Assembly: GCA_029782355.1 (NCBI GenBank)
Contig: JAKOUY010000023.1
Span: 310,001 to 374,000 of the forward strand
Origin: Actinomycetes bacterium
GTDB lineage: Bacteria; Actinomycetota; Acidimicrobiia; Acidimicrobiales; Ilumatobacteraceae
Direction of reading: 5' to 3'
Length of the DNA stretch: 64,000 bases
Each line of letters begins with the position of its first letter. Within the stretch, counting starts at the first letter, position 1. The translations under genes and the position numbers were made by a program. The notes beneath the pieces were generated by a model. It was not told the origin of the DNA. It saw only the letters and a list, made by a program, of their open reading frames with translations, and did not search any database. Shown piece by piece: positions 1 through 64,000 of the stretch.

Positions 1-747
<747 letters not shown>

Positions 748-863
748 AGCGGCGCTCCAGGCTATCGGCGCGGCGGGTGAGCAGGGCGGGCTCGATCCGC
801 GGTGGGTTTCCGGGGCAGTGCTACGTTGACCGTCACTCGGACGGACGACAGAAAGGCACGACG

Positions 864-1628
864 ATGCTCGCGGAGTACTCGGGATTCTTCAGCCGGAACA
901 GCCTGGGCACCTTCGGGTTCCGCTGGCTGCACATCCTCGCCGGGATCACCTGGATCGGCCTGCTGTACTACTTCAACTTCGTCCAGGTCCCGGCCTTCGC
1001 CGAGTACGGCGACGAGGCCAAGGCCCGCAACATCGCCCTCGACAAGGTCGCCCGCCGCGCCCTGTGGTGGTTCCGCTGGGCGGCGTTCTCCACCTTCGTC
1101 ACCGGGATCCTGATCACGGTGGTGACCGAGAAGTACTACTCGAACAACTTCGGCAAATCCGGGCGGGGTCTGGCCATCACGACCGGCATGATCCTCGGCA
1201 CGATCATGATGCTCAACGTGTGGGGCGTGATCTGGCGCAACCAGAAGGTCGTCCTGGCCAACGCGGCGAACCTGATCGCCGGCGGTCAGGCCGATCCGGC
1301 CGCAGCCGCGGCCGGCCGCAAGGCGCTGATGGCCAGCCGGCAGAACACGGTCTTCTCGGTCTCGATGCTGTTCTTCATGGTGTTCACCGCGCACAGCTTC
1401 TACCAGGGCAACGTCCTGAGCGGCGGGAAGGTCGGCACCTACTGGCTGATCGCCCTGATCATCATCGCCGTCCTCGAGCTCAACGCCCTGGGCCTGATGC
1501 CGTGGAAGACCGAGGTCAACAAGGGCCTCAACAAGCTCTACGACAACGGTGTGCGCGGCACGCTCATCGCCGCCTTCGGGCTGTGGGTGATCTTCCTGAT
1601 CCTGACGGAGATCTTCTTCAAGATCTGA
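864..1628 (+). CDS. PuuD-like (urate hydroxylase N-terminal, DUF989) membrane protein
   Basis: 254-aa integral membrane protein. The first helix region, [20 protein letters not shown], is the hallmark of the PuuD/Urate_ox_N family; about six further hydrophobic helices follow, up to residue 254. In characterised PuuD proteins this membrane domain carries a C-terminal cytochrome c and hydroxylates urate. Here there is no CxxCH, so the protein is the membrane module alone and urate activity is not established. ATG 864 has an AGAAAGG ribosome site 8 bases upstream, and TACGTT at 822-827 is a plausible -10 box. The longer reading frame from 777 gives a non-family N terminus and was rejected. No purine genes are adjacent. 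Confidence 0.7.
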
Positions 1629-1648
1629 CCCGCCCCGCTCGGCAACCC

Positions 1649-1686
1649 GTCGTGACATGTTCGCCACGTGGCGTTCATGTCACGAC
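1649..1686. terminator. Long hairpin between convergent genes
   Basis: Inverted repeat GTCGTGACATG (1649-1659) / CATGTCACGAC (1676-1686), an 11-bp perfect stem. It encloses the perfect 12-bp palindrome CGCCACGTGGCG (1662-1673), flanked by TT on both sides. It sits between the converging ends of the PuuD-like gene and the cupredoxin gene, so a bidirectional transcription end is likely. There is no T-tract, as is common in GC-rich actinobacteria. Confidence 0.6.
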
Positions 1687-1694
1687 ACGATGGC

Positions 1695-1722
1695 TCAGCT
1701 GACCGTCATCAGCTGACCGTCA
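1695..1722. repeat. Perfect 14-bp tandem duplication at the end of the cupredoxin gene
   Basis: TCAGCTGACCGTCA occurs twice head-to-tail (1695-1708, 1709-1722). The copy inside the gene encodes the last residues and stop of the cupredoxin (TVS-stop); the other copy repeats the same codons just after the stop. This looks like a recent slippage duplication. Confidence 0.85.
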
Positions 1723-2086
1723 GGGTGGCCTTCATGTTGCTGTGGCCGGGGACGGTGCAGATCAGCGTGTAGGTCCCGGGCTTCAACGTGAAGGTGCCCG
1801 TCTTCGTGGCGTTGGGGTTGGCGTCGATCACCGTGCCACTGTCGACGCCGTCGGCGCCGACCGCGTGCAGGTTGTGGTTGACCAGGTCGTCGTTCTGCAG
1901 GCGGACGACGACCTTGCCGTCGGTGGCGGTGGCCGTGTAGGCCGGCTTGTCCCAGGCGATGTGGTTGGCGACGACGACCAGATCGGCGGGTGGCTGGGTG
2001 GTGGCGGACTTGCTGTCCGAGCCGCAGGCCCCGAGGGCCACGAGGGCGAGCAGGGGAGCGGCGGCGGCGAGACGGCGGCGAGACAT
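1709..2086 (-). CDS. Small cupredoxin (plastocyanin-like) lipoprotein
   Basis: 125-aa exported protein. Signal peptide MSRRRLAAAAPLLALVALG ends in lipobox LGAC (Cys20), so it is predicted to be lipid-anchored outside the membrane. The remaining ~100 residues form a cupredoxin fold. Probable type-1 copper ligands are a His in NHNLH (about residue 75) and the Cys, His and Met of CTVPGHSNM near the C terminus. Role: one-electron carrier or copper binding; the partner is unknown. ATG 2086 has a minus-strand -10 box TAGGAT (2095-2100) 8 bases away, which suggests a leaderless mRNA. It is divergent from kgd. A second cupredoxin lipoprotein lies at 20855-21403. Confidence 0.82.
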   Translation of the reverse strand: MSRRRLAAAAPLLALVALGACGSDSKSATTQPPADLVVVANHIAWDKPAYTATATDGKVVVRLQNDDLVNHNLHAVGADGVDSGTVIDANPNATKTGTFTLKPGTYTLICTVPGHSNMKATLTVS

Positions 2087-2094
2087 GGCGTCCG

Positions 2095-2100
2095 ATCCTA
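2095..2100 (-). promoter_or_regulatory. -10 box of cupredoxin gene (leaderless)
   Basis: TAGGAT on the minus strand, 8 bases before ATG 2086. It lies within the divergent promoter region shared with kgd. Confidence 0.5.
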
Positions 2101-2135
2101 CAAGCGCAGCCGGCCAGCGCCGAGAACCGCCGCGG

Positions 2136-2141
2136 TACGAT
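2136..2141 (+). promoter_or_regulatory. -10 box of kgd (leaderless)
   Basis: TACGAT, 7 bases before GTG 2149. The spacing puts the transcription start at or next to the start codon, and no ribosome site is visible. Confidence 0.5.
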
Positions 2142-2148
2142 CCACCCC

Positions 2149-5100
2149 GTGACCGTCACCGACCCCCGGCCCGACTCGGCATCCCCCGCCCCGGCGTCGA
2201 CACCCGCGGCGTTCGGGGCCAACTCGTGGTTGGTCGACGAGATGTACGAGCGCTACCGGGCCGAGCCGACCTCGGTCAGCGAGTCGTGGCAGGAGTTCTT
2301 CTCCGACTACCGCAGCTCGTCGGCGCCCCCGGCTCCCGCTGCGGTCGCGGTCGCCTCCACCCCGGCAGTCGGAGCCGCTCCGGCCACGACATCGACCGCC
2401 GCGGCTGCCCCGCCACCCGCCCCGCCGGCGGCGGCGCAACCGGCGGCCGAGCCGGGCGAGCCGATCCGCGGCGCCGGTGTGGCCATCGCCGCCAACATGG
2501 AGCGCAGCCTGTCGGTCCCCACCGCCACCAGTTTTCGCAACGTCCCGGCCAAGCTGCTGGAGGTCAACCGCAAGGTGATCAACGGCTACCGCAGCCGCAC
2601 CGGGCAGAGCAAGGTCAGCTTCACCCACATCATCGGCTACGCGGTGGTCCGGGCGATCGCCGATGCCGTGCCGTCGATGAACAACACCTTCGCCGAAGGG
2701 TCCGACGGCAAGCCTCGCCTCGTGCGCAACGCCCACGTCAACATGGGTCTGGCCGTCGACGTCGACAAGGGCGACGGCGTGCGCACCCTGGTGGTGCCCG
2801 TGCTGAAGGACGCCGACACCTACTCGTTCCTCGAGTTCCTCAACGCCTACGAGGACCTGATCCGCAAGGTCAAGCAGAACAAGCTGCAGGTCAGCGACTT
2901 CCAGGGAGCGACCATCTCGCTGACCAACCCGGGCACCATCGGCACGGTGCAGAGCGTGCCCCGACTGATGCCCGGCCAGGGCGTCATCGTCGGCGTCGGC
3001 ACCATCGACTACCCGGCCGCGTTCCAAGGCGCCGACGAGGTGGCCCTCGGTCAGCTGGGCATCAGCAAGGTCGTCACGATCACCAGCACCTACGACCACC
3101 GGATCATCCAGGGTGCCGAGAGCGGGCTGTTCCTCAAGCGGGTCCACGAGCTGCTGCTCGGCGAGCATGACTTCTACCAGCGGGTCTTCGACGATCTCGG
3201 CGTGCCGTACCGGGCCGTCGAGTGGCACGTCGACCACAACGACCTCGAGCACGAGGACGACATGCTGCACAAGCAGATGCAGGTCGCCACGCTGATCCGG
3301 GTCCACCGGGTCCGCGGCCACCTCATCGCCGACCTCGACCCGCTGCGCTGGAAGGACCCGCAGATGCCCGTCGAGCTCGACCCGGCCACCTACGGGCTGA
3401 CCATCTGGGACCTCGATCGCGAGTTCCTGACCGGCGGGGTGGGCGGCACCGAGAAGGTCAAGCTCGGTGACCTGCTGGGCATGCTGCGTGACGCGTACTG
3501 CCGGACCATCGGCGTCGAGTACATGCACATCCAGGACACCGCCGAGCAGCGCTGGATCCAGTCCAAGGTGGAGGGCGTCCGGGCCACGCCCGACAAGGCT
3601 CGCTCGCAGCGGATCCTCGAACGGCTCAACGCCGCCGAGGCCTTCGAGAAGTTCCTGGCCACCAAGTACGTCGGCACCAAGCGCTTCGGCCTCGAAGGTG
3701 CCGAGTCGGCGATCCCGATCCTCGACCAGATCCTCGACATGGCCGCCGACGCCGGCCAGCGCAAGGCCGTGCTGGGCATGGCCCACCGCGGCCGGCTGAA
3801 CGTGCTGGCGAACGTGATGGGCAAGAGCTACGACCAGATCTTCAAGGAGTTCGAGGGCCACGTCGACCCCACGTCGGTGCAGGGGTCGGGCGACGTCAAG
3901 TATCACCTCGGTGCCACCGGCACCTTCCACAGCCGGGCGGGCAACGGCCTGCCCATCGAGCTGGCGCCGAACCCCAGCCACCTGGAGACCGTCGACCCGA
4001 TCGTGCTCGGCATGGTCCGGGCCACCCAGGACTTCATCGATCCACCGTGGTCGTTCCCGGCGCTGGCCGTGCTGATCCACGGCGACGCCGCCTTCGCCGG
4101 TCAGGGCGTGGTCGCCGAGTGCCTGGCGATGAGCGGGATCACCGGCTACCAGGTGGGCGGCACCATCCACCTGATCATCAACAACCAGATCGGGTTCACC
4201 ACCAGCCCGCAGCACTCGCGCAGCTCGCAGTACTGCAGCGACGTCGGCAAGATGGTCCAGGCGCCGATCTTCCACGTCAACGGCGACGACCCCGAGGCCT
4301 GCGTGCGGGTTGCCGAGCTGGCCTTCGAGTACCGCCAGACGTTCCACAAGGACGTCATCATCGACATGGTCTGCTACCGCCGCTACGGGCACAACGAGGG
4401 CGACGACCCGAGCTACACCCAGCCGCTCATGTACCGGGCCATCGCCGAGCGGCGCAGCGTGCGCAAGCTGTTCGTCGAGTCCCTGGTCAAGCGCGGCGAG
4501 CTGACCCTCGACGAGGCCGAGCAGGCCTTGGCCGACTTCCAGGGCAAGCTCCAGCAGTCCCTCGACGCCGCCCGGGAGAGCGCCCCGGCGCCGGTGAAGG
4601 CGGCCAAGCCGCCCGCTGCCCACGGGGTCCTGCCGCACGTCGACACGGGCGTGGCGCGCCGCACTCTGGACACGATCTTCCAGCACCTCACCGCCTACCC
4701 CGAGGGGTTCAGCCCGCATCCCAAGCTGGCCCGCCAGTTCGACGTGCGGGCCAAGGCCTACGCCGACGGCGAGGTCGACTGGGCCACCGGCGAAGCCCTG
4801 GCCATCGGCTCGCTGGTGCTCGACGGCCACCCGGTTCGGCTGGCCGGCGAGGACAGCCGGCGGGGCACGTTCAGCCAGCGCCACGCCGCGCTCGTGGACC
4901 ACGACACCGAGCAGGTCTGGATCCCGCTGGCCACGCTGCCGGGCGCGCAGGCGCCGTTCTTCGTCTACGACAGTCTGCTCAGCGAGTACGCCGCGCTGGG
5001 GTTCGAGTGGGGCTACGCCCAGACCCGCCCCGACGCCCTAGTCATGTGGGAGGCCCAGTTCGGCGACTTCGTCAACGGCGCCCAGATCGTCATCGACCAG

Positions 5101-5799
5101 TACCTGGTGGCCGCCGAGGACAAGTGGCACGTCCGCAACGGCCTGGTCCTGTTGCTGCCCCATGGCTACGAAGGCCAGGGCCCCGAGCACAGCTCGGCGC
5201 GCATCGAGCGCTTCCTGACCTTGTGCGCCGAGGACAACATCCAGGTGTGCAACGCCACCACCGCGGCCCAGTACTTCCACCTGCTGCGCCGCCAGGTCGG
5301 CCGTGACGTGCTGAAGCCACTCGTCCTGTTCACCCCGAAGGCGCCGCTGCGGATGAAGGAGAGCCGCTCGCCGATCGACGACCTGACCACCGGTTCGTTC
5401 GAGGAGGTCCTCGACGACCCCGGCGTCACCGATCGGGAGGCCGTGCGTCGGATCGCCTTCTGCAGTGGCAAGGTCTGCTGGGACGTGCTCGCCGAGCGCG
5501 ACCGTCGTGGTGAGCCGGTGGCCGTGGTGCGCGTCGAGCAGCTCTACCCCTTCCCCCGCCAGCGTCTCACCGAGGTGTTCGCCTCGTACCCCAACGCCAC
5601 CGAGCTGGTGTGGGTCCAGGAGGAGCCGGACAACATGGGCCCCTGGCACTTCGTCGAGGCTCGCACCTGGCAGCTCCGCGAGCGCTACGACCTGCGCCTG
5701 GCGTCCCGGATCGGCTCGGGCAGTCCGGCCACCGGCAGCAAGACGATCCACGACCAGGAGCTGGCCGACCTGCTGGAGGACACCTTCGCTCCCCGGTGA
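2149..5799 (+). CDS. kgd: Multifunctional 2-oxoglutarate decarboxylase/dehydrogenase E1 with fused E2-like domain
   Basis: 1216-aa actinobacterial Kgd (mycobacterial proteins are about 1230 aa), the 2-oxoglutarate dehydrogenase E1/carboligase of the TCA cycle. Order: N-terminal segment ANSWLVDEMYERYRAEP; an Ala/Pro linker (~60-105); an acyltransferase-like domain (~108-335) ending in the E2 motif YDHRIIQGAESG (His near 317); then the thiamine-diphosphate E1 core, with HGDAAFAGQG near 644 and NNQIGFT near 677 forming the ThDP/Mg site, and a transketolase-like C-terminal domain. No lipoyl domain is present, as in other Kgd proteins. GTG 2149 (MTVTDPRP) was chosen because upstream in-frame sequence is antisense to the cupredoxin gene and a -10 box lies just before it. 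Confidence 0.95.
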   Translation: MTVTDPRPDSASPAPASTPAAFGANSWLVDEMYERYRAEPTSVSESWQEFFSDYRSSSAPPAPAAVAVASTPAVGAAPATTSTAAAAPPPAPPAAAQPAAEPGEPIRGAGVAIAANMERSLSVPTATSFRNVPAKLLEVNRKVINGYRSRTGQSKVSFTHIIGYAVVRAIADAVPSMNNTFAEGSDGKPRLVRNAHVNMGLAVDVDKGDGVRTLVVPVLKDADTYSFLEFLNAYEDLIRKVKQNKLQVSDFQGATISLTNPGTIGTVQSVPRLMPGQGVIVGVGTIDYPAAFQGADEVALGQLGISKVVTITSTYDHRIIQGAESGLFLKRVHELLLGEHDFYQRVFDDLGVPYRAVEWHVDHNDLEHEDDMLHKQMQVATLIRVHRVRGHLIADLDPLRWKDPQMPVELDPATYGLTIWDLDREFLTGGVGGTEKVKLGDLLGMLRDAYCRTIGVEYMHIQDTAEQRWIQSKVEGVRATPDKARSQRILERLNAAEAFEKFLATKYVGTKRFGLEGAESAIPILDQILDMAADAGQRKAVLGMAHRGRLNVLANVMGKSYDQIFKEFEGHVDPTSVQGSGDVKYHLGATGTFHSRAGNGLPIELAPNPSHLETVDPIVLGMVRATQDFIDPPWSFPALAVLIHGDAAFAGQGVVAECLAMSGITGYQVGGTIHLIINNQIGFTTSPQHSRSSQYCSDVGKMVQAPIFHVNGDDPEACVRVAELAFEYRQTFHKDVIIDMVCYRRYGHNEGDDPSYTQPLMYRAIAERRSVRKLFVESLVKRGELTLDEAEQALADFQGKLQQSLDAARESAPAPVKAAKPPAAHGVLPHVDTGVARRTLDTIFQHLTAYPEGFSPHPKLARQFDVRAKAYADGEVDWATGEALAIGSLVLDGHPVRLAGEDSRRGTFSQRHAALVDHDTEQVWIPLATLPGAQAPFFVYDSLLSEYAALGFEWGYAQTRPDALVMWEAQFGDFVNGAQIVIDQYLVAAEDKWHVRNGLVLLLPHGYEGQGPEHSSARIERFLTLCAEDNIQVCNATTAAQYFHLLRRQVGRDVLKPLVLFTPKAPLRMKESRSPIDDLTTGSFEEVLDDPGVTDREAVRRIAFCSGKVCWDVLAERDRRGEPVAVVRVEQLYPFPRQRLTEVFASYPNATELVWVQEEPDNMGPWHFVEARTWQLRERYDLRLASRIGSGSPATGSKTIHDQELADLLEDTFAPR

Positions 5800-5833
5800 C
5801 CCGGCCGGTCATCCCGGGCTGGGTGGGGCAGGG

Positions 5834-6466
5834 TCAGGTCGGGTCGAGGTGCAGGCCGAGGACGGCACCGAGCTCGGTGAGGGCCTCCGCCGGGTCGGTG
5901 ACCTTGATCGTGCGCATGCCCATGGCGGCAGCCGGCTTGAGGTTGATGCCGAGGTCGTCGAGGAACACGCAGCGCGCCGGCTCGACCCCGAGCAGGTCGC
6001 AGGCCAGTCGGTAGAACTCCGGCTGCGGCTTGCGCGAGCCGACCTTGCTGGACTCGACGACGCGGTCGAAGCGCTCGATGATCGCCTGGTGGTCGGCCGG
6101 GCGGCGCTCGCCGGCGATGTTGTTGGTCAGGCAAGCCGTTCGCAGGCCACGGGCGCGGACCGCGTCCAGGGCGGCCACCATGGCCGGACGCACCGTGCCG
6201 GCCAGCAGCGCGCGCACGTCGGCGCCGGGCACCCGGTGGCCGAGCGCGGCCGACTCTGCGGCGAAGGCCTCGTCGAACTCGGCCTCGCCGATGTCGCCGC
6301 GCTCCAGCCGGGCCCAGGCGTTGTCGTTCGGGTTGTGGCTGTTGACCGAGCGAATGAAGCCGACCGGGATCCCGTTGGCGGTCTCGTAGCGGGCGAAGGC
6401 CTCGAACGGGCTGGAGGTGAACACGCCACCGAAGTCCCACAGCACGGCATCGATGGGGGCGGTCAC
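5834..6466 (-). CDS. HAD-superfamily phosphatase
   Basis: 210-aa haloacid-dehalogenase-like hydrolase. Motif I is DFGGV (the nucleophile Asp is followed by FGG instead of the common DxDGT, as in the YihX/epoxide-hydrolase N-domain-like branch); motif II CLTNN; motif III Lys in SRKPQPEFY; motif IV FLDDLGINL. A C1 cap helical region lies at ~20-95. The substrate cannot be told from sequence. GTG 6466 has GGAAGG upstream. The reading frame continues to 6922 but that stretch is antisense to the next gene and has no family similarity. Convergent with kgd, 34 bases apart. Confidence 0.85.
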   Translation of the reverse strand: MTAPIDAVLWDFGGVFTSSPFEAFARYETANGIPVGFIRSVNSHNPNDNAWARLERGDIGEAEFDEAFAAESAALGHRVPGADVRALLAGTVRPAMVAALDAVRARGLRTACLTNNIAGERRPADHQAIIERFDRVVESSKVGSRKPQPEFYRLACDLLGVEPARCVFLDDLGINLKPAAAMGMRTIKVTDPAEALTELGAVLGLHLDPT

Positions 6467-6541
6467 GGCGGTCCTTCCGGGTGAGGGTGGGCGCCCGAGT
6501 GTAGGGGTGGTGGGGGACCGCGTGGTTGACTGGCAGGCGGT

Positions 6542-8257
6542 ATGCCCCAGCATCACGTCGTCGTCGACGGGTCGAACCTCGCCACCGAGGGCCGTTCCCT
6601 GCCCAGTCTCCACCAGCTCAACGACGCCGTGCTGGCGTTCATCGCCGAACACCCCGACTGGCTGGTGACGGTGGTGGCCGACGCCACCTTCGGTCATCGG
6701 ATCGACAAGGCCGAGGTCGCCGACTTCGATGCGGCCGTGGCCAACAACGAGATCGTCTGCCCGCCGGCCGGTGCGGTGGGACGCGGCGATGCCTTCGTGT
6801 TGAGCATCGCCCACAAGGTCGGGGCGACGATCCTGTCCAACGACTCCTACCAGGAGTTCCACGGCACCTATCCGTGGCTGTTCGACGAGGGGCGCCTGAT
6901 CGGCGGCAAACCCGTTCCGCACGTCGGCTGGGTCTTCGTCACCCGGACGCCGGTGCGCGGCGTCACCAGCCGCAAGGCGGTGGCCGACGCCAAACGCAAG
7001 TCCGGCAAGGCCCAGGGTGCGGCGCTGCGGGCCTCACGTCCGAGCGCCGAGGCCAGCCAGCCGATGCCCGTGCCGAAGACCCCGCCGCCCGGACGGTCCA
7101 AGCCGGTCGCCACCCGTCCCGAGCCGGCTCCGCCAGCCACCCCGGCCGCGGCTCCGGCCGGCGAGAGCCACAAGCAGTCGGCCGTCCATGCCCAGGTCAA
7201 CGAGCTGATGACCTTCCTGACCTTCGTCGAGCGTCATCCGGTGGGGGCGGCGGTCACCGGCGTCGTCGATCACTACTCGTCCCACGGCGCCTACGTGCGC
7301 ATCGGCGAGGTGGTCGGCTACGTCCCCCTGCGGTTGATGGGCGATCCGGCGCCGCGCAGCGCCCGCGACGTGATGAAGGTGGGAGACGAGGTCGCCCTGG
7401 TGGTCGACAGCTTCGCCCCCGGTCGGCGCAGCATCGACCTGGCAACCGCGGCGTTCCGAGCGCCCAGTGCCCCGGCCGCCCCGGCCAAGCCGCGCCGCAC
7501 CCGTGCGTCCGCGGCTGGCGAGTCGACCAGCCAGCCTGCGCCGTCCGATCCGCCCGACGCGGTGACGAGCGGCGATGACCGACCGGCCACCGCGCCCGGG
7601 CGCCGCCGGCGCGGTGCCGCAGCCGCCGCCGAGCCCGCCCCGGTGGCCGAGGCGCAGCCGGACGTGGTCGCCCCCAAGCCCTCCCGCCGGGCGCGCCAGC
7701 AGACGGTGGCGGCACCCGCCGAGCCGAGCACTGCGCAGCCGGAGGAGGCGTCGCCGGTGAAGCCGGCCTCCCGCCGCCGGGCCCGGTCGGCCGTGACCCC
7801 ACCGGACGACGCCGCCGCCCCACCCGTGGCGCCGGCCACCGCTGTGAAGCCGGGTACGCGCCGGCGAGCGGCCGCGGCGACAGCCGATCCCGCTCCGGCC
7901 CCGGCCGCTCCCGCTGCGCCGGGGCGCGCCCGCCGCCGACCGGCCGTGGCAGGGCCGGAAGTTGCCGGCGCCCCGCCGGCCTCGGCACCCGGGCCGGCGC
8001 TCACCAAGCGGGCCGGCGCCTCGACGAGCACCCCCGCCACACCCTCGGCACCGAAGTCGGCACCGAAATCTGCACAGAAGTCGACACCGAAGGCTGCACA
8101 GAAATCGACGCCGAAGGCTGCACCGAAGCCGGCACCGAGTTCGGCCGCCAGGCGCACGCCGAAGCCGGCCACCACGCCGGTCGACGCCGCGCCGGGCGAC
8201 ACGGCCCCCGCCCGGACGCGCCCCGCCTCACGGTCGTCGAAACGAGCCGCCGGCTGA
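6542..8257 (+). CDS. NYN/PIN-like putative ribonuclease with S1 domain and long basic tail
   Basis: 571-aa three-part protein. (1) Residues 1-~140: a NYN/Zc3h12a-like nuclease fold; VVDGSNLATEG supplies the first acidic residue, ADATFGHRID and GRGDAFVLSIA supply others, and TILSNDSYQEF the last. (2) Residues ~220-305: S1/OB RNA-binding domain (VGAAVTGVVDHYSSHGAYVR ... VGDEVALVV). (3) Residues ~305-571: low-complexity Ala/Pro/Lys/Arg tail with repeated arginine patches ([28 protein letters not shown]) and 12-bp-coded APKS/AQKS/TPKA repeats. Inference: a ribonuclease tethered to RNA by its basic tail. Its stop overlaps the xthA start (TGATG). Confidence 0.78.
   Translation: MPQHHVVVDGSNLATEGRSLPSLHQLNDAVLAFIAEHPDWLVTVVADATFGHRIDKAEVADFDAAVANNEIVCPPAGAVGRGDAFVLSIAHKVGATILSNDSYQEFHGTYPWLFDEGRLIGGKPVPHVGWVFVTRTPVRGVTSRKAVADAKRKSGKAQGAALRASRPSAEASQPMPVPKTPPPGRSKPVATRPEPAPPATPAAAPAGESHKQSAVHAQVNELMTFLTFVERHPVGAAVTGVVDHYSSHGAYVRIGEVVGYVPLRLMGDPAPRSARDVMKVGDEVALVVDSFAPGRRSIDLATAAFRAPSAPAAPAKPRRTRASAAGESTSQPAPSDPPDAVTSGDDRPATAPGRRRRGAAAAAEPAPVAEAQPDVVAPKPSRRARQQTVAAPAEPSTAQPEEASPVKPASRRRARSAVTPPDDAAAPPVAPATAVKPGTRRRAAAATADPAPAPAAPAAPGRARRRPAVAGPEVAGAPPASAPGPALTKRAGASTSTPATPSAPKSAPKSAQKSTPKAAQKSTPKAAPKPAPSSAARRTPKPATTPVDAAPGDTAPARTRPASRSSKRAAG
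8048..8143 (+). repeat. Eight tandem 12-bp repeats encoding APKS-type units
   Basis: Eight imperfect 12-base units in frame, consensus GCACCGAAGTCG, encoding APKS, APKS, AQKS, TPKA, AQKS, TPKA, APKP, APSS. This histone-H1-like lysine stretch lies near the end of the NYN-S1 protein. Codon use (GCA, AAA) is less GC-rich than its surroundings. Confidence 0.85.
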
Positions 8258-9036
8258 TGCGCGTCGTCACCTGGAACGTCAACTCGCTGAAGGCCCGGCT
8301 GGCTCGGGTGGAGGAGTGGCTGGCCGACGTCCAACCGGACATCCTCTGCATGCAGGAGACCAAGCTGGCCGACGACGCCTTCCCCTCGCTGAGCTTCGCT
8401 GCTCTCGGCTACGAGTCGGTGCACCACGGCCAAGGTCAGTGGAACGGCGTGGCGATCCTGTCCAGAGTTGGCATCGAGCAGGTCACTGCCAACTTCGCGC
8501 CTGGCACCGGCCAGCCCGACCCCGATGCCCGGGTGCTCACCGCCCGCTGCGGGGGGATCCTGGTGACCAACGTCTACGTGCCCAACGGGCGGGCCCTGGA
8601 CAACCCGCACTACGAGTACAAGCTGGCCTGGCTGGATCAGCTCCGCCGCCATCTCGACGCCCTGACCACGGCGGCCGACGACGTCATCGTGGCCGGCGAC
8701 TTCAACATCGCCCCGGCGGACCTCGACGTGTACGACCCGCGCCGCTTCGTCGGCGCGACGCACACCAGCGCTCCCGAGCGTGACCGCCTCGGCCGGTTGC
8801 TCGACTGGGGCCTGACCGATGTCTTCCGCCAGCAGCACGCTGCCGGGCAGCTGTTCAGCTGGTGGGACTACCGCGCCGGCGACTTCCACCAGGGTCGTGG
8901 ACTGCGGATCGACCTCGTCCTGGCCAGCGCCTCGGTGGCGGCTCAGTCGGCGTTCGTGGTCATCGACCGCAACGCCCGCAAGGGACAGTCGCCATCGGAT
9001 CACGCCCCGGTCGTGGTCGACCTGGACCGCGGATGA
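8257..9036 (+). CDS. xthA: Exodeoxyribonuclease III
   Basis: 259-aa AP endonuclease / 3'-5' exonuclease of base excision repair. All family motifs are visible: TWNVNSLKAR (Asn near the N terminus), QETKLADD (metal-binding Glu), NVYVPNG, VAGDFNIAPADLDV (Asp and Asn), RIDLVLAS, and the catalytic C-terminal SDHAPVVVDL (Asp-His). Length matches the family (~260 aa). ATG 8257 overlaps the TGA of the NYN-S1 gene and the 3' end overlaps the thioesterase start (ATGA), so the three genes are probably co-transcribed. Confidence 0.95.
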   Translation: MRVVTWNVNSLKARLARVEEWLADVQPDILCMQETKLADDAFPSLSFAALGYESVHHGQGQWNGVAILSRVGIEQVTANFAPGTGQPDPDARVLTARCGGILVTNVYVPNGRALDNPHYEYKLAWLDQLRRHLDALTTAADDVIVAGDFNIAPADLDVYDPRRFVGATHTSAPERDRLGRLLDWGLTDVFRQQHAAGQLFSWWDYRAGDFHQGRGLRIDLVLASASVAAQSAFVVIDRNARKGQSPSDHAPVVVDLDRG

Positions 9037-9680
9037 GCAGCGCCCGGCTCGATCTGACGGACGAGGTCCGCCGCCTGCTCGATCACCTGGCCAACGCCGC
9101 TGCCGACGCCCCGGCGACCCGCCGTGCCACCCAGCTGCTGCGCCAGGCGGTGGCCGAACTGAACGCCAACGACGGCAAGGGCGCCAACTGGCGAGCGGTC
9201 GGGCGGTTCTCCGACGAACGCCACCACGCCCACTTCCTCGACGCCAGCCCGTTCACCGGGCGATTCAGCCCGCTCGCCCCACCGATCGCCCTGCGGGTGG
9301 AGGACGACGAGGTGATCGGCGACGTCGTCTACGGCCGGCCGTACGAGGGGCCACCCGGGTTCGTCCATGGCGGGTTCATCGCCGGCGGGTTCGACGAGGT
9401 GCTCGGATACGCCCAGGCACGCAGCGACCAGCCGGGCATGACCGGGCGGCTGACCATCGGCTACCGCTCGCCGACCCCGCTGCACACGCCGCTGCAGTAC
9501 CGGGCCCGGTTGACCAAGTTCGACGGGCGCAAGAACACCGTCACGGCCGAACTGCGCGTCGCCGCCGACGACCGGCTGTGCGCCGAGGCCACCGGACTGT
9601 TCATCGCCCTCCATCCCCATCATCGCCAGCGGCTGTGGCCCGCGGCGGCGGGGGAAGGCGCGACGCCGCCGCCGGGGTGA
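9033..9680 (+). CDS. Hotdog-fold (PaaI-type) thioesterase
   Basis: 215-aa protein with one hotdog domain in its C-terminal two thirds; GPPGFVHGGFIAGGFDEVLG is the typical helix region, with HGG and the acidic Asp/Glu of the acyl-CoA thioesterase active site. The N-terminal ~80 residues are helical and less conserved. Substrate unknown; an acyl-CoA or aromatic thioester is likely. ATG 9033 overlaps the xthA stop as ATGA; the longer reading frame from 8862 is antiparallel to nothing but only reads xthA out of frame, so it was rejected. The last 80 bases overlap the convergent helicase gene. Confidence 0.8.
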   Translation: MSSARLDLTDEVRRLLDHLANAAADAPATRRATQLLRQAVAELNANDGKGANWRAVGRFSDERHHAHFLDASPFTGRFSPLAPPIALRVEDDEVIGDVVYGRPYEGPPGFVHGGFIAGGFDEVLGYAQARSDQPGMTGRLTIGYRSPTPLHTPLQYRARLTKFDGRKNTVTAELRVAADDRLCAEATGLFIALHPHHRQRLWPAAAGEGATPPPG

Positions 9681-11469
9681 TGCCCAGCGCGGTGGCCAGC
9701 TCGGCGCTGGTCACGGGCGGGGCGGTGGCCATCGCCCGGAGGACGTCGTCGGAACACACCGACTGCGGATCGAGGCGCGCCCGGCGGGCCACCCGGTCTC
9801 GCCAGTCCCGCCATGCGGCCAGCGGATCCGGCGGCGTTCGGCGGCGCGGCAGCGGCGAGCGCACCGGGCGGTCGGCGACGGCCGAGCGACGCAGGGTGGC
9901 CATCCACGGACTCTCCCGCGCCTCGGCCCCACGGCGCTGCTCGGTCAGCAGCACGGCGAGGCTCCGCCGAGCGCGAGTGATGGCGACGTAGAACAGGCGG
10001 GCCTCCTCCCGCCGTTGCTCGGGACCGTTGGCCGAGCTGTGCGGGACCAGCCCGTCGTTGGCCCCGACGATCACCACGGTGTCCCACTCCCGCCCCTTGG
10101 CTCCGTGGAAGGTGGTCACCGTGACGGCGGGCGGCTCGGTGCCCTCCAGGTCGTCGAACGGCTGGCGGGCCTCGACCCAGGCGCGGAACGTTCCCGACTC
10201 GCCGGTGGTCAGGTAGCGGTCGGCCTCGATGGCCACCCGGCGCACGGCATCGTCGTGGTGCTCGGCGCGCTCGGCGGCGAACTCGGCCAACTCGGCCCGG
10301 GTCGCGCAGCGGTAGGCCACCGTCAGGGCGCGATGGAAGGGCGATCGCTTGGCGCCCCGGGTGGTGGGCAGGTGACGCGCCGCCAAGGCCTGCTCGACGA
10401 CCCCCAGCTGCTCGTTGGTCCGGGCCAGGACGGCGACCTCGCCCGGCGAACCGGTGCGCACGGCGGCAGCCACCAGGCCGGCGGCGGCTGTCGCCTCGTC
10501 GGCCTCGTCATGGCACGTCGTCACCCCGACGCTCGGACCGTCGGGGGCCCGGGAGCGCGAGTCGTCGTCCAGGTCGACCTCGGCCAGCACTGCCGAGCCG
10601 GCTCGCACCACCTGCGGCGAGCAGCGGTAGTTGTCGCGCAGGGCCACCACGGTCACACCGGGATAGGACCGTTCGACATCCCCGAGCACACGCCAGTCCG
10701 AGCCGTTCCACCCGTAGATCGCCTGGCGCGGATCGCCCACCAGGCACAGGTCGGGACGCCCGGCCCGCCAGCGCTCGAGCACGGCGTGCTGCAGCGGGTT
10801 GAGGTCCTGGGCTTCGTCGACGAAGAAGTGCCGGAAGCGCCAGGTGACCACGGCGGCGAACGTCGGGTCGGCCATCGCCGACAGCATCGACTCGAGCAGA
10901 TCGTCGAAGTCGACCACGCCGCGCTTGCGCTTGCGGGCGGCGTAGGCGTCGGCGACCTGGCGATGGGTCTCGGCGGTCATCGCCGGGCGGCGCCGGGCGG
11001 CCTGGTTGGCGCGGGCGAGGTGCTGGGGTTGCACCCGCCTGGCTCGGGCCCAGTCGAGGTCGCCCAGCGCGGCCGACGGCTCGATCCGCAGGCGCAGGTC
11101 GGCAAGGGCGTCGCGCATCACCCGGAGGCGGTCCTGGACCACCAACGGGGCCGCCTGGTTGCGGGCCAGCGCCCGGTCGCGCAGCAACCGCAGGGCCACG
11201 GCATGGAAGGTGCCGGCCTCGATCGGCTCGCGCAGATCCAGGCGGCGGATCCGACGGCGCAGCTCGCCGGCGGCCTCGCGCGTGAAGGTCAGGGCCAGCA
11301 CGTGCCGGGCGTCCGCCGTGCCACTGGCCACCCGGTAGGCGATCCGCCGGGTGAGCACGGTGGTCTTGCCCGATCCGGCGGCGGCGACGATGGCCAGCGG
11401 CTGAGCCGCGGTGGTGACCGCCTCGCGCTGGGAAGCATCCAGCGAATGGAGCAGCGCGCCCGGATCCAC
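9601..11469 (-). CDS. UvrD2-like superfamily 1 DNA helicase with HRDC tail
   Basis: 622-aa SF1A helicase. Motif I VAAAGSGKTTVLTRR (~27-41), Ia LTFTREAAGEL, II VDEAQDLNPLQ, III LVGDPRQAIYGWNG, IV LRDNYRCSP, V TTFHGAKGREWD, VI LFYVAITRARRSL. The C-terminal ~100 residues (AAWRDWRDRVARRARLD ... SDDVLRAMA) look like an HRDC domain, as in mycobacterial UvrD2. The tetracysteine motif of mycobacterial UvrD2 is not visible. Role: DNA repair/unwinding. GTG 11469 has TAGCCT 6 bases upstream (minus strand), indicating leaderless expression. It overlaps the thioesterase gene tail-to-tail by 80 bases. Confidence 0.9.
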   Translation of the reverse strand: MDPGALLHSLDASQREAVTTAAQPLAIVAAAGSGKTTVLTRRIAYRVASGTADARHVLALTFTREAAGELRRRIRRLDLREPIEAGTFHAVALRLLRDRALARNQAAPLVVQDRLRVMRDALADLRLRIEPSAALGDLDWARARRVQPQHLARANQAARRRPAMTAETHRQVADAYAARKRKRGVVDFDDLLESMLSAMADPTFAAVVTWRFRHFFVDEAQDLNPLQHAVLERWRAGRPDLCLVGDPRQAIYGWNGSDWRVLGDVERSYPGVTVVALRDNYRCSPQVVRAGSAVLAEVDLDDDSRSRAPDGPSVGVTTCHDEADEATAAAGLVAAAVRTGSPGEVAVLARTNEQLGVVEQALAARHLPTTRGAKRSPFHRALTVAYRCATRAELAEFAAERAEHHDDAVRRVAIEADRYLTTGESGTFRAWVEARQPFDDLEGTEPPAVTVTTFHGAKGREWDTVVIVGANDGLVPHSSANGPEQRREEARLFYVAITRARRSLAVLLTEQRRGAEARESPWMATLRRSAVADRPVRSPLPRRRTPPDPLAAWRDWRDRVARRARLDPQSVCSDDVLRAMATAPPVTSAELATALGITPAAASRLPPPPRATAAGDDGDGGR

Positions 11470-11475
11470 ACCAGG

Positions 11476-11481
11476 AGGCTA
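11476..11481 (-). promoter_or_regulatory. -10 box of helicase gene (leaderless)
   Basis: TAGCCT on the minus strand, 6 bases before GTG 11469. Confidence 0.5.
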
Positions 11482-11508
11482 GGCATCAGCCGGCGCCGGC
11501 GGATCCCC

Positions 11509-11514
11509 TACGAT
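11509..11514 (+). promoter_or_regulatory. -10 box of PH-domain gene (leaderless)
   Basis: TACGAT, 7 bases before ATG 11522. This box overlaps the alternative upstream ATG at 11513 and argues against that start. Confidence 0.5.
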
Positions 11515-11521
11515 GCGGGCC

Positions 11522-12169
11522 ATGCCGTTCCCGAAGAAGAACCTCAACGCGGGCGAGACGATCGCCCTCGACATGCATCCGCACTGGTGGTACTTCTCGG
11601 AGGCCGCCGTCGCCCTCGTCGCCAGCATCGTCTTCGGCATCGTCGTGCTGGCCAAGGACCCGCAGGGGAGCGGAGGCACCGCGCTGCGCTGGCTGTCGCT
11701 GATCCTGATCGTCGGCACCGCCCTGTGGCTGCTGGTTCGCTACCTGCGCTGGATGACCACCAACCTGGTGATCACCTCCGACCGGCTGATCTTTCGCCAG
11801 GGGATCTTCGCCAAGAGCGGCATCGAGATCCCGCTGAACCGGGTCAACAACGTCAACTTCAGCCAGTCGGTGTGGGAGCGCCTGCTCGGCGCCGGAGATC
11901 TGCTCATCGAGTCCGGTGGCGAGGATGGCCAGCAGCGGTTCACCGACATCCGCCACCCCGAGCGGGTCCAGAACCTGATCCATGCAGCCACCGAGGCCCT
12001 CGAGCAGCGCCGGGCGGCCTACTCCGCCCAGGCCGCGGCGGCGTCGGCCGCGCCGCCGACCACCGGCGACGTGGCCGGTCAGCTGGAGCGCCTGGAGGGG
12101 CTGCTGCAACGTGGCTCGCTGACCCAGGAGGAGTTCGACGCCCAGAAGCGCAAGCTGCTGGAGGGCTGA
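11522..12169 (+). CDS. Bacterial PH-domain (YdbS-like) membrane protein with SHOCT tail
   Basis: 215 aa. Two transmembrane helices near the N terminus (AAVALVASIVFGIVVLA and LSLILIVGTALWLLV), then a bacterial Pleckstrin-homology-like domain (VITSDRLIFRQGIFAKSG ... IPLNRVNNVNFSQSVWERLL), an Ala-rich linker and a C-terminal SHOCT motif (LERLEGLLQRGSLTQEEFDA). These proteins sit at the inner membrane, and SHOCT is an oligomerisation/regulatory module; precise function is unknown. Start 11522 was preferred to 11513 because a -10 box overlaps the latter. Divergent from the helicase, sharing a 52-base promoter region. Confidence 0.82.
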   Translation: MPFPKKNLNAGETIALDMHPHWWYFSEAAVALVASIVFGIVVLAKDPQGSGGTALRWLSLILIVGTALWLLVRYLRWMTTNLVITSDRLIFRQGIFAKSGIEIPLNRVNNVNFSQSVWERLLGAGDLLIESGGEDGQQRFTDIRHPERVQNLIHAATEALEQRRAAYSAQAAAASAAPPTTGDVAGQLERLEGLLQRGSLTQEEFDAQKRKLLEG

Positions 12170-12176
12170 GCCCCGG

Positions 12177-12680
12177 TCAGGCGGCGAACGGCTTCACCGA
12201 CCCATCGGCGGCGATCAGCACCACCGGCTGACGGGCCCACGTCGACGGGTCGCCGCCCATCCCGGGCGCGTCGGCCGGCATGCCCGGCAGGGCCAGACCG
12301 CGCCCGGTGGGCCGGTCGGCCAGCAGCCGGGCGATGAACTCGGCTGGCACATGGCCCTCGACGGCGTACTCGCCGACGATGGCCGTGTGGCACGAGGCGA
12401 CCGAGTCGGGCACGCCGTGCCGGGCGCGGAACGCGTCGCGCTGGTGGTCCGCCGTCGCGGTGGCCGTGGCGCCGGTGGAGCGCAGGTACCCGACCCACGC
12501 CGTGCAACAGCCTCAACCCGGGTCGGTGTGGACGTCGAGGTGCACGCCGGACAGCACGCCCGGCGAGGCCGATCCCGCCCCGGCGGACGCCGGGGCGGTG
12601 CGGGAATCGGAGCACGCCGCAACCACGGCACCCAGGACGGGCAACGCCAGCAGCTGACGTCGCGTCCAGCCCCCGGCCAT
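12177..12680 (-). CDS. DUF411 metal-binding lipoprotein, probable selenoprotein (in-frame TGA at codon 56)
   Basis: 167-residue reading frame if TGA 12515-12513 is read through. N terminus [20 protein letters not shown] with lipobox VAAC (Cys23) and a twin Arg, so exported, perhaps via Tat. Then [17 protein letters not shown], where DUF411 proteins have the CGCC metal site and the TGA replaces the first Cys. The downstream half is fully DUF411-like: [20 protein letters not shown], then [16 protein letters not shown]411 proteins bind metal (often copper) and sit near copper genes. Reading frame and homology are continuous on both sides of the TGA, a -10 box precedes the ATG, and a SECIS-like hairpin follows the TGA. 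Alternative: a nonsense mutation or base error of TGC. Confidence 0.72.
12480..12500 (-). promoter_or_regulatory. Putative bacterial SECIS hairpin
   Basis: On the mRNA, GCGUGGGU pairs with ACCUGCGC around a CGGGU loop: 8 pairs including two G-U wobbles, 5-nt loop with G in its second position. The loop starts 20 nt after the UGA, inside the window used by bacterial SECIS elements for SelB. It lies in the coding sequence, as bacterial SECIS elements do. Confidence 0.55.
12513..12515 (-). other. In-frame TGA, candidate selenocysteine codon
   Basis: Codon 56 of the DUF411 gene; it aligns with the first Cys of the family CGCC motif and is followed by GCC (Gly-Cys-Cys). One base change from TGC. 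selA, selB, selC and selD are not in this window. Confidence 0.65.
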
Positions 12681-12686
12681 GGGCGG

Positions 12687-12692
12687 ACGATA
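12687..12692 (-). promoter_or_regulatory. -10 box of DUF411 gene (leaderless)
   Basis: TATCGT on the minus strand, 6 bases before ATG 12680. An intact promoter at the expected distance supports the full-length start upstream of the TGA. Confidence 0.5.
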
Positions 12693-12778
12693 CCAGCCAC
12701 CGATCAGCCGGCGACCAGTGGCCCTGGCAGCCCCTCGGATCTGCGGGGCCGGCCCGCGGCGTGGTAGATCAGATGGCC

Positions 12779-13936
12779 ATGCCAGGACCGCTGCAGGGAT
12801 ACCGGATCATCGAGCTGGCGGGCATCGGCCCCGGCCCGTTCGCGGCGATGATGCTCGCCGACATGGGGGCCGAGGTGATCCGGGTCGAGCGGGCCCAGGC
12901 GGTGCGTGGCCCGGCGCCCGACCAGCCGTACTTCGACACGATGCAGCGTGGACGGCGCAACGTGGCCCTCGACCTCAAGCATCCCGACGGCGTGGCCACG
13001 GTCCTCGACCTGGTCGAACGAGCGGACGCGTTGATCGAGGGGTTCCGCCCCGGCGTGGTCGAGCGGCTCGGACTGGGGCCCGAGGTGTGCTTGGCACGCA
13101 ACCCGAAGCTGGTCTTCGGCCGGATGACCGGTTGGGGGCAGACCGGCCCGATGGCGAACGCTGCCGGTCACGACATCAACTACATCTCCCTCGGCGGCGC
13201 GTTGGCCCACTTCGCCCGGGCCGGCGAGCGGCCGGTCCCGCCGATGAACATGGTCGGCGACTTCGGCGGCGGTGGGATGTTCCTGGCCTTCGGTGTGGTC
13301 TGCGCCTTGCTGGAGGCCCAGCGCAGCGGGCAGGGCCAGGTGGTCGATGCGGCCATGGTCGATGGCACGGCGACGCTGATGAGCATGTTCTGGGCGTTCA
13401 AGGCCGTCGGCATGCACGACGAGAACCGTCCGGGCACGAACCTGCTGGACACCGGGGCGCACTTCTACGACGTCTACCGCACGGCCGACGACCGGTTCAT
13501 CTCGCTGGGCTCGATCGAGCCGCAGTTCTACGCCGAGCTGCTGCAGCGGATCGGTCTGGCCGACGATCCCGAACTGAGCCGGCAGATGGACCGGGCCAAC
13601 TGGCCGCACCTCAAGGAACGGATGGCCGAGATCGTCGCCGGGCGGACCCGCGCCGAGTGGTGCGAGCTGCTCGAGGGCACCGACGTGTGCTTCGCCCCGG
13701 TGCTGACCATGTCCGAGGCCGCCGCCCACCCGCACAACGTGGCCCGCAACTCCTTCGTCGAGATCGCCGGGGTCACCCAGCCGGCGCCGGCGCCGCGCTT
13801 CTCGCGCACGCCGGGCCAGGTCGCCTGCCCGCCGGCACATCCCGGCCAGCACACCCGGGCCGTGCTGGCCGACTGGGGCCTCGGCTCCGAGCGGATCGAG
13901 TCCCTGTTCGCCAGCGGGGCGGCGGCGGGGGACTGA
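12779..13936 (+). CDS. CaiB/BaiF family CoA transferase, alpha-methylacyl-CoA racemase-like
   Basis: 385-aa class III CoA-transferase-fold enzyme, closest in motifs to alpha-methylacyl-CoA racemase (branched-chain/sterol side-chain acyl-CoA epimerisation). Seen: [20 protein letters not shown] at the N terminus, [33 protein letters not shown] with the catalytic His of GHDINY, and a conserved Asp near [18 protein letters not shown] 12779 gives the usual MPGPLQGYR start; ATG 12773 and GTG 12761 are possible but longer than family. A weak TAGATC box lies 8 bases before 12779. Its stop overlaps the next start (TGATG), forming an operon with the LmbE and phosphatase genes. Confidence 0.88.
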
Positions 13937-14730
13937 TGGCCACGCTCGTGTGCTTGCACGCCCACCCCGACGACGAGTCGATCACCACGGGCGGGACCAT
14001 TGCCAAGGCCGTGGCCGAGGGCCACCGGGTGGTCGTCGTCTTCGCCACCAACGGCGAGCATGGCGAGGTTCCCGGCGACCTCGGCGAGGGCGAAACCCTG
14101 GCCGATCGTCGCCGGGACGAGGCCGCGGCGTCGGCCGCCATCCTCGGCGCCCAGCGGGTCGCCTGGCTGGGCTACGCCGACAGTGGGATGACCGGCTGGG
14201 CGCAGAACGACCACGACGCGGCCTTCGTCCGCGCCGGGCTGGACGAGGCCGGGCGGCGTCTGGCGGCGATCCTCGACGAGGAGTCGGCTGCGGCATTGAT
14301 CACCTACGACTGGCACGGCAACTACGGCCATCCCGACCACATCCAGGTGCACCGTGTCGGCTACCGCGCCGCCGAACTGGCGGCCGCCACGCCGCGGGTG
14401 TGGGAGGCGACGATGAACCGCGACGCGGTGGTCCGCTTCTCCCGGCTGGCCACCGAGCTCGACCCGAGCGCCGAGCCGTTCGATCCCACCGAGCCGGCCG
14501 ACGACGGCAACCCGATGGGTGAGCCCGAGTCGGCCATCGCCTGGTCGGTCGACGTCTCCGCCCACACCGCGGCCAAGCGGGCGTCGATCGCCGCCCACGC
14601 CAGCCAGGTCAGCGACTCGTCGTTCTTCCTGGCGATGCCCGACGAGGTCTTCGCCGTGGCCTTCGGGACCGAGTGGTTCTGCGAGCGCGGCCGCCCCGGC
14701 CCGCCGCAGCCGGGCTGGATCCTCGGATGA
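13936..14730 (+). CDS. LmbE/PIG-L family deacetylase (MshB/Mca-like)
   Basis: 264-aa zinc-dependent N-acetylglucosaminyl-type deacetylase fold. Zinc/catalytic motifs: AHPDDESITTGG near the N terminus (His, Asp, Asp) and HGNYGHPDHIQVH (~135-147). Central acidic loop and C-terminal ASQVSDSSFF resemble mycothiol enzymes MshB/Mca (mycothiol biosynthesis or conjugate amidase), which fits an actinobacterium, but the exact substrate cannot be fixed from sequence. ATG 13936 overlaps the stop of the racemase gene, and its own end overlaps the histidine phosphatase start (ATGA). The longer in-frame extension to 12679 is a shadow of the racemase. Confidence 0.85.
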   Translation: MATLVCLHAHPDDESITTGGTIAKAVAEGHRVVVVFATNGEHGEVPGDLGEGETLADRRRDEAAASAAILGAQRVAWLGYADSGMTGWAQNDHDAAFVRAGLDEAGRRLAAILDEESAAALITYDWHGNYGHPDHIQVHRVGYRAAELAAATPRVWEATMNRDAVVRFSRLATELDPSAEPFDPTEPADDGNPMGEPESAIAWSVDVSAHTAAKRASIAAHASQVSDSSFFLAMPDEVFAVAFGTEWFCERGRPGPPQPGWILG

Positions 14731-15299
14731 GCCGACCAGCGCCCGTCCGCCTCTACCTGGTGCGGCACGGCCGGGCCGAAGCCGGATGGGACACCAGTCT
14801 CGACCCCGGGCTCGACGATCTCGGTCGCCGGCAGGCCGAGACGGCCGCCCGCCAGCTCGCCGCGCTGATCGCCGAACCGATCGCCGTGATCAGCAGCCCG
14901 CTGCGCCGCTGCCGGGAGACGGCCGCCCCGCTGGCCGAGACCTGGGGGGCCACCGTGACCGTCGAGCCGGCCGTCGCCGAGATCCCCTCGCCCGAGGGCG
15001 TGCCGATGGACCGCCGGACCACCTGGTTGCGCGCCGCGATGACCGGGACGTGGGCCGATCTCGGGCCGCGATACGCCGCCTTCCGGGACGGGCTGGTCGA
15101 CACGCTGCGCAGGCGGCGCGCCCCGGCGGTCGTCGTCAGCCACTTCGTGGCGATCAACGCGGTCATCGGAACGGCCACCGGCGACGACCGGCTGGTGATC
15201 CGCAGCCTGGACAACGCCTCGATCACCGTCGTCGACGTGCTCGACGAGCAGTTCAGCCTGGTCGAGGCCGGTCACGAAGCCGACACCCTGATCCGATGA
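14727..15299 (+). CDS. Histidine phosphatase superfamily protein (phosphoglycerate mutase-like)
   Basis: 190 aa. Catalytic motif LVRHGRAEAGW (phospho-His in RHG) at residues ~11-21, SSPLRRCRETA with the second Arg, an acidic region, and VVVSHFVAINAVIG with the second catalytic His. Short, SixA/CobC-type members act on varied phosphoesters; the substrate is unknown. Start at ATG 14727 overlaps the LmbE stop as ATGA, so translation is probably coupled. Confidence 0.88.
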   Translation: MSRPAPVRLYLVRHGRAEAGWDTSLDPGLDDLGRRQAETAARQLAALIAEPIAVISSPLRRCRETAAPLAETWGATVTVEPAVAEIPSPEGVPMDRRTTWLRAAMTGTWADLGPRYAAFRDGLVDTLRRRRAPAVVVSHFVAINAVIGTATGDDRLVIRSLDNASITVVDVLDEQFSLVEAGHEADTLIR

Positions 15300-15303
15300 G
15301 CCG

Positions 15304-16077
15304 ATGATCGCCTCGATCCGCGGCCTGGGCACGATGGTCAACGTCGCCACCGTGGTGGTCGGGGCGCTGGCCGGCATGGCCGTCGGTCACCGCCTTCCGG
15401 AGCGGACCCGCTCGGTCATCACCGACTGCCTCGGACTGGTCACCCTGCTGATCGCCGCCCTCTCGGCCGCCAGCGTCAGCGACACCGTGTTGCGCACCGC
15501 GGTCGGCAGGGGCGCCCCGGTGCTCATCGTCCTCGGGTCGCTGTTGATCGGCTCGATCACCGGCTCGCTGCTGCGCATCGAGCAGCGCCTCGAGGGGCTG
15601 GCCGGCGTGCTCCAGCGGCGCGTCGGGACCGCCCTGGGCGACGGATCGGACACCGGCCACGGGGCTCGTGAGCGGTTCATCGAGGGCTGGCTGTCCGCCT
15701 CGCTGCTCTTCTGCGTCGGCCCGCTGACCATCCTCGGGTCGCTGAACGACGGGCTGGGCCGCGGCACGGAGCAACTGATGCTCAAGTCGGTGCTCGATCT
15801 GTTCGCCTCGATGGCCTTCGCCGCCTCGCTGGGCGTCGGGGTGCTGCTCTCGGCGCTGTCGGTGGTGGTGATCCAAGGGGCCCTGACGGTGGCCGGCTGG
15901 GGTCTCGGTTCGGTGCTCCCCGACGCCCACATCGCCGCCCTCACTGCCACCGGAGGGATGATGCTGGTGGGCATCGGCCTGCGCCTGCTGCGGGTCCGGG
16001 AGATCCCGGTGGGCGACATGCTCCCGGCGCTGGTGGTCGCCCCGCTGCTCACCCAACTGGTCATCGCCCTGCGCTGA
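15304..16077 (+). CDS. DUF554 family membrane protein
   Basis: 257-aa polytopic membrane protein (about 6-7 helices) of the YqgA/DUF554 family. It starts with the family pattern GLGTMVNVATVVVGALAGMAVG; the middle has the conserved FIEGWLSASLLFCVGPLTIL and DLFASMAFAASLGVGVLLSA. The C-terminal half repeats a similar layout (ALVVAPLLTQL at the end). Transport is suspected for this family but not proven. It follows the phosphatase gene by 4 bases, so it ends this four-gene plus-strand operon. Confidence 0.88.
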   Translation: MIASIRGLGTMVNVATVVVGALAGMAVGHRLPERTRSVITDCLGLVTLLIAALSAASVSDTVLRTAVGRGAPVLIVLGSLLIGSITGSLLRIEQRLEGLAGVLQRRVGTALGDGSDTGHGARERFIEGWLSASLLFCVGPLTILGSLNDGLGRGTEQLMLKSVLDLFASMAFAASLGVGVLLSALSVVVIQGALTVAGWGLGSVLPDAHIAALTATGGMMLVGIGLRLLRVREIPVGDMLPALVVAPLLTQLVIALR

Positions 16078-16127
16078 CTGCCCGCCGATCCGTCCGCCGC
16101 CACCGGGGGCCCGGCAGGCCGGCTCGG

Positions 16128-16133
16128 TAACCT
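16128..16133 (+). promoter_or_regulatory. -10 box of the 16142 gene (leaderless)
   Basis: TAACCT, 8 bases before GTG 16142. Confidence 0.45.
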
Positions 16134-16141
16134 GGCCACTC

Positions 16142-16531
16142 GTGACCCTCGCCGCCGCCGGTCTGGCCGTGCTCAACTTCCACAAGGCCTGGGCCTGGTT
16201 CGTGATCATCGGCAACGGCCTCGCCGGTCTGTGGGCGCTCGGGGCCCACTACCTCGCAGCCCTGCGCACCCGGGCGCTGTGGTGGTTCATCGCCGCGGCC
16301 GAGGCCACCGTGTTCGTCCAGGTCACCCTCGGCGCCATCCTGGTGGGCAAGTACAAGGTGGTGTTCCCCAAGTTCCACGCCTTCTACGGGTTCGTGGCCA
16401 TCATCGCCGTGGCGATCATCTACTCGTACCGCCACCAGATGCGCCACCGCCTGTATCTGCTCTACGGGCTGGGCAGCCTGTTCGTGATGGGCTTGGGCAT
16501 CCGCGCCATGCTGGTGGGCAAGGTCGGCTGA
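16142..16531 (+). CDS. Small four-helix membrane protein, unknown
   Basis: 129 aa with four predicted transmembrane helices (about 12-32, 42-70, 78-95, 103-125). I do not recognise a named family. Histidines at helix ends (NFHKAWAW, KFHAFYG, YRHQMRHR) could bind heme or act in proton transfer, but this is only a suggestion. GTG 16142 was chosen from a -10 box 8 bases upstream. It faces the cytochrome c gene tail-to-tail (20 bases between stops), so an association with the respiratory operon is positional only. Confidence 0.65.
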   Translation: MTLAAAGLAVLNFHKAWAWFVIIGNGLAGLWALGAHYLAALRTRALWWFIAAAEATVFVQVTLGAILVGKYKVVFPKFHAFYGFVAIIAVAIIYSYRHQMRHRLYLLYGLGSLFVMGLGIRAMLVGKVG

Positions 16532-16551
16532 GCGGCCCCGGGGTCGGCCGG

Positions 16552-17031
16552 CTAGCCGGACGCCTTCTTGCCGGTGCGCCAGTCGGGCACGCTGGGGGCC
16601 GTCGGTTCCAGGCTGCGCAGGTAGGTGACGATCTGGCGGATCTGGTCGGCCGTCAGGGTGCCGCCGAACTCCTGGCTCCAGGCGCTCATCGAGCTGCCCG
16701 GCACCCCGGTGGAGATCAGCACGGCCATCTGCGGGTCGGTGATCGAGGCGAAGAACTGCTTGGAGTTCAGCGTCGGCGCGGTGCCTCCAGTGCCGGCGGC
16801 GCCATGACAGCTGGCGCAGCCGGTGGAGAACAGGCTGGTCCCGGCAGCGACGTCGTTGACCTGTTGCTCGCGGGCGGCGTCGGCGCGCAGGCCCGACTCG
16901 CGGATCCTGTAGATGGGAAAGGCGGCGATCAGCGCGGCCATGAACACCAGGCCGACGCTGAGGTACCGGTCGAGGCTGCGCGCCAGCCACGCCGGTTCGA
17001 AGTCACGCAGGCCGCTCGGTCGCTCAGCCAT
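16552..17031 (-). CDS. Membrane-anchored monoheme cytochrome c
   Basis: 159 aa. One N-terminal membrane anchor (LSVGLVFMAALIAAFPIY), then a class-I cytochrome c domain with heme site CASCH (~74-78) and a probable axial Met in STGVPGSSMSAW. Role: electron acceptor of the adjacent Rieske/cytochrome b complex, on the outer face of the membrane. It is last in the minus-strand operon, 3 bases after the Rieske gene. Unlike actinobacterial QcrC, which is diheme and about 270 aa, it has one heme. Confidence 0.9.
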   Translation of the reverse strand: MAERPSGLRDFEPAWLARSLDRYLSVGLVFMAALIAAFPIYRIRESGLRADAAREQQVNDVAAGTSLFSTGCASCHGAAGTGGTAPTLNSKQFFASITDPQMAVLISTGVPGSSMSAWSQEFGGTLTADQIRQIVTYLRSLEPTAPSVPDWRTGKKASG

Positions 17032-17034
17032 GGT

Positions 17035-17529
17035 TCACCCGTTCCCGGCGCACGACGGGCCCAACGGGTCCCGGTAGAACTGGCGGGCGCCGTGATCCGG
17101 GCCGTCGGTCTTCTTCGAGGTGTCGACGACCAGGTCGCCGTCCTCGATGCTGAGCTCGAACTGATCCATGCCCCGAGGCGACGGTCCGGAGATCCACTCG
17201 CCACCGAGGTCGAACTGCGTCCCGTGGCACGGGCACTCGAAGCGCCCCGAGCTCTCGCAGAACGGGACTCGGCAGCCGAGGTGCGGGCACTTCTGCGAGA
17301 GGGCGAAGATGTGCCCGCTGGTGTTGACCACCCAGAATCGGCCCTGGCCGAAGTAGGTCGCGGTGTCCTTCTGAAAGTTCCCGGGGCTGCCGACCTTGAT
17401 CTTGCCCGTCGCCCCGGCGGCCTTCAGCGGACGCAACAGCTCCCACGACGTCCAGCCGGCGATGACGCCCAGCAGTCCGCCGCCGATCTTCCAGCCGGTC
17501 TCCAGCAGCCGGCGTCGTGACAGGTTCAT
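17035..17529 (-). CDS. Rieske iron-sulfur protein of a bc-type complex
   Basis: 164 aa with a twin-arginine signal/anchor (NLSRRRLLETG then one hydrophobic helix) and a C-terminal Rieske [2Fe-2S] domain. Ligand motifs are CPHLGC (~87-92) and CPCHGTQF (~106-113), the latter in the form CPCH that gives the second Cys-His pair. It transfers electrons from quinol at cytochrome b to cytochrome c. ATG 17529 is preferred to the TTG one codon earlier. A single anchor helix distinguishes it from the three-helix QcrA of mycobacteria. Confidence 0.93.
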   Translation of the reverse strand: MNLSRRRLLETGWKIGGGLLGVIAGWTSWELLRPLKAAGATGKIKVGSPGNFQKDTATYFGQGRFWVVNTSGHIFALSQKCPHLGCRVPFCESSGRFECPCHGTQFDLGGEWISGPSPRGMDQFELSIEDGDLVVDTSKKTDGPDHGARQFYRDPLGPSCAGNG

Positions 17530-17533
17530 CAAT

Positions 17534-18886
17534 TCACAGCTCCAGGTACGAGTGCTGCCAGGGCGGGATGAACTTCCATCCGGGGCCGCGGAACAGGGCG
17601 CCGATGATCGTCAGGGTCACTGCCGTCACCAGCATGATGGTGAACAGGGTGATGGCCACCTTCCGCCGGCGGGCCTCGGTCGCCGGGTTGCGGTCGACGT
17701 AGGGGAGTGCCAGGAGGATGATGAACACGCCGGCCGGAACGAGGATGCCGGCCACCAGCGGGTCGAACTTGGACAGCAGCTCCTGCAGCCCGACGAAGTA
17801 CCACGGCGCCTTGGCCGGCTCCGGCGTATGGCTCGGGTCGGCGATGGCCCGCAGCGGGGCGGCGAAGGCCACGCCCAGCCCGAGGACCACGGCGACGGTG
17901 CCGAGGGCGACCACGACGTGACGGACCAGCAGGTGCGGCCAGGTGAACACGGTGTCGTCGGCCGGATGCTCGGCGGCGGTCACCGACTCCTGGTCGACCA
18001 CGCCCAGCAGCCGGACCCGGGGGGCGTCGGCGTTGGCTGGCGTGGTGGGCGGGACGATGACCCCGGCACCGGGGTCACTGGCGGCCTCGGCGAAGCTCCC
18101 GGCGTCGCCGCGGCGCACGGCGAAGCCGTCCTTGCGAACCCGCCAGATGTGCACGAGCAGGAGCACGGCCAGCGAGACCGGGAGCACGGCGACGTGCAGG
18201 GCGTAGAAGCGCTGCAGGGTTGCCTGGCCGATCTGCTCGCCGCCGATCAGCAGGTCGCGCAGCGCGGCACCGAGCAGCGGGACGTAGCTGACCAGGTTGG
18301 TGCCCACCGTGACCGCCCAGTAGCTGAGTTGGTCCCAGGGCAGCAGGTAGCCGGTGAAGGAGAAGCCGAGGGTGATGGCCAGCAGCCCGACACCGATCAC
18401 CCAGTTGAACTGCCGAGGCCGCTTGTAGGCCCCGGCGAAGAACACCCGGGCCAGGTGGACGATCACCACCAGGACCATCAGGTGGGCGGCCCACCGGTGG
18501 ACGTTGCGGACCAGCTGGCCGAAGCCGACACCGGTGCGCAGCCGTTGCATGTCCCCGTAGGCCGAGGTGACCGTCGGCGTGTAGAAGAACATCAGGTACA
18601 CGCCGGTGACCAGCAGGATCGTGAACAGCACGGTGGCGATGAACCCGAGGCGCCACGAGTAGCGGTTCTTCAGCACCCGAGCGGGGACCTTCACCGGGTA
18701 GACGTGCAGGAACACGTTGGAGAACGACTGCAGGGCGCGGCCCCGTGGGGTGTCCAGGTGGGGGTGACGGAACACCGAGCGCCAGGCCTCGCTGTCCCGC
18801 CAGCGGATCCGGCCGGTCGACGGGGCGTGGCGCTGCGGTTCGAGATCGTCGGCCGGCGGGGCGGGGCTGGCCGAAGTGTCGCTCAT
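17534..18886 (-). CDS. Cytochrome b of a Rieske/cytochrome b complex
   Basis: 450-aa fused cytochrome b (N-terminal b6-like part plus subunit-IV-like part). Heme ligands lie in VHRWAAHLMVLVVIVH and in FYALHVAVLP ... LLLVHIWRVRKDG; GYLLPWDQLSYWAVTVG is the conserved quinone-side segment. The usual PEWY motif reads KAPWYFVGLQELL, so the Glu is absent, a pattern I associate with low-potential/menaquinone-type complexes. About 8-10 helices. ATG 18886 overlaps the stop of the flavoprotein gene (ATGA), a strong sign of coupled expression. Confidence 0.92.
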   Translation of the reverse strand: MSDTSASPAPPADDLEPQRHAPSTGRIRWRDSEAWRSVFRHPHLDTPRGRALQSFSNVFLHVYPVKVPARVLKNRYSWRLGFIATVLFTILLVTGVYLMFFYTPTVTSAYGDMQRLRTGVGFGQLVRNVHRWAAHLMVLVVIVHLARVFFAGAYKRPRQFNWVIGVGLLAITLGFSFTGYLLPWDQLSYWAVTVGTNLVSYVPLLGAALRDLLIGGEQIGQATLQRFYALHVAVLPVSLAVLLLVHIWRVRKDGFAVRRGDAGSFAEAASDPGAGVIVPPTTPANADAPRVRLLGVVDQESVTAAEHPADDTVFTWPHLLVRHVVVALGTVAVVLGLGVAFAAPLRAIADPSHTPEPAKAPWYFVGLQELLSKFDPLVAGILVPAGVFIILLALPYVDRNPATEARRRKVAITLFTIMLVTAVTLTIIGALFRGPGWKFIPPWQHSYLEL

Positions 18887-20658
18887 GGCAGGACCTCCTG
18901 GGCATGGACCATGACGAGGGCGGATGGGGGGCAACGGTTGACGCACAGCCCGCATCGGATGCAGGCGGTCTCGTCGAGCAGCAGTGCCGACTGGCCGGCG
19001 TTGCCGAGGCCGGCACGGTCGGCGTCGACGATCGAGATACACCGCGGCGGGCAGACGTCGACGCACATCCCGCAGAGGATGCACAGCTCGGGGCGGAGCA
19101 TGATGTTGTCGAAGCAGCGCAGGCAGCGCTGGCCCTCGGCGACGGCCTGGTGTTCGTCGTAGCCGGTCTCGACCTCGGCGAACCCGACCCGCCGTTCGCT
19201 GGTCACGCCCGGGACCGGTGTGCGGGGCAGCTCGTCGTAGTCGCTGGCCAGCCGGCGGAAGGTCGGCTTGGGGATCAGCTCGATGCGCCGCTCGCCGGGC
19301 ACCGGCGGCGGCGCTCCGGTGAGCGCGGCGTGGATCGACGCTGCGGCCCGCGAGCCGTCGGCGATGGCGTCGATCAGGTTCCGTGGGCCGAAGGCGACGT
19401 CGCCCCCGGCCCAGATCCGCGGGTCGCTCGACCGCAGGTCGCCGTCGACCTGGATCCCCCCGAAGCGATTGGCGGTGAGCTGGAGGTCGCCGAGGAACGT
19501 GACATCGGGAGCCTGGCCGACGGCCAGGATCACCGAGTCGGCGTCGATCACCTTGATGTCGGCGTCGTCGAACACCGGTCGGAAGCGGTGCTGGTCGTCG
19601 AACACCGAGACCACCCCGATGGTCTCCAGACCCTGCACCCGGTCGATGCCGACCACCCGATGGGGGCCGCGGCGGTAGCGGATGGTGACGCCCTCGTGCT
19701 CGGCTTCGTCGATCTCCTCGAACGCCGCCGGCATCTCGGCGAAGGACTCCAGGGCGACCACCGTGACCTCGCTGACCCCGGAGCGCAGTGCGGCCCGCGC
19801 CGCGTCCATCGTGGTGGTCAGGTCGCGGCGGGACTCTTCGTCGGTGGGCGCGTCCTCGCCGGCGCGCAGGGCCGTGCGAGCGGCGTCGAAGGCGACGTTG
19901 CCTCCGCCGACGACGACGACTCGCTTGCCGAGCTCGACGTGATCGCCGCGGTTGACGTTCAACAGGAAGTCGACCGCCTTGACGACCCCGTCGAGATCGT
20001 GGCCGGGGATCTCCAGATCGCGGCCGCGGAACGCCCCGCAGCAGACGAACACCGCGCCGTGCGTGGCCAGCAGCTCGTCGAGCTGGATGTCCTCCCCGAC
20101 CCGGCAGCCGGTGCGCACGTCGATGCCGAGGCTGATGATCGCCTCGATCTCGGCGTGGATCAGATAGCGCGGCAGGCGGTACTCGGGGATGCCCAGCGAC
20201 ATCATCCCGCCGAGGCGTTCCTCGGCTTCGTAGATGGTCACGGGATGACCGGCGAGGCGCAGGTCGTGGGCCGCGGCCAGCCCGGCCGGCCCGCCGCCGA
20301 CGATCCCCACCGAACCGAGGGTGGCCGCCGGCACCGGCCCGTGGGCGGCGTGCCAGGCATCGGCATGTCCGAGGCTCTCGACCCCGAAGCGCTCGGTGAC
20401 GAATCGCTTCAGTGCGCGGATCGAGACGGGGGCGTCGACCGTGGCGCGCCGGCAGGCGCTCTCGCACGGCGCGGCGCAGACCCGTCCGCAGATCGACGGC
20501 AGTGGGTTGGGGCGCCGGGCGATGGCATAGGCCTCGGCGAAGCGCCCCTGACCGATGGCGGTGACGTAGGCCCCGGCGTCGGTGTGCACCGGGCAGGCGG
20601 CGCGGCACGGCTCGTTGTCCCAGAGCCAGGCAGCGTCGGGCGGGGACGGTCGGGTCAC
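18883..20658 (-). CDS. GltD-like FAD/NAD(P) oxidoreductase with two C-terminal [4Fe-4S] sites
   Basis: 591 aa. N-terminal GltD-type Fe-S domain (EPCRAACPVHTDAGAY, then CGRVCAAPCESACRR); FAD site GIVGGGPAGLAAAHDL (~105-120); NAD(P) site VVVGGGNVAFDAARTAL; second FAD motif WAGGDVAFGPRNL; C-terminal ferredoxin part with CILCGMCVDVCP and CIRCGLCVNRCP. Glutamate synthase small subunits and NfnB share the core, but no glutamate synthase large subunit is here; the neighbours are cytochrome b, Rieske and cytochrome c. Inference: it links NAD(P)H or ferredoxin to the quinone pool through this complex. GTG 20658 overlaps the upstream stop (GTGA). Confidence 0.88.
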   Translation of the reverse strand: MTRPSPPDAAWLWDNEPCRAACPVHTDAGAYVTAIGQGRFAEAYAIARRPNPLPSICGRVCAAPCESACRRATVDAPVSIRALKRFVTERFGVESLGHADAWHAAHGPVPAATLGSVGIVGGGPAGLAAAHDLRLAGHPVTIYEAEERLGGMMSLGIPEYRLPRYLIHAEIEAIISLGIDVRTGCRVGEDIQLDELLATHGAVFVCCGAFRGRDLEIPGHDLDGVVKAVDFLLNVNRGDHVELGKRVVVVGGGNVAFDAARTALRAGEDAPTDEESRRDLTTTMDAARAALRSGVSEVTVVALESFAEMPAAFEEIDEAEHEGVTIRYRRGPHRVVGIDRVQGLETIGVVSVFDDQHRFRPVFDDADIKVIDADSVILAVGQAPDVTFLGDLQLTANRFGGIQVDGDLRSSDPRIWAGGDVAFGPRNLIDAIADGSRAAASIHAALTGAPPPVPGERRIELIPKPTFRRLASDYDELPRTPVPGVTSERRVGFAEVETGYDEHQAVAEGQRCLRCFDNIMLRPELCILCGMCVDVCPPRCISIVDADRAGLGNAGQSALLLDETACIRCGLCVNRCPPSALVMVHAQEVLP

Positions 20659-20858
20659 ACCAACCGTCGTTGCTGCAACCGGCGAAGTCCCCACAGCAGG
20701 GCGACGATCGCCACCGTGAACTCCACGGTCGCCCAGAACACCTTGGTGCTGCGGGCGTGGCCGGTGAGCTTGAGGATGCGGTCCGGCGTGATCACCAGCA
20801 GGGCGAACCCGGCGGCCGCCACGAGCACGCTCGTGACGACCGCCCGGATCGTGTTCAC
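20655..20858 (-). CDS. Small two-helix membrane protein of the cytochrome b operon
   Basis: 67 aa, from GTG 20858: two predicted membrane helices (VVTSVLVAAAGFALLVI and FWATVEFTVAIVALLWGL) and a basic C terminus. It overlaps both neighbours by four bases (GTGA at each junction), so it is locked between the cupredoxin and the flavoprotein in translation. It may anchor the flavoprotein to the membrane. I know no family for it. Confidence 0.72.
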   Translation of the reverse strand: MNTIRAVVTSVLVAAAGFALLVITPDRILKLTGHARSTKVFWATVEFTVAIVALLWGLRRLQQRRLV

Positions 20859-21403
20859 GGATTGACCGTGAAGGCGATGCGCATCCCCTGGGCGTAGTGC
20901 TTCTCGATGTTGCACACCAGCACGTACTTGCCGGCGGCCAGGTCGAAGGTCTTGACCACGGTCTTGCCGGCATCGGTCTCGCTGATCTCGCCGACGCTGG
21001 CGTCCTCGCTGACCTTGTCACCGGTGACCGTCAGGGCATCGGGGGCGGTGTCGGTCTTCAGCACGATCATCTCGTGCTGCTTGTTGCCCTCGTTCTTGAA
21101 CGTGAAGGTGACCTTGCCGGCCTTGGCGGACGGCGCCGACAGCTCGAAGGACTGGGTGGTGGCGGACAGATCCTTGGCGGTGAGCGTGACCGGCTGGCCG
21201 TTGTCGGCCGGGACGGTGATCCCGCCGGCCGAGGCGCCGCCCGCGGCGGTTCCGGACGAGGCCGTCGTGCCACTCGAGGCGGTGGTGCCGCTCGATGCGG
21301 TCGTCGACTTGCTCGCCGTGGTGGTCGGCGTCGACTTCTTGTCGCTCCCGCACGCCGTCAGCGCCAGCATGCCTGCGAGCGCGGCGATCGTCAGCTTCTT
21401 CAT
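20855..21403 (-). CDS. Cupredoxin lipoprotein, first gene of the cytochrome b operon
   Basis: 182 aa. Lipoprotein signal MKKLTIAALAGMLAL with lipobox TAC (Cys19), a Thr/Ser-rich linker with SSGTTA repeats (~25-60), then a cupredoxin domain. Probable copper ligands: the His of KQHEM, Cys of LVCNIEKH, its His, and Met of AQGM. Likely a one-electron carrier on the outside, feeding from or to the complex encoded downstream. ATG 21403 is preferred because the signal peptide begins there. A possible -10 TACTGT lies at 21467-21462, with a hairpin-forming leader between. Confidence 0.85.
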   Translation of the reverse strand: MKKLTIAALAGMLALTACGSDKKSTPTTTASKSTTASSGTTASSGTTASSGTAAGGASAGGITVPADNGQPVTLTAKDLSATTQSFELSAPSAKAGKVTFTFKNEGNKQHEMIVLKTDTAPDALTVTGDKVSEDASVGEISETDAGKTVVKTFDLAAGKYVLVCNIEKHYAQGMRIAFTVNP

Positions 21404-21461
21404 TCCCGTGTCTCCCTGATGTGTGGTCGTACCGGCCCAGTCTGAGCTGGGGCCGGGGTCG

Positions 21462-21467
21462 ACAGTA
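21462..21467 (-). promoter_or_regulatory. Possible promoter of the cytochrome b operon
   Basis: TACTGT on the minus strand, 58 bases before ATG 21403. The leader holds an imperfect GGCCCAG...CTGGGGCC hairpin (about 21431-21456). The -35 region is unclear. Confidence 0.3.
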
Positions 21468-21546
21468 GGGCACAAAGTCCCGCGGCAACGTCCAAGGTTT
21501 GTCCAAATTTCGGCGACCTGTGGCACACGCCGGCGTCGAGCTACCG

Positions 21547-23337
21547 TCAGGCCAGGGACTGCTCCAGGCGGTGGAGGGCGTCGTGGAGCTGCTCGGGGAG
21601 CCGGTCGCCGAAGCGGGCGTAGTGATCACGGATCTGCGGGATCGCGCCGGCCCAGCCGTCGGGATCGACCTTCAGCAACTCGGCCATGTCGGCGTCGCTG
21701 ACGTCCAGCCCGGAGGTGTCCAGGGCGCCCTCGGCCGGCAGGTTGCCGATCGGGGTGGCGACGGCGTCGGCCGTTCCGACGACCCGCTCGAACACCCACT
21801 TGAGCACCCGGCTGTTCTCGCCGTAGCCCGGCCAGAGGAAGCGGCCGTCCTCGTCGCGGCGGAACCAGTTGACGAAGAAGATCTTCGGCAGCTTGCTGGC
21901 ATCGGCTCGCTGGCCGAGGGCCAGCCAGTGGCCGAAGTAGTCGGCCATGTTGTAGCCGCAGAAGGGCAGCATGGCCATCGGATCGAAGCGCAGCACGCCC
22001 GCCGCGCCCTGCTGCGCAGCCGTGGTCTCGCTGGCCATGATCGAGCCGAGGAACACCCCGTGCTCCCAGTCGAAGGCCTCGGTCACCAGCGGCACGGTGG
22101 TCCGTCGCCGCCCGCCGAACAGGATGGCGCTGATCGGCACGCCCGCCGGGTCCTCCCACTCGGGTGCGATCGACGGGCACTGCGAGGCGGGGGCGGTGAA
22201 GCGGGCGTTGGGGTGGGCGGCCGGCGTGCCCGACTCGGGCGTCCACGGCTGGCCGCGCCAGTCGGTGGCCCGGGCCGGCGGGTCGTCGGACATCCCCTCC
22301 CACCACACGTCGCCGTCGTCGGTGATGGCCGTGTTGGTGAACAGGCTGTTGCCCCACAGGGTGTGCATGGCGTTGGCGTTGGTGTCGAACCCGGTGCCCG
22401 GGGCGACGCCGAAGAACCCGGCCTCCGGGTTGATGGCGTGCAGCTGGCCGTCGTAGCCGAACTGCATCCAGCAGATGTCGTCGCCGATCGTCTCGGCCTT
22501 CCACCCCGGGATCGTCGGGATCAACATCGCCAGGTTGGTCTTGCCGCAGGCGCTGGGGAAGGCCGCGGCGATGTAGCGGTGCTCGCCCTGCGGATTGGTC
22601 AGCTTGAGGATCAGCATGTGCTCGGCCAGCCAGCCGTCGTCGCGGGCCATGACCGAGGCGATGCGCAAGGCGAAGCACTTCTTGCCCAGCAGGGCGTTGC
22701 CGCCGTACCCGGAGCCGTACGACCAGATCTCGCGGGTGTCGGGGAAGTGGACGATGTACTTGTTGTCCGGGTTGCACGGCCACGTGGCGTCGGCCTGACC
22801 CGGCTCCAGCGGGGCGCCCACGCTGTGGATGCACGGCACCCACCTGCCGTCGCCCAGGGCGTCCAGCGCCCCCTGGCCCATCCGGGTCATGATCCGCATG
22901 CTGGCGGCGACGTAGGCGCTGTCGGTCAGCTTGACGCCGATGTGGGCGATGGGCGATGCCAGCGGGCCCATGCTGAAGGGCACGACGTACATGGTCCGGC
23001 CGCGCATGGCCCCCGTGTACAGCGCGGTCAGCTCGGCGCGCATCTCGGCCGGGTCGCGCCAGTTGTTCGTCGGTCCGACATCGTCGGGCGAGGCGGCGCA
23101 GATGAAGGTGCGGTCCTCGACCCGGGCGACATCGCCCGGATCGCTGTGCGCCCAGTAGCTGTTCGGGCGCTTGGCGTCATCCAGCTTGGTGAACGTGCCC
23201 TGCTCGACCAGCGTGGCGCACAGCCGCTCGTACTCCTCGGCCGAGCCGTCGCACCAATAGATGTCGTCGGGCTGGAGCACCGCGGCCCAGGTGTCGACCC
23301 ACTCGTGCAGGCGGTGGTTGCTGGACGTTGCGCTCAT
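21547..23337 (-). CDS. pckG: Phosphoenolpyruvate carboxykinase (GTP)
   Basis: 596-aa GTP-type PEPCK; converts oxaloacetate to PEP + CO2, the entry to gluconeogenesis. Seen: substrate-binding [21 protein letters not shown]-loop [13 protein letters not shown] with the reactive Cys, metal site [24 protein letters not shown], and [11 protein letters not shown]. Length matches actinobacterial enzymes (~600 aa). ATG 23337 has a strong GAAGGAGC ribosome site 6-12 bases upstream, unlike many neighbours that look leaderless; the in-frame extension to 23403 is not conserved. It stands alone between convergent/divergent units. Confidence 0.96.
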
Positions 23338-23487
23338 CGTTGAGCTCCTTCGAACAGTCGCGCGGCCCGGGGGAAGGCCACGTCTAGTCTGCCAAAGGCC
23401 CACCGAGCATCGCCAACCGCCTCGGCGCTGGCCCCACCGCCATGGCAGGCTCGGACCAGGAGCGCGGCGATCGCCGCCGAGCGGCGC

Positions 23488-23709
23488 TCAGGCGCCCGGC
23501 GTGGCCATGTCGACCTCGCTGCCGAGGCGCAGGGCCGTGGCCCGGCCGGCATCGTCGAGGTCGAAGATCACCCGCTGGCCCTGACGCAGGAAGCGGAACA
23601 GGGACCCGTTCAGGGCACCGTCGGCCAGGAGGATCTCGGACAGATCGGTGTCACGCACCAGCGAGCCGGAGCCGTTGGTGGGGTCGAACGACTTGATGAC
23701 CCCCTGCAC
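23488..23709 (-). CDS. Divergent cold-shock-domain-like small protein
   Basis: 73 aa with an OB/cold-shock outline: MQGVIKSFDPTNGSGSLV at the N terminus, EILLADGAL, and RQGQRVIFDLDDAGRATAL. The canonical RNA-binding motifs KGFGFI and VFVH are replaced (NGSGSLV, SEILL), so nucleic-acid binding may be weak or altered. GTG 23709 begins 3 bases after the rpmB stop, so it is cotranscribed with ribosomal protein L28. Identification as cold-shock-like rests on pattern, length and spacing only. Confidence 0.6.
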   Translation of the reverse strand: MQGVIKSFDPTNGSGSLVRDTDLSEILLADGALNGSLFRFLRQGQRVIFDLDDAGRATALRLGSEVDMATPGA

Positions 23710-23712
23710 GAC

Positions 23713-23904
23713 TCAACCCGCCTTGACGATCTTGCCGCTCTTGATGCACCCGGTGCAGACGTTGACCCGCTTCGGGCCACCGTTCACCAGCGCACGGATC
23801 CGCTGGATGTTCGGGTTCCAGCGCCGCTTGGTGCGCCGGTGGGAGTGCGACACGTTCATGCCCCAGCTGGGGCGCTTCCCGCACACTTCACACACTGCTG
23901 CCAT
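23713..23904 (-). CDS. rpmB: 50S ribosomal protein L28
   Basis: 63-aa large-subunit protein. [20 protein letters not shown] is the classic start, with zinc Cys pair CEVC and a second pair CTGC, then [17 protein letters not shown]. Both CxxC pairs are present, so this is the zinc-binding (C+) form. ATG 23904 has GGAAGG upstream; TAGCAT at 23944-23939 is the likely -10 box. Divergent from fakA, in the conserved order rpmB-fakA-recG. The long reading frame to 25665 on this strand is a shadow of fakA. Confidence 0.95.
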
Positions 23905-23938
23905 GACGAACCTTCCGGCTGAACGATTGAGCCCGGAA

Positions 23939-23944
23939 ATGCTA
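23939..23944 (-). promoter_or_regulatory. -10 box of rpmB
   Basis: TAGCAT on the minus strand, 34 bases before ATG 23904, so rpmB has a real leader with a GGAAGG ribosome site. Confidence 0.4.
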
Positions 23945-23994
23945 CCAGCGGTGGACGGCCGGCGCACATACGCCGCGGACACCGGACGCCGCCC

Positions 23995-24000
23995 TAGCCT
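23995..24000 (+). promoter_or_regulatory. -10 box of fakA (leaderless)
   Basis: TAGCCT, 6 bases before GTG 24007. Confidence 0.5.
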
Positions 24001-24006
24001 GGCCCG

Positions 24007-25659
24007 GTGCCGACCCTGGAGCGGTTCAGCCCGGACGCCCTGCGCCAAACCCTGGTGACGTTCCGCGACACCATGCGGGCCCACGCCCCGGCGATCAACC
24101 GGCTCAACGTCTACCCGGTGCCCGACGGCGACACCGGCACGAACATGGCCCGCACCCTCGACGCGGTGGTCGCCGAGCTGGAGAAGGCCCCCGACGATCT
24201 CGTGTCGACCAGCGACGCCATCAGCCACGGCAGCCTGATGGGCGCCCGGGGGAACAGCGGGGTGATCCTCAGCCAGATCCTCCGCGGCTTGGCCGGGCAC
24301 CTCAAGGAGGCTGCCGACGGGAGCGCCCACCGGCTGGCCGGGGCTCTCAAGGCCGCATCGACGGCCGCCTACCAAGCGGTGCTCAAGCCCATCGAGGGCA
24401 CCATCCTGACCGTCGTGCGCGAGGCGGCCGACGCCGGGCATCACGTCGCCGAGGGGGGCGGGTCGGTGGTCGAGGTGCTGCGCGCCGCTCGCGACGCCGG
24501 GCGCAGCGCGCTGGCACGCACCCCCGAGCTGCTCCCCGTGCTGAAGGATGCCGGGGTGGTCGACGCCGGCGGTGCCGGGTTCATGCTGCTGCTCGACTCG
24601 GCCCTGCACGTCGTCGACGGCGAGCCGCTGCCCGAGCCGGTGTCGGCTGCCGACCTGCCCGGTGTGCACATCGTCCGCCACCACGAGGGTGAGGGGCCCT
24701 CGGTGGCCGACCTGCGCTACGAGGTGATGTACCTGCTCGACCTGCCCGATGCGTCGATCGAGCCGTTCAAGCAGGCCTGGGGCGAGATCGGCGACTCGAT
24801 CGTCGTCGTCGGGGGCGACGGGCTGTGGAACTGCCACGTGCACACCAACGACATCGGGGCCGCGGTGGAAGCGGCGCTGGATCTCGAGGGTCGGCCTCGC
24901 CAGATCCGGGTCACCGATCTGTTCGAGGAAGTCGCCGAGGAGCACGCCCACCGCGAGGCTCTGCTGGCCGGCACCCCGGAGCCCGAGGTGCTGCCGGCGG
25001 TGACCACGGCGGTGGTGGCGGTGGCCTCCGGGCACGGACTGGAGAGCCTGTTCAAGCAGCTCGGCGTGCAGCGCGTGGTCACCGGCGGGCAGACGCTCAA
25101 CCCGTCCACGGCCGAACTGCTGGAGGCCGTCGAGGCGGTCAACGCCGCCGACGTCATCGTCCTGCCGAACAACAAGAACATCATCCCGGTGGCCGAGCAA
25201 CTCGACGCCCTGACCGCCAAGCGGGTGCGCGTCGTGCCGACCCGCTCGATGCCCGAGGCCCTCGCCGCCCTGGTGCTGTACGACCCGGAAGGGACGCTGG
25301 AGGCCAACGTCGACGACCTCACCGGCGCGGCCGACAGCGTCCTGGCCGGCGAGCTGACCCAGGCGGTCCGGGACACCACCACCGAGGCCGGTCCGGTTCG
25401 TGAAGGGGACTGGATCGGCATCGTCCGCGGCGACGGCGTGGTGTCGGTGTCCGACGATCCGATCGTCGCCGCCCAACGGCTGCTGGACCACCTGCTGGAG
25501 GGTGGGCGAGAGCTGCTCACCGTGGTCGCCGGGCGCGACGCGGCCGATGCCCAGACCACGCGCCTGTCGGACTGGTTGGCCGAGGTCCATCCGTACGTGC
25601 AGGTCGAGGTGCACCACGGCGGGCAGCCGCTGTACCCCTACCTGTTCGGTGCCGAGTGA
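24007..25659 (+). CDS. fakA: DAK2-domain fatty acid kinase-like protein
   Basis: 550 aa. N-terminal DAK2 kinase domain (~10-200) with [18 protein letters not shown] (Mg/ATP Asps), [19 protein letters not shown] and [15 protein letters not shown]; then the linker domain, and a C-terminal DegV-like fold (~330-550; [26 protein letters not shown]). In Firmicutes FakA phosphorylates fatty acids presented by FakB; the partner FakB is not in this window. GTG 24007 is 6 bases after a -10 box. The stop overlaps the recG start (GTGA), matching the widespread fakA-recG pairing. Confidence 0.9.
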
Positions 25660-27788
25660 CCGCACCGCCCCCGCTGACCCTCGGTGAGTTGGCCGGGATC
25701 GGCGTCGAGCGGCTGCGGGGGGTGGGGGAGAAGAAGCGCGAGGCCCTGGCCAGCCAGGGCATCGAGTCGGTGCTCGACCTGCTGACCACCTATCCCCGGC
25801 GGTGGATCGACCGCACCAACGAGGCCCGGGTCAGCGATCTTGTCCCCGGGCAGGAGGCACTGGTGCTGGTGGGCGTGCGCACGATGGCCAAGCGCATCGG
25901 CCGCAACCGCCGGACCATCGTCGAGGGCACCGTGGGCGACGGCACCGGGCGGATGCACGTGGTCTTCTTCAACCAGCCGTGGCGTGAGCGACAACTGCGC
26001 CCCGACCTGCAGATCGCCCTGTACGGGCGGGCCGAGGTGTACCGGGGCATGCTGCAGATGACCAACCCGATCGTCGACCTGATCGGCGACCGAACCGGGC
26101 GGATCGTCCCGATCTACCCGCAGAGCGAGAAGGCCGGCTTGACCACCTGGGAGCTGGCCGGGTGGGTCGAGGACGCCCTGCGTCGCTGCGAGCCACGGCA
26201 CATCGCCGACCCGCTGCCGGACCCGATCCGCCGCCGCTACGGCCTGGCCGGGCGGGACGAGTCGTTCCGCACGATCCACCTGCCCGAGACCATGGCGGAC
26301 AAGGAGCGGGCCCGCCGGCGACTGGCCTTCGACGAGCTCCTGCGGGTCCAGGTGGTGCTGGTCATGCGCAAGCGGGCGCTGGAGCGCGACGCGCTGGGCA
26401 TCCGCCACGACACCTCGGGCCGGTTGCACCGGCGGCTGCACGAGGCCCTTCCGTACACGATGACCGGCGCCCAGCGACGGGTGATCGACGAGATCACCGC
26501 CGACTTGGCCGGCGGGCACCCGATGCATCGCCTGCTGCAGGGCGATGTCGGCGCCGGCAAGACGCTGGTGGCCGTGCACGCCATGCTGACGGCCGTGGAG
26601 GGCGGGCACCAGGCGGCACTGATGGCTCCCACCGAGGTGCTGGCCGAGCAGCACGTCGCCGGTGTCCGCCGGCTGCTGGCCGGGGTGTCGGTGCACCGCG
26701 AGGGCGAACTGCTGGAGCGGGCCCCGCGCGTCGAGCTGCTGACCAACCGGGTCACCGGTGCGGAGCGCCGGCGAGTGCTGGCCGGGGTCGCCGATGGATC
26801 GGTGGACGTGCTGATCGGCACCCATGCGCTGATCCAGGATGCGGTCGACTTCCGCAGCCTCGGCGTCGTGGTGGTCGACGAGCAGCACCGCTTCGGCGTC
26901 GAACAGCGGGCCGCGCTGCGGGCCAAGGCAGGCCAGGGTCGGGCCGTTCCCGACGTGCTGGTCATGACCGCCACGCCCATCCCGCGCACGGCGGCCATGA
27001 CCGTCTACGGGGATCTGGACGTCAGCGTCCTCGACGAGCTCCCGCCCGGCCGGACCCCGATCGTCACGACGTGGGCCAACGGGCCGCTGTTGGAGCAGGC
27101 GGCGTGGGCGGCGGTGCGCGACGAGGTGGCTGCCGGGCGCCAGGCGTACGTGGTCTGCCCGCTGATCGAGGAGAGCGACAAGCTCGAAGTCGCCAGCGCC
27201 ACCGAGACCTACGACCGCCTGGCCGCCGGCGAGCTGGCCGGGTTGCGCCTGGCGTTGCTCCACGGGCGGTTGGCTGCCACCGAGAAGGAGGCCGTCATGG
27301 ACCGCTTCCGATCGGGGGAGGTCGACGTGCTGGTCGCCACCACGGTCATCGAAGTCGGCGTCGACGTGCCGAACGCCACCGTCATGGTCATCCTCGACGC
27401 CGACCGCTTCGGGATCGCCCAGTTGCACCAGCTGCGTGGTCGGGTCGGCCGGGGGACGCATCCCTCGGCGTGCTGGTTGGTGACCGCTCACCAGGAGGGG
27501 GTCAACCCGCGGGTGCAGGCGTTGGTCGACACCACCGACGGCTTCGCCCTCGCCGAGGTCGATCTGGACCTGCGCGGCGAGGGAACGATCATGAGCACCG
27601 CCCAGAAGGGAGCCAGCGACCTGCGCCTGGCGTCGCTGCGCCGCGACCGCGAGCTGGTCCACCTGGCACGCCAGGCGGCCTTCGAACTGGTCGACGCCGA
27701 CCCCACCCTGGCGGCCCACCCGGTGCTGCGCGACGAGGTCGCCGTGCTGTTCAGTGAGGACGACGAGGCCTTCCTGACCAAGAGCTGA
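25656..27788 (+). CDS. recG: ATP-dependent DNA helicase RecG
   Basis: 710-aa branch-migrating helicase for stalled forks and Holliday junctions. N-terminal wedge OB domain (~50-150, [20 protein letters not shown]), then SF2 core: [13 protein letters not shown]-motif region, Walker [15 protein letters not shown] (~293-306), [13 protein letters not shown] (DEQH, ~406), TATPIPRT, and motif [15 protein letters not shown] terminus FLTKS. Length is typical (690-740 aa). GTG 25656 shares four bases with the fakA stop. Confidence 0.96.
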
Positions 27789-27796
27789 TCCGGTCG

Positions 27797-27813
27797 CCGC
27801 CGGCCCACGGCGG
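27797..27813. terminator. Weak hairpin between recG and the dehydrogenase gene
   Basis: CCGCC/GGCGG stem with a 7-base loop in the 37 bases between convergent stops. No T-tract; low confidence. Confidence 0.3.
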
Positions 27814-27825
27814 GTGCGGGTTCCG

Positions 27826-28794
27826 TCAGGTGCGCAGCTCGGTCAGCAGGTGGCGCGGCTCGCGGCCGTCCAGCATGGCGTCGAGGTCGGCGGCCGCCAG
27901 GGCGACCATCGACGCCCGCGCCGACTCCGTCGCCGACGCCATGTGCGGGGTGATGAAGGCATTGGGCAGCCGCTGCAGCGGGTGATCCGTCGCGGCGATG
28001 GGCTCTCGATCGAACACGTCGAGTCCAGCGGAGTGGATCCACCGCTCGGCGAGCGCGGTGACGAGCGCGGCCTCGTCGATGGTGGGTCCGCGGCCGACGT
28101 TGACCAGCGTGGCCGTCGGCTTCATCCGGCGCAGTTGCTCGGCTCCGATGATGTGCCGGGTGCTGTCGAACAACGGCAGGCAGACCACGACGATGTCGCT
28201 GATCTCGAGCAGCTCGTCCAGCTCGACGGCCCGGGCCCGCTCGTCGTGGGGGCCGCGGCTGTACTCGACGACGTCCATGTCGTAGCCGTCGGCCCGCCGG
28301 GCGATGGCCTTGCCCACCTGGCCGTATCCCACCAGGCCCATCGTCGACCCGTGGACGTCGAGGCCGAGCAGCTCGTCGAGCGCCAGGTGGTGGTCCCACC
28401 CGCCGCTGCGGAACAGGGCCATGTGCTCGGCCGCTCGCCGGCGGGCGCCGGTCATCAGGAACATCGCATGGTCGGCGACCGCATCGGACAACACGGCCGG
28501 CGTGTGGGTGACGCGCACGCCGTGGCGACGCACGGCGTCGACGTCGACGAGGTCATAGCCATTGCTGGCGATGGCCACGGCGCGCAAGCTCGGGCAGCGA
28601 CGCAGCAGTTCCTCGCCGATCACATCCTTGGCGACGGCGAGCATGGCCACGGCACCGCCGGCGAAGTCGGCCAGCTCGTCGGCCGACGGGGCCCCCTCGC
28701 CCGACCAGATGCGCACGTCGCGGCGTGCCGCCAGGTCGGCGACGGCGCGGCCGGGGAGGGACGGACGAGTCACGACCACCGGTGCGGTGGACAT
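27826..28794 (-). CDS. D-2-hydroxyacid dehydrogenase (glyoxylate/hydroxypyruvate reductase-like)
   Basis: 322-aa NAD(P)-dependent oxidoreductase of the D-isomer hydroxyacid family. Rossmann motif GLVGYGQVGKAIARR in the middle; catalytic Arg in VNVGRGPTIDE, Glu in LDVFDREP, His in ITPHMAS. Substrate not fixed; in this cluster reduction of a 2-keto acid such as 2-keto-gluconate/idonate or hydroxypyruvate would fit. ATG 28794 has a strong AAGGAGC ribosome site. It follows the ABC importer genes on the minus strand, after an 86-base gap with a strong hairpin, so it may be expressed below the binding protein. Confidence 0.88.
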   Translation of the reverse strand: MSTAPVVVTRPSLPGRAVADLAARRDVRIWSGEGAPSADELADFAGGAVAMLAVAKDVIGEELLRRCPSLRAVAIASNGYDLVDVDAVRRHGVRVTHTPAVLSDAVADHAMFLMTGARRRAAEHMALFRSGGWDHHLALDELLGLDVHGSTMGLVGYGQVGKAIARRADGYDMDVVEYSRGPHDERARAVELDELLEISDIVVVCLPLFDSTRHIIGAEQLRRMKPTATLVNVGRGPTIDEAALVTALAERWIHSAGLDVFDREPIAATDHPLQRLPNAFITPHMASATESARASMVALAAADLDAMLDGREPRHLLTELRT

Positions 28795-28831
28795 CGCAGC
28801 TCCTTGTTCGGGGGTTCGGGCAGATCCGGTC

Positions 28832-28861
28832 GGGCCGGGCGCCGCGGACGGCGCCCGGCCC
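28832..28861 (-). terminator. Strong hairpin between sugar-binding protein and dehydrogenase genes
   Basis: Perfect 12-bp stem GGGCCGGGCGCC / GGCGCCCGGCCC with loop GCGGAC. It lies after the binding-protein stop and before the dehydrogenase ribosome site. It could be a terminator, or an attenuating/stabilising hairpin giving more binding protein than downstream enzyme. Confidence 0.6.
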
Positions 28862-28880
28862 GTGGGGAGGACGGAGACGG

Positions 28881-30041
28881 TCAGCCGTTCCAGATCTTGG
28901 TGTAGTTGTCCCGGTACTTCGAGGCCGGGTCGAACACGTCGCCGGTCCCGACGTTGTCCTTGACCACCAGGCCTGGCGGGGCGACGTACCCGGAGGCCGG
29001 CTGGCCGGCCAGGGCCCGGTTCATCTCGTCGACGAGCTGCCAGCCCTGCAGGTACAGCGGCTCGGCCACGGTGGCGGTCTGGTAGTCGCCCTCGCGGATC
29101 CGCTTGAACTCGGCGGCGTCACCGTCTCCGGCGGCGATCTGCTTGGGCGGACCGGCCGGGTCCTTCCCGGCATCCTTCAGCGCCTGCCGGGATCCGCCGT
29201 AGTAGTTGCCGTTGATCGCCAGCATGTAGGTCAGCTTGTCGCCGTACTTCTGCAGCAGCGAGGCGACCAGCGGCGGCATCTTCGAGTCGGCCTCGGCGAT
29301 CGGGCTGTTCTCGTAGGACAGCACCGAGCAGCCCGAGCACTGCTTGATGATCTCCTGCATGGTGTCGGCCTTCTTCACGGCGATCTCGTACTGCGTATCG
29401 GTGAAGATCACCACTCCCGCCTTGCCGTCGGAGTCGGCGATGGCGTAGTACGCGGCGATCTTGGACACCTCCAGCGGATCGGTGGTCACGTTGGCGAACA
29501 GCCCGGCGTCCGGGATCGGACCGGGTGTGGCGCCGGCGTGCCAGCCGACCACCGGGATCTTCTGGGCCGTGGCCTGATCGATCGCCGTCTTCTGCTCGAT
29601 CGCGTCGAACCCGCCGAGGATGATGCCGTCGGGCTTCGAGGCGATCGCCTGGTTGAGGGCGTCGGTGCGGCCCTGGGCGGTGGCCTTGCCGTCGAGCACG
29701 TCGACGGTCCAGCCGATCACCTTGGCGGCTTCCTTGACGCCGTCGGCAACGGCGGTGATGCCGCCGTTGGTCAGGTCGGAGGCGACGTAGACGATCTTCT
29801 TGGCACCGACCGACTTGGGTCCGGAGCTCGGTCCGTCGAAGCCGCCGGCGCCGTGCAGCTGGGCGTCGACGAAGGCCTTGGCGGTGGCGACGATGTCCGC
29901 GGGTGCGGTCCCCGCAGTGGCGCTGCCGCCGGCCGGCGTGGTCGGCGGGGTCGTCGACGGACGCCCGTATGCCGAGAACACCAGGCTGGTGGCGGCGAGC
30001 GCGACGACGCCGGTGAGGCGCCAGGCTCGATGCGTGGTCAT
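28881..30041 (-). CDS. Sugar ABC transporter substrate-binding protein (RbsB/PBP1 type)
   Basis: 386-aa exported binding protein of the periplasmic-binding-protein-like type I fold: KIVYVASDLTNGGITAVADG, SKPDGIILGGFDAIEQKTAI, IPVVGWHAG, AINGNYYGGSRQALKDAG and the final ATVAEPLYLQGWQLVDEMNR. Delivers a sugar or sugar acid to the permease encoded upstream. The N terminus looks like a lipoprotein signal followed by a Thr/Pro linker, but the lipobox Cys is Tyr25 (FSAYGRPSTT), so lipid anchoring is probably lost. ATG 30041 overlaps the permease stop (ATGA). Confidence 0.9.
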   Translation of the reverse strand: MTTHRAWRLTGVVALAATSLVFSAYGRPSTTPPTTPAGGSATAGTAPADIVATAKAFVDAQLHGAGGFDGPSSGPKSVGAKKIVYVASDLTNGGITAVADGVKEAAKVIGWTVDVLDGKATAQGRTDALNQAIASKPDGIILGGFDAIEQKTAIDQATAQKIPVVGWHAGATPGPIPDAGLFANVTTDPLEVSKIAAYYAIADSDGKAGVVIFTDTQYEIAVKKADTMQEIIKQCSGCSVLSYENSPIAEADSKMPPLVASLLQKYGDKLTYMLAINGNYYGGSRQALKDAGKDPAGPPKQIAAGDGDAAEFKRIREGDYQTATVAEPLYLQGWQLVDEMNRALAGQPASGYVAPPGLVVKDNVGTGDVFDPASKYRDNYTKIWNG

Positions 30042-31143
30042 GTGGTGGGTTCCTTTCCCGTTGGTTCGGTGATCGCCGGGGTGGCCGGCGATGGGGTGGC
30101 GATGGTGGCGTGCCGCTCCGAGGACTGGATGCGGCGGCGCCCCGCCGTCGAGGCGATCGTGATCGCCGCGATCAAGGTCAGCCCGTTGAACAGCGGGCCG
30201 AGGAAGTAGTCCTTGCCGGGGAACTGCTGGAGCAGCCCGGACAGGCCGACCGTGGCGATGGCGATGCCCACCAGCGTGCCGAGTGCGTTGATCCGTCCCG
30301 GGCGGATGGTGGTCGAGCCGAGGAACGCGGCGACCAGTGCCGGGAAGAGGTACTCCGGGCCGATGTTGGCCTGGGCGACCCCGCCGAGGCGTGACTCGAG
30401 GATGATCCCCCCGAGGGCGACGATCACGCCGGAGGCGACGAATGCGCCGACCACGTACGTCCGCCGGGGGATCGCCGAGAGCTCCGCCGAGCGCGGGTTG
30501 GCTCCGACGGCGTAGAGGTACCGCCCGAGCGGGGTGTACTCGAGGACCACGTAGAGCAGCGCGCCGATGGCGACCGCCAGCAGGAACGGCCCGGGGATCC
30601 CCTGGCGACCGCCGATGGTCCATGTGCCGAGATGGTCGAAGAAGGCCCCTCGCTTGCTGGCCCGGTCGACCACCTGCTGGCCCTTGGTGTGCCACAAGGT
30701 GATGCCGAACAGCACCTGCCCGGTGGCCAGGGTGGCGATGAACGCGTCGACCTGGGCCAGCTCGACCAGCAGGGCGTTGACCAGCCCGACCACGGCACCG
30801 AGGGCCAGCACCACCAGGCAGGCCAGCCACCATGGCAGGCCGAAGCGGATCTGCAGGGTCAGCGAGAGCACCTGCCACAACCCGAGGGCGTAGCCGACGG
30901 ACAGGTCGATCTTGCCGGCGACCATCGGGACGGTGACCGCCAGGGCCACGAGGATCTGGACCGCCTTCCCGCCCGCCGTCAGGCGGAAGTTGAGCCACGT
31001 CGGGAAGGTGCCGGGCTGCAGCAGGCTGAACAGCCCGATGAGCACGAGCAGCAAGAAGACCAGGCCGTACACGGTGAGCAACCGCCGCGACCGTGGCGTG
31101 CCGGGCGCCGGCTCGAGTGCCGTCGAGCGGATCGAGGTGCCGC

Positions 31144-31147
<4 letters not shown>
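30038..31147 (-). CDS. Sugar ABC transporter permease (RbsC type)
   Basis: 369-aa integral membrane permease with about 9-10 helices. Family marks: VALAVTVPMVAGKIDLSVG near residue 75 (the conserved G-x-IDLS segment), VNALLVELAQVDAFIATLAT, and GVIVALGGIILESRLGG with the EAA-like loop. C-terminal extension (~345-369) is Ser/Thr/Pro-rich. It forms the channel for the ATPase and binding protein on either side. Starts at ATG 31147, overlapping the ATPase stop. Confidence 0.92.
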
Positions 31148-32685
<1,538 letters not shown>

Positions 32686-32722
32686 GTGCCGTCCCCTCGC
32701 GCCCCGGCCCGGGCCAGGCCGC

Positions 32723-32738
32723 GTTCAGAGCATAGAAC
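32723..32738 (-). promoter_or_regulatory. Putative IclR-family operator over the ABC-importer promoter
   Basis: GTTC-N8-GAAC palindrome; on the minus strand GTTCTATGCTCTGAAC. Its centre contains the -10 box TATGCT (32734-32729) of the importer operon. It resembles the perfect palindrome upstream of the iclR gene (same GTTC/GAAC arms, same 16-base span). Confidence 0.55.
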
Positions 32739-32761
32739 AACGTTCAGCCCACGGGAAGCCG

Positions 32762-33574
32762 TCAGGGGCGGTCGAGGCGATGCGGCAGGCTGTTGGCCAG
32801 CCGGTGGAGATCGGCGACGAGCCGCTCGCGCAACCGCTCCGACGTCCGCGCCTTGAGCAGCGTGACGCTGACGGCGTGCGGTGGCCACGCCCCGCCGGGC
32901 AGCGCCACGGACAGGCAGCAGACCCCCTCGGTGTTCTCCTCGTCGTCGACGGCGTAGCCACGGGCGCGGGTCCGGCGAAGATCGTCGAGCAGCTGCTCGG
33001 CGTTCTGGGCGCCCTTGGGCGTCAGCACCGGGAAGCGGTCGAGGCGGTCCAGGCGGGTGGTGACCTCGTCGTCGGTCAACGTCGAGAGCATCGCCTTGCC
33101 CAGCGCGGTGCACACCGCCGGCATCCGCCGGCCGACGTCCGAGGCCAGTCGGATGGGCTGGCTCCCGTCGTGGCGGGCCAGATAGAGGACGTCGGACCCG
33201 TCGAGCAGGCCCAGCAGGACGGTCTCTTCGGCTGCCGCCGGCAAGCTCCGCGCCGCGGCGTGGAACTCACTCACCAGGTCGACCTTGCGGAGGTAGGCGC
33301 CGGCCAGCTCGACCAGGCGATGGCCGAGCGTGTATCCGGCATCGACGCGCCGGATCAGGGCGGCGTCCTCCAACGCGGCGCAGATGTTGGAGAGCGACGA
33401 CTTGGCGACGCCCAGCCGCCGGGCCAGGTCGGAGAGCCCGAGCGGCCCGTCGGCGGCGGCCAGCTCGCCCAGCAGCGCGGCGGTGCGCACGACGGCCGGC
33501 GCCGGGGAGCTGCGTGTCGCCGGCGCCGCCGGGCGGGCCAGCTGGGTCCGGGCGCTCGGCCGGTCGCGACTCAC
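32762..33574 (-). CDS. IclR-family transcriptional regulator
   Basis: 270 aa. N-terminal winged helix-turn-helix (~35-90: LGLSDLARRLGVAKSSLSNI as recognition region) and C-terminal IclR effector domain (RMPAVCTALGKAML, ARGYAVDDEENTEGVCCLSV). It probably controls the adjacent sugar-acid importer and enzymes, responding to a pathway metabolite. GTG 33574 has TAGGCT (33586-33581) 6 bases upstream, so the mRNA is likely leaderless. A perfect 28-bp palindrome overlaps the upstream promoter region, suggesting autoregulation. Confidence 0.92.
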   Translation of the reverse strand: MSRDRPSARTQLARPAAPATRSSPAPAVVRTAALLGELAAADGPLGLSDLARRLGVAKSSLSNICAALEDAALIRRVDAGYTLGHRLVELAGAYLRKVDLVSEFHAAARSLPAAAEETVLLGLLDGSDVLYLARHDGSQPIRLASDVGRRMPAVCTALGKAMLSTLTDDEVTTRLDRLDRFPVLTPKGAQNAEQLLDDLRRTRARGYAVDDEENTEGVCCLSVALPGGAWPPHAVSVTLLKARTSERLRERLVADLHRLANSLPHRLDRP

Positions 33575-33580
33575 GCGGCG

Positions 33581-33586
33581 AGCCTA
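33581..33586 (-). promoter_or_regulatory. -10 box of iclR gene (leaderless)
   Basis: TAGGCT on the minus strand, 6 bases before GTG 33574 and 3 bases from the operator palindrome. Confidence 0.5.
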
Positions 33587-33589
33587 GCA

Positions 33590-33617
33590 TTCGGCGTTCA
33601 GCATGCTGAACGCCGAA
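33590..33617. promoter_or_regulatory. Perfect 28-bp palindrome, putative IclR operator / terminator
   Basis: TTCGGCGTTCAGCA followed by its exact complement TGCTGAACGCCGAA. Core GTTCAGCATGCTGAAC has the same GTTC-N8-GAAC layout as the site at 32723-32738. It covers the -10/-35 spacer of the iclR gene and starts 3 bases after the reductase stop, so as RNA it can also end transcription of the upstream gene. Confidence 0.65.
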
Positions 33618-33620
33618 CGG

Positions 33621-34520
33621 TCAGGCCGGGTCGGCGGGGCGGACCCGCACGCCGGCCAGGTCCTCGAGCACCGTGACCACCGCCGTCTGGTCGAGGTCGC
33701 CATGACCGCCGGCGACCAGCGCGTCGAAGCGGGCGGCTGCGGCGTCGAAGGCGGTCAGGGGCAGGCCGAGGGCGTCGGCCAGCGAGCGGACGATGCCGAT
33801 GTCCTTGAGCTGCAGTCTCGCCTTGCCGCCGGGGACGAAGTCGCCGGCCAGCATCCGCCCGCCGTGCAGCTCGAGGACCCGGCTGGCGGCGTACCCGCCG
33901 AGCAACGCCTGGCGCACGGACGCCGGATCGACCCCGGCCGCCCGGGCCAGTACCAGCGCCTCGGCGACGACCTCGATGCTGGCGGCCACCACCAGCTGGT
34001 TGCAGGCCTTGGCCACCTGACCGGCGCCCGGTCCGCCGCAGCGGACGAACCGGCCCGTGAACGGGGCGAGGACGGCCTCGGCCCGGCTCAGGGCCGGCTC
34101 CTCGCCACCGGCCATCACCGACAGGGTGCGCTCGGCGACCGCGATCGGGCCTCCCGAGACCGGCGCGTCGACGACCGCCACGCCATGCCCCGCCGCCAGG
34201 CGGTGGCAGCGGCGGGCCTCGTCGGGATGGATCGTGGAGGTGTCGACGACCAGCTCGACCCGCCGGCCGGGCGCGTCCAGCAGCTGGTCGAGCACCGAGG
34301 CCACCTCCGTGCCGCTGGGCAGGGCCAGCACCACGCTGTCCGCCGAAGCGGCCAGCTCGGCAACGGACGCGGCCCGCGTCGCACCGGCGGCCACCAGCGG
34401 ATCGGCAGCCGCCGCGGTGCGGGCGGCGATCACGACCCGGCACCCGGCGGCGAGGAGCTGCTCGACCATCGGCCGGCCCATCAGGCCGGTCCCGACCACC
34501 CCGATCGTCGTCTCCGTCAC
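33621..34520 (-). CDS. 3-hydroxyisobutyrate dehydrogenase family reductase (GarR-like)
   Basis: 299-aa beta-hydroxyacid dehydrogenase. Rossmann GVVGTGLMGRPMVEQLL at the N terminus, DAPVSGGPIAVAERTLSVMA (substrate loop), catalytic Lys in GAGQVAKACNQLVV (~171), and a C-terminal helical domain with KDIGIVRSLADALGLPLP-like pattern (here LKDIGIVRSLADALGLPLT). In this context tartronate-semialdehyde reductase (GarR/GlxR) is the best guess; 3-hydroxyisobutyrate is the alternative. GTG 34520 overlaps the lactonase stop (GTGA). Confidence 0.88.
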   Translation of the reverse strand: MTETTIGVVGTGLMGRPMVEQLLAAGCRVVIAARTAAAADPLVAAGATRAASVAELAASADSVVLALPSGTEVASVLDQLLDAPGRRVELVVDTSTIHPDEARRCHRLAAGHGVAVVDAPVSGGPIAVAERTLSVMAGGEEPALSRAEAVLAPFTGRFVRCGGPGAGQVAKACNQLVVAASIEVVAEALVLARAAGVDPASVRQALLGGYAASRVLELHGGRMLAGDFVPGGKARLQLKDIGIVRSLADALGLPLTAFDAAAARFDALVAGGHGDLDQTAVVTVLEDLAGVRVRPADPA

Positions 34521-35419
34521 CAGTGCAGCCCTGCCCCCACCGTGGTCGTCGCCAGGCGGTACAGCGAGGACCCGGCGGTGATGTACAGGTCGCTGCGGTC
34601 AGCGCCGCCCCAGCAGCAGTTGGACACCTTCTCGGGGACCGGGATCTTGCCCAGCCGGGTGCCGTCGGGGGCGTAGACCTGGATCGAGTCGGCCGACGAG
34701 GTGAACACGTTGCCGTGGACGTCGAGGCGGAACCCGTCGGCCAGACCGGGCTCGACCACGGCGAACAGCCGCCCGTCGAGTGCTCGCCGACCGGCCATGC
34801 GGTACACGCGGATGTGGTGGTTGCCGGTGCCGTCGGTGCGGAGTGCGGCGGAGGTGTCGGCCACGTAGAGCAGCGACCAATCGGGCGAGAAGGCCAGGCC
34901 GTTGGGCTCCTCGACGTCGGTCACCACCGGCTCCAGCTCCCCGGTGGACTCGTCGAAGCGGTACACCCAGTTGGCGCCGATCTCGCTCTCCGCCTGATAG
35001 CCCTCACGGTTGGAGGCGATGCCGTAGGGCGGATCGGTGAACCAGATGGATCCGTCGGCATGGACCACCAGGTCGTTGGGCGAGTTCAGCCGCTTGCCGT
35101 GCCAGCGATCGACCAGCACGCCGACCGAGCCGTTGTGGTCGGTCCGGATGATCGCCCGCTGGCCGTGGCTGCACGTGACCATCCGCCCCTCCCGGTCGAG
35201 GGTGTTGCCGTTGGTGAAGATCGACGGGGAGCGGAACTCGCTCATCCCGTCCGCCGCCGACCAGCGCAGCATCCGGTCGTTGGGGATGTCGCTCCAGACC
35301 ACCGCCGTGGCGTCGGGAAGGTACACCGGTCCCTCCGACCACGCCGCGCCGGTGGCCAGCCGCTCGGGCACCGCTCCCGGCGCGACGAGGTCGGTGAGTC
35401 GGGGGTCGTCGACGATCAT
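34517..35419 (-). CDS. SMP-30/gluconolactonase family lactonase
   Basis: 300-aa six-bladed beta-propeller hydrolase that opens aldonolactones to acids. Metal ligands: Glu in GAAWSEGPVY near the N terminus, Asn in RLNSPNDLVVHADG, Asn in EPNGLAFSPD and Asp in LYVADTS; GNVFTSSADSIQVY lies in the last blades. ATG 35419 follows GGTGGAGCG; the in-frame extension to 35596 is antisense to the SDR gene. First gene of the minus-strand branch, divergent from the SDR with a 40-base shared promoter. Confidence 0.9.
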   Translation of the reverse strand: MIVDDPRLTDLVAPGAVPERLATGAAWSEGPVYLPDATAVVWSDIPNDRMLRWSAADGMSEFRSPSIFTNGNTLDREGRMVTCSHGQRAIIRTDHNGSVGVLVDRWHGKRLNSPNDLVVHADGSIWFTDPPYGIASNREGYQAESEIGANWVYRFDESTGELEPVVTDVEEPNGLAFSPDWSLLYVADTSAALRTDGTGNHHIRVYRMAGRRALDGRLFAVVEPGLADGFRLDVHGNVFTSSADSIQVYAPDGTRLGKIPVPEKVSNCCWGGADRSDLYITAGSSLYRLATTTVGAGLHW

Positions 35420-35445
35420 CGCTCCACCACCGTGTCCATCATTCT

Positions 35446-35459
35446 GTACCTTGTACCAC
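35446..35459. promoter_or_regulatory. Repeat in the divergent lactonase/SDR promoter
   Basis: TGTACCTTGTACCA contains two GTACC units 7 bases apart, directly against ATG 35460. It lies in the only space between the divergent lactonase and SDR genes, so it could be a regulator site. It does not match the IclR palindromes. Confidence 0.3.
35447..35452 (+). promoter_or_regulatory. -10 box of the SDR gene (leaderless)
   Basis: TACCTT, 7 bases before ATG 35460; this supports the first of two adjacent ATGs as start. Confidence 0.4.
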
Positions 35460-36245
35460 ATGATGAACGCAGGGGCGGGGGGTCGCGGCAGCTTCGACCT
35501 GACCGGGCGGATCGCCCTGGTGACCGGGTCGAGCCGCGGTCTCGGCCGGGCCCTGGCCGAGGCGCTGGCCGGGGCGGGGGCCACCGTGGTGCTCAACGGG
35601 CGTGACGTCGACGCCCTGACCAGGGCGCGCGCCGACCTGGAGGCGGCGGGTCATCGGGTCGAGGCCCGCTCGTTCGACGTGTGCGACGACCAAGCCGTGG
35701 CGGCCGCGGTCGCCGACATCGAGGCCACCGTCGGGCCGATCGACGTGCTCGTGAACAACGCCGGTCGCCAGCACCGTGCCCCGATGCTGGAGTTCCCGGT
35801 GGCCGTGTTCCGCGAACTGGTCGAGGTCAACCTGGTCTCGGCGTTCGTCGTCGCCCAGGCCGTGGCCCGGCGGATGGTCGAGCGGGGTCACGGCAAGATC
35901 ATCAACGTCTGCTCGGTGCAGTCCAAGCTCGGCCGCCCGACCATCGCTCCGTACACGGCGACCAAGGGCGGCCTGGCGCTGCTGACCCAGGGGATGTGCG
36001 CCGACCTCGGGCCGCTCGGCATCCAGGTCAACGCCCTCGCCCCCGGTTACTTCGCCACGGAGCTCACCGCCAACCTGGTCGCCGATCCGGCGTTCTCGGC
36101 CTGGGTGGCGGGCCGCACGCCCGCCGGACGATGGGGCCGGGTCGACGAGCTCGGCGGCACCGTCGTCTACCTGGCCAGCGCGGCGTCCGACTTCGTCAAC
36201 GGACAGATCATCTACGTCGACGGCGGCATGACCGCCGTGGTCTGA
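35460..36245 (+). CDS. idnO: Short-chain dehydrogenase, gluconate 5-dehydrogenase-like
   Basis: 261-aa SDR. Cofactor loop VTGSSRGLGRALAEAL, NNAG in VLVNNAGRQHRAP, catalytic Ser in NVCSVQSKLGRPTIAPYTATKGG with Tyr and Lys of YTATK, and C-terminal IIYVDGGMTAVV. Sequence style matches gluconate/5-keto-gluconate reductases (IdnO/Gno); in the idonate pathway it interconverts 5-ketogluconate and gluconate. ATG 35460 or 35463. Followed after 9 bases by the MDR gene with a GGAGGAG ribosome site. Confidence 0.78.
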   Translation: MMNAGAGGRGSFDLTGRIALVTGSSRGLGRALAEALAGAGATVVLNGRDVDALTRARADLEAAGHRVEARSFDVCDDQAVAAAVADIEATVGPIDVLVNNAGRQHRAPMLEFPVAVFRELVEVNLVSAFVVAQAVARRMVERGHGKIINVCSVQSKLGRPTIAPYTATKGGLALLTQGMCADLGPLGIQVNALAPGYFATELTANLVADPAFSAWVAGRTPAGRWGRVDELGGTVVYLASAASDFVNGQIIYVDGGMTAVV

Positions 36246-36254
36246 GGAGGAGCC

Positions 36255-37301
36255 ATGACCGCCGGCCACGCCCACGGGGTGAATCACGCCGTCGTGATCC
36301 ACGGCGCCCACGACGTGCGCGTCGAGGAGCGCCCGATCCAGGAGCCCGGGACGGGCGAGGTGCGCGTCGCCGTCGAGCTCGGCGGGATCTGCGGGTCGGA
36401 CCTCAGCTACTACCGCAAGGGCGCCGTGGGGGACTTCCGCGTCGTCAGCCCGATGGTCCTCGGCCACGAGATCGTCGGCGAGGTCGACGAGATCGGCCCC
36501 GGCGTGCGCGGCTGGGACGACCGCGATCGGGTGGTGGTCGATCCGTCCTCGCCCTGCGGGACGTGCGACCGCTGCCGGGAGGGGCGCAGCAACGTGTGCG
36601 AGCGGCCTCGATTCCTGGGGAGCGCGGCGACCACCCCGCACACCGACGGTGGGTTCGCCAACTTCGTCGTCGCCCGCACGGCCAACCTGGTGCCGGTCCC
36701 GGCGCGCACCGCCTCCGACGTCGCCGTGTTCGCCGAGCCGCTGGCCGTCACCGTGCACGCCGTGCACCGCGCCGGCGGCGTGCGCGGGGCGCGCGTCCTG
36801 GTGGTCGGAGCGGGACCGATCGGCAGCTTGCTGTGCGCGACCGCCCACGCCGAGGGGGCTGCCGAGGTGGTGGTCGCCGACCTGGACCGCCAGCGTCTGG
36901 CGCTCGCCGAGGCGGTCGGTGCCGACCGGTCGGCGGTCGTCGGCGAGGACGATCCCGGAACTGAGTTCGATCTGGTCTTCGAGGCGTCCGGAGCGGCCCC
37001 GGCCATCGCCGACACGCTCACCCGTGCCCGGCGCGGCGGCCGGGTGGTCCTCGTCGGCCTGCCCCACGGTGGCCCGCTGCCGATTCCGGTGGCCGTGGCC
37101 GTGCCGCGGGAGATCGATCTGCTGGGATCGTTCCGCTTCAACCACGACGAGTTCGTCCACGCCGTCGAGCTGCTGGTCGACGGGCTCCCGATCGACCCGC
37201 TGCGGACCGGCACCATGGCGGTCACTGCGGCGCCAGACGCCTTCGCCCTCGCCGCGCAGCCGACCTCGATGAAGGTCCAGCTCGACTTCCGCGCCGCATG
37301 A
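36255..37301 (+). CDS. idnD: Zinc-dependent alcohol dehydrogenase, L-idonate 5-dehydrogenase-like
   Basis: 348-aa medium-chain dehydrogenase. Catalytic zinc: Cys in GGICGSDLSYYRKG, HE in VLGHEIVGEV; structural zinc Cys set CGTCDRCREGRSNVC; cofactor motif VLVVGAGPIGSLLCAT. The GSDLSYY-KG-VGDF pattern is typical of L-idonate 5-dehydrogenase, which makes 5-keto-gluconate. ATG 36255 has GGAGGAG at 36244-36250. Stop overlaps the kinase start (ATGA). Substrate is inferred from motif and neighbours. Confidence 0.82.
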   Translation: MTAGHAHGVNHAVVIHGAHDVRVEERPIQEPGTGEVRVAVELGGICGSDLSYYRKGAVGDFRVVSPMVLGHEIVGEVDEIGPGVRGWDDRDRVVVDPSSPCGTCDRCREGRSNVCERPRFLGSAATTPHTDGGFANFVVARTANLVPVPARTASDVAVFAEPLAVTVHAVHRAGGVRGARVLVVGAGPIGSLLCATAHAEGAAEVVVADLDRQRLALAEAVGADRSAVVGEDDPGTEFDLVFEASGAAPAIADTLTRARRGGRVVLVGLPHGGPLPIPVAVAVPREIDLLGSFRFNHDEFVHAVELLVDGLPIDPLRTGTMAVTAAPDAFALAAQPTSMKVQLDFRAA

Positions 37302-37816
37302 GCCACCGGCACCTGGTGATCCTCGGGTTGATGGGGGTCGGCAAGTCGACGACCGCGTCGGCCGTCGCCGCGGCGACGTGCCGGGCCCACCGCGACTCCG
37401 ACCGCGACATCGAGGCCCGCACCGGCGTCACCGGGCGCTGCATCGCCGAGCGCGACGGGGTCGACGCCCTCCACGCCCTGGAGGAGGCGGTGCTGCTCGA
37501 CGCCTTGGCGTCCGATGCGCCCGCCGTCATCAGTGCGGCAGGTTGGACCATCGAGTCGGAGCAGTGCCGGGCCGCGATGGCGGAGCGGGCCGACGTCGTG
37601 CTGCTCGACGCGCCCGACGAGGTGATCCTGTCGCGGATGGCAACCGGCGGGCACCGCCGCTCGATGTCCCCCGCCGAGCTGGCCGAGGTGCGCCGTCGGC
37701 GGGCCGGTCCGATGGCTGCGGCGGCCGACCTGGTGGCCGACTCCACCCGCCCGACGCCGGAGCTCGCGGCCGAGATCGCCACCTGGTGGCGCAGCCGGGG
37801 AGATCTCGCTCAGTAG
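37298..37816 (+). CDS. Shikimate-kinase-like sugar-acid kinase, probable gluconokinase
   Basis: 172-aa P-loop kinase. Walker A LGLMGVGKSTTASAVA; DSDRDIEARTG matches the shikimate-kinase acceptor site (DxD); lid Arg in GGHRRSMSPAEL. AroK-like GGG is VISAAGW here, so it is not a standard shikimate kinase. In an operon with idonate/gluconate dehydrogenases, phosphorylation of gluconate to 6-phosphogluconate is the natural last step. ATG 37298 overlaps the MDR stop. Its last 7 bases overlap the convergent Nudix gene. Confidence 0.72.
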   Translation: MSHRHLVILGLMGVGKSTTASAVAAATCRAHRDSDRDIEARTGVTGRCIAERDGVDALHALEEAVLLDALASDAPAVISAAGWTIESEQCRAAMAERADVVLLDAPDEVILSRMATGGHRRSMSPAELAEVRRRRAGPMAAAADLVADSTRPTPELAAEIATWWRSRGDLAQ

Positions 37817-38562
37817 GTGCGCAGCACCCGCTCGACCAGCGGGTACCAGAACCGCTCGCCACAGCGTTCGGCGAACGCCGGGGGGCTCAGCCAGGCGGCG
37901 TCGTCGTGCTCGTCGCACGGCCGGATCGTCGGGGCGACTCGATCCAGCTGAGCCCGGAACACCTGCAGGTACGGGCGAGCGTTGGACCGCCCCGGCCGAT
38001 GGACCCGTTCGTAGCCGACGGGGCGGACCTCGGATGGCTCCAGCACCAGGCCGGTCTCCTCGGCCACCTCGCGCACCGCGCACTGCCGCGCCGTCTCGCC
38101 GGGCTCGCACCGCCCGCCGGGCGGGTCCCAGGTGCCGCGGCGGATGCTGTGGACCACGAGCAGGGACCCGGCCGCGTCACCCAGGACGACCACCGCGGCG
38201 GCCACGCCGGCGGCGGGCGCCGGGCGATCGGACAGCACCAGGTCGACGTCGCCGCGCATGCCCACCGCCAGCTCGACGTCCACCAGGCGGGCCACGCCGC
38301 GCTCGCCCCTGCGCTTGCGCAGGCGCAGGCCGGCCTGGCGCAGGCGACGGACGATCTCGGCCGCCTCGACCACCGTGGCCCCGGCGGCCACGGCGCGAGC
38401 CACGTACTCGACGGGTACGTCGTAGTGGTCGCCGTCGAAGGCCCGCTGGGGCACGCCGATCGAGGTGGCGAAGGCGTGCAACTCGGCGGTCGACGTGTCG
38501 CTGATCAGATGGGCGAACACCGTGCCGTGGTTCGGCCAGATCGGCCGGTCGATGAGGATCAC
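37810..38562 (-). CDS. DUF4031-Nudix hydrolase fusion
   Basis: 250 aa in two parts: N-terminal DUF4031 (~1-85: ILIDRPIWPNHGTVFAHLIS, PQRAFDGDHYDVP) and a C-terminal Nudix domain (~115-245) with the box G-x5-E-x7-REVAEETGL. Hydrolyses a nucleoside-diphosphate-linked substrate, identity unknown; DUF4031 is an uncharacterised small domain often found in actinobacteria. GTG 38562. It is the downstream gene of a two-gene minus-strand unit with the zinc-ribbon gene, 15 bases apart. Confidence 0.85.
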   Translation of the reverse strand: MILIDRPIWPNHGTVFAHLISDTSTAELHAFATSIGVPQRAFDGDHYDVPVEYVARAVAAGATVVEAAEIVRRLRQAGLRLRKRRGERGVARLVDVELAVGMRGDVDLVLSDRPAPAAGVAAAVVVLGDAAGSLLVVHSIRRGTWDPPGGRCEPGETARQCAVREVAEETGLVLEPSEVRPVGYERVHRPGRSNARPYLQVFRAQLDRVAPTIRPCDEHDDAAWLSPPAFAERCGERFWYPLVERVLRTY

Positions 38563-38577
38563 CGTGGGCGCGACCGA

Positions 38578-38745
38578 TCAGTCGGGGTCGTCCGCCAGGA
38601 CCAGGTCGAAGCGCTCGCGGCAGTCGGCGCAGCGATAGGCGACGATGTCACCCGCCTCCCACGCGTCGTGCTCCGGTGCCGCCGTCAGCAGATGGCAGAC
38701 ACCCCCGCACTCGACGCACGGAAAGGTCGGCTCGGGGGTGGGCAC
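38578..38745 (-). CDS. Small zinc-ribbon protein
   Basis: 55 aa from GTG 38745: MPTPEPTFPCVECGGVCHLL near the N terminus and YRCADCRERFDLVLADDPD at the end. Two CxxC pairs (CVEC, CADC) plus a CxxC-like GGVCH form a zinc ribbon. It precedes the Nudix gene in the same direction and faces rsmD, whose promoter lies in the 17-base gap. Function unknown; too short to be found by long-ORF searches. Confidence 0.65.
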   Translation of the reverse strand: MPTPEPTFPCVECGGVCHLLTAAPEHDAWEAGDIVAYRCADCRERFDLVLADDPD

Positions 38746-38750
38746 CCACC

Positions 38751-38756
38751 TAGTCT
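38751..38756 (+). promoter_or_regulatory. -10 box of rsmD (leaderless)
   Basis: TAGTCT, 6 bases before ATG 38763. Confidence 0.5.
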
Positions 38757-38762
38757 GCCGGA

Positions 38763-39278
38763 ATGCGGGTGATCGCCGGTCGCTACGGGGGCCGGCTGCT
38801 GACCAGCCCTGCCGGCCAGTCCACCCGACCGACCACCGAGAAGGTCCGCCAGGCCGTGTTCAACTCGTTGACCGCTGCCGGGCTGCTGGAGGGCGCCGCG
38901 GTGGTCGACCTGTTCGCCGGGTCCGGCGCCCTCGGCATCGAGGCCATCTCGCGCGGTGCGGCATCCGCCGTGTTCGTCGAGCGCGACCGGGCCGCCCTGG
39001 CCGCCCTCGACCGCAACCTCGCCACCCTGGGCATCGCCGAGCAGTGCCGGGTCGTGCGCGGCGACGTGGTCGCCTGGGTCCCAGGGATGCGCGGCGTCGA
39101 CATCGCCCTCGTCGATCCGCCGTACGCCTTCGACGGTTGGGGGCGGCTGCTCGGCTCGATGCAGGCGGCCCTGGTGGTGGCCGAGTCCGGCGAGGAGTTG
39201 GCGGGCCAGCCCGGCTGGTCGGTGCGCCGGGTCAAGCGCTACGGGCGCACGTGGGTCACGATGCTGGAGCGTGACTGA
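38763..39278 (+). CDS. rsmD: 16S rRNA (guanine966-N2)-methyltransferase
   Basis: 171-aa SAM-dependent methyltransferase that modifies 16S rRNA. Family start MRVIAGRYGGRLLTSPAG, then RPTTEKVRQAVFNSL, SAM motif VVDLFAGSGALGIEAISRGA, and catalytic DPPY in VDPPYAFDGW. Typical size. Sits in the conserved recG-rsmD-coaD order, although an 11-kb insert separates it from recG. The 3' end overlaps the convergent hydroxylase gene by 23 bases. Confidence 0.94.
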   Translation: MRVIAGRYGGRLLTSPAGQSTRPTTEKVRQAVFNSLTAAGLLEGAAVVDLFAGSGALGIEAISRGAASAVFVERDRAALAALDRNLATLGIAEQCRVVRGDVVAWVPGMRGVDIALVDPPYAFDGWGRLLGSMQAALVVAESGEELAGQPGWSVRRVKRYGRTWVTMLERD

Positions 39279-40098
39279 CGCCGGTGACGGCGTACTGGCC
39301 GGGCCGGGACATGGCCACGTGGGCCGCACCGGCCACGGATCCGGCGGCGCGCATGTCACCGGCCAGCCGGGGGTAGCCGCCCAGCAACGTGGCAAGGGTG
39401 CCATGCCCCGCCGGCGGATCGGTGATGCCGAAGACGACGTCCTCGGTCTCCCGGGCGTAGGTGCCGAGCAGCCGGTCCCAGATCATCGTCCAGTTCCCGA
39501 AGTTGCGGTCCAGGTAGACCCGGTTCACCCCGTGGTGCACCCGATGGTTGGACGGCGTGGTCAAGAACCGGTCCAACACCGGCAGCCGGCCGATGATCCT
39601 GGTGTGCTGGAGCTGCGACCACAGCAGGTAGGCGACGGTGATCGGCGCATAGAGGGCGATCGGGAACCCCAGCAGCGGAGCCCACAGGTTGGCGAGGGGC
39701 TGATACAGCGTCTCCACGGGGGAGATCCGGGCGGCGTTGGCCATGGTGAAGTCGGTGGCCGAGTGGTGCACCGAGTGCGCCGACCACAGGATCCGGTAGC
39801 GGTGCGAGGCGCGGTGGAACCAGTACCCGGCGAAGTCGTCGAGCAGGATGTAGGCCACCCAGGTCGCCGGGTTCCACAGCGGCAGCTGCCACGGGGCGAA
39901 GTGGGCCAGCGCCCAGAAGCTGAAGGCCTTCACCGCGAACTGGCTGAACCCACCCACGGAATAGGCGATGGCGCCGACGCGGATCGACAGGCCGGTCTCG
40001 TGCAGGTCGACGGGACGGCGCAGTCGGCGCCGGACCCAGATCTCGACGGCGAGCAACGAGATGCCCACCGCCAGCAGGACGATGTAGGAGGCTTCCAC
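39256..40098 (-). CDS. Sterol desaturase/fatty acid hydroxylase family membrane protein
   Basis: 280-aa di-iron membrane oxygenase. Three His clusters: HRASH in YWFHRASHRYR (~95), HSVHH (~108), and HRVHH (~184), plus several helices. Acts on a lipid, perhaps a fatty acyl chain, carotenoid or hopanoid; the substrate is not visible. GTG 40098. It interrupts the usual rsmD-coaD adjacency and is divergent from coaD across a 115-base promoter region. Confidence 0.88.
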   Translation of the reverse strand: MEASYIVLLAVGISLLAVEIWVRRRLRRPVDLHETGLSIRVGAIAYSVGGFSQFAVKAFSFWALAHFAPWQLPLWNPATWVAYILLDDFAGYWFHRASHRYRILWSAHSVHHSATDFTMANAARISPVETLYQPLANLWAPLLGFPIALYAPITVAYLLWSQLQHTRIIGRLPVLDRFLTTPSNHRVHHGVNRVYLDRNFGNWTMIWDRLLGTYARETEDVVFGITDPPAGHGTLATLLGGYPRLAGDMRAAGSVAGAAHVAMSRPGQYAVTGVSHAPAS

Positions 40099-40198
40099 GC
40101 TGCTGACGACTCCCGATTGACCACTCCGGAGGGTACGACCGACGCTGTCGGCAACTGTAGTCGGCGCCCGCCCCCGGTGGCCCGATGGTGCGACGGTC

Positions 40199-40204
40199 TA
40201 CAGT
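40199..40204 (+). promoter_or_regulatory. -10 box of coaD (leaderless)
   Basis: TACAGT, 9 bases before ATG 40214. Confidence 0.45.
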
Positions 40205-40213
40205 GCAGGCACC

Positions 40214-40714
40214 ATGGCGACCGTTCTCTACCCGGGGAGCTTCGACCCCTTCCACCTCGGTCATCTCGACGTGGTCTCCCAGGCCGTCGAGCTGTTCGGG
40301 TCGGTGATCGTCGTCGCCATGCACAACCCGGCCAAGCCAGGCGGTCGCTTCTCCCTCGACGAGCGCCTGGCGATGATCGCCGAGAGCGTCGCCGACCTGC
40401 CGTCGGTGCGGGTCGAGGCGAGCACCGGCCTGGCGGTGGACGCCGCCCGGCGCTTCGGTGCCGACGCCCTCGTCAAGGGGCTGCGGACCGCAGCGGACTT
40501 CGAGATCGAGCAGCAGATGGCCCAGACCAACCACGCGGTTGCCGGCGTGCGCACCGTCTTCCTGCCGTGCGAGCCGCGCCTGGCCTTCATCAGCAGCAGA
40601 TTCATTCGTGAGATCGCGCAGTACGGTGGTGGGGTGGCGGCGCTCGTCCCGGCCCCGGTGGCCCGTCGGCTCGCTGCGCCACTCGAGCCCGAGGACCCGA
40701 AAGACCGCAGATGA
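40214..40714 (+). CDS. coaD: Phosphopantetheine adenylyltransferase
   Basis: 166-aa nucleotidyltransferase for the fourth step of coenzyme A synthesis. Motifs: LYPGSFDPFHLGHLDVV (T/SxGH type, here HLGH), ALVKGLRTAADFEIEQQMA and FISSRFIREIAQYGG. Length typical. Its stop overlaps the sepIVA start (ATGA at 40711), linking CoA supply and the cell-division-like gene in one operon. Confidence 0.95.
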   Translation: MATVLYPGSFDPFHLGHLDVVSQAVELFGSVIVVAMHNPAKPGGRFSLDERLAMIAESVADLPSVRVEASTGLAVDAARRFGADALVKGLRTAADFEIEQQMAQTNHAVAGVRTVFLPCEPRLAFISSRFIREIAQYGGGVAALVPAPVARRLAAPLEPEDPKDRR

Positions 40715-41322
40715 GCTACGACGACAACTACGACGACGAGTACGACGACTACGACGACGAGGTCGACTACCACGACTCCGATGCCTACGTCCGGGCGACC
40801 AACAGCTACGTCGGCGACGCCGAAGCCCTGGTACGGCGGGCGCTCGACATCATCGCCAACGCGCCCACGATGCCGCTGTCGTCCTCGCCGCGCATCGATC
40901 GGGACGAGATCGTCGAGTTGCTCGATGAGGCCCTCAACCGCCTGCCGGACGAGATGCGCCAGGCCCGCTGGATGATCAAGGAGCGCCAGGAGTTCGTCGC
41001 CAAGACTCGCCGGGAGGCCGACGAGCTGCTCGAGGCAGCCCGGGTGCAGGCCGAGCGGATGGTCCAGCGCACGGAGGTGGTGCGCGCCGCCGAGCAGCGC
41101 GCCCGGCAGGTCAACGAGGCCGCCGAGAGCGACGCCCGCCGGCTGCGCCACGAGACCGAGGACTTCCTCGACCAGCGCCTGGGCAGCTTCGAGGTCCTGC
41201 TCGACCGGTTGCAGAAGACGGTCAACGCCGGGCGCTCGCGCCTGGCGATCGGCTCGCCGAAGCCGCCGGCCGAGGTGGTCGACGAGGACCCCACCAAGGG
41301 GTTCTTCGACCAGGATCGCTGA
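40711..41322 (+). CDS. sepIVA: SepIVA-like coiled-coil cell-division protein
   Basis: 203 aa. Very acidic N terminus (Asp/Tyr repeats, residues 1-25), then a DivIVA-like coiled coil (~45-180) rich in Arg/Glu/Ala (EARVQAERMVQRTEVVRAAE), and a C-terminal KGFFDQDR end. In mycobacteria the gene next to DUF177-rnc-mutM-smc encodes SepIVA, which regulates septation; position and architecture match here. Sequence identity with SepIVA cannot be scored by eye. Starts at ATG 40711, overlapping coaD. Confidence 0.72.
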   Translation: MSYDDNYDDEYDDYDDEVDYHDSDAYVRATNSYVGDAEALVRRALDIIANAPTMPLSSSPRIDRDEIVELLDEALNRLPDEMRQARWMIKERQEFVAKTRREADELLEAARVQAERMVQRTEVVRAAEQRARQVNEAAESDARRLRHETEDFLDQRLGSFEVLLDRLQKTVNAGRSRLAIGSPKPPAEVVDEDPTKGFFDQDR

Positions 41323-41326
41323 GGAC

Positions 41327-41845
41327 ATGGGCCACCCCCTGGTGGTCAACGCCGTCGAGCTGCTGCGCCGGCCGGGGACGCGCAAACGGGTCGAGGCGCG
41401 GTGCTCCGCAGCCGAGGTCGGCATCGACGACCCGCGCATCGAGGCCGGAGCCGACCTGGACGTCGACGTCGAGTTGGAGTCGCTGACCGACGGCATCGTC
41501 GTGGTCGGCGGGATCCGTGTTCCGTGGGTCGGGACCTGCCGGCGTTGCCTGCGTCCGGCGGCCGGGACGGCCGAGTTCACCGTCGACGAGCTCTACCAGC
41601 CGACGCCCACCGATCCGGATGCCTTCGTCCTCGTCGGCGACCAGCTCGACCTGCGCCCGATGGTGCGCGAGGCGGCGCTGCTCGACGCCCCGGCCAACCC
41701 GTTGTGCCGCCCCGACTGCGCCGGCCTGTGCCCGACGTGCGGGATCGACCGCAACGAGGGGTCGTGCTCGTGCGCTGCGCCGCCCGCCGACGACCGCTGG
41801 CAGGCCCTCGAGGGCCTGCGCGGCCGGTTGCCCGACCGCGAGTAG
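41327..41845 (+). CDS. DUF177 (YceD) family protein
   Basis: 172 aa. DUF177 pattern: CRRCLRPAAG in the middle and CPTCGIDRNEGSC near the C terminus, ahead of WQALEGL. The four Cys plus CRRC probably bind zinc. YceD proteins precede rpmF across bacteria and have been linked to 23S rRNA accumulation in plants and bacteria. ATG 41327 is 2 bases past the sepIVA stop. Followed after 74 bases by rpmF. Confidence 0.9.
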   Translation: MGHPLVVNAVELLRRPGTRKRVEARCSAAEVGIDDPRIEAGADLDVDVELESLTDGIVVVGGIRVPWVGTCRRCLRPAAGTAEFTVDELYQPTPTDPDAFVLVGDQLDLRPMVREAALLDAPANPLCRPDCAGLCPTCGIDRNEGSCSCAAPPADDRWQALEGLRGRLPDRE

Positions 41846-41882
41846 GCGGGCGCGCCGGTAGCCGACCGGGGGTCGGTGCCGC

Positions 41883-41888
41883 TAGCCT
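41883..41888 (+). promoter_or_regulatory. -10 box of rpmF
   Basis: TAGCCT, 31 bases before GTG 41920. With the CAGGGAG ribosome site this makes a normal leader, in contrast to leaderless neighbours. Confidence 0.4.
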
Positions 41889-41919
41889 TGCGGAGCCCAG
41901 AACGTCAGGGAGAACCACG

Positions 41920-42099
41920 GTGGCTGTTCCCAAGAAGAAGAAGTCGAAGTCGAAGACCCGCAGTCATCGGGCCGGTGCCTGGAAGTTGGACGCCCCGTCG
42001 CGCAGCATCTGCCCGCGGTGCTCGGCTGCCAAGCTGCCCCACGTGGTCTGCCCGACCTGTGGCTGGTACAAGGACCGCATCGCCGTCGACGTCAGCTGA
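41920..42099 (+). CDS. rpmF: 50S ribosomal protein L32
   Basis: 59 aa: basic start MAVPKKKKSKSKTRSHRAGA, then zinc set CPRCSAAKLPHVVCPTCG. The four-Cys (zinc) form of L32. GTG 41920 has CAGGGAG upstream. Conserved order DUF177-rpmF-plsX. Missing from long-ORF lists because of its size and GTG start. Confidence 0.95.
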   Translation: MAVPKKKKSKSKTRSHRAGAWKLDAPSRSICPRCSAAKLPHVVCPTCGWYKDRIAVDVS

Positions 42100-42106
42100 G
42101 GGCCGC

Positions 42107-43078
42107 GTGCTGCCCGTCGCCGTCGACGCCATGGGCGGCGACCGCGCCCCGGCGGAGATCCTCGCCGGAGCCCGTGCCGCGGTGGCGGCCGGTCTCCCCG
42201 TGATCCTCGTCGGCCCGCCCGACCTCGACGGGGCCGGCGACCTGCCGATCGTTCCGGCATCCGAGGTCATCGCCATGGACGAGGATCCGGCCGGCGGGGT
42301 GCGCCGCAAGAAGGACTCCTCGCTTGTCCGTGCCGCCGAATCCGTCCGCGACGGGAGGTCGTGCGCAATGGTGTCGGCCGGCAACACCGGGGCCACCATG
42401 GCGTCCGCCCTGCTGCGGATGGGCCGGATCTCTGGCGTGTCCCGCCCGGCCATCGCCGCACCCATCCCCATCCCCGGTGCCGAGGTGCCCAACATCCTGC
42501 TCGACGCCGGCGCCAACGCCGAGGTCCAGCCGGAGTGGCTGGTCCAGTTCGCCCAGATGGGCAGCGTCTACCACCGGGTCCGCTTCGGGACCCCGGTCCC
42601 GAAGGTCGGGTTGATGTCGATCGGCGAGGAACCCGGCAAGGGTGATTCGCTGCGCAAGGCCGCCTACGAGCTGCTGGCCTCCGCTCCCGGGATCCACTTC
42701 GTCGGCAACGTCGAGGGCCGGGACATGATGACCAAGACCGCCGACGTCGTGGTCACCGACGGGTTCACCGGCAACGTGATCCTGAAGACGTTGGAGGGCG
42801 GGATGAAAGCCGTGCTGCGGGCCCTGCTCGACGCCTTCGGGGCCGAGCCGGAGTACCAACCGCACGCCGAGGCGCTGCTGCCGGCCCTGCTGCCGCTGCA
42901 CGCCCAGCTCAGCCCGGACACCTATGGCGGCGCCATGCTGCTCGGGGTCGACGGCGTGTGCATCATCACCCACGGGTCGTCCAACGCCACCGCCATGCAC
43001 AACGCCATCCGCCTCGCCCACGACATGGCCGAGCGGGACATCGTCGGCCAGATCCGTGCCGCGGTCCGCGCCGCCTAG
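42107..43078 (+). CDS. plsX: Phosphate acyltransferase PlsX
   Basis: 323-aa enzyme making acyl-phosphate from acyl-ACP for phospholipid synthesis. Family pieces: VAVDAMGGDRAPAEILAGA at the start, VSAGNTGATMASALL, LLDAGANAEVQPEWL, VVVTDGFTGNVILKTLEG, and GVDGVCIITHGSSNATAM. GTG 42107 is 7 bases after the rpmF stop. The reading frame extending to 41876 only reads rpmF out of frame. acpP follows after 35 bases. Confidence 0.95.
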   Translation: MLPVAVDAMGGDRAPAEILAGARAAVAAGLPVILVGPPDLDGAGDLPIVPASEVIAMDEDPAGGVRRKKDSSLVRAAESVRDGRSCAMVSAGNTGATMASALLRMGRISGVSRPAIAAPIPIPGAEVPNILLDAGANAEVQPEWLVQFAQMGSVYHRVRFGTPVPKVGLMSIGEEPGKGDSLRKAAYELLASAPGIHFVGNVEGRDMMTKTADVVVTDGFTGNVILKTLEGGMKAVLRALLDAFGAEPEYQPHAEALLPALLPLHAQLSPDTYGGAMLLGVDGVCIITHGSSNATAMHNAIRLAHDMAERDIVGQIRAAVRAA

Positions 43079-43113
43079 CTACGCTGCATCTACCGCCCCA
43101 CAGGAGTCGCCCC

Positions 43114-43413
43114 GTGCCCGCTGAAACCCATGTCGAACAGGGACCGCTCGACCGCCAGGCCGTGTTCGAGATCGTCCGTGGCAACTTGGCCGACATCCTC
43201 GAGATCGATCCGGCGACGATCAGCGAGGGCCAGTCGTTCGCCGACGACCTCGACGCCGACTCGCTGGCGCTGATCGAACTGGTCGAGGCGTTGGAGGAAG
43301 AGCTCGGCGAGCGATCGGTCGGGTTCCGCATCGAGGACGAGGACCTGGTCGACCTGAAGACGGTGCGCGATGCCGTCGACTACGTCTACGCCCGGGTGCA
43401 GGAAGCGTCCTGA
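43114..43413 (+). CDS. acpP: Acyl carrier protein
   Basis: 99 aa, phosphopantetheine carrier of fatty acid synthesis; the 4'-phosphopantetheine Ser lies in DDLDADSLALIELVEALEEE. N-terminal extension of ~20 residues and an insertion (ERSVGFRIEDEDL) make it longer than the ~80-aa E. coli protein. GTG 43114 has CAGGAG upstream. Its TGA lies inside the proposed CTG start of rnc (CTGA). Confidence 0.93.
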   Translation: MPAETHVEQGPLDRQAVFEIVRGNLADILEIDPATISEGQSFADDLDADSLALIELVEALEEELGERSVGFRIEDEDLVDLKTVRDAVDYVYARVQEAS

Positions 43414-44138
43414 CCGCCGCCGACCGACCGCCGGCGGCGAGACCGCTCGACCGGCTGGCGTCGATCGTCGGCCATCGCTTCGACAACCCGGACCTCCTCG
43501 CCCAGGCGATGGCCCACCGCTCGTGGTGTGCCGAGCATCTCGGCACCCACTCCAACGAGCGCCTCGAGTTCCTCGGTGACGCCGTGCTCGGATGGGTGGT
43601 CGCCGATCTGGTCTACGCCTCGTTCCCGACCATGACCGAGGGACAGTTGAGCGAGTTGCGCAAGGCCGTGGTCAACGCCGACGCGCTGGCCGACACGGCC
43701 CGCTCGATCGACCTCGGGTCGTTCGTCCTGCTGGGCCGCGGCGAGGTGCTGGGCGGCGGGGCGGACAAGACCTCGATCCTGTCGGACGCGCTCGAGGCCG
43801 TGATCGGATCGGTCTACCTCGACGGGGGCCCCGTCGCCGCGCAGGCCGTGGTCCGCGGCCTGCTGGCCGAGCGCGTCGTCGCCGCGGCGCAGGCCCTCGG
43901 ACGGCAGGACGCCAAGACTCAACTGCAGGAGTTGCTGGCCCGCCGCGGCTTGCCCGGTCCCTCCTACGTCGTCACCAGCTCCGGACCGGATCATGCCCGC
44001 CGGTTCCATGCCGTCGTGCGCGTCGCCGGGGAGCCCCAGGGCGACGGGCAGGGGACGTCGAAGAAGCTGGCCGAGCAGGCCGCGGCGCACAGTGCGCTCG
44101 ATCGCCTCCGGCCGGAGGCGGAACCCCACGATGCCTGA
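43410..44138 (+). CDS. rnc: Ribonuclease III, probable CTG start
   Basis: 242-aa dsRNA endonuclease (mycobacterial homologues ~240 aa). Catalytic signature NERLEFLGDAVLGWV (~49-63), second acidic site DALEAVIGSVYLDGG, and C-terminal dsRNA-binding domain (DAKTQLQELLARRG ... SKKLAEQAAAHSAL). ATG 43509 would remove the conserved GHRFDNPDLLAQAM helix. Between the last in-frame stop context and that ATG there is no ATG, GTG or TTG, so CTG 43410, overlapping the acpP stop as CTGA, is the best start. The mutM start overlaps its 3' end. Confidence 0.9.
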   Translation: MTAADRPPAARPLDRLASIVGHRFDNPDLLAQAMAHRSWCAEHLGTHSNERLEFLGDAVLGWVVADLVYASFPTMTEGQLSELRKAVVNADALADTARSIDLGSFVLLGRGEVLGGGADKTSILSDALEAVIGSVYLDGGPVAAQAVVRGLLAERVVAAAQALGRQDAKTQLQELLARRGLPGPSYVVTSSGPDHARRFHAVVRVAGEPQGDGQGTSKKLAEQAAAHSALDRLRPEAEPHDA

Positions 44139-44967
44139 GCTGCCGGAGGTCGAGACCGTCCGGCGTGGTCTCGACCGTCACGTCACCGGCCGGCGGGTGG
44201 TCGACGTGGAGGTCGGCCGGTTGCGCACGGTCCGGCGGACCTCCGCCGAGGCGTTGGCCGCCGGACTGCGCGGGGCGACCATCACCGGTGTCGAGCGGCG
44301 TGGCAAGTACCTGCTGGCGCGGCTGGACACCGGCGAGACGCTGATGATCCACCTGCGGATGAGCGGGCGGGTGCTGCTCAGCCCGCCCGGCGCGCCCCGG
44401 CCGGCGCACACCCACGTCGTGCTGCACCTCGATTCCGGCCAGGAGCTGTGGTTCGTCGATCCGCGGACCTTCGGCGAGATGGTCGTGTTCGACCCGGCCG
44501 AGGTGGCCGTCGAACTGCCCGAGCTGCACCACCTCGGCCGTGACCCGGTGACCGACGGGCTCACACGGGGCGAGCTGTCCAGGATGCTTGCCGGCCGGCA
44601 CCGCCAGCTGAAGGCGTTGCTCCTCGACCAGCACGTCGTCGCCGGGATCGGCAACATCTACTGCGACGAGATCCTCCACCGCGCCCGGCTCCGTCCTGAC
44701 CGTCCGGCCAGCAGCGTGACGCCGGCGGAGATCACCCGGTTGCACCGGAGCATCCACGCGGTCCTCGGCGCGGCCATCGCCGCCGGCGGCAGCACGCTGT
44801 CGGACACCCAGTACGTCGACGTGATGGGAGACGGGGGGACCTTCCAGCTCGACCACCGGGTCTACGATCGTGCCGGGCAGCGCTGCCGGACCTGCCGGCG
44901 GGACACCATCGTGCGCATCGTGTGCGCCGGACGCCCGACCTGCTTCTGCCCGACGTGCCAGGTCTGA
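44131..44967 (+). CDS. mutM: Formamidopyrimidine-DNA glycosylase
   Basis: 278-aa Fpg: removes 8-oxoguanine and cuts the strand. Catalytic Pro after Met in MPELPEVETVRRGLD, Lys in RRGKYLLARL, H2TH region with IGNIYCDEILHRA, and a C-terminal zinc finger with Cys pairs CRTC and CPTC in the last 30 residues. Conserved place between rnc and smc. ATG 44131 overlaps rnc by 8 bases. Confidence 0.96.
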   Translation: MPELPEVETVRRGLDRHVTGRRVVDVEVGRLRTVRRTSAEALAAGLRGATITGVERRGKYLLARLDTGETLMIHLRMSGRVLLSPPGAPRPAHTHVVLHLDSGQELWFVDPRTFGEMVVFDPAEVAVELPELHHLGRDPVTDGLTRGELSRMLAGRHRQLKALLLDQHVVAGIGNIYCDEILHRARLRPDRPASSVTPAEITRLHRSIHAVLGAAIAAGGSTLSDTQYVDVMGDGGTFQLDHRVYDRAGQRCRTCRRDTIVRIVCAGRPTCFCPTCQV

Positions 44968-44985
44968 GCGGGCCCGGCGCCCACG

Positions 44986-44991
44986 TAGCAT
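44986..44991 (+). promoter_or_regulatory. -10 box of acyltransferase gene (leaderless)
   Basis: TAGCAT, 7 bases before GTG 44999. Confidence 0.5.
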
Positions 44992-44998
44992 CGGGCGC

Positions 44999-46171
44999 GT
45001 GCCACGCACCGCTGCGCCCGTCCCCGCCACGGGCGGGACCAGTCCGGGGGACCAGCGCTTCGCGGGTCTCGACGGGTTGCGGGCGTTGGCCATCGCCGTG
45101 GTCGTGGTGCACAACTACGCCTTCAAGGACGACGGCCGACTGACCAGCCTGCGGGCCGGCTACATCGGCGTCACCCTGTTCTTCGCCCTCAGCGGGTTCC
45201 TGATCACCGCCCTGCTGGTCGCCGAGTTCGACGAGGCCGGGCGGTTGCGGATCGGCGCCTTCTACGTCCGGCGGGCCTACCGGCTGCTCCCGGCGCTGGC
45301 CGTGACCCTGGCCCTGCTGCTGCTCACCGGGTGGCACACCCGTCAGCCGTGGCGAGCCCAGTTCGTCCACACCGGCGCGGTGCTCGGCTACGTGTTCAAC
45401 TGGTGGCACGGCGCCCATCCGATCACCGAGGGCTGGGGGCCGCTGTGGTCGCTGTCGGTGGAGGAGCAGTTCTACATCGTCTGGCCGGTGCTGCTGTGGG
45501 GGGTGCTGGCGCTCAGCGGGTGGCGTCGGCGGGGTCGCCGAGCAGCGCCGACGGCGACCATGGTGATCATCGCTGCCGCGGCTTGCTTCGCCGGATGGCG
45601 CACCTGGCGTTGGTGGCACGGCGCCAGCCAGGACCGCCTGTACAGCGGGACCGACATGCGCGTCGACGCCCTCCTGCTGGGCGCCGCCCTCGGGGTGATG
45701 GTCGTCGCCCGACCGTCGCTGCTGGGAGCCGCGCGCCGCCTCGGTACCTGGCTGATGCCGGCGCTCGTGGCCTTCCTGGCCGTCGCCGTCCTCGGGAGCG
45801 CGGTCAACCCGGGGCGTTCGCCCGGGTGGACGTTCGGGCCGGGGATGACGGCGGTGGGGGTGCTCAGCACGGCCATCGTCGCCCTCGCCGTGGCAGCGCC
45901 TCGCGACCTGCTGGCCGCCCGGCTCCTGGACTCCAGGGTGGCCACCTGGGTCGGGCGACGGTCGTATGCCATCTACCTGCTGCACATGCCGGTCAAGGAG
46001 GGCCTCGACGCCGTCGTCCACTCGGGTGGCAGCGCCCGCGCCGCCGCGGCCCTCGTGCTCACCCTCGTCGCCGCGGCCTGGAGCGGCCGATTCGTCGAGC
46101 GGCCGGCTCTGGCCCGGGTGCCTCGCTGGGCTCGGCGGCGTACCGGGGTGACGCCGGCTCCCGCTCGCTGA
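44999..46171 (+). CDS. Acyltransferase 3 (OafA/YrhL) family membrane protein
   Basis: 390 aa, about ten transmembrane helices. Acyltransferase-3 marks: GLDGLRALAIAVVVVHNYAF (catalytic-like His in VVVHN), FFALSGFLITALLVAEF, RRAYRLLPALAV, PLWSLSVEEQFYIVWPVLLW, and RRSYAIYLLHMPVKE. Transfers acyl groups to a sugar or cell-surface lipid; acceptor unknown. It sits between mutM and smc, a position not seen in typical actinobacteria. A second family member is at 61212-62342. Confidence 0.88.
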   Translation: MPRTAAPVPATGGTSPGDQRFAGLDGLRALAIAVVVVHNYAFKDDGRLTSLRAGYIGVTLFFALSGFLITALLVAEFDEAGRLRIGAFYVRRAYRLLPALAVTLALLLLTGWHTRQPWRAQFVHTGAVLGYVFNWWHGAHPITEGWGPLWSLSVEEQFYIVWPVLLWGVLALSGWRRRGRRAAPTATMVIIAAAACFAGWRTWRWWHGASQDRLYSGTDMRVDALLLGAALGVMVVARPSLLGAARRLGTWLMPALVAFLAVAVLGSAVNPGRSPGWTFGPGMTAVGVLSTAIVALAVAAPRDLLAARLLDSRVATWVGRRSYAIYLLHMPVKEGLDAVVHSGGSARAAAALVLTLVAAAWSGRFVERPALARVPRWARRRTGVTPAPAR

Positions 46172-46201
46172 GCGGTCCCGGGGACACCCGGGGGCGTCCG
46201 G

Positions 46202-46207
46202 TAGGGT
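46202..46207 (+). promoter_or_regulatory. -10 box of smc (leaderless)
   Basis: TAGGGT, 9 bases before GTG 46217. Confidence 0.45.
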
Positions 46208-46216
46208 CGAGGGGCC

Positions 46217-49200
46217 GTGTTCCTCAAGTCGATGACCCTCAAGGGCTTCAAGTCGTTCGCCGACTCGACGACCCTGCAGCTCGAGCCCGGCGTCACCGTG
46301 GTGGTCGGACCGAACGGATCCGGCAAGTCGAACGTGGTCGACGCCATCGCCTGGGTGCTCGGGGCCCAGGCGCCCAGCGCGGTGCGCAGCCAGAAGATGG
46401 ACGACGTCATCTTCGCCGGGACGGCCAAGCGCCCGGCGCTGGGCCGGGCCGAGGTCGCCCTCACCATCGACAACTCGGCCGGACTCCTCCCGATCGAGTT
46501 CACCGAGGTCACGGTGTCGCGCACGCTGTTCCGCAGCGGCGAGAGCGAGTATGCGATCAACGGCGTCAACTGCCGGCTGCTCGACGTCCAGGAGCTGCTC
46601 AGCGATGCCGGAGTCGGCCGCCAGCAGCACGTCATCGTCAGCCAGGGTCAGATCGACGGCGTGCTCAATGCCCGCCCGGAGGACCGCCGGGCGATCATCG
46701 AGGAAGCCGCCGGCGTGCTGAAGTACCGCAAGCGCCGGGAGAAGGCGGCTCGGCGCCTGGACGCCACGGACGCCAGCCTGGTGCGGGTCCAGGACCTGCT
46801 GCGCGAGGTGCGCCGCCAGCTGCGTCCGCTGGAGCGTCAGGCGGAGGCCGCCCGCCGCCACGGCGAGTTGATCGGCGAACTGCGCGCCCTGCAGATCTTC
46901 CTGGCCGGCCGGGAGATCGCCGGGTTGCGCACCCGGCTGGCCTCCAGTGCCAACGCCCGTCAGCAGGCTGCCCAGCGCGACCACGACCTGCGTGCCGAGC
47001 TCAGCGCCCTGGACACGGCGGTGATCGCCGCCGAGTCCGAGCTGACCGCCCGGGGTGACTTCGACCTCGGCGACGAGCTGGTGCGCGTCGAGCAACTGCG
47101 TGAGCGGGCCCGCGGGGTGGCCGCGGTGCTGGTCGAGCGGCGTCGCAGCATGGAGCGCGATCGCGGGCAGCTGATGGACAGCGGCTTGGTCGCCAACCTC
47201 GAAGCGGAGGCCGCCCGGGTGGCCGACGAGCTCGATGCCGTGTCGGCCGAGCTGGCCGGCCTGGAACCCCAGGCCGAGCAACTGCACGAGGACGAGGCGG
47301 CGTTCGCCGCCCATCGCCAGCGGGCGGTCGCCGACCTGGACGACGAGGCGCCCGGATCCAGCGCGGCGTCCGCCGCGGCCGAGGTCCGCGGCGAGCTGCG
47401 CAGCCTGCGTGCCAACCATGAGCGGACCATGGCCGAGCAGCAGCGCGTCGCCCAGCGCATCGATGCCCTGGCGGCGCGCTCGGCGCTCCTGGAGGGCGAG
47501 GCGGCGCGCCTCCTGGCCGATTGCGAGGCGGCCGAGGGAGCCGAGCTCGGGTTGGTCGCCGCGCTGGACGACGCCGAACGGGCCAAGGTGGCGGCCGAGG
47601 CGAGGGTCGCCGAGCTCGGCGCGGCTCGCCAGCGGGTGGCCGAGGAAGCCGGCACCTGGCGGGCCCGGGCCGATGCCCTGGCACAAGCCCTGGAGCACGC
47701 CAGGGCCCGGGCCGGGGCCGAGCACCTGGCCGGGATCGACGGCGTCCTGGGCACCGTGCTCGACCTGGTGGAGATCGACGCCGGGTGGGAGCCGGCCGTG
47801 GAAGCCGCCCTTGGCGAGGCGCTGCAGGCCGTCGTCGTCGCCTCGCCCGACGCCGGGCGGGCCGCCCTGGCGTCCTTGCATGCCGCCGACCTCAGCGGCG
47901 CCGTCCTGGCGCTCGGCGCCACCCGGCGGGCGACCGTCCCACCGGCGGCCGGCACGCCGGTTCGCCCGCACGTGCGCGCCCGCCGCGCCGGCATGGACGG
48001 GGTGCTCGATGCGGTGCTCGGTGGCGCGGTGCGGGTCGACTCGTGGTCCGATGCCGTCGAGGCGATCCTCCACCATCCGGATGCGCTGATCGTCACCGAT
48101 CACGGCGACCGCTTCGGTTCCAGCGGCTGGCGGATCGGTGTGGCCGGGGCCGGCGCCACGGCGGCAGCGCTGACCGACGCCGCCGAGCGAGCCGATCGGG
48201 CCGCCGCCGAGCTCGACGCCTGCGATCAGCGCCTGATGGCCGCCCACGCTGCCCAGCAGGCCGCGCTGCGCACCGTTGCCGAGGCGATCGCCGTGCTGGA
48301 CGACCACGACGCTCGGTTCTCGGCCACCTCCGAGCGCCTGGCACGCACCAAGGCCGACCACCGCGACACGTCGGCCGAGCTGGAGAGCCTGCACCGGTCG
48401 GCAACCGACACGGCCTCGGCGTCGTCCGGCGAGGCTGGCCGCCTGGCCGAGCTCGAGGGCCTCCTGCCGGGGTTGGAGGCCGACGAGGCAGCGGAGACCG
48501 AGGCCGCTCGGCGGCGTCACGAGGTGCGCACCTCGGTGGAGACGGCCGCCGCCGAGCTGCGCCACCGCCGCCAGCAACTGGAGCTCCGCCGGGCCTCGTT
48601 GGACGAGCGCCGGCAGCTGTTGACCAGACGGGCCGAGGAGACCGAGCGGCGCTTGCAGACCGACCAGGAGGCCCGCGCCCGGTCCGCGCAGCGCCGGCAG
48701 GTCCTCGAGCGCTCGCTGGGAGCGGTCGACCGCCTCGCCGCGCTCGTCGATGGCCATCGCCGGTCGGTCGAGGCTCGCCATGCCGTGCTCAGCGACCTCC
48801 GCCGCCGCCAGAGCGACGAGGTTCGGGCCATCGCCTCCCGGCTCGACGAGGCCCGCCGCACCCGCCAGGCCACCGAGCGCCAGCTCGACGAACTGCGCGA
48901 GCACTCCCGCCGCCTCGACGTCGACGAGGCCGAGCTGCGCCTGCGCCTCGAAGCAGCGGTGGAAACCCTCCGGCGAGATCACGACCTCGAACCGCACGCC
49001 GCCGAGTCCGCCGAGCAGCCGGCCCTGCCCGAGGGCGTCCCGGCGCCCGCCCGGGCCCGGGAGCTGGAGCGCGAGCTGCGCCTGCTGGGCCCGATCAACC
49101 CGCTGGCCCTGGAGGAGTTCAACGAGCTCCAACAGCGCCATGCCTTCCTCGAGGAGCAACTGGAGGATGTCCGCTCCACCCGCCGCGAGCTCCTCCGGGT

Positions 49201-49684
49201 GATCCGCGCCGTCGACCAGGAGATCCAGTCGGTGTTCGCCGCGGCCTACGCCGACGTCAGCGGGCACTTCACGACGCTCTTCTCGTCGCTGTTCCCGGGT
49301 GGCGCCGGCCGGCTGATCCTGACCAACCCGGACGACCTGCTGAACACGGGCATCGAGATCGAGGCCAAGCCCAGCGGCAAGAACGTCAAGAAGCTGTCGC
49401 TGCTGTCGGGCGGCGAGCGCTCGCTCACCGCACTGGCCTACCTGTTCGCCGTGTTCCGCAGCCGGCCGTCGCCGTTCTACGTGATGGACGAGGTCGAGGC
49501 GGCCCTCGACGACGTCAACCTGCACCGCTTCCTCGGCTTGATCGCCGAGTTCCGCGCCGAGGCTCAGCTGCTGATCGTCAGCCACCAGAAGCGGACGATG
49601 GAGGCCGGTGACTGCTTGCTGGGCGTGACCATGCAGCCGGGCGGTTCGTCGAAGGTCGTGACCGAGCGGGTGACCACCAGCTGA
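46217..49684 (+). CDS. smc: Chromosome segregation protein SMC
   Basis: 1155-aa condensin ATPase. Walker A VVVGPNGSGKSNVVDAIAWV (~28-47), a coiled coil (~165-500), hinge (~505-630), a second coiled coil (~640-980), and the C-terminal ATPase half: signature LSGGERSLTALAYL (~1063) and Walker B FYVMDEVEAALDDVN. Ala/Arg/Glu-rich coils are typical for high-GC genomes. GTG 46217. ScpA/ScpB are not nearby. Convergent with the TauE-like gene, 25 bases apart. Confidence 0.97.
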   Translation: MFLKSMTLKGFKSFADSTTLQLEPGVTVVVGPNGSGKSNVVDAIAWVLGAQAPSAVRSQKMDDVIFAGTAKRPALGRAEVALTIDNSAGLLPIEFTEVTVSRTLFRSGESEYAINGVNCRLLDVQELLSDAGVGRQQHVIVSQGQIDGVLNARPEDRRAIIEEAAGVLKYRKRREKAARRLDATDASLVRVQDLLREVRRQLRPLERQAEAARRHGELIGELRALQIFLAGREIAGLRTRLASSANARQQAAQRDHDLRAELSALDTAVIAAESELTARGDFDLGDELVRVEQLRERARGVAAVLVERRRSMERDRGQLMDSGLVANLEAEAARVADELDAVSAELAGLEPQAEQLHEDEAAFAAHRQRAVADLDDEAPGSSAASAAAEVRGELRSLRANHERTMAEQQRVAQRIDALAARSALLEGEAARLLADCEAAEGAELGLVAALDDAERAKVAAEARVAELGAARQRVAEEAGTWRARADALAQALEHARARAGAEHLAGIDGVLGTVLDLVEIDAGWEPAVEAALGEALQAVVVASPDAGRAALASLHAADLSGAVLALGATRRATVPPAAGTPVRPHVRARRAGMDGVLDAVLGGAVRVDSWSDAVEAILHHPDALIVTDHGDRFGSSGWRIGVAGAGATAAALTDAAERADRAAAELDACDQRLMAAHAAQQAALRTVAEAIAVLDDHDARFSATSERLARTKADHRDTSAELESLHRSATDTASASSGEAGRLAELEGLLPGLEADEAAETEAARRRHEVRTSVETAAAELRHRRQQLELRRASLDERRQLLTRRAEETERRLQTDQEARARSAQRRQVLERSLGAVDRLAALVDGHRRSVEARHAVLSDLRRRQSDEVRAIASRLDEARRTRQATERQLDELREHSRRLDVDEAELRLRLEAAVETLRRDHDLEPHAAESAEQPALPEGVPAPARARELERELRLLGPINPLALEEFNELQQRHAFLEEQLEDVRSTRRELLRVIRAVDQEIQSVFAAAYADVSGHFTTLFSSLFPGGAGRLILTNPDDLLNTGIEIEAKPSGKNVKKLSLLSGGERSLTALAYLFAVFRSRPSPFYVMDEVEAALDDVNLHRFLGLIAEFRAEAQLLIVSHQKRTMEAGDCLLGVTMQPGGSSKVVTERVTTS

Positions 49685-49709
49685 CCGGTCCGATCACCGA
49701 GCGCTGCGC

Positions 49710-50492
49710 TCAGATCACCTTGAGCAGCTTGAGCCCGCTGGCTAGGAGCACGACCACCAGCACCGGGCGGATCACCCGGTCCGGAGCGCGGGCCGATGCC
49801 AGGCTGCCGATCAGCACGCCCGGCAGGGCCCCGAGCACCAGCCAGCCCACGAGGGACGCCGACACCTGACCGAAGATCATGTGGGCGACGGTGGCCGACC
49901 CGACCAGCGGGATGGCCTGGGCCAGGTCGGTGCCCACCAACTGCGCCGAGCTGAGGTGCGGGTAGGCCCACATCAACAGCACGATCATCAGCGAACCCGA
50001 CCCGACCGACGTCAGCCCGACGACCGCGCCCCCGAGCACGCCGATCCCCACCAGCACGGCCGGCAGATGTCGTGGCTCCGGTGCGGCGTACGTCCCGGAG
50101 CGGCGCCGCTTGGCCACCAGTGCGGCCTTGGCGACGATGGCCGAGGCCGCCAGCACCAGTGCCACGCCCAGCACCGACTTCAGCGAGCGCTGCAGCACCG
50201 AGGCGCCCGACCAGTCGAGCAGCGCGGCGGCGGCGAACGCTGCCGGCACCGACCCGACGCAGAGCCAGGTCACCAGGCGACGATCGATCGTGCCGTGGCG
50301 CCGATGGACGAGCGCGCCGAGCGGCTTGATCGCCAGGGAGACGACCAGGTCGCTGGACACCGCCGTGAGCGGATCGACCTTGAACAGCAGCACCAGCATC
50401 GGGGTGAGCAGGGCGCCGCCGCCCATGCCGGTCAGGCCGATCACGGACCCGGCGAGGATGCCGCCCGTGACGAGCGCGAGCGGGTCGGCCAT
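49710..50492 (-). CDS. TauE/SafE family sulfite/anion exporter
   Basis: 260-aa membrane protein with about 8 helices in two repeats; each begins with a glycine-rich TauE motif: LVTGGILAGSVIGLTGMGGG and GVLGGAVVGLTSVGSGS. TauE/SafE proteins move sulfite, organosulfonates or other anions, direction uncertain. ATG 50492. The in-frame extension to 50870 runs antisense to the PotA-like gene and is not conserved. Divergent from that gene across 112 bases; convergent with smc. Confidence 0.88.
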   Translation of the reverse strand: MADPLALVTGGILAGSVIGLTGMGGGALLTPMLVLLFKVDPLTAVSSDLVVSLAIKPLGALVHRRHGTIDRRLVTWLCVGSVPAAFAAAALLDWSGASVLQRSLKSVLGVALVLAASAIVAKAALVAKRRRSGTYAAPEPRHLPAVLVGIGVLGGAVVGLTSVGSGSLMIVLLMWAYPHLSSAQLVGTDLAQAIPLVGSATVAHMIFGQVSASLVGWLVLGALPGVLIGSLASARAPDRVIRPVLVVVLLASGLKLLKVI

Positions 50493-50569
50493 GCCGGGCC
50501 AGCATACGGACGGCGCCCGGCGATGGTCGGGAATCCAGCGGGTCGTTTCGGCGCGATCGGGCGGCCGAG

Positions 50570-50575
50570 TAGCGT
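50570..50575 (+). promoter_or_regulatory. -10 box of the PotABCD-like operon
   Basis: TAGCGT, 29 bases before GTG 50605, with a GGGGGAGCG ribosome site between. Confidence 0.4.
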
Positions 50576-50604
50576 GGCGGGGACGCCGACACGGGGGGAG
50601 CGAG

Positions 50605-51672
50605 GTGGTCGAGGATCTGGGCAGCGCCGGGGAGCGCCACGTATCGGCGCCGAGTCGCGGCGCGCCGGCGATCCAACTGGTCGGCGTGCGCAAGTCGTTC
50701 GGCGAGGTCGCCGCAGTCGACGGGGTCGACCTCAGCATCGCCGCCGGGGAGTTCTTCTCCCTGCTCGGACCGTCGGGCAGCGGGAAGACCACGGTCCTGC
50801 GGATGATCGCCGGGTTCGAGGTGCCCACGGCCGGGGCGGTGCTGCTCGACGGCCAGGACGTCACCCGCACGCCGCCCTACGACCGCGACGTCAACACCGT
50901 GTTCCAGGACTACGCCCTGTTCCCGCACATGAACGTCCGTCGCAACGTCGAGTACGGCATGCGCGTCCGGGGTGTGCCGGCCTCCGAACGTCGCCGCCGG
51001 GCCGGCGAGATGCTGGACATCGTCCGCCTCGGCGGGTTCGCCGAGCGCAAGCCGAGCCAGCTGAGCGGTGGCCAGCGCCAGCGGGTCGCCCTGGCCCGGG
51101 CGCTGGTGAACCACCCCACCGTGCTCCTGCTCGACGAACCACTCGGCGCCCTCGACCTCAAACTGCGCGAGGAGATGCAGGTCGAGTTGAAGGCCATCCA
51201 GCGCCAGGTCGGGATCACCTTCGTCTTCGTCACCCACGACCAGGGCGAGGCCCTGTCGATGAGCAGCCGCGTCGCGGTGTTCAACCACGGTCGGATCGAG
51301 CAGGTCGGCACGCCACGGGAGATCTACGACCAGCCGGCGTCGGCGTTCGTCGCCGGCTTCGTCGGTTCGTCGAACGTGCTCGGGGTCCCCGTCAGCACCC
51401 GATTGTTCGGGGTCGCCGCGGTGCACTCGGTGCGCCCGGAGTCGGTCCACCTGGCCGACGCGGGCCGGGCCGATCCGGTGGACGGGGTCCGGGTCGGCGG
51501 GACGATCGCCGACGTCCAATACCTCGGAGCCGGAACCAAGGTGCGCGTGGCCATCGACGCAGAGTCGGTGCTCACCGTCACCGACACCAGTGAACGGCTG
51601 GCCGGCCGGCAGGTCGGCGCGCCCGTCGACGTGATCATCCCCCCCGGCGCCCCGTTCCAGGTGGCCGGCTGA
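50605..51672 (+). CDS. Polyamine-type ABC transporter ATPase (PotA-like)
   Basis: 355 aa. ATPase domain (~20-255): Walker A LLGPSGSGKTTVLRMI, VFQDYALFPHMNV Q-loop region, signature LSGGQRQRVALARALV, Walker B LLLDEPLGALDLKLR, THDQ switch; then a TOBE domain (~275-355). Powers import of a polyamine or similar cation with the next three genes. GTG 50605 was chosen from the strong ribosome site. The operon order ATPase, binding protein, two permeases is unusual in placing the binding protein second. Confidence 0.92.
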   Translation: MVEDLGSAGERHVSAPSRGAPAIQLVGVRKSFGEVAAVDGVDLSIAAGEFFSLLGPSGSGKTTVLRMIAGFEVPTAGAVLLDGQDVTRTPPYDRDVNTVFQDYALFPHMNVRRNVEYGMRVRGVPASERRRRAGEMLDIVRLGGFAERKPSQLSGGQRQRVALARALVNHPTVLLLDEPLGALDLKLREEMQVELKAIQRQVGITFVFVTHDQGEALSMSSRVAVFNHGRIEQVGTPREIYDQPASAFVAGFVGSSNVLGVPVSTRLFGVAAVHSVRPESVHLADAGRADPVDGVRVGGTIADVQYLGAGTKVRVAIDAESVLTVTDTSERLAGRQVGAPVDVIIPPGAPFQVAG

Positions 51673-51748
51673 ACCGGCCCACCGTCCAGTCGCCAGCCGA
51701 CGACCTCGACCGACAACCACGACAAACCCACACGGAGGAGACCTACTC

Positions 51749-52921
51749 ATGCAACGTCGAACGATGGTGTTCACCGCAGCCGCTGCGCTGCTGGGCGTCG
51801 GCGCCGGGACGGCGTCGGCGACCACACCGCCCACCAGCGGTGCGGCCGGCCCGACCGACTACCACTGGACGCCGAACCCGAAGCTGACGGGCGAGGGTCA
51901 GACCAACATCATCGTCTGGGCTGGGTACGCCGAGGAAGCGTGGACCAAGCCGTTCACCCAGATGACCGGCTGCGCGGTCAACGTCAAGACCGCCAACTCC
52001 TCCGACGAGATGGTCCAGTTGATGCAGAGCGGCGAGTACGACGCGGTCTCGGCCTCGGGAGATGCCACCGAGCGACTGATCGCCGGGAACGAGGTGGTGG
52101 CCATCGACCCGGCCGAGTTCCCCAGCTACGCCCGGATCTACGACGACCTCAAGCTGAAGCAGTGGAACTCGGTGGACGGCAAGCCGATGGGCATTCCCCA
52201 CGGCCGGGGCGCCAACCTGCTGGTGTTCAACACCGAGGCACTGACCAGCCCGCCCGATTCGTGGGGGGTCATGTTCGACGGGGGAACGCCGGCCGACGGG
52301 CACATCTCGGTCTACGACAGCCCGATCTACATCGCCGACGCCGCGCTGTACCTGATGGCCACCAAGCCGGAGTTGAAGATCACCAACCCGTACGCCCTCG
52401 ATCAGACCCAGTTCGACGCGGCGATCGCCCTGCTGCAGAAGCAGAAGGGCATCACGACGCAGTACTGGTCGATCTACACCGACCAGCAGACCGCCCTCGA
52501 GGGCGGCAGCGTGCTGGCCGGCACCACCTGGCAGGTCATCGTCAACCTGGCCAAGGCCGACGGGGCGAAGATCGACGCGGTCAAGCCGAAGGAGGGTGCC
52601 ACCGGATGGTCGGACACCTGGATGCTGTCGTCGAAGGCGAAGAACCCGAACTGCGCCAAGCTGTGGATGGACTGGATCGCCTCCCCGTGGGCCAACGCCC
52701 AGGTCGCCGAGTACTTCGGTGAAGCGCCGAGCAACCAGGACGCCTGCGCACTGACGAGCGACCCCAACCACTGCACCACGTTCCATGCCGCCGAGACCGA
52801 CTACTGGAAGAACGTGTGGTACTGGACGACGGCGACGGAGAAGTGCCTCGACGGTCGCACCGACGTGACCTGTGTTCCGTACACCGAGTGGGTCAACGCT
52901 TGGACGAAGCTGCGCGCCTGA
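51749..52921 (+). CDS. Extracellular solute-binding protein, PotD-like
   Basis: 390 aa. Signal peptide (MQRRTMVFTAAAALLGVGAG, cleaved near ATA) without a lipobox Cys, so the protein is secreted or membrane-held by its partner. Bacterial extracellular solute-binding fold: IIVWAGYAEEAWTKPFTQM, SGEYDAVSASGDATERLIAG, GKPMGIPHGRGANLLVFNTE, and KLWMDWIASPWANAQVAEYF. Several Cys in the last third could form disulfides. Ligand likely spermidine/putrescine-like or another small cation. ATG 51749 has GGAGGAG 8 bases upstream. Confidence 0.9.
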   Translation: MQRRTMVFTAAAALLGVGAGTASATTPPTSGAAGPTDYHWTPNPKLTGEGQTNIIVWAGYAEEAWTKPFTQMTGCAVNVKTANSSDEMVQLMQSGEYDAVSASGDATERLIAGNEVVAIDPAEFPSYARIYDDLKLKQWNSVDGKPMGIPHGRGANLLVFNTEALTSPPDSWGVMFDGGTPADGHISVYDSPIYIADAALYLMATKPELKITNPYALDQTQFDAAIALLQKQKGITTQYWSIYTDQQTALEGGSVLAGTTWQVIVNLAKADGAKIDAVKPKEGATGWSDTWMLSSKAKNPNCAKLWMDWIASPWANAQVAEYFGEAPSNQDACALTSDPNHCTTFHAAETDYWKNVWYWTTATEKCLDGRTDVTCVPYTEWVNAWTKLRA

Positions 52922-53844
52922 GCTACGACGAAGCCGTCCTTCCCGGGGCCCCCACACCGGGGCCCCGGGCAGGGGCGCGGCTGAGTCGGGCCTTCACCCG
53001 CCGGTGGCTGGCGCTCGGCTCGCTGTTGACCCCGCCGGTCGCCTGGCTGGTCGTCATCTACATCGGGTCGTTGCTGGCACTGGTGGCCGTGGCGTTCTTC
53101 CGCCTCGACGGACGGACCCAGCGCCCGACCACGTCTCCGACGTTGGACAACCTCCGCCAGGCGTTCACCGTCGGCACCTACCTGCGCGTCGTCGGTCAGA
53201 GTGTGCTGGCCGCCGTGGCCGTCACCCTGCTGTCGGCCATGATCGCCGTGCCGGTGACGTTCTGCGTGGCCCGGATCCTCCCGCGGTGGATGCGTCGCGG
53301 CGTCGTCGTCGCCTTCCTCCTCCCGCTGTGGGCCGGATACCTGGTCAAGGCCTACGCCTGGAAGGCGATGCTGCGCCAGGGTTCCAAGTTCGGCGTCGAC
53401 AAGGCCGGTGGGTTCCTGGAGAGCACGTTCGGGTGGTCGCCAGGGTTCGGCTGGTTGGCGGTGATCCTGTCGCTCACGTACCTGTGGCTGCCCTACATGC
53501 TGCTGCCGGTGTACACGGGCATGGAGCGCCTGCCCAACTCGCTGATCGAGGCCTCCGGTGACCTGGGGGCCAAGCCTTGGCGGACCTTTCGCGACGTGGC
53601 CCTGCCGGTGCTGCTGCCGTCGATCGCTGCCGGGTCGATCTTCACGTTCTCGCTCTCGCTGGGCGACTACATCATCCCGGCCGTGGTCACGGAGCGGAAG
53701 GTGCTGATGATCGGCAACCTCGTCGAGCGCACCCTGCTGGCTCCCAACCAGCCGCTGGCCGCAGCGTTCACCCTGTGGCCGCTGCTGATCATCGTCGCCT
53801 ACCTCCTGGCCATGCGGGCCGCGGGCGCCTTCGAGAACGTCTGA
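52900..53844 (+). CDS. ABC transporter permease, PotB-like (start uncertain)
   Basis: 314 aa, about six helices. The EAA loop reads SLIEASGDLGAKPWRTFRDV (~205-225), the typical PotB/binding-protein-dependent permease site. The start is unclear: TTG 52900 (used), GTG 52888 or CTG 52918 all overlap the binding-protein stop; CTG 52918 would be a CTGA overlap like that at rnc. No ATG is available before the first helix. Ends with a TGATG overlap into the next permease. Confidence 0.85.
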   Translation: MDEAARLSYDEAVLPGAPTPGPRAGARLSRAFTRRWLALGSLLTPPVAWLVVIYIGSLLALVAVAFFRLDGRTQRPTTSPTLDNLRQAFTVGTYLRVVGQSVLAAVAVTLLSAMIAVPVTFCVARILPRWMRRGVVVAFLLPLWAGYLVKAYAWKAMLRQGSKFGVDKAGGFLESTFGWSPGFGWLAVILSLTYLWLPYMLLPVYTGMERLPNSLIEASGDLGAKPWRTFRDVALPVLLPSIAAGSIFTFSLSLGDYIIPAVVTERKVLMIGNLVERTLLAPNQPLAAAFTLWPLLIIVAYLLAMRAAGAFENV

Positions 53845-54659
53845 TGCGCATCTCCCGTCCGTCCCGCGCCGTCCTGGTGCTCAGCGTCATCGCCACGCTG
53901 GTGTTCCTGTACGTCCCGTTGCTGGTCGTGGCCCGGCTGTCGTTCAACACCGGGAAGTCACTGAGCTGGCCACCGAAGGGCTGGACGCTGGACTGGTGGC
54001 GCAAGGCCTGGGCGACGGCGAGCCCGAAGGAGGCGTTGTGGCACAGCGTCCAGGTGGCGCTGGCGGCGACGGCGATCGCCCTGGTGCTCGGAACGCTGGC
54101 GGCGTTCGCCATGCAGCGCTACGAGTTCCTCGGCAGGCAGACGATCTCGTTCCTGATGGTCCTGCCCATCGCCCTGCCGGGCATCGTCACCGCCGTCGCC
54201 CTGCAGAACTCGTTCAGCCGGCGCATCGACCTCGGCCTGTTCAGCTTCCGCATCGGCTTCGGTTTCCATTCCTTGGTCATCGCCCACGCCACGTTCTGCA
54301 TCGTCGTCGCCTACAACAACGTCGTCGCCCGGCTGCGGCGGTCCTCGCCGAACCTGCTGCAGGCGTCGGCGGATCTCGGCGCCCACGGCATGCAGACCTT
54401 CCGGCTGGTGACCTTCCCCCTGGTCCGCTCGGCCGTGCTGGCCGGCGCCATCCTGGCCTTCGCCCTGAGCTTCGACGAGATCGTCGTCACCACCTTCACG
54501 GCCGGCGCCGGGTTCGAGACCCTGCCGCAGTGGATCTTCACCCGGATCGGCCGGGCCAACGACGTCCCGCTGGTCAACGTCATGGCCACCTTCGTGATGG
54601 TGGTGTCCATCCCGCTGGCCTGGCTGGCCCAGCGGCTCACGGAGTCCGGGCCGGACTGA
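53844..54659 (+). CDS. ABC transporter permease, PotC-like
   Basis: 271 aa, six helices. First helix AVLVLSVIATLVFLYVPLLV; EAA-type loop LLQASADLGAHGMQTFRLVT (~175-195) followed by FPLVRSAVLAGAILAFALSFDE. Partner of the PotB-like permease. ATG 53844 overlaps its stop. Last gene of the importer, followed by a 97-base gap before ftsY. Confidence 0.9.
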   Translation: MRISRPSRAVLVLSVIATLVFLYVPLLVVARLSFNTGKSLSWPPKGWTLDWWRKAWATASPKEALWHSVQVALAATAIALVLGTLAAFAMQRYEFLGRQTISFLMVLPIALPGIVTAVALQNSFSRRIDLGLFSFRIGFGFHSLVIAHATFCIVVAYNNVVARLRRSSPNLLQASADLGAHGMQTFRLVTFPLVRSAVLAGAILAFALSFDEIVVTTFTAGAGFETLPQWIFTRIGRANDVPLVNVMATFVMVVSIPLAWLAQRLTESGPD

Positions 54660-54741
54660 GCCTGGCCGGCCGGGCGACGACCGCGCCGTTCGGCAGTGGG
54701 CAGACGCCGGGCCGTCGATCGGGGTGAGCGACGGGCCTCGG

Positions 54742-54747
54742 TAGCGT
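54742..54747 (+). promoter_or_regulatory. -10 box of ftsY (leaderless)
   Basis: TAGCGT, 9 bases before ATG 54757. Confidence 0.45.
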
Positions 54748-54756
54748 GGATCACGC

Positions 54757-55947
54757 ATGCCCAACTGGATCTACCTCGTCCTCGCCGCTCTCGTGCTGCT
54801 GGTCGGCATCGCCGTCGTGGTGGTGTCCCGGCGCCGACCGGGCCGGCCCATCGCGCCGCCCGGTCGACCGGTACCGGCCCCCGATCGGCCGCCGCAGCTC
54901 CCGCCGACCGTTCCGGGAGTCCCGGCCGAGGTGGACACGTCGGTCGCCGTGGTCGAGCCATCCGACCTCGACCAGGCTCCGGCCGCCCCGGGCGAGCCGG
55001 AGACCGCCGAGCGCCCGACGTTCCGGGCGCGCATGGCCAAGGCGCGCAGCGCCCTCGCCGGCGCCCTGCTCGGCGTGCGCACCCGGGGTGGGATCACCGC
55101 CGAGACCTGGGACGACCTGGAGGAGGCCCTGCTGCGTGCCGACGTCGGCGTCAAGGTGTGCGACGAGCTGCTCGACGGACTGAAGGCCCGGGTCAAGTCG
55201 AAGGAGATCGCCGACCCGGACCAGCTGCTGGACGCCCTGCGGATCGAGATGGTCACCCGCCTGGCCGGCGCCGATCGGACGCTGCAGTTCGACGCGTCGC
55301 CGGGCGGTCCGAACGTGTGGCTGTTCGTCGGGGTCAACGGGGTCGGCAAGACCACCACGATCGGCAAGGTCGCCGCCCAGCAGCGCGCCGCCGGGCGCAG
55401 CGTGCTGATGGCGGCCGGCGACACGTTCCGTGCTGCCGCCGCCGAGCAGTTGGACACCTGGGCCCAGCGCGCCGGCGCCGACCTCGTGCGCGGCAACGAG
55501 GGTGGCGATCCCAGCGCGGTGATCTTCGATGCCATCGAGTCGGCCACGGCCAAGCACGTCGACCTGGTTCTGGGCGACACCGCCGGTCGGCTGCACACCA
55601 AGACCAACCTGATGGACGAGTTGGCCAAGGTCCGACGCGTCGCCGCCAAGGGTGCCGGGCGGGTCACCGAGGTCCTGCTTGTGGTCGACGCCACCACCGG
55701 GCAGAACGGTCTGACCCAGGCCCGCGAGTTCGGCCGGGCCACGGCCGTCGGCCGCTCGGCGGGGGACAGCGGCGTGACCGGCGTGGTCCTCACCAAGCTC
55801 GACGGCAGTGCCAAGGGCGGCATCGTCTTCGCCATCGAGACCGAACTGGGCCTTCCGGTGAAGCTGGTCGGTCTCGGCGAGACCATCGACGACCTGGTGG
55901 TGTTCGACCCGGTCGAGTTCATCGACGCCCTGGTGGCCACGGACTGA
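54757..55947 (+). CDS. ftsY: Signal recognition particle receptor FtsY
   Basis: 396-aa SRP receptor GTPase. N-terminal membrane helix (IYLVLAALVLLVGIAVVVVS), Pro-rich linker (~25-85), then NG domain: G1 GVNGVGKTTTIGKVA (~191), G2/G3 DTAGRLHTK (~273), TKLDGSAKGG (~345) and GLGETIDDLVVFDP. The N-terminal helix is a feature of actinobacterial FtsY. Stop and ffh start are 32 bases apart; together they target proteins to the membrane with the SRP RNA, which is not in this window. Confidence 0.96.
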   Translation: MPNWIYLVLAALVLLVGIAVVVVSRRRPGRPIAPPGRPVPAPDRPPQLPPTVPGVPAEVDTSVAVVEPSDLDQAPAAPGEPETAERPTFRARMAKARSALAGALLGVRTRGGITAETWDDLEEALLRADVGVKVCDELLDGLKARVKSKEIADPDQLLDALRIEMVTRLAGADRTLQFDASPGGPNVWLFVGVNGVGKTTTIGKVAAQQRAAGRSVLMAAGDTFRAAAAEQLDTWAQRAGADLVRGNEGGDPSAVIFDAIESATAKHVDLVLGDTAGRLHTKTNLMDELAKVRRVAAKGAGRVTEVLLVVDATTGQNGLTQAREFGRATAVGRSAGDSGVTGVVLTKLDGSAKGGIVFAIETELGLPVKLVGLGETIDDLVVFDPVEFIDALVATD

Positions 55948-55964
55948 TCCCCGAGCCCCGTCGT

Positions 55965-55970
55965 TAGCCT
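55965..55970 (+). promoter_or_regulatory. -10 box of ffh (leaderless)
   Basis: TAGCCT, 9 bases before ATG 55980. Confidence 0.45.
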
Positions 55971-55979
55971 GCACCCACC

Positions 55980-57425
55980 ATGTTCGACTCGCTGTCCTCC
56001 CGTCTCGAAGGCATCGTCAAACGGCTGCGCGGCAAGGGTCGGCTGACCCCCGACGACGTCGACGAGGTCCTCAAGGAGATCCGCACCGCCCTGCTCGAGG
56101 CCGACGTCAACGTCGGCGTGGTCCGCAACGTCGTCGCCCGGATCCGTGACCAGGCGGTCGGCGCCGAGTTGTCCAAGGCGCTGGATCCCGCCCAGCAGGT
56201 GGTCAAGATCGTCAACCACGAGCTGACCGAGATGCTCGGTGGGCAGACGCTGAAGCTGACCTACGCCGGCCGCCCGCCCACCGTGGTGCTGATGGCCGGT
56301 CTCCAGGGCTCCGGGAAGACCACTGCCTCGGCCAAGCTGGCTCGCTGGTTCAAGCGCCAGGGCCGCCAGCCGTTGCTGGTCGGAGCCGACCTGCAGCGCC
56401 CGGCTGCCGTCGAGCAGCTCCGCACCCTTGGCCGGCAGATCGACGTGCCGGTGTTCAGCGAGCCCGGCGATCCGGTGCGGACGGCCCGCCGCGGCCTGGA
56501 CGAGGCCCGCCGCCTGGGACGTGACGTGCTGATCGTCGACACCGCCGGCCGCCTGGCCATCGACGCCGAGTTGATGGAGCAGGTCCGCCAGATCTCCGAA
56601 GCCACCCAGCCGCACTACACCTTCCTCGTCGTCGACGCGATGACCGGCCAGGACGCCGTCGGCGTCGCCGAGGCCTTCCACCACACGCTGGCGATCGACG
56701 GGGTGATCCTCTCCAAGCTCGACGGCGACGCCCGCGGCGGCGCGGCGCTCAGCGTCAAGGAGGTCATCGGCCGGCCGATCGCCTTCGCCAGCACCGGCGA
56801 GAAGCTCGGCGACTTCGAGCAGTTCCACCCCGACCGGATGGCCGGGCGGATCCTCGGGATGGGCGACATGCTGACGCTCATCGAGCAGGCCGAGCAGGCC
56901 TTCGAGAAGGAGTCGGCGGAGAAGGCGGCCGAAGCGCTGCTGCAGGGCGAGTTCACCCTCGACGACTTCCTCGCTCAGATGCAGCAGATCAAGAAGATGG
57001 GTCCGCTCGGCGGCCTCCTGAAGCTGATGCCCGGCCTGCCCAAGGAGATGAAGCAGGCCCAGATCGACGACGACGCACTGAAGCCGGTGGAGGCGATCAT
57101 CCACTCGATGACCCCGTTGGAGCGGCGCAAGCCGGAGCTGATCAACGGCAGCCGACGGACGCGCATCGCCAACGGCAGCGGCACCACCGTCGGCGACGTC
57201 AACCGCTTGGTCAAGCAGTTCCAGGACATGCAGAAGATGATGAAGCGGATGGGCATGTCGGCCATGCCCGGCAAGAAGGGCAAGAAGGGCAAGGGTCGTG
57301 GCGGGTTCCCGGGGATGGGCGGCCTCGGCGGATTCCCGGGCGGCATGCCCGATCTGTCGGAGCTGATGGGTGGTCCGGGCGGGGCGGGTGGGCCCGGCTT
57401 CGGTGGGTTTCCGCCGGCGCGCTAG
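55980..57425 (+). CDS. ffh: Signal recognition particle protein Ffh
   Basis: 481-aa SRP GTPase. N domain, G domain with MAGLQGSGKTTASAKLA (~104), GADLQRPAAVEQL, VDTAGRLAID, SKLDGDARGGAALS; then a Met-rich M domain (~325-450: LTLIEQAEQAF, MQQIKKMGPLGG, RTRIANGSGTTVGDVNRLVK, MKRMGMSAMPG) that binds SRP RNA and signal peptides. C-terminal tail is Gly/Pro-rich (GFPGMGGLGGFPGG). Follows ftsY and precedes rpsP, as in most actinobacteria. Confidence 0.97.
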   Translation: MFDSLSSRLEGIVKRLRGKGRLTPDDVDEVLKEIRTALLEADVNVGVVRNVVARIRDQAVGAELSKALDPAQQVVKIVNHELTEMLGGQTLKLTYAGRPPTVVLMAGLQGSGKTTASAKLARWFKRQGRQPLLVGADLQRPAAVEQLRTLGRQIDVPVFSEPGDPVRTARRGLDEARRLGRDVLIVDTAGRLAIDAELMEQVRQISEATQPHYTFLVVDAMTGQDAVGVAEAFHHTLAIDGVILSKLDGDARGGAALSVKEVIGRPIAFASTGEKLGDFEQFHPDRMAGRILGMGDMLTLIEQAEQAFEKESAEKAAEALLQGEFTLDDFLAQMQQIKKMGPLGGLLKLMPGLPKEMKQAQIDDDALKPVEAIIHSMTPLERRKPELINGSRRTRIANGSGTTVGDVNRLVKQFQDMQKMMKRMGMSAMPGKKGKKGKGRGGFPGMGGLGGFPGGMPDLSELMGGPGGAGGPGFGGFPPAR

Positions 57426-57426
57426 C

Positions 57427-57432
57427 TATCCT
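57427..57432 (+). promoter_or_regulatory. -10 box of rpsP operon
   Basis: TATCCT just after the ffh stop, 35 bases before ATG 57468, with AGGGAG (57451-57456) as ribosome site. Confidence 0.4.
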
Positions 57433-57467
57433 TTCCCGGTTCACTCTTCCAGGGAGCTTTCGTTCGC

Positions 57468-57746
57468 ATGGCAGTCAAGTTGCGCCTCACCCGAGTCGGC
57501 AAGACCAAGCAGCCGCAGTACCGCATCGTCGCCGCCGACAGCCGCTCGCCGCGTGATGGTCGCTTCATCCAGATCGTCGGGACCTACAACCCCCGCCAGG
57601 AGCCCTCGGCACTGACCGTCGACAACGACAAGGCCGTCAAGTGGCTGCTCGACGGCGCCCAGCCCACCGAGCGGGTCCGCAAGCTGCTGGAGATCTCCGG
57701 GGCGTGGGCGCAGTTCGGTTCCGCTCGCGCCGCTGCGAAGTCATGA
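57468..57746 (+). CDS. rpsP: 30S ribosomal protein S16
   Basis: 92-aa small-subunit protein. Family start [20 protein letters not shown], then [19 protein letters not shown] and [19 protein letters not shown]. Ribosome site AGGGAG upstream of ATG 57468. Stop overlaps khpA (ATGA). Standard first gene of rpsP-khpA-rimM. Confidence 0.96.
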
Positions 57747-58027
57747 GCGAGGCACCCGACCACGACGACGTCAACACCGTGCCGGCACCGACCGCGTCGG
57801 CAGTGCTGATGCACGTGGTCCGCTCGATCGTCGACGATCCGGATGCCGTGCGCATCGAGACGTCGACCGGTCGTGGCAAGGTCCGCCTCGAGGTGACGGT
57901 GGGGCCCGGCGATCTCGGCCGGGTGATCGGCCGTCGTGGGCGGACTGCCCAGTCGATCCGCACCGTCGTGCGTGCCGCGGCCGTTCGCGACCAGGCCGAG
58001 GTCGACGTCGATTTCGTCGACGCCTGA
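57743..58027 (+). CDS. khpA: KH-domain RNA-binding protein KhpA
   Basis: 94-aa KH protein (about 76-90 in other species). N-terminal acidic tail, then [19 protein letters not shown] and the KH loop [20 protein letters not shown] (GxxG as GRRG). KhpA partners with KhpB in cell growth control and RNA binding; KhpB is not in the window. ATG 57743 overlaps rpsP. rimM follows after 18 bases. Confidence 0.93.
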
Positions 58028-58045
58028 TCGGCGTCCGACCACCTG

Positions 58046-58537
58046 GTGAACCCGGACGACACGGCTGCGGTCCGCCAGATCGGGACGATCCACCGGCCGC
58101 ACGGCGTGCGCGGTGAGGTGGCCGTGGAGCTGCTCACCGATCGCATCGAGCGCCTCGCCCCGGCGGCGCGGGTCCGAGCCGGCGACCGCTGGCTGAGCGT
58201 GGCCGCCAGTCGGCGGCTCCCCGACCGCTGGTTGGTCCGCTTCGACGGCGTCGCCGACCGATCGGCCGCCGAGGCGATCGCCCACCGGCCACTGTTCGCC
58301 GTTGCCGACGAGGGTGGTGACGAGGACGCCCTGTGGGTGCACGCCTTGATCGGGTCGCGCCTGGTCGACCAGCACGGGATCGATCGGGGAGCGTGCGTCG
58401 CCGTGGTGGCCAACCCGGCCCATGATCTCCTCGAGCTCGCCGATGGCTCGCTGGTGCCGGTGGTGTTCGTGACGGCCGTCGAGGACGACGTCATCACGGC
58501 CTCGGTGCCGGACGGGCTGTTCGACCCGGATCGGTGA
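58046..58537 (+). CDS. rimM: Ribosome maturation factor RimM
   Basis: 163-aa 16S maturation factor. RimM N domain RQIGTIHRPHGVRGEVAVEL and a PRC-barrel C domain (~95-163: LIGSRLVDQHGIDRGACVA ... GSLVPVVFVTAVEDD). GTG 58046. In most bacteria trmD and rplS follow; here the operon ends after rimM and an exopolysaccharide promoter begins. Confidence 0.93.
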   Translation: MNPDDTAAVRQIGTIHRPHGVRGEVAVELLTDRIERLAPAARVRAGDRWLSVAASRRLPDRWLVRFDGVADRSAAEAIAHRPLFAVADEGGDEDALWVHALIGSRLVDQHGIDRGACVAVVANPAHDLLELADGSLVPVVFVTAVEDDVITASVPDGLFDPDR

Positions 58538-58629
58538 TCCTCTGTCCACGCTCAGCACGTGACGGGACGAACCGCCTACGGATAGTGGGTGATGTCTACT
58601 TCACGTGGCGAAGCCGTCATCGGATGCGC

Positions 58630-58635
58630 TAGTCT
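58630..58635 (+). promoter_or_regulatory. -10 box of the exopolysaccharide operon (leaderless)
   Basis: TAGTCT, 9 bases before GTG 58645. The upstream 92 bases hold no recognisable riboswitch. Confidence 0.5.
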
Positions 58636-58644
58636 GTCGCTGAC

Positions 58645-60333
58645 GTGGAACGGGCACCACGCGGGCTGGAGCAGACGATGAATGAGGATCAGGGCGGCGA
58701 GGGCCGCTCGCCGGGTGGAGCGCAACGTGAGGCCGCGCCGCCGACGGTGGTCGAGCTGCGGACACCGCTGTTCGATGTCGCCCGCCACCGACAGGGCAAC
58801 ACGTCGTTCCAGCGCCCTCTGAGCGGCCGGTCCGGCGTCTTCACGCGACTGCGCCTGCTGCTCATCGGCTGTGACGCCCTAGCGATCATGGTCGCCTACA
58901 CGGCTGTGGCGTTGACCACCGGGTACGTGTCGGGCCAAGGGATCGGGTCGGCCGCCATCATCGTCGGCTTCGCCACGGCGATGGGGATCGTGACGATGCG
59001 CAGCCAGGAGCTGTACCTGAGCCGGGTCAGCACCATTCGCGCCCTGGAGGTCGGCAACACCGCTCGGGCGATGGTCCTCGACGGCGTCGCCCTGATGATC
59101 CTCGACCGGATCGTCAGCCTCGAGTTCCGGGTTCGGTACGTGGTCGCCGCGGTCATCCTGTCGTCGATCGTCGTCACGGTGGCCCGCTCCGCGTACCGCA
59201 CGTGGATCACCGCCGCTCGTCGTGGCGGCCGGTACCGACGGCGAGTGCTGCTGGTCGGCGCCGATCACGAGGCCCGCCGGATGTACGACCTGTTCGAGTG
59301 CCATCGGGAGACCGGCGTCGAGGTCGTCGGTCTCGTCGGTCGTCGGGACGAGGCAGTGCGGCACGGCCTCGGTGCGCTCTGGCGCGGGGAGCTCGAGTCC
59401 TTCCGCGACGTGGCCGTGGCCGAGAACATCTGCGGGGTGATCTTCGCCGCAGGAGCTCTGAACTCGCCGCTCATCAACTCGTTGGTCCGCTCCGCTCAGC
59501 AGATGGGCCTCCACGTCCAGCTGGCAACCGGCGTGTCCGGCGTCGAGCAGCGTCGGGTTCGGACGCTGCCCGTGGCCTACGAGCCGATGATCTACGTCGA
59601 GCCGGCACGCCTGGCCCGCGCCCAGGTGGTGGTCAAGCGGGTCTTCGACCTGGTGCTGTCCTCGGTCAACCTGGTCCTGACGGCCCCGTTGATCGCGGCG
59701 ATCGCCATCGCCATCAAGCTGGACAGCCCGGGCCCGGTGTTCTTCAAGCAGGAGCGAGTCGGCTACCGGGGACGGCACTTCCGCGTCTACAAGTTCCGGA
59801 CCATGGTGATCGACGCCGAGCGCCTGAAGGGGCAGCTGGCGCAGGACAACGCCAGGAGCGGGCCGCTGTTCAAGATGGCGAACGATCCGCGGGTCACCCG
59901 GGTCGGGCGGCTGCTCCGTCTCACCAGCCTCGACGAGCTGCCGCAGCTGTTCAACGTCCTGCGCGGCGAGATGAGTCTGGTCGGACCGCGCCCGGCTCTG
60001 CCCGACGAGGTCGCCCGCTTCCCGGCTCAGCTGCGCGCCCGGGAGCAAGTGGTCCCCGGCCTCACCGGTCTGTGGCAGGTCGAGGCACGCGACAACCCGT
60101 CGTTCGACGCCTACGCCCGGCTGGATCTGTTCTACGTCGAGAACTGGTCGTTGGCGCTCGACCTGGCGATCATCCTCGGAACCCTCGAACAGATCGCCTC
60201 GCGCCTCGCCGCCCGCCGCGGCGAGGTGCACCACGCCCCGGGGCATGATCCCAGCTCGGCTCGGGCGGGGGACCACCGATCGTCGCGGCACGACCGGGAC
60301 GACCCGCCGCACGCCCCGGTCGAAGTCGCTTAG
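58645..60333 (+). CDS. Polyprenyl-phosphate sugar phosphotransferase (exopolysaccharide initiating enzyme)
   Basis: 562 aa. N-terminal cytosolic tail (~1-65), about four to five helices, a CoA-binding-like domain ([20 protein letters not shown]), another helix, then the bacterial sugar transferase domain (~320-520): [80 protein letters not shown]. WbaP/CpsE-type enzyme that loads the first sugar-phosphate on undecaprenyl phosphate. GTG 58645 fits a -10 box 9 bases upstream. C-terminal tail (~520-562) is His/Arg/Asp-rich. Confidence 0.92.
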
Positions 60334-60336
60334 TCT
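60331..60336 (+). promoter_or_regulatory. -10 box of glycosyltransferase gene
   Basis: TAGTCT, 6 bases before GTG 60343. Its first three bases are the stop codon of the sugar transferase, so the promoter is built on that stop. Confidence 0.45.
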
Positions 60337-60342
60337 CGCCAC

Positions 60343-61215
60343 GTGGCTGGGTCGTCGACGTCCGAGCCTCCCGCGACGGAGCTGGCGGGCGGGATCTCGG
60401 TCGTCATCCCGGTCGGTGGTTTCGAGCCACGTGTCGTCGACCAACTTCGTCGGGTCAGTGAGCAGCAGCCCGCCGACCTCCTCGCCGAGGTGGTCGTCTC
60501 GGTCAATGCAGCGGATCGGGCAAGCCACGACGCGATCGACGACGCCATCGCTCGGCTCGCCGACGAGCGGTTCCGGGCCGTCGACTCGTCCGACCGCCGC
60601 GGGGCCGCTCACGCCCGCAACGTCGGCGTTCGTGCCACGGTGTCGGATCGCATCGCGCTGTGCGACGCCGACGATGCCGTGCACGACGGTTGGTTGCAGG
60701 GAATCAGCGACGGGCTTCAGCATGCCGACGCCGTGTCCGGGCGGGTCATCGACGTCGTCCCCAACGCCCGGCTCCGCAACGCGATCGCCCCGGCGCGGCC
60801 GGACGGTCTGAACACGTTCCTCGGACATCCGTACCTGCTCACCGGGAACATGGGGATCTGGCGGCGGGCGTTCGACGCCGTGGGCGGATTCGACGAGACC
60901 CTCACCCGCTGCGAGGACATCGCCATCAGCGTCGACCTGGTCAAGTCCGGGTTCACCCTGGGCTTCGCCGAGACCGCGGTCCTCGACTACCACCACCGTC
61001 CCGGGATCGCGGCGATGCTTCGCCAGCACTTTCACTACGGTCGGGGGATGTCCGAGGTCGTTCGCCGTCATCCGATCGCGCCGGCAGCGTCGGGGTCTCC
61101 GCGGCTGCTGCGGGCCAACTCCTCGATTCGCGGGACGACGGTCCTCGGCAAGTTGCGCAAGGCGGCGATCCTCACCGGCCGGCTGGCCGGTCTCCTCGAC
61201 CCCCGCGCCAGATGA
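60343..61215 (+). CDS. Family 2-type glycosyltransferase
   Basis: 290-aa GT-A fold transferase. GGISVVIPVGGFEPRVVDQL at the start, DRRGAAHARNVGVRATVSDR, acidic DADDAVHDGW in place of DxD, then LTGNMGIWRRAFDAVGGFDE and TRCEDIAISVDLVKSG (the ED acceptor site). Adds a sugar to the lipid-linked repeat unit; donor unknown. GTG 60343 and TAGTCT box at the preceding stop. Overlaps the acyltransferase start (ATGA). Confidence 0.85.
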   Translation: MAGSSTSEPPATELAGGISVVIPVGGFEPRVVDQLRRVSEQQPADLLAEVVVSVNAADRASHDAIDDAIARLADERFRAVDSSDRRGAAHARNVGVRATVSDRIALCDADDAVHDGWLQGISDGLQHADAVSGRVIDVVPNARLRNAIAPARPDGLNTFLGHPYLLTGNMGIWRRAFDAVGGFDETLTRCEDIAISVDLVKSGFTLGFAETAVLDYHHRPGIAAMLRQHFHYGRGMSEVVRRHPIAPAASGSPRLLRANSSIRGTTVLGKLRKAAILTGRLAGLLDPRAR

Positions 61216-62342
61216 CTGCCGAGGTCGGTTCGGTGTCACGCCTGCCGGGGCCGTTGGCCGGCCGGCCGCTCGGTCACTCGTCGGCCCTCGAGGGCGTTCG
61301 CGGCGTGGCGATCCTGCTGGTGATGCTCGTGCACCTCTACGCTCCGGTGTTCCCGGGCGGGAGCTCGGGGGTCGACCTGTTCTTCGTCCTCAGCGGCTTC
61401 TTGATCACCAAGTTGGCGCTGGACGAGTGGCAACGACGCGGCTCGTTCTCCTGGTCGGCCTTCTATCGCCGACGAGTCTTCCGGATCCTCCCGGCGCTCT
61501 TCGTGCTGCTCGCGGTCATGCTGGTGTGCTCGGTCACGCTATTGGCCGACGAGGGCTCATCCCTGCGGCGCGAGGTGCTCCTCTCCGGGCTGTCGATCGG
61601 GAACCTGTGGCCGGTGTTCTACGGATTCCGCGAGCGTGGAGCCCTCGGCCACACCTGGTCGCTCGGCATCGAGGAGCAGTTCTACTTGGTGTGGCCGCTG
61701 CTGTTGCTGCTGGTGCCCATGGCCCTGCGGGCGCCGAAGCGCTTCGCCTGGCGGGTGGGCGTGGTGACCGCCGCCTCGCTGGTCGTCACCCGCCTGCTCG
61801 TGATCGGGGTCTGGAACTACCCCCACTGGCAGTCGATACCTCTGTGCGACTTCGACGGCCTGGCGCTCGGATGCATCCTCGCGCTGACGCTGCACAGCGA
61901 CGACCGGGGTTGGAGCCGGCGTCTGGCGACCTGGCCGGCGGTGCTCGCCATCGGGGTGGTGCTGTTCGATCTGTTCGCCGCGTCGGCGTATCTCGATCAC
62001 GATCACCACGGGCTTCGATCCCCGATCCTGCGCATCTGCTTCGTGTACCTCGTGGCCTACGTCGTCACCCGCCCGCTCACCACACTGAGCACGACGATGG
62101 CGCAACCGGTCCTGCGCTGGTTCGGTCGCTACTCGTACAGCCTGTATCTCTGGCACGTCCCGATCTTCCACCTGCTCAGCTCCGAACGTCATCCATCGGT
62201 GCCACGCCTCGTTCTCGTGCCCACCAAGCTGGCACTGTCGATCGCCGCGGCCATCGTGTCGCATCGCTTCGTCGAGCAGCCGATGATCCACTACGGGCGG
62301 CGGATCGGACTCCGGCGTGATGGCGCTGCGCCGACCGCCTGA
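61212..62342 (+). CDS. Acyltransferase 3 family membrane protein (exopolysaccharide locus)
   Basis: 376 aa, about ten helices. LEGVRGVAILLVMLVHLYAP with the conserved His, DLFFVLSGFLITKLALDE, RRRVFRILPALFVLL, HTWSLGIEEQFYLVWPLLLL, and RYSYSLYLWHVPIFHLL. Probably acetylates or otherwise acylates the exopolysaccharide or its lipid-linked unit. ATG 61212 overlaps the glycosyltransferase stop. Its last 52 bases overlap the convergent polymerase gene. Confidence 0.9.
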   Translation: MTAEVGSVSRLPGPLAGRPLGHSSALEGVRGVAILLVMLVHLYAPVFPGGSSGVDLFFVLSGFLITKLALDEWQRRGSFSWSAFYRRRVFRILPALFVLLAVMLVCSVTLLADEGSSLRREVLLSGLSIGNLWPVFYGFRERGALGHTWSLGIEEQFYLVWPLLLLLVPMALRAPKRFAWRVGVVTAASLVVTRLLVIGVWNYPHWQSIPLCDFDGLALGCILALTLHSDDRGWSRRLATWPAVLAIGVVLFDLFAASAYLDHDHHGLRSPILRICFVYLVAYVVTRPLTTLSTTMAQPVLRWFGRYSYSLYLWHVPIFHLLSSERHPSVPRLVLVPTKLALSIAAAIVSHRFVEQPMIHYGRRIGLRRDGAAPTA

Positions 62343-63631
62343 CGGGTGGGGAGGTTCAACTCGCGCAGCTGGAACGAGCCGAGCGTCGCCAGCAGGGCCG
62401 GCCAGACGCCGAGCGACGGGGACGCCTCGGAGAACCCGAAGAGCACCATGAGCACGACGAAGAGGGCGGTGAGCTTGCCCAACGGATGGCCGGCGACGAC
62501 CAGTTTGGCCGCCCGGACGGCCAGCATGACCAGGCCACCGGCCAGGAGGAGGAACCCCACCCAGCCGAGGCGAAGGCGCGACTCCCAGTAGGCGCTATGG
62601 GCTTCGGCAACCACGAATCCGATCCGCTGGTTGATGGTGACCGCCGGCTCGCCATAGAGGTTGATCCAGACCCCATGGCCGTAGCCGGCCAACGGACGGA
62701 TGGCCACGGCTCGCGACACGCTGTCCCAGATGTCCGTCCGTTTCGAGAAGGTCAGGTCCTTGCCGGAGAGCTCCACGGCGTTGGCGAAGATCGCCCATCC
62801 GGCTGCGACGAGGACGGCCACGCCGCCGAGGGCGAGCACACCGGAGGCGCGTCCCAGCGTCTGCTTCATGCGCGGATACCGGTCGATGAGGTAGGCGGTG
62901 CCGAGCATCACCGCCAGGCAGGACAGCCCCGTCGTGGTCTCGCCGACGAGCAGCATGACCACGACACCGGCGACGAACCACCGCCGGGTGTGCTGGCGCG
63001 GATGGAAGGTCAGCACCATGGCCGTCGTCATCAGCACACACATGGCCATGGCGTTCTTGTGGATGAACGCCCCGTCGAGTCCGCGGGCCCCCTCCGAGGT
63101 GTGATAGGCCAGGCCGGGGCGGATCACCAGGGTGACGAAGACCAGTCCGATGGCGATCTGGCCGGCGATCATCACGCAGTCGTGGAGATCCTGCCAGCGG
63201 ACGAACTGCGCCAGCGCGACGAGCGCCACGAGCGTCGAGTCGAGGATCAACGACTCGTTCATCCACCCCGATTGGTTGACTGCCCAGGCGTACGAGGCGA
63301 TCGACCAGACCAGGTAGCCGATCGCCCAGAACGGGATCCACATGCTCACCCGACGCCCCGCCGGCAACAGCAGCAACGTCAGCGCGACGAAGCCGCCCAA
63401 CATCGCTGCGTAGAGCAGCGCCGGTAGGCGGTACAGGTCGTAGTACGCCCCGTAGCCGGTGAGCAGGATGGTCACCAGGCCGATCCCGGCGATCGTCAGC
63501 CACAACGGACTGTCCCGCTCGAACATGCCGGTCGAGCGGACGTCCTGCTGACGCGTCTCCCCGGTGGAACGCGAGTGGCGTGATGGCGGGCGTCGACGGT
63601 CGCGGCGCGCCCGGACGGGCGGTGCGGTCAC
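62291..63631 (-). CDS. O-antigen ligase/polymerase-like membrane protein
   Basis: 446 aa, about ten to eleven helices after a basic N-terminal tail (~1-40). Large exported loop in the C-terminal half carries the Wzy/WaaL-like pattern: FSKRTDIWDSVSRAVAIRPL, LAGYGHGVWINLYG and EAHSAYWESRLRLGWVGFLL (H-S-Y-W as in O-antigen ligases). Polymerises or ligates the repeat units made by the neighbouring genes. GTG 63631 overlaps the stop of the CpsD-like gene (GTGA). An internal ATG would give a shorter tail. Confidence 0.88.
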   Translation of the reverse strand: MTAPPVRARRDRRRPPSRHSRSTGETRQQDVRSTGMFERDSPLWLTIAGIGLVTILLTGYGAYYDLYRLPALLYAAMLGGFVALTLLLLPAGRRVSMWIPFWAIGYLVWSIASYAWAVNQSGWMNESLILDSTLVALVALAQFVRWQDLHDCVMIAGQIAIGLVFVTLVIRPGLAYHTSEGARGLDGAFIHKNAMAMCVLMTTAMVLTFHPRQHTRRWFVAGVVVMLLVGETTTGLSCLAVMLGTAYLIDRYPRMKQTLGRASGVLALGGVAVLVAAGWAIFANAVELSGKDLTFSKRTDIWDSVSRAVAIRPLAGYGHGVWINLYGEPAVTINQRIGFVVAEAHSAYWESRLRLGWVGFLLLAGGLVMLAVRAAKLVVAGHPLGKLTALFVVLMVLFGFSEASPSLGVWPALLATLGSFQLRELNLPTRQAVGAAPSRRSPIRRP

Positions 63632-64000
63632 CGCCGGGATCGGACTCGTCGCCGCAGCGGCCGGTCCGGCGCAGGAGTGACGACGGCCACCGTGGTCACA
63701 TCCGGCTGACCGGCGATGGCGTCGGCAACGTTGGCCAGCTCGCGTTTGGGTTGGTTGCCGAGCGGCACGGCCAGCACGAGCGAGTCGGCGGTCTCGGCGA
63801 AGTGCACCGCTGCGGCCGAACCGAGGATCTCGCCGCAGCGGACCACGACGATGTCGACCACGCCGTCGAGGCGTTCGATGACCGCGTCGGCATCGCGCCG
63901 ACGGGTTGCCATGGTGCCGGTGAGATCGGTGGCTGCGGCGACCTGCAGCTTGTCGATGGCGGTCGCCCGCAGGGGCAAGCCGTTCCGGGCTGCTCCGTTG
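63628..64000 (-). CDS. CpsD/Wzz-type polysaccharide P-loop protein, C-terminal part
   Basis: C-terminal ~123 codons of a gene running off the right edge. VDIVVVRCGEILGSAAAVHF and ETADSLVLAVPLGNQPKREL resemble the end of the CpsD/chain-length-determinant ATPase domain (the normally acidic VDxVIxDxPP reads VDIVVVRCGE, so the Walker B Asp is replaced). It overlaps the polymerase start, giving an operon. No C-terminal Tyr cluster is seen; the basic end is RPLRRRVRSRR. Whether the P-loop is intact lies outside the window. Confidence 0.6.
   Translation of the reverse strand, partial: NGAARNGLPLRATAIDKLQVAAATDLTGTMATRRRDADAVIERLDGVVDIVVVRCGEILGSAAAVHFAETADSLVLAVPLGNQPKRELANVADAIAGQPDVTTVAVVTPAPDRPLRRRVRSRR

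Follow-up and report, generated by a model that had tools for sequence, protein, structure and literature searches.

A DUF411/CopG-like lipoprotein gene with a conserved in-frame TGA that very probably encodes selenocysteine

On the minus strand of the 64,000-nucleotide stretch of DNA analysed here (the window), a frame that otherwise reads as a member of the DUF411 family contains a single internal TGA, and the question raised by this locus is whether that codon ends the protein, is an error, or is read as an amino acid, with selenocysteine (Sec) as the proposed reading. The frame spans positions 12177-12680 and, with the proposed ATG start, encodes 167 residues followed by a stop, the terminator being, in the translation of the window, also a TGA (12177-12179, minus strand). 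The internal TGA (12513-12515, minus strand) is codon 56, in the context PG-U-GCCTAW, and occupies the first position of a CGCC motif, with C58 and C59 (12504-12509, minus strand) forming the remainder of the resulting UGCC metal motif. Upstream of it, a predicted signal peptide extends to the lipobox cysteine C23 (12612-12680, minus strand), which suggests export, and downstream the Pfam DUF411 model (PF04214) matches positions 12258-12401 of the minus strand, including C97-H98, with 85.2 bits (G000:C1:322258-322401, where G000 denotes the window's own genome). A Pfam scan of the whole protein scored 83.1 bits against a cut-off of 27, and the motifs follow one another in the order lipobox C23, DPG-U-GCC, SCHTA, EGHVPA and PGMP...PGM. 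The original prediction had assigned the TGA to the first Cys of CGCC, flanked on either side by sequence typical of the family, and had expected an ordinary gene caller to report a 78-residue fragment; the translation agrees on each point, the fragment being an ORF that starts with GTG after the internal TGA (12177-12413, minus strand, translation table 11). The -10 box that it had placed ahead of the gene was not recovered, as a scan with the sigma-70 consensus only returned no promoter-like site for the DUF411 gene. An Rfam search at the locus gave nothing near a gathering score.

That the codon is maintained is indicated by homologous loci, a check that had been suggested for this locus. 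TGA stands at the same codon in 37 intact loci from 34 genomes of one class, carrying nine family codes, which is more than chance would produce; the class is presumably actinobacterial, perhaps Acidimicrobiia. In the following, 16 of these loci are referred to as the first set, and the 21 obtained from the class search as the later set. Among 61 genomes including the window's own, a Pfam search detected DUF411 in three: the own genome, G036 of the same family, with TGA at the same codon, and G048 of the same order, with TGC. In the family (221 genomes) there were 15 full-length loci in 13 genomes, every one with a single TGA. In the order (397 genomes), TGA copies were present, besides the own genome, in G346 (two) and G209 (one, L121, which belongs to another family than the window's genome), and the DUF411 matches of G048 and G164 had no stop. 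The class (395 genomes) added 21 further intact TGA loci in 20 genomes, together with one TGT locus, and in the phylum (396 genomes) seven genomes besides the own one had strong DUF411 matches, none of them with a stop. Weak partial matches with E above 1e-4 were left out, namely G178 (three internal stops), G191, G365 and G414 in the order, G446, G457, G008, G557, G567 and G570 in the family, and G641, G069 and G749 in the phylum; the class-search locus L150 was left out of the 37-locus count. Loci L039, L069 and L072, which have no internal stop, and L071, which is cut by a contig end, were left out of the alignment (A4) and of the trees. Outside these genome sets, viral contigs scanned for the exact pattern gave no match, a tblastn search of plasmids returned 3445 records, all below 60% identity to the query, and a contig scan with a pattern that fixed Cys at the Sec site found eight loci, Cys in all eight.

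The sequence around the codon behaves as coding sequence on both sides. Over the 12 codons before the TGA, pairwise differences at codon positions 1, 2 and 3 were 0.32, 0.31 and 0.63, and over the 111 codons after it 0.27, 0.25 and 0.55, so that the third position differs most on either side, the pattern that translation both up to and beyond the TGA would leave. All 16 first-set loci have a lipobox cysteine, with A, G or S in front of it, 33-48 residues upstream of the Sec codon, and a looser lipobox pattern is present somewhere upstream in all 21 later ones. In the two loci L055 and L056, the Sec motif reads USCC instead of UGCC.

These data bear directly on the two explanations in which no full-length protein is made from this codon. 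According to the first, the TGA is a true stop, giving an exported peptide of 55 residues and, through the GTG start available after the TGA in the window, a separately made product of the 78-residue ORF. Such a product would be without a signal peptide, and the stretch lying between TGA and GTG contains the cysteines +2 and +3 relative to the TGA, which, like the cysteine at +41 (the equivalent of C97), are Cys in 37 of 37 loci; moreover, the motif and the remaining domain are modelled as one CopG-like fold (see below). We consider termination extremely improbable. According to the second, the codon is really TGC or TGT, each one base away from TGA, and was altered by a sequencing or assembly error, or else the gene is dead. 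Broken copies do occur elsewhere, namely one in two pieces that retains the TGA (L149/L151, G1132:C97) and two N-truncated DUF411 copies without the motif region (L145 and L148). Against this stand the 37 intact loci, two of them inside the one-contig genome G346, with the 111 codons after the TGA open in all 37, and the probability of an error or a pseudogene is practically negligible.

If the codon is decoded as Sec, the dedicated machinery should accompany it, and the lack of selB and selC, combined with a lack of TGA at this site in other homologues, had been named as what would refute the reading. The window's own assembly (3.79 Mb, 98% complete) holds a tRNA-Sec scoring 65.6 bits, above the Rfam cut-off, with the next best match at 44, and ARAGORN confirms it as tRNA-SeC(tca). 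Matches above the respective cut-offs were also obtained for selA (369 bits), for the adjoining selB (263.9 bits plus a C-terminal piece) and for selD (329.3 bits, in its Cys form), and the reading is thus not refuted. The tRNA-Sec gene (G000:C7:458766-458857) is located on a contig other than those of the best selA and selB matches (C4) and of selD (C1). Within the family, tRNA-Sec was found in 13 of 13 TGA carriers against 147 of 221 genomes overall, an association of modest weight, given how common Sec use is in the family. It was also found in six of the nine genomes whose DUF411 match has no stop, and was not found in G209, the carrier of the TGA locus L121, whose assembly is 88% complete with 5% contamination.

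Bacterial Sec insertion further involves a SECIS hairpin, for which the published model, according to PMC13188914, comprises a loop of 3-9 nt, a stem of 4-16 bp and a G in the first two loop bases, located 16-37 nt from the UGA and with a minimum free energy (MFE) of at most -7.5 kcal/mol (Fig. 2 legend of the same source). A SECIS-like hairpin that fits this model is present at 12480-12500 on the minus strand, 20 nt after the UGA, with the stem GCGUGGGU/ACCUGCGC of 8 bp and the 5-nt loop CGGGU (12488-12492) providing the loop G. Its MFE is -9.9 kcal/mol over 21 nt and -11.2 kcal/mol over 33 nt. The relatives fit the model less cleanly, with 21-nt hairpins as weak as -5.5 and 33-nt stretches as weak as -7.1 kcal/mol in some of them, and the 33-nt MFE structure includes the hairpin in 19 of 37 loci. 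In the consensus fold, U-G-G-G-U pairs with A-C-C-U-R plus one closing pair, around a loop C-G-K-G-U that starts after 20 nt.

Synonymous codon choice was compared across the loci. At codons -1, +7, +8 and +10 relative to the TGA, the first 16 loci show abnormally little freedom in it, a fraction of 0 to 0.0005 of random draws being equally extreme, and the stretch after the TGA reads TGG GTC GKG TAC CTR; low synonymous variation was also seen elsewhere, at codons +48 (0) and +40 (0.001). An invariant GGT before the TGA was considered as a further signal in these 16 loci and was dropped because codon -1 varies in the later 21, many of which have GGC, GAC or GGG. The loop motif CGKG occurs in 34 of 37 loci compared to about 12% in synonymous resampling, and the mean hairpin MFE of all 37 loci lies below that of all 300 resamplings; none of 300 synonymous recodings was as stable as the hairpin, whether the first 16, the later 21 or all 37 loci were taken.

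Pairing across loci differs in strength among the sets. Over all 37 loci, 95.9% of the core cells pair, compared to 36-64% when the positions are slid, and covariation as high was reached in 0 of 500 shuffles. The pair 27-43 is G-C in 31 loci, C-G in three, G-U in one, U-G in one and unpaired in one. Of the first 16 loci, 13 have G-C and three have C-G as the outermost core pair, the next core pair is C-G in five, G-C in three and unpaired in eight, and the covariation score was reached by 0 of 500 shuffles; two of the five pairing measures were not above shuffles (177/500 and 135/500). In the later 21 loci alone the pairing percentage holds (2/500 shuffles) and covariation does not stand out (71/500). 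Single stretches of 33-48 nt were not unusually stable relative to dinucleotide shuffles, as seen for the own locus (z -0.10 and 0.15) and for L010 (z 0.85 and -0.77). An unconstrained RNAalifold structure of the first 16 loci was rejected, as it begins upstream of the TGA and contains no pair changed on both sides. Separately, the TGA copies L142, L143 and L144 have a different, shifted downstream hairpin (in L142 a 9-bp stem with the loop UAUAU), which suggests that this gene family has a second type of SECIS.

The machinery and the hairpin also allow the remaining alternative at the level of decoding to be weighed, in which something other than the Sec system, through code reassignment or nonspecific suppression, inserts Trp, Cys or a further amino acid at the TGA. 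In its favour, the DNA directly shows nothing beyond read-through. Nevertheless, TGA also terminates 31 of the 37 TGA-containing genes themselves (14 of 16 in the first set, 17 of 21 in the later), which makes it an ordinary stop in these genomes and speaks against a code change. In addition, the codon aligns with Cys in all 13 Cys homologues of alignment A4, tRNA-Sec accompanies the gene in every carrier of the family, and the hairpin is under synonymous constraint. Reassignment or suppression therefore appears very improbable, and we regard it as very probable that UGA codon 56 of the DUF411 gene encodes selenocysteine. The Sec interpretation of the original prediction is in this way supported by the machinery, by the 37 TGA loci and by a SECIS-like hairpin that it had not used. 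In terms of mechanism, we infer that the codon would be decoded by the SelB/tRNA-Sec system, with the hairpin 20 nt downstream guiding the insertion.

In regard to the relationship between the Sec and Cys forms, a tree of the first 29 proteins united the Sec group in one branch (95/100). In the tree of 51 proteins, the 37 Sec proteins together with the Cys protein L123 formed one branch (95/90) that excluded the remaining 13 Cys proteins, and for this tree the program warned of long branches meeting at the split of the Sec branch. L123 originates from genome G1075, has TGT in place of TGA, and shares the genus code g460 with the TGA-bearing genomes G1166 and G1148. It retains TGGGTCGGGTACCTG, while the closing pair is lost and the 21-nt fold is weakened to -2.2 kcal/mol. 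Judging from sequence comparison, L123 can be read as a reversal from Sec to Cys, the forks within that part of the tree being poorly supported.

What such a protein might do is indicated by its closest structural relative. A sequence search of the PDB with E up to 0.01 gave CopG (6wis/6wje) as the sole distinct match, with an E value of 3.5e-29, and the profile alignment places Sec onto the first Cys of the CopG CGCC. The AlphaFold model, calculated with Cys in place of Sec, has a mean pLDDT of 94.2 and superimposes on CopG with Z 19.9 over 122 residues (rmsd 2.4, 37% identity), followed by glutaredoxin-like structures at Z 6.6 and below. The DUF411 profile, the fold, and the SCHT, GHVP and GMP...PGM motifs are common to both proteins, whereas the protein described here differs from CopG in having Sec for the first Cys of CxCC and a lipoprotein signal, and in its need for a SECIS element and the Sec machinery. 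According to the review PMC7558416, CopG-like proteins bind a tetranuclear copper cluster via the CxCC motif and two methionines, contribute to anaerobic copper resistance and may oxidise Cu(I). Two methionines that do not vary across 29 rows of alignment A4 (positions 92 and 99 in its first row) are candidate ligands only.

Genes surrounding the Sec copies provide a further, uneven indication. Pfam matches among the neighbours include heavy-metal P-type ATPases, multicopper oxidases, CopC-CopD, a DUF305 protein resembling CopM, a MerR regulator and a cation efflux protein. In raw counts over 36 regions, several of which are cut by contig ends, 13 have a metal-resistance gene within 8 kb, and 11 have a multicopper oxidase, CopC-CopD or DUF305/CopM-like gene within the same distance. 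By set, metal genes were found in 12 of 15 first-set regions outside the own genome and in one of 20 later-set regions; in the own window, no metal-resistance gene lies within 8 kb of the DUF411 gene (0/1). Regarding the metal concerned, the P-type ATPase beside L108 scores 566.6 bits, above the cut-off of the copper model TIGR01511, and that beside L121 falls below this cut-off, with a cadmium-type model scoring higher; the neighbouring oxidase, CopC, CopD and CopM-like genes stay below the cut-offs of the corresponding NCBIfam copper models. Since metal genes adjoin only 13 of 36 regions and none is present in the own window, the support for a copper role covers part of the family, and the window's own gene may or may not share it. 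Overall, the DUF411 gene is tied to CopG by sequence and fold, and in part by genomic context. As a separate observation, a DUF1573 protein is encoded beside the Sec gene in L161 (by Pfam match) and L164 (by membership in the same cluster), and DUF1573 is itself a selenoprotein family in the table of PMC13188914.

Neighbours of a different kind occur in the later set, where CcmF, a thioredoxin-like protein, a haem-binding protein and cytochromes c were found in other orders of the class. Together with the thioredoxin-like fold of the protein and with an own window lacking a nearby copper gene, they would suit a selenoprotein with a redox or cytochrome c maturation role instead of a copper one. 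Such a role seems unlikely, as CopG is by far the closest structure, the other cysteines of the motif are Cys in every locus, and the first-set regions outside the own genome mostly have adjoining metal-resistance genes. In the copper-related reading, which we prefer, Sec would replace the first Cys of the CxCC motif that binds the tetranuclear copper cluster in CopG, and the protein, exported as its signal peptide suggests, would most likely bind or redox-cycle copper outside the cytoplasm, with the selenolate as one of the ligands; selenium may offer some advantage over sulfur in this position. Taken as a whole, the statement that the gene encodes an exported, Sec-containing CopG lipoprotein, decoded by SelB and tRNA-Sec under the guidance of the hairpin, and binding or redox-cycling copper, is in our view probably correct. 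The evidence leaves evenly balanced the wider proposal that CopG across one class is a selenoprotein in which Sec ligates a polynuclear copper cluster, with at least one lineage having gone back to Cys and keeping a remnant of its SECIS.

The original prediction had suspected that DUF411 is not listed among selenoprotein families, and a 2026 compilation of 119 families and subfamilies of prokaryotic selenoproteins agrees with this, since DUF411, PF04214 and CopG are absent from the part of it covered here (PMC13188914). The excerpts of PMC9312934 and PMC12013277 likewise contain no Sec form of DUF411 or CopG, DUF411/PF04214 was not found as a selenoprotein in the open-licence PMC literature, and a search there for COG3019 together with selenocysteine led to a paper on another subject, Tat export. 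Among the titles listed by a broader search of the same literature, none deals with a Sec CopG. In NCBIfam 20.0, with E up to 0.001, neither the own Sec protein (P0001) nor its G036 relative matched a family. Selenoproteins linked to metals are known in other families, and the table of PMC13188914 includes the SO_0444 family Cu/Zn efflux transporter, MerT-like proteins, the cation-transporting ATPase E1-E2 and CopZ-family 2Fe-2S proteins, which likewise have Sec in place of Cys. The same source contains the UGSC- and UGC-motif selenoproteins (NF041046; DUF1573), with a similarly short Sec motif, which the own and G036 proteins differ from in matching no NCBIfam 20.0 family. Within the literature covered, the Sec variant of CopG thus appears to be a new and unreported selenoprotein family, as far as sequence allows such an assignment.

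Gene callers that stop at the TGA would truncate these proteins, which could leave a lipoprotein conserved across a whole class unnoticed. Should the copper role prove right, selenium use in these bacteria would be tied to extracytoplasmic copper handling. The Cys protein L123 and the Sec proteins L138 and L139 represent a natural Cys/Sec pair within one genus, in which it could be asked why selenium is used. Finally, the protein may present a natural selenolate ligand in a copper cluster and, if this is true, the genetic code itself would be producing a selenolate-bridged copper site.
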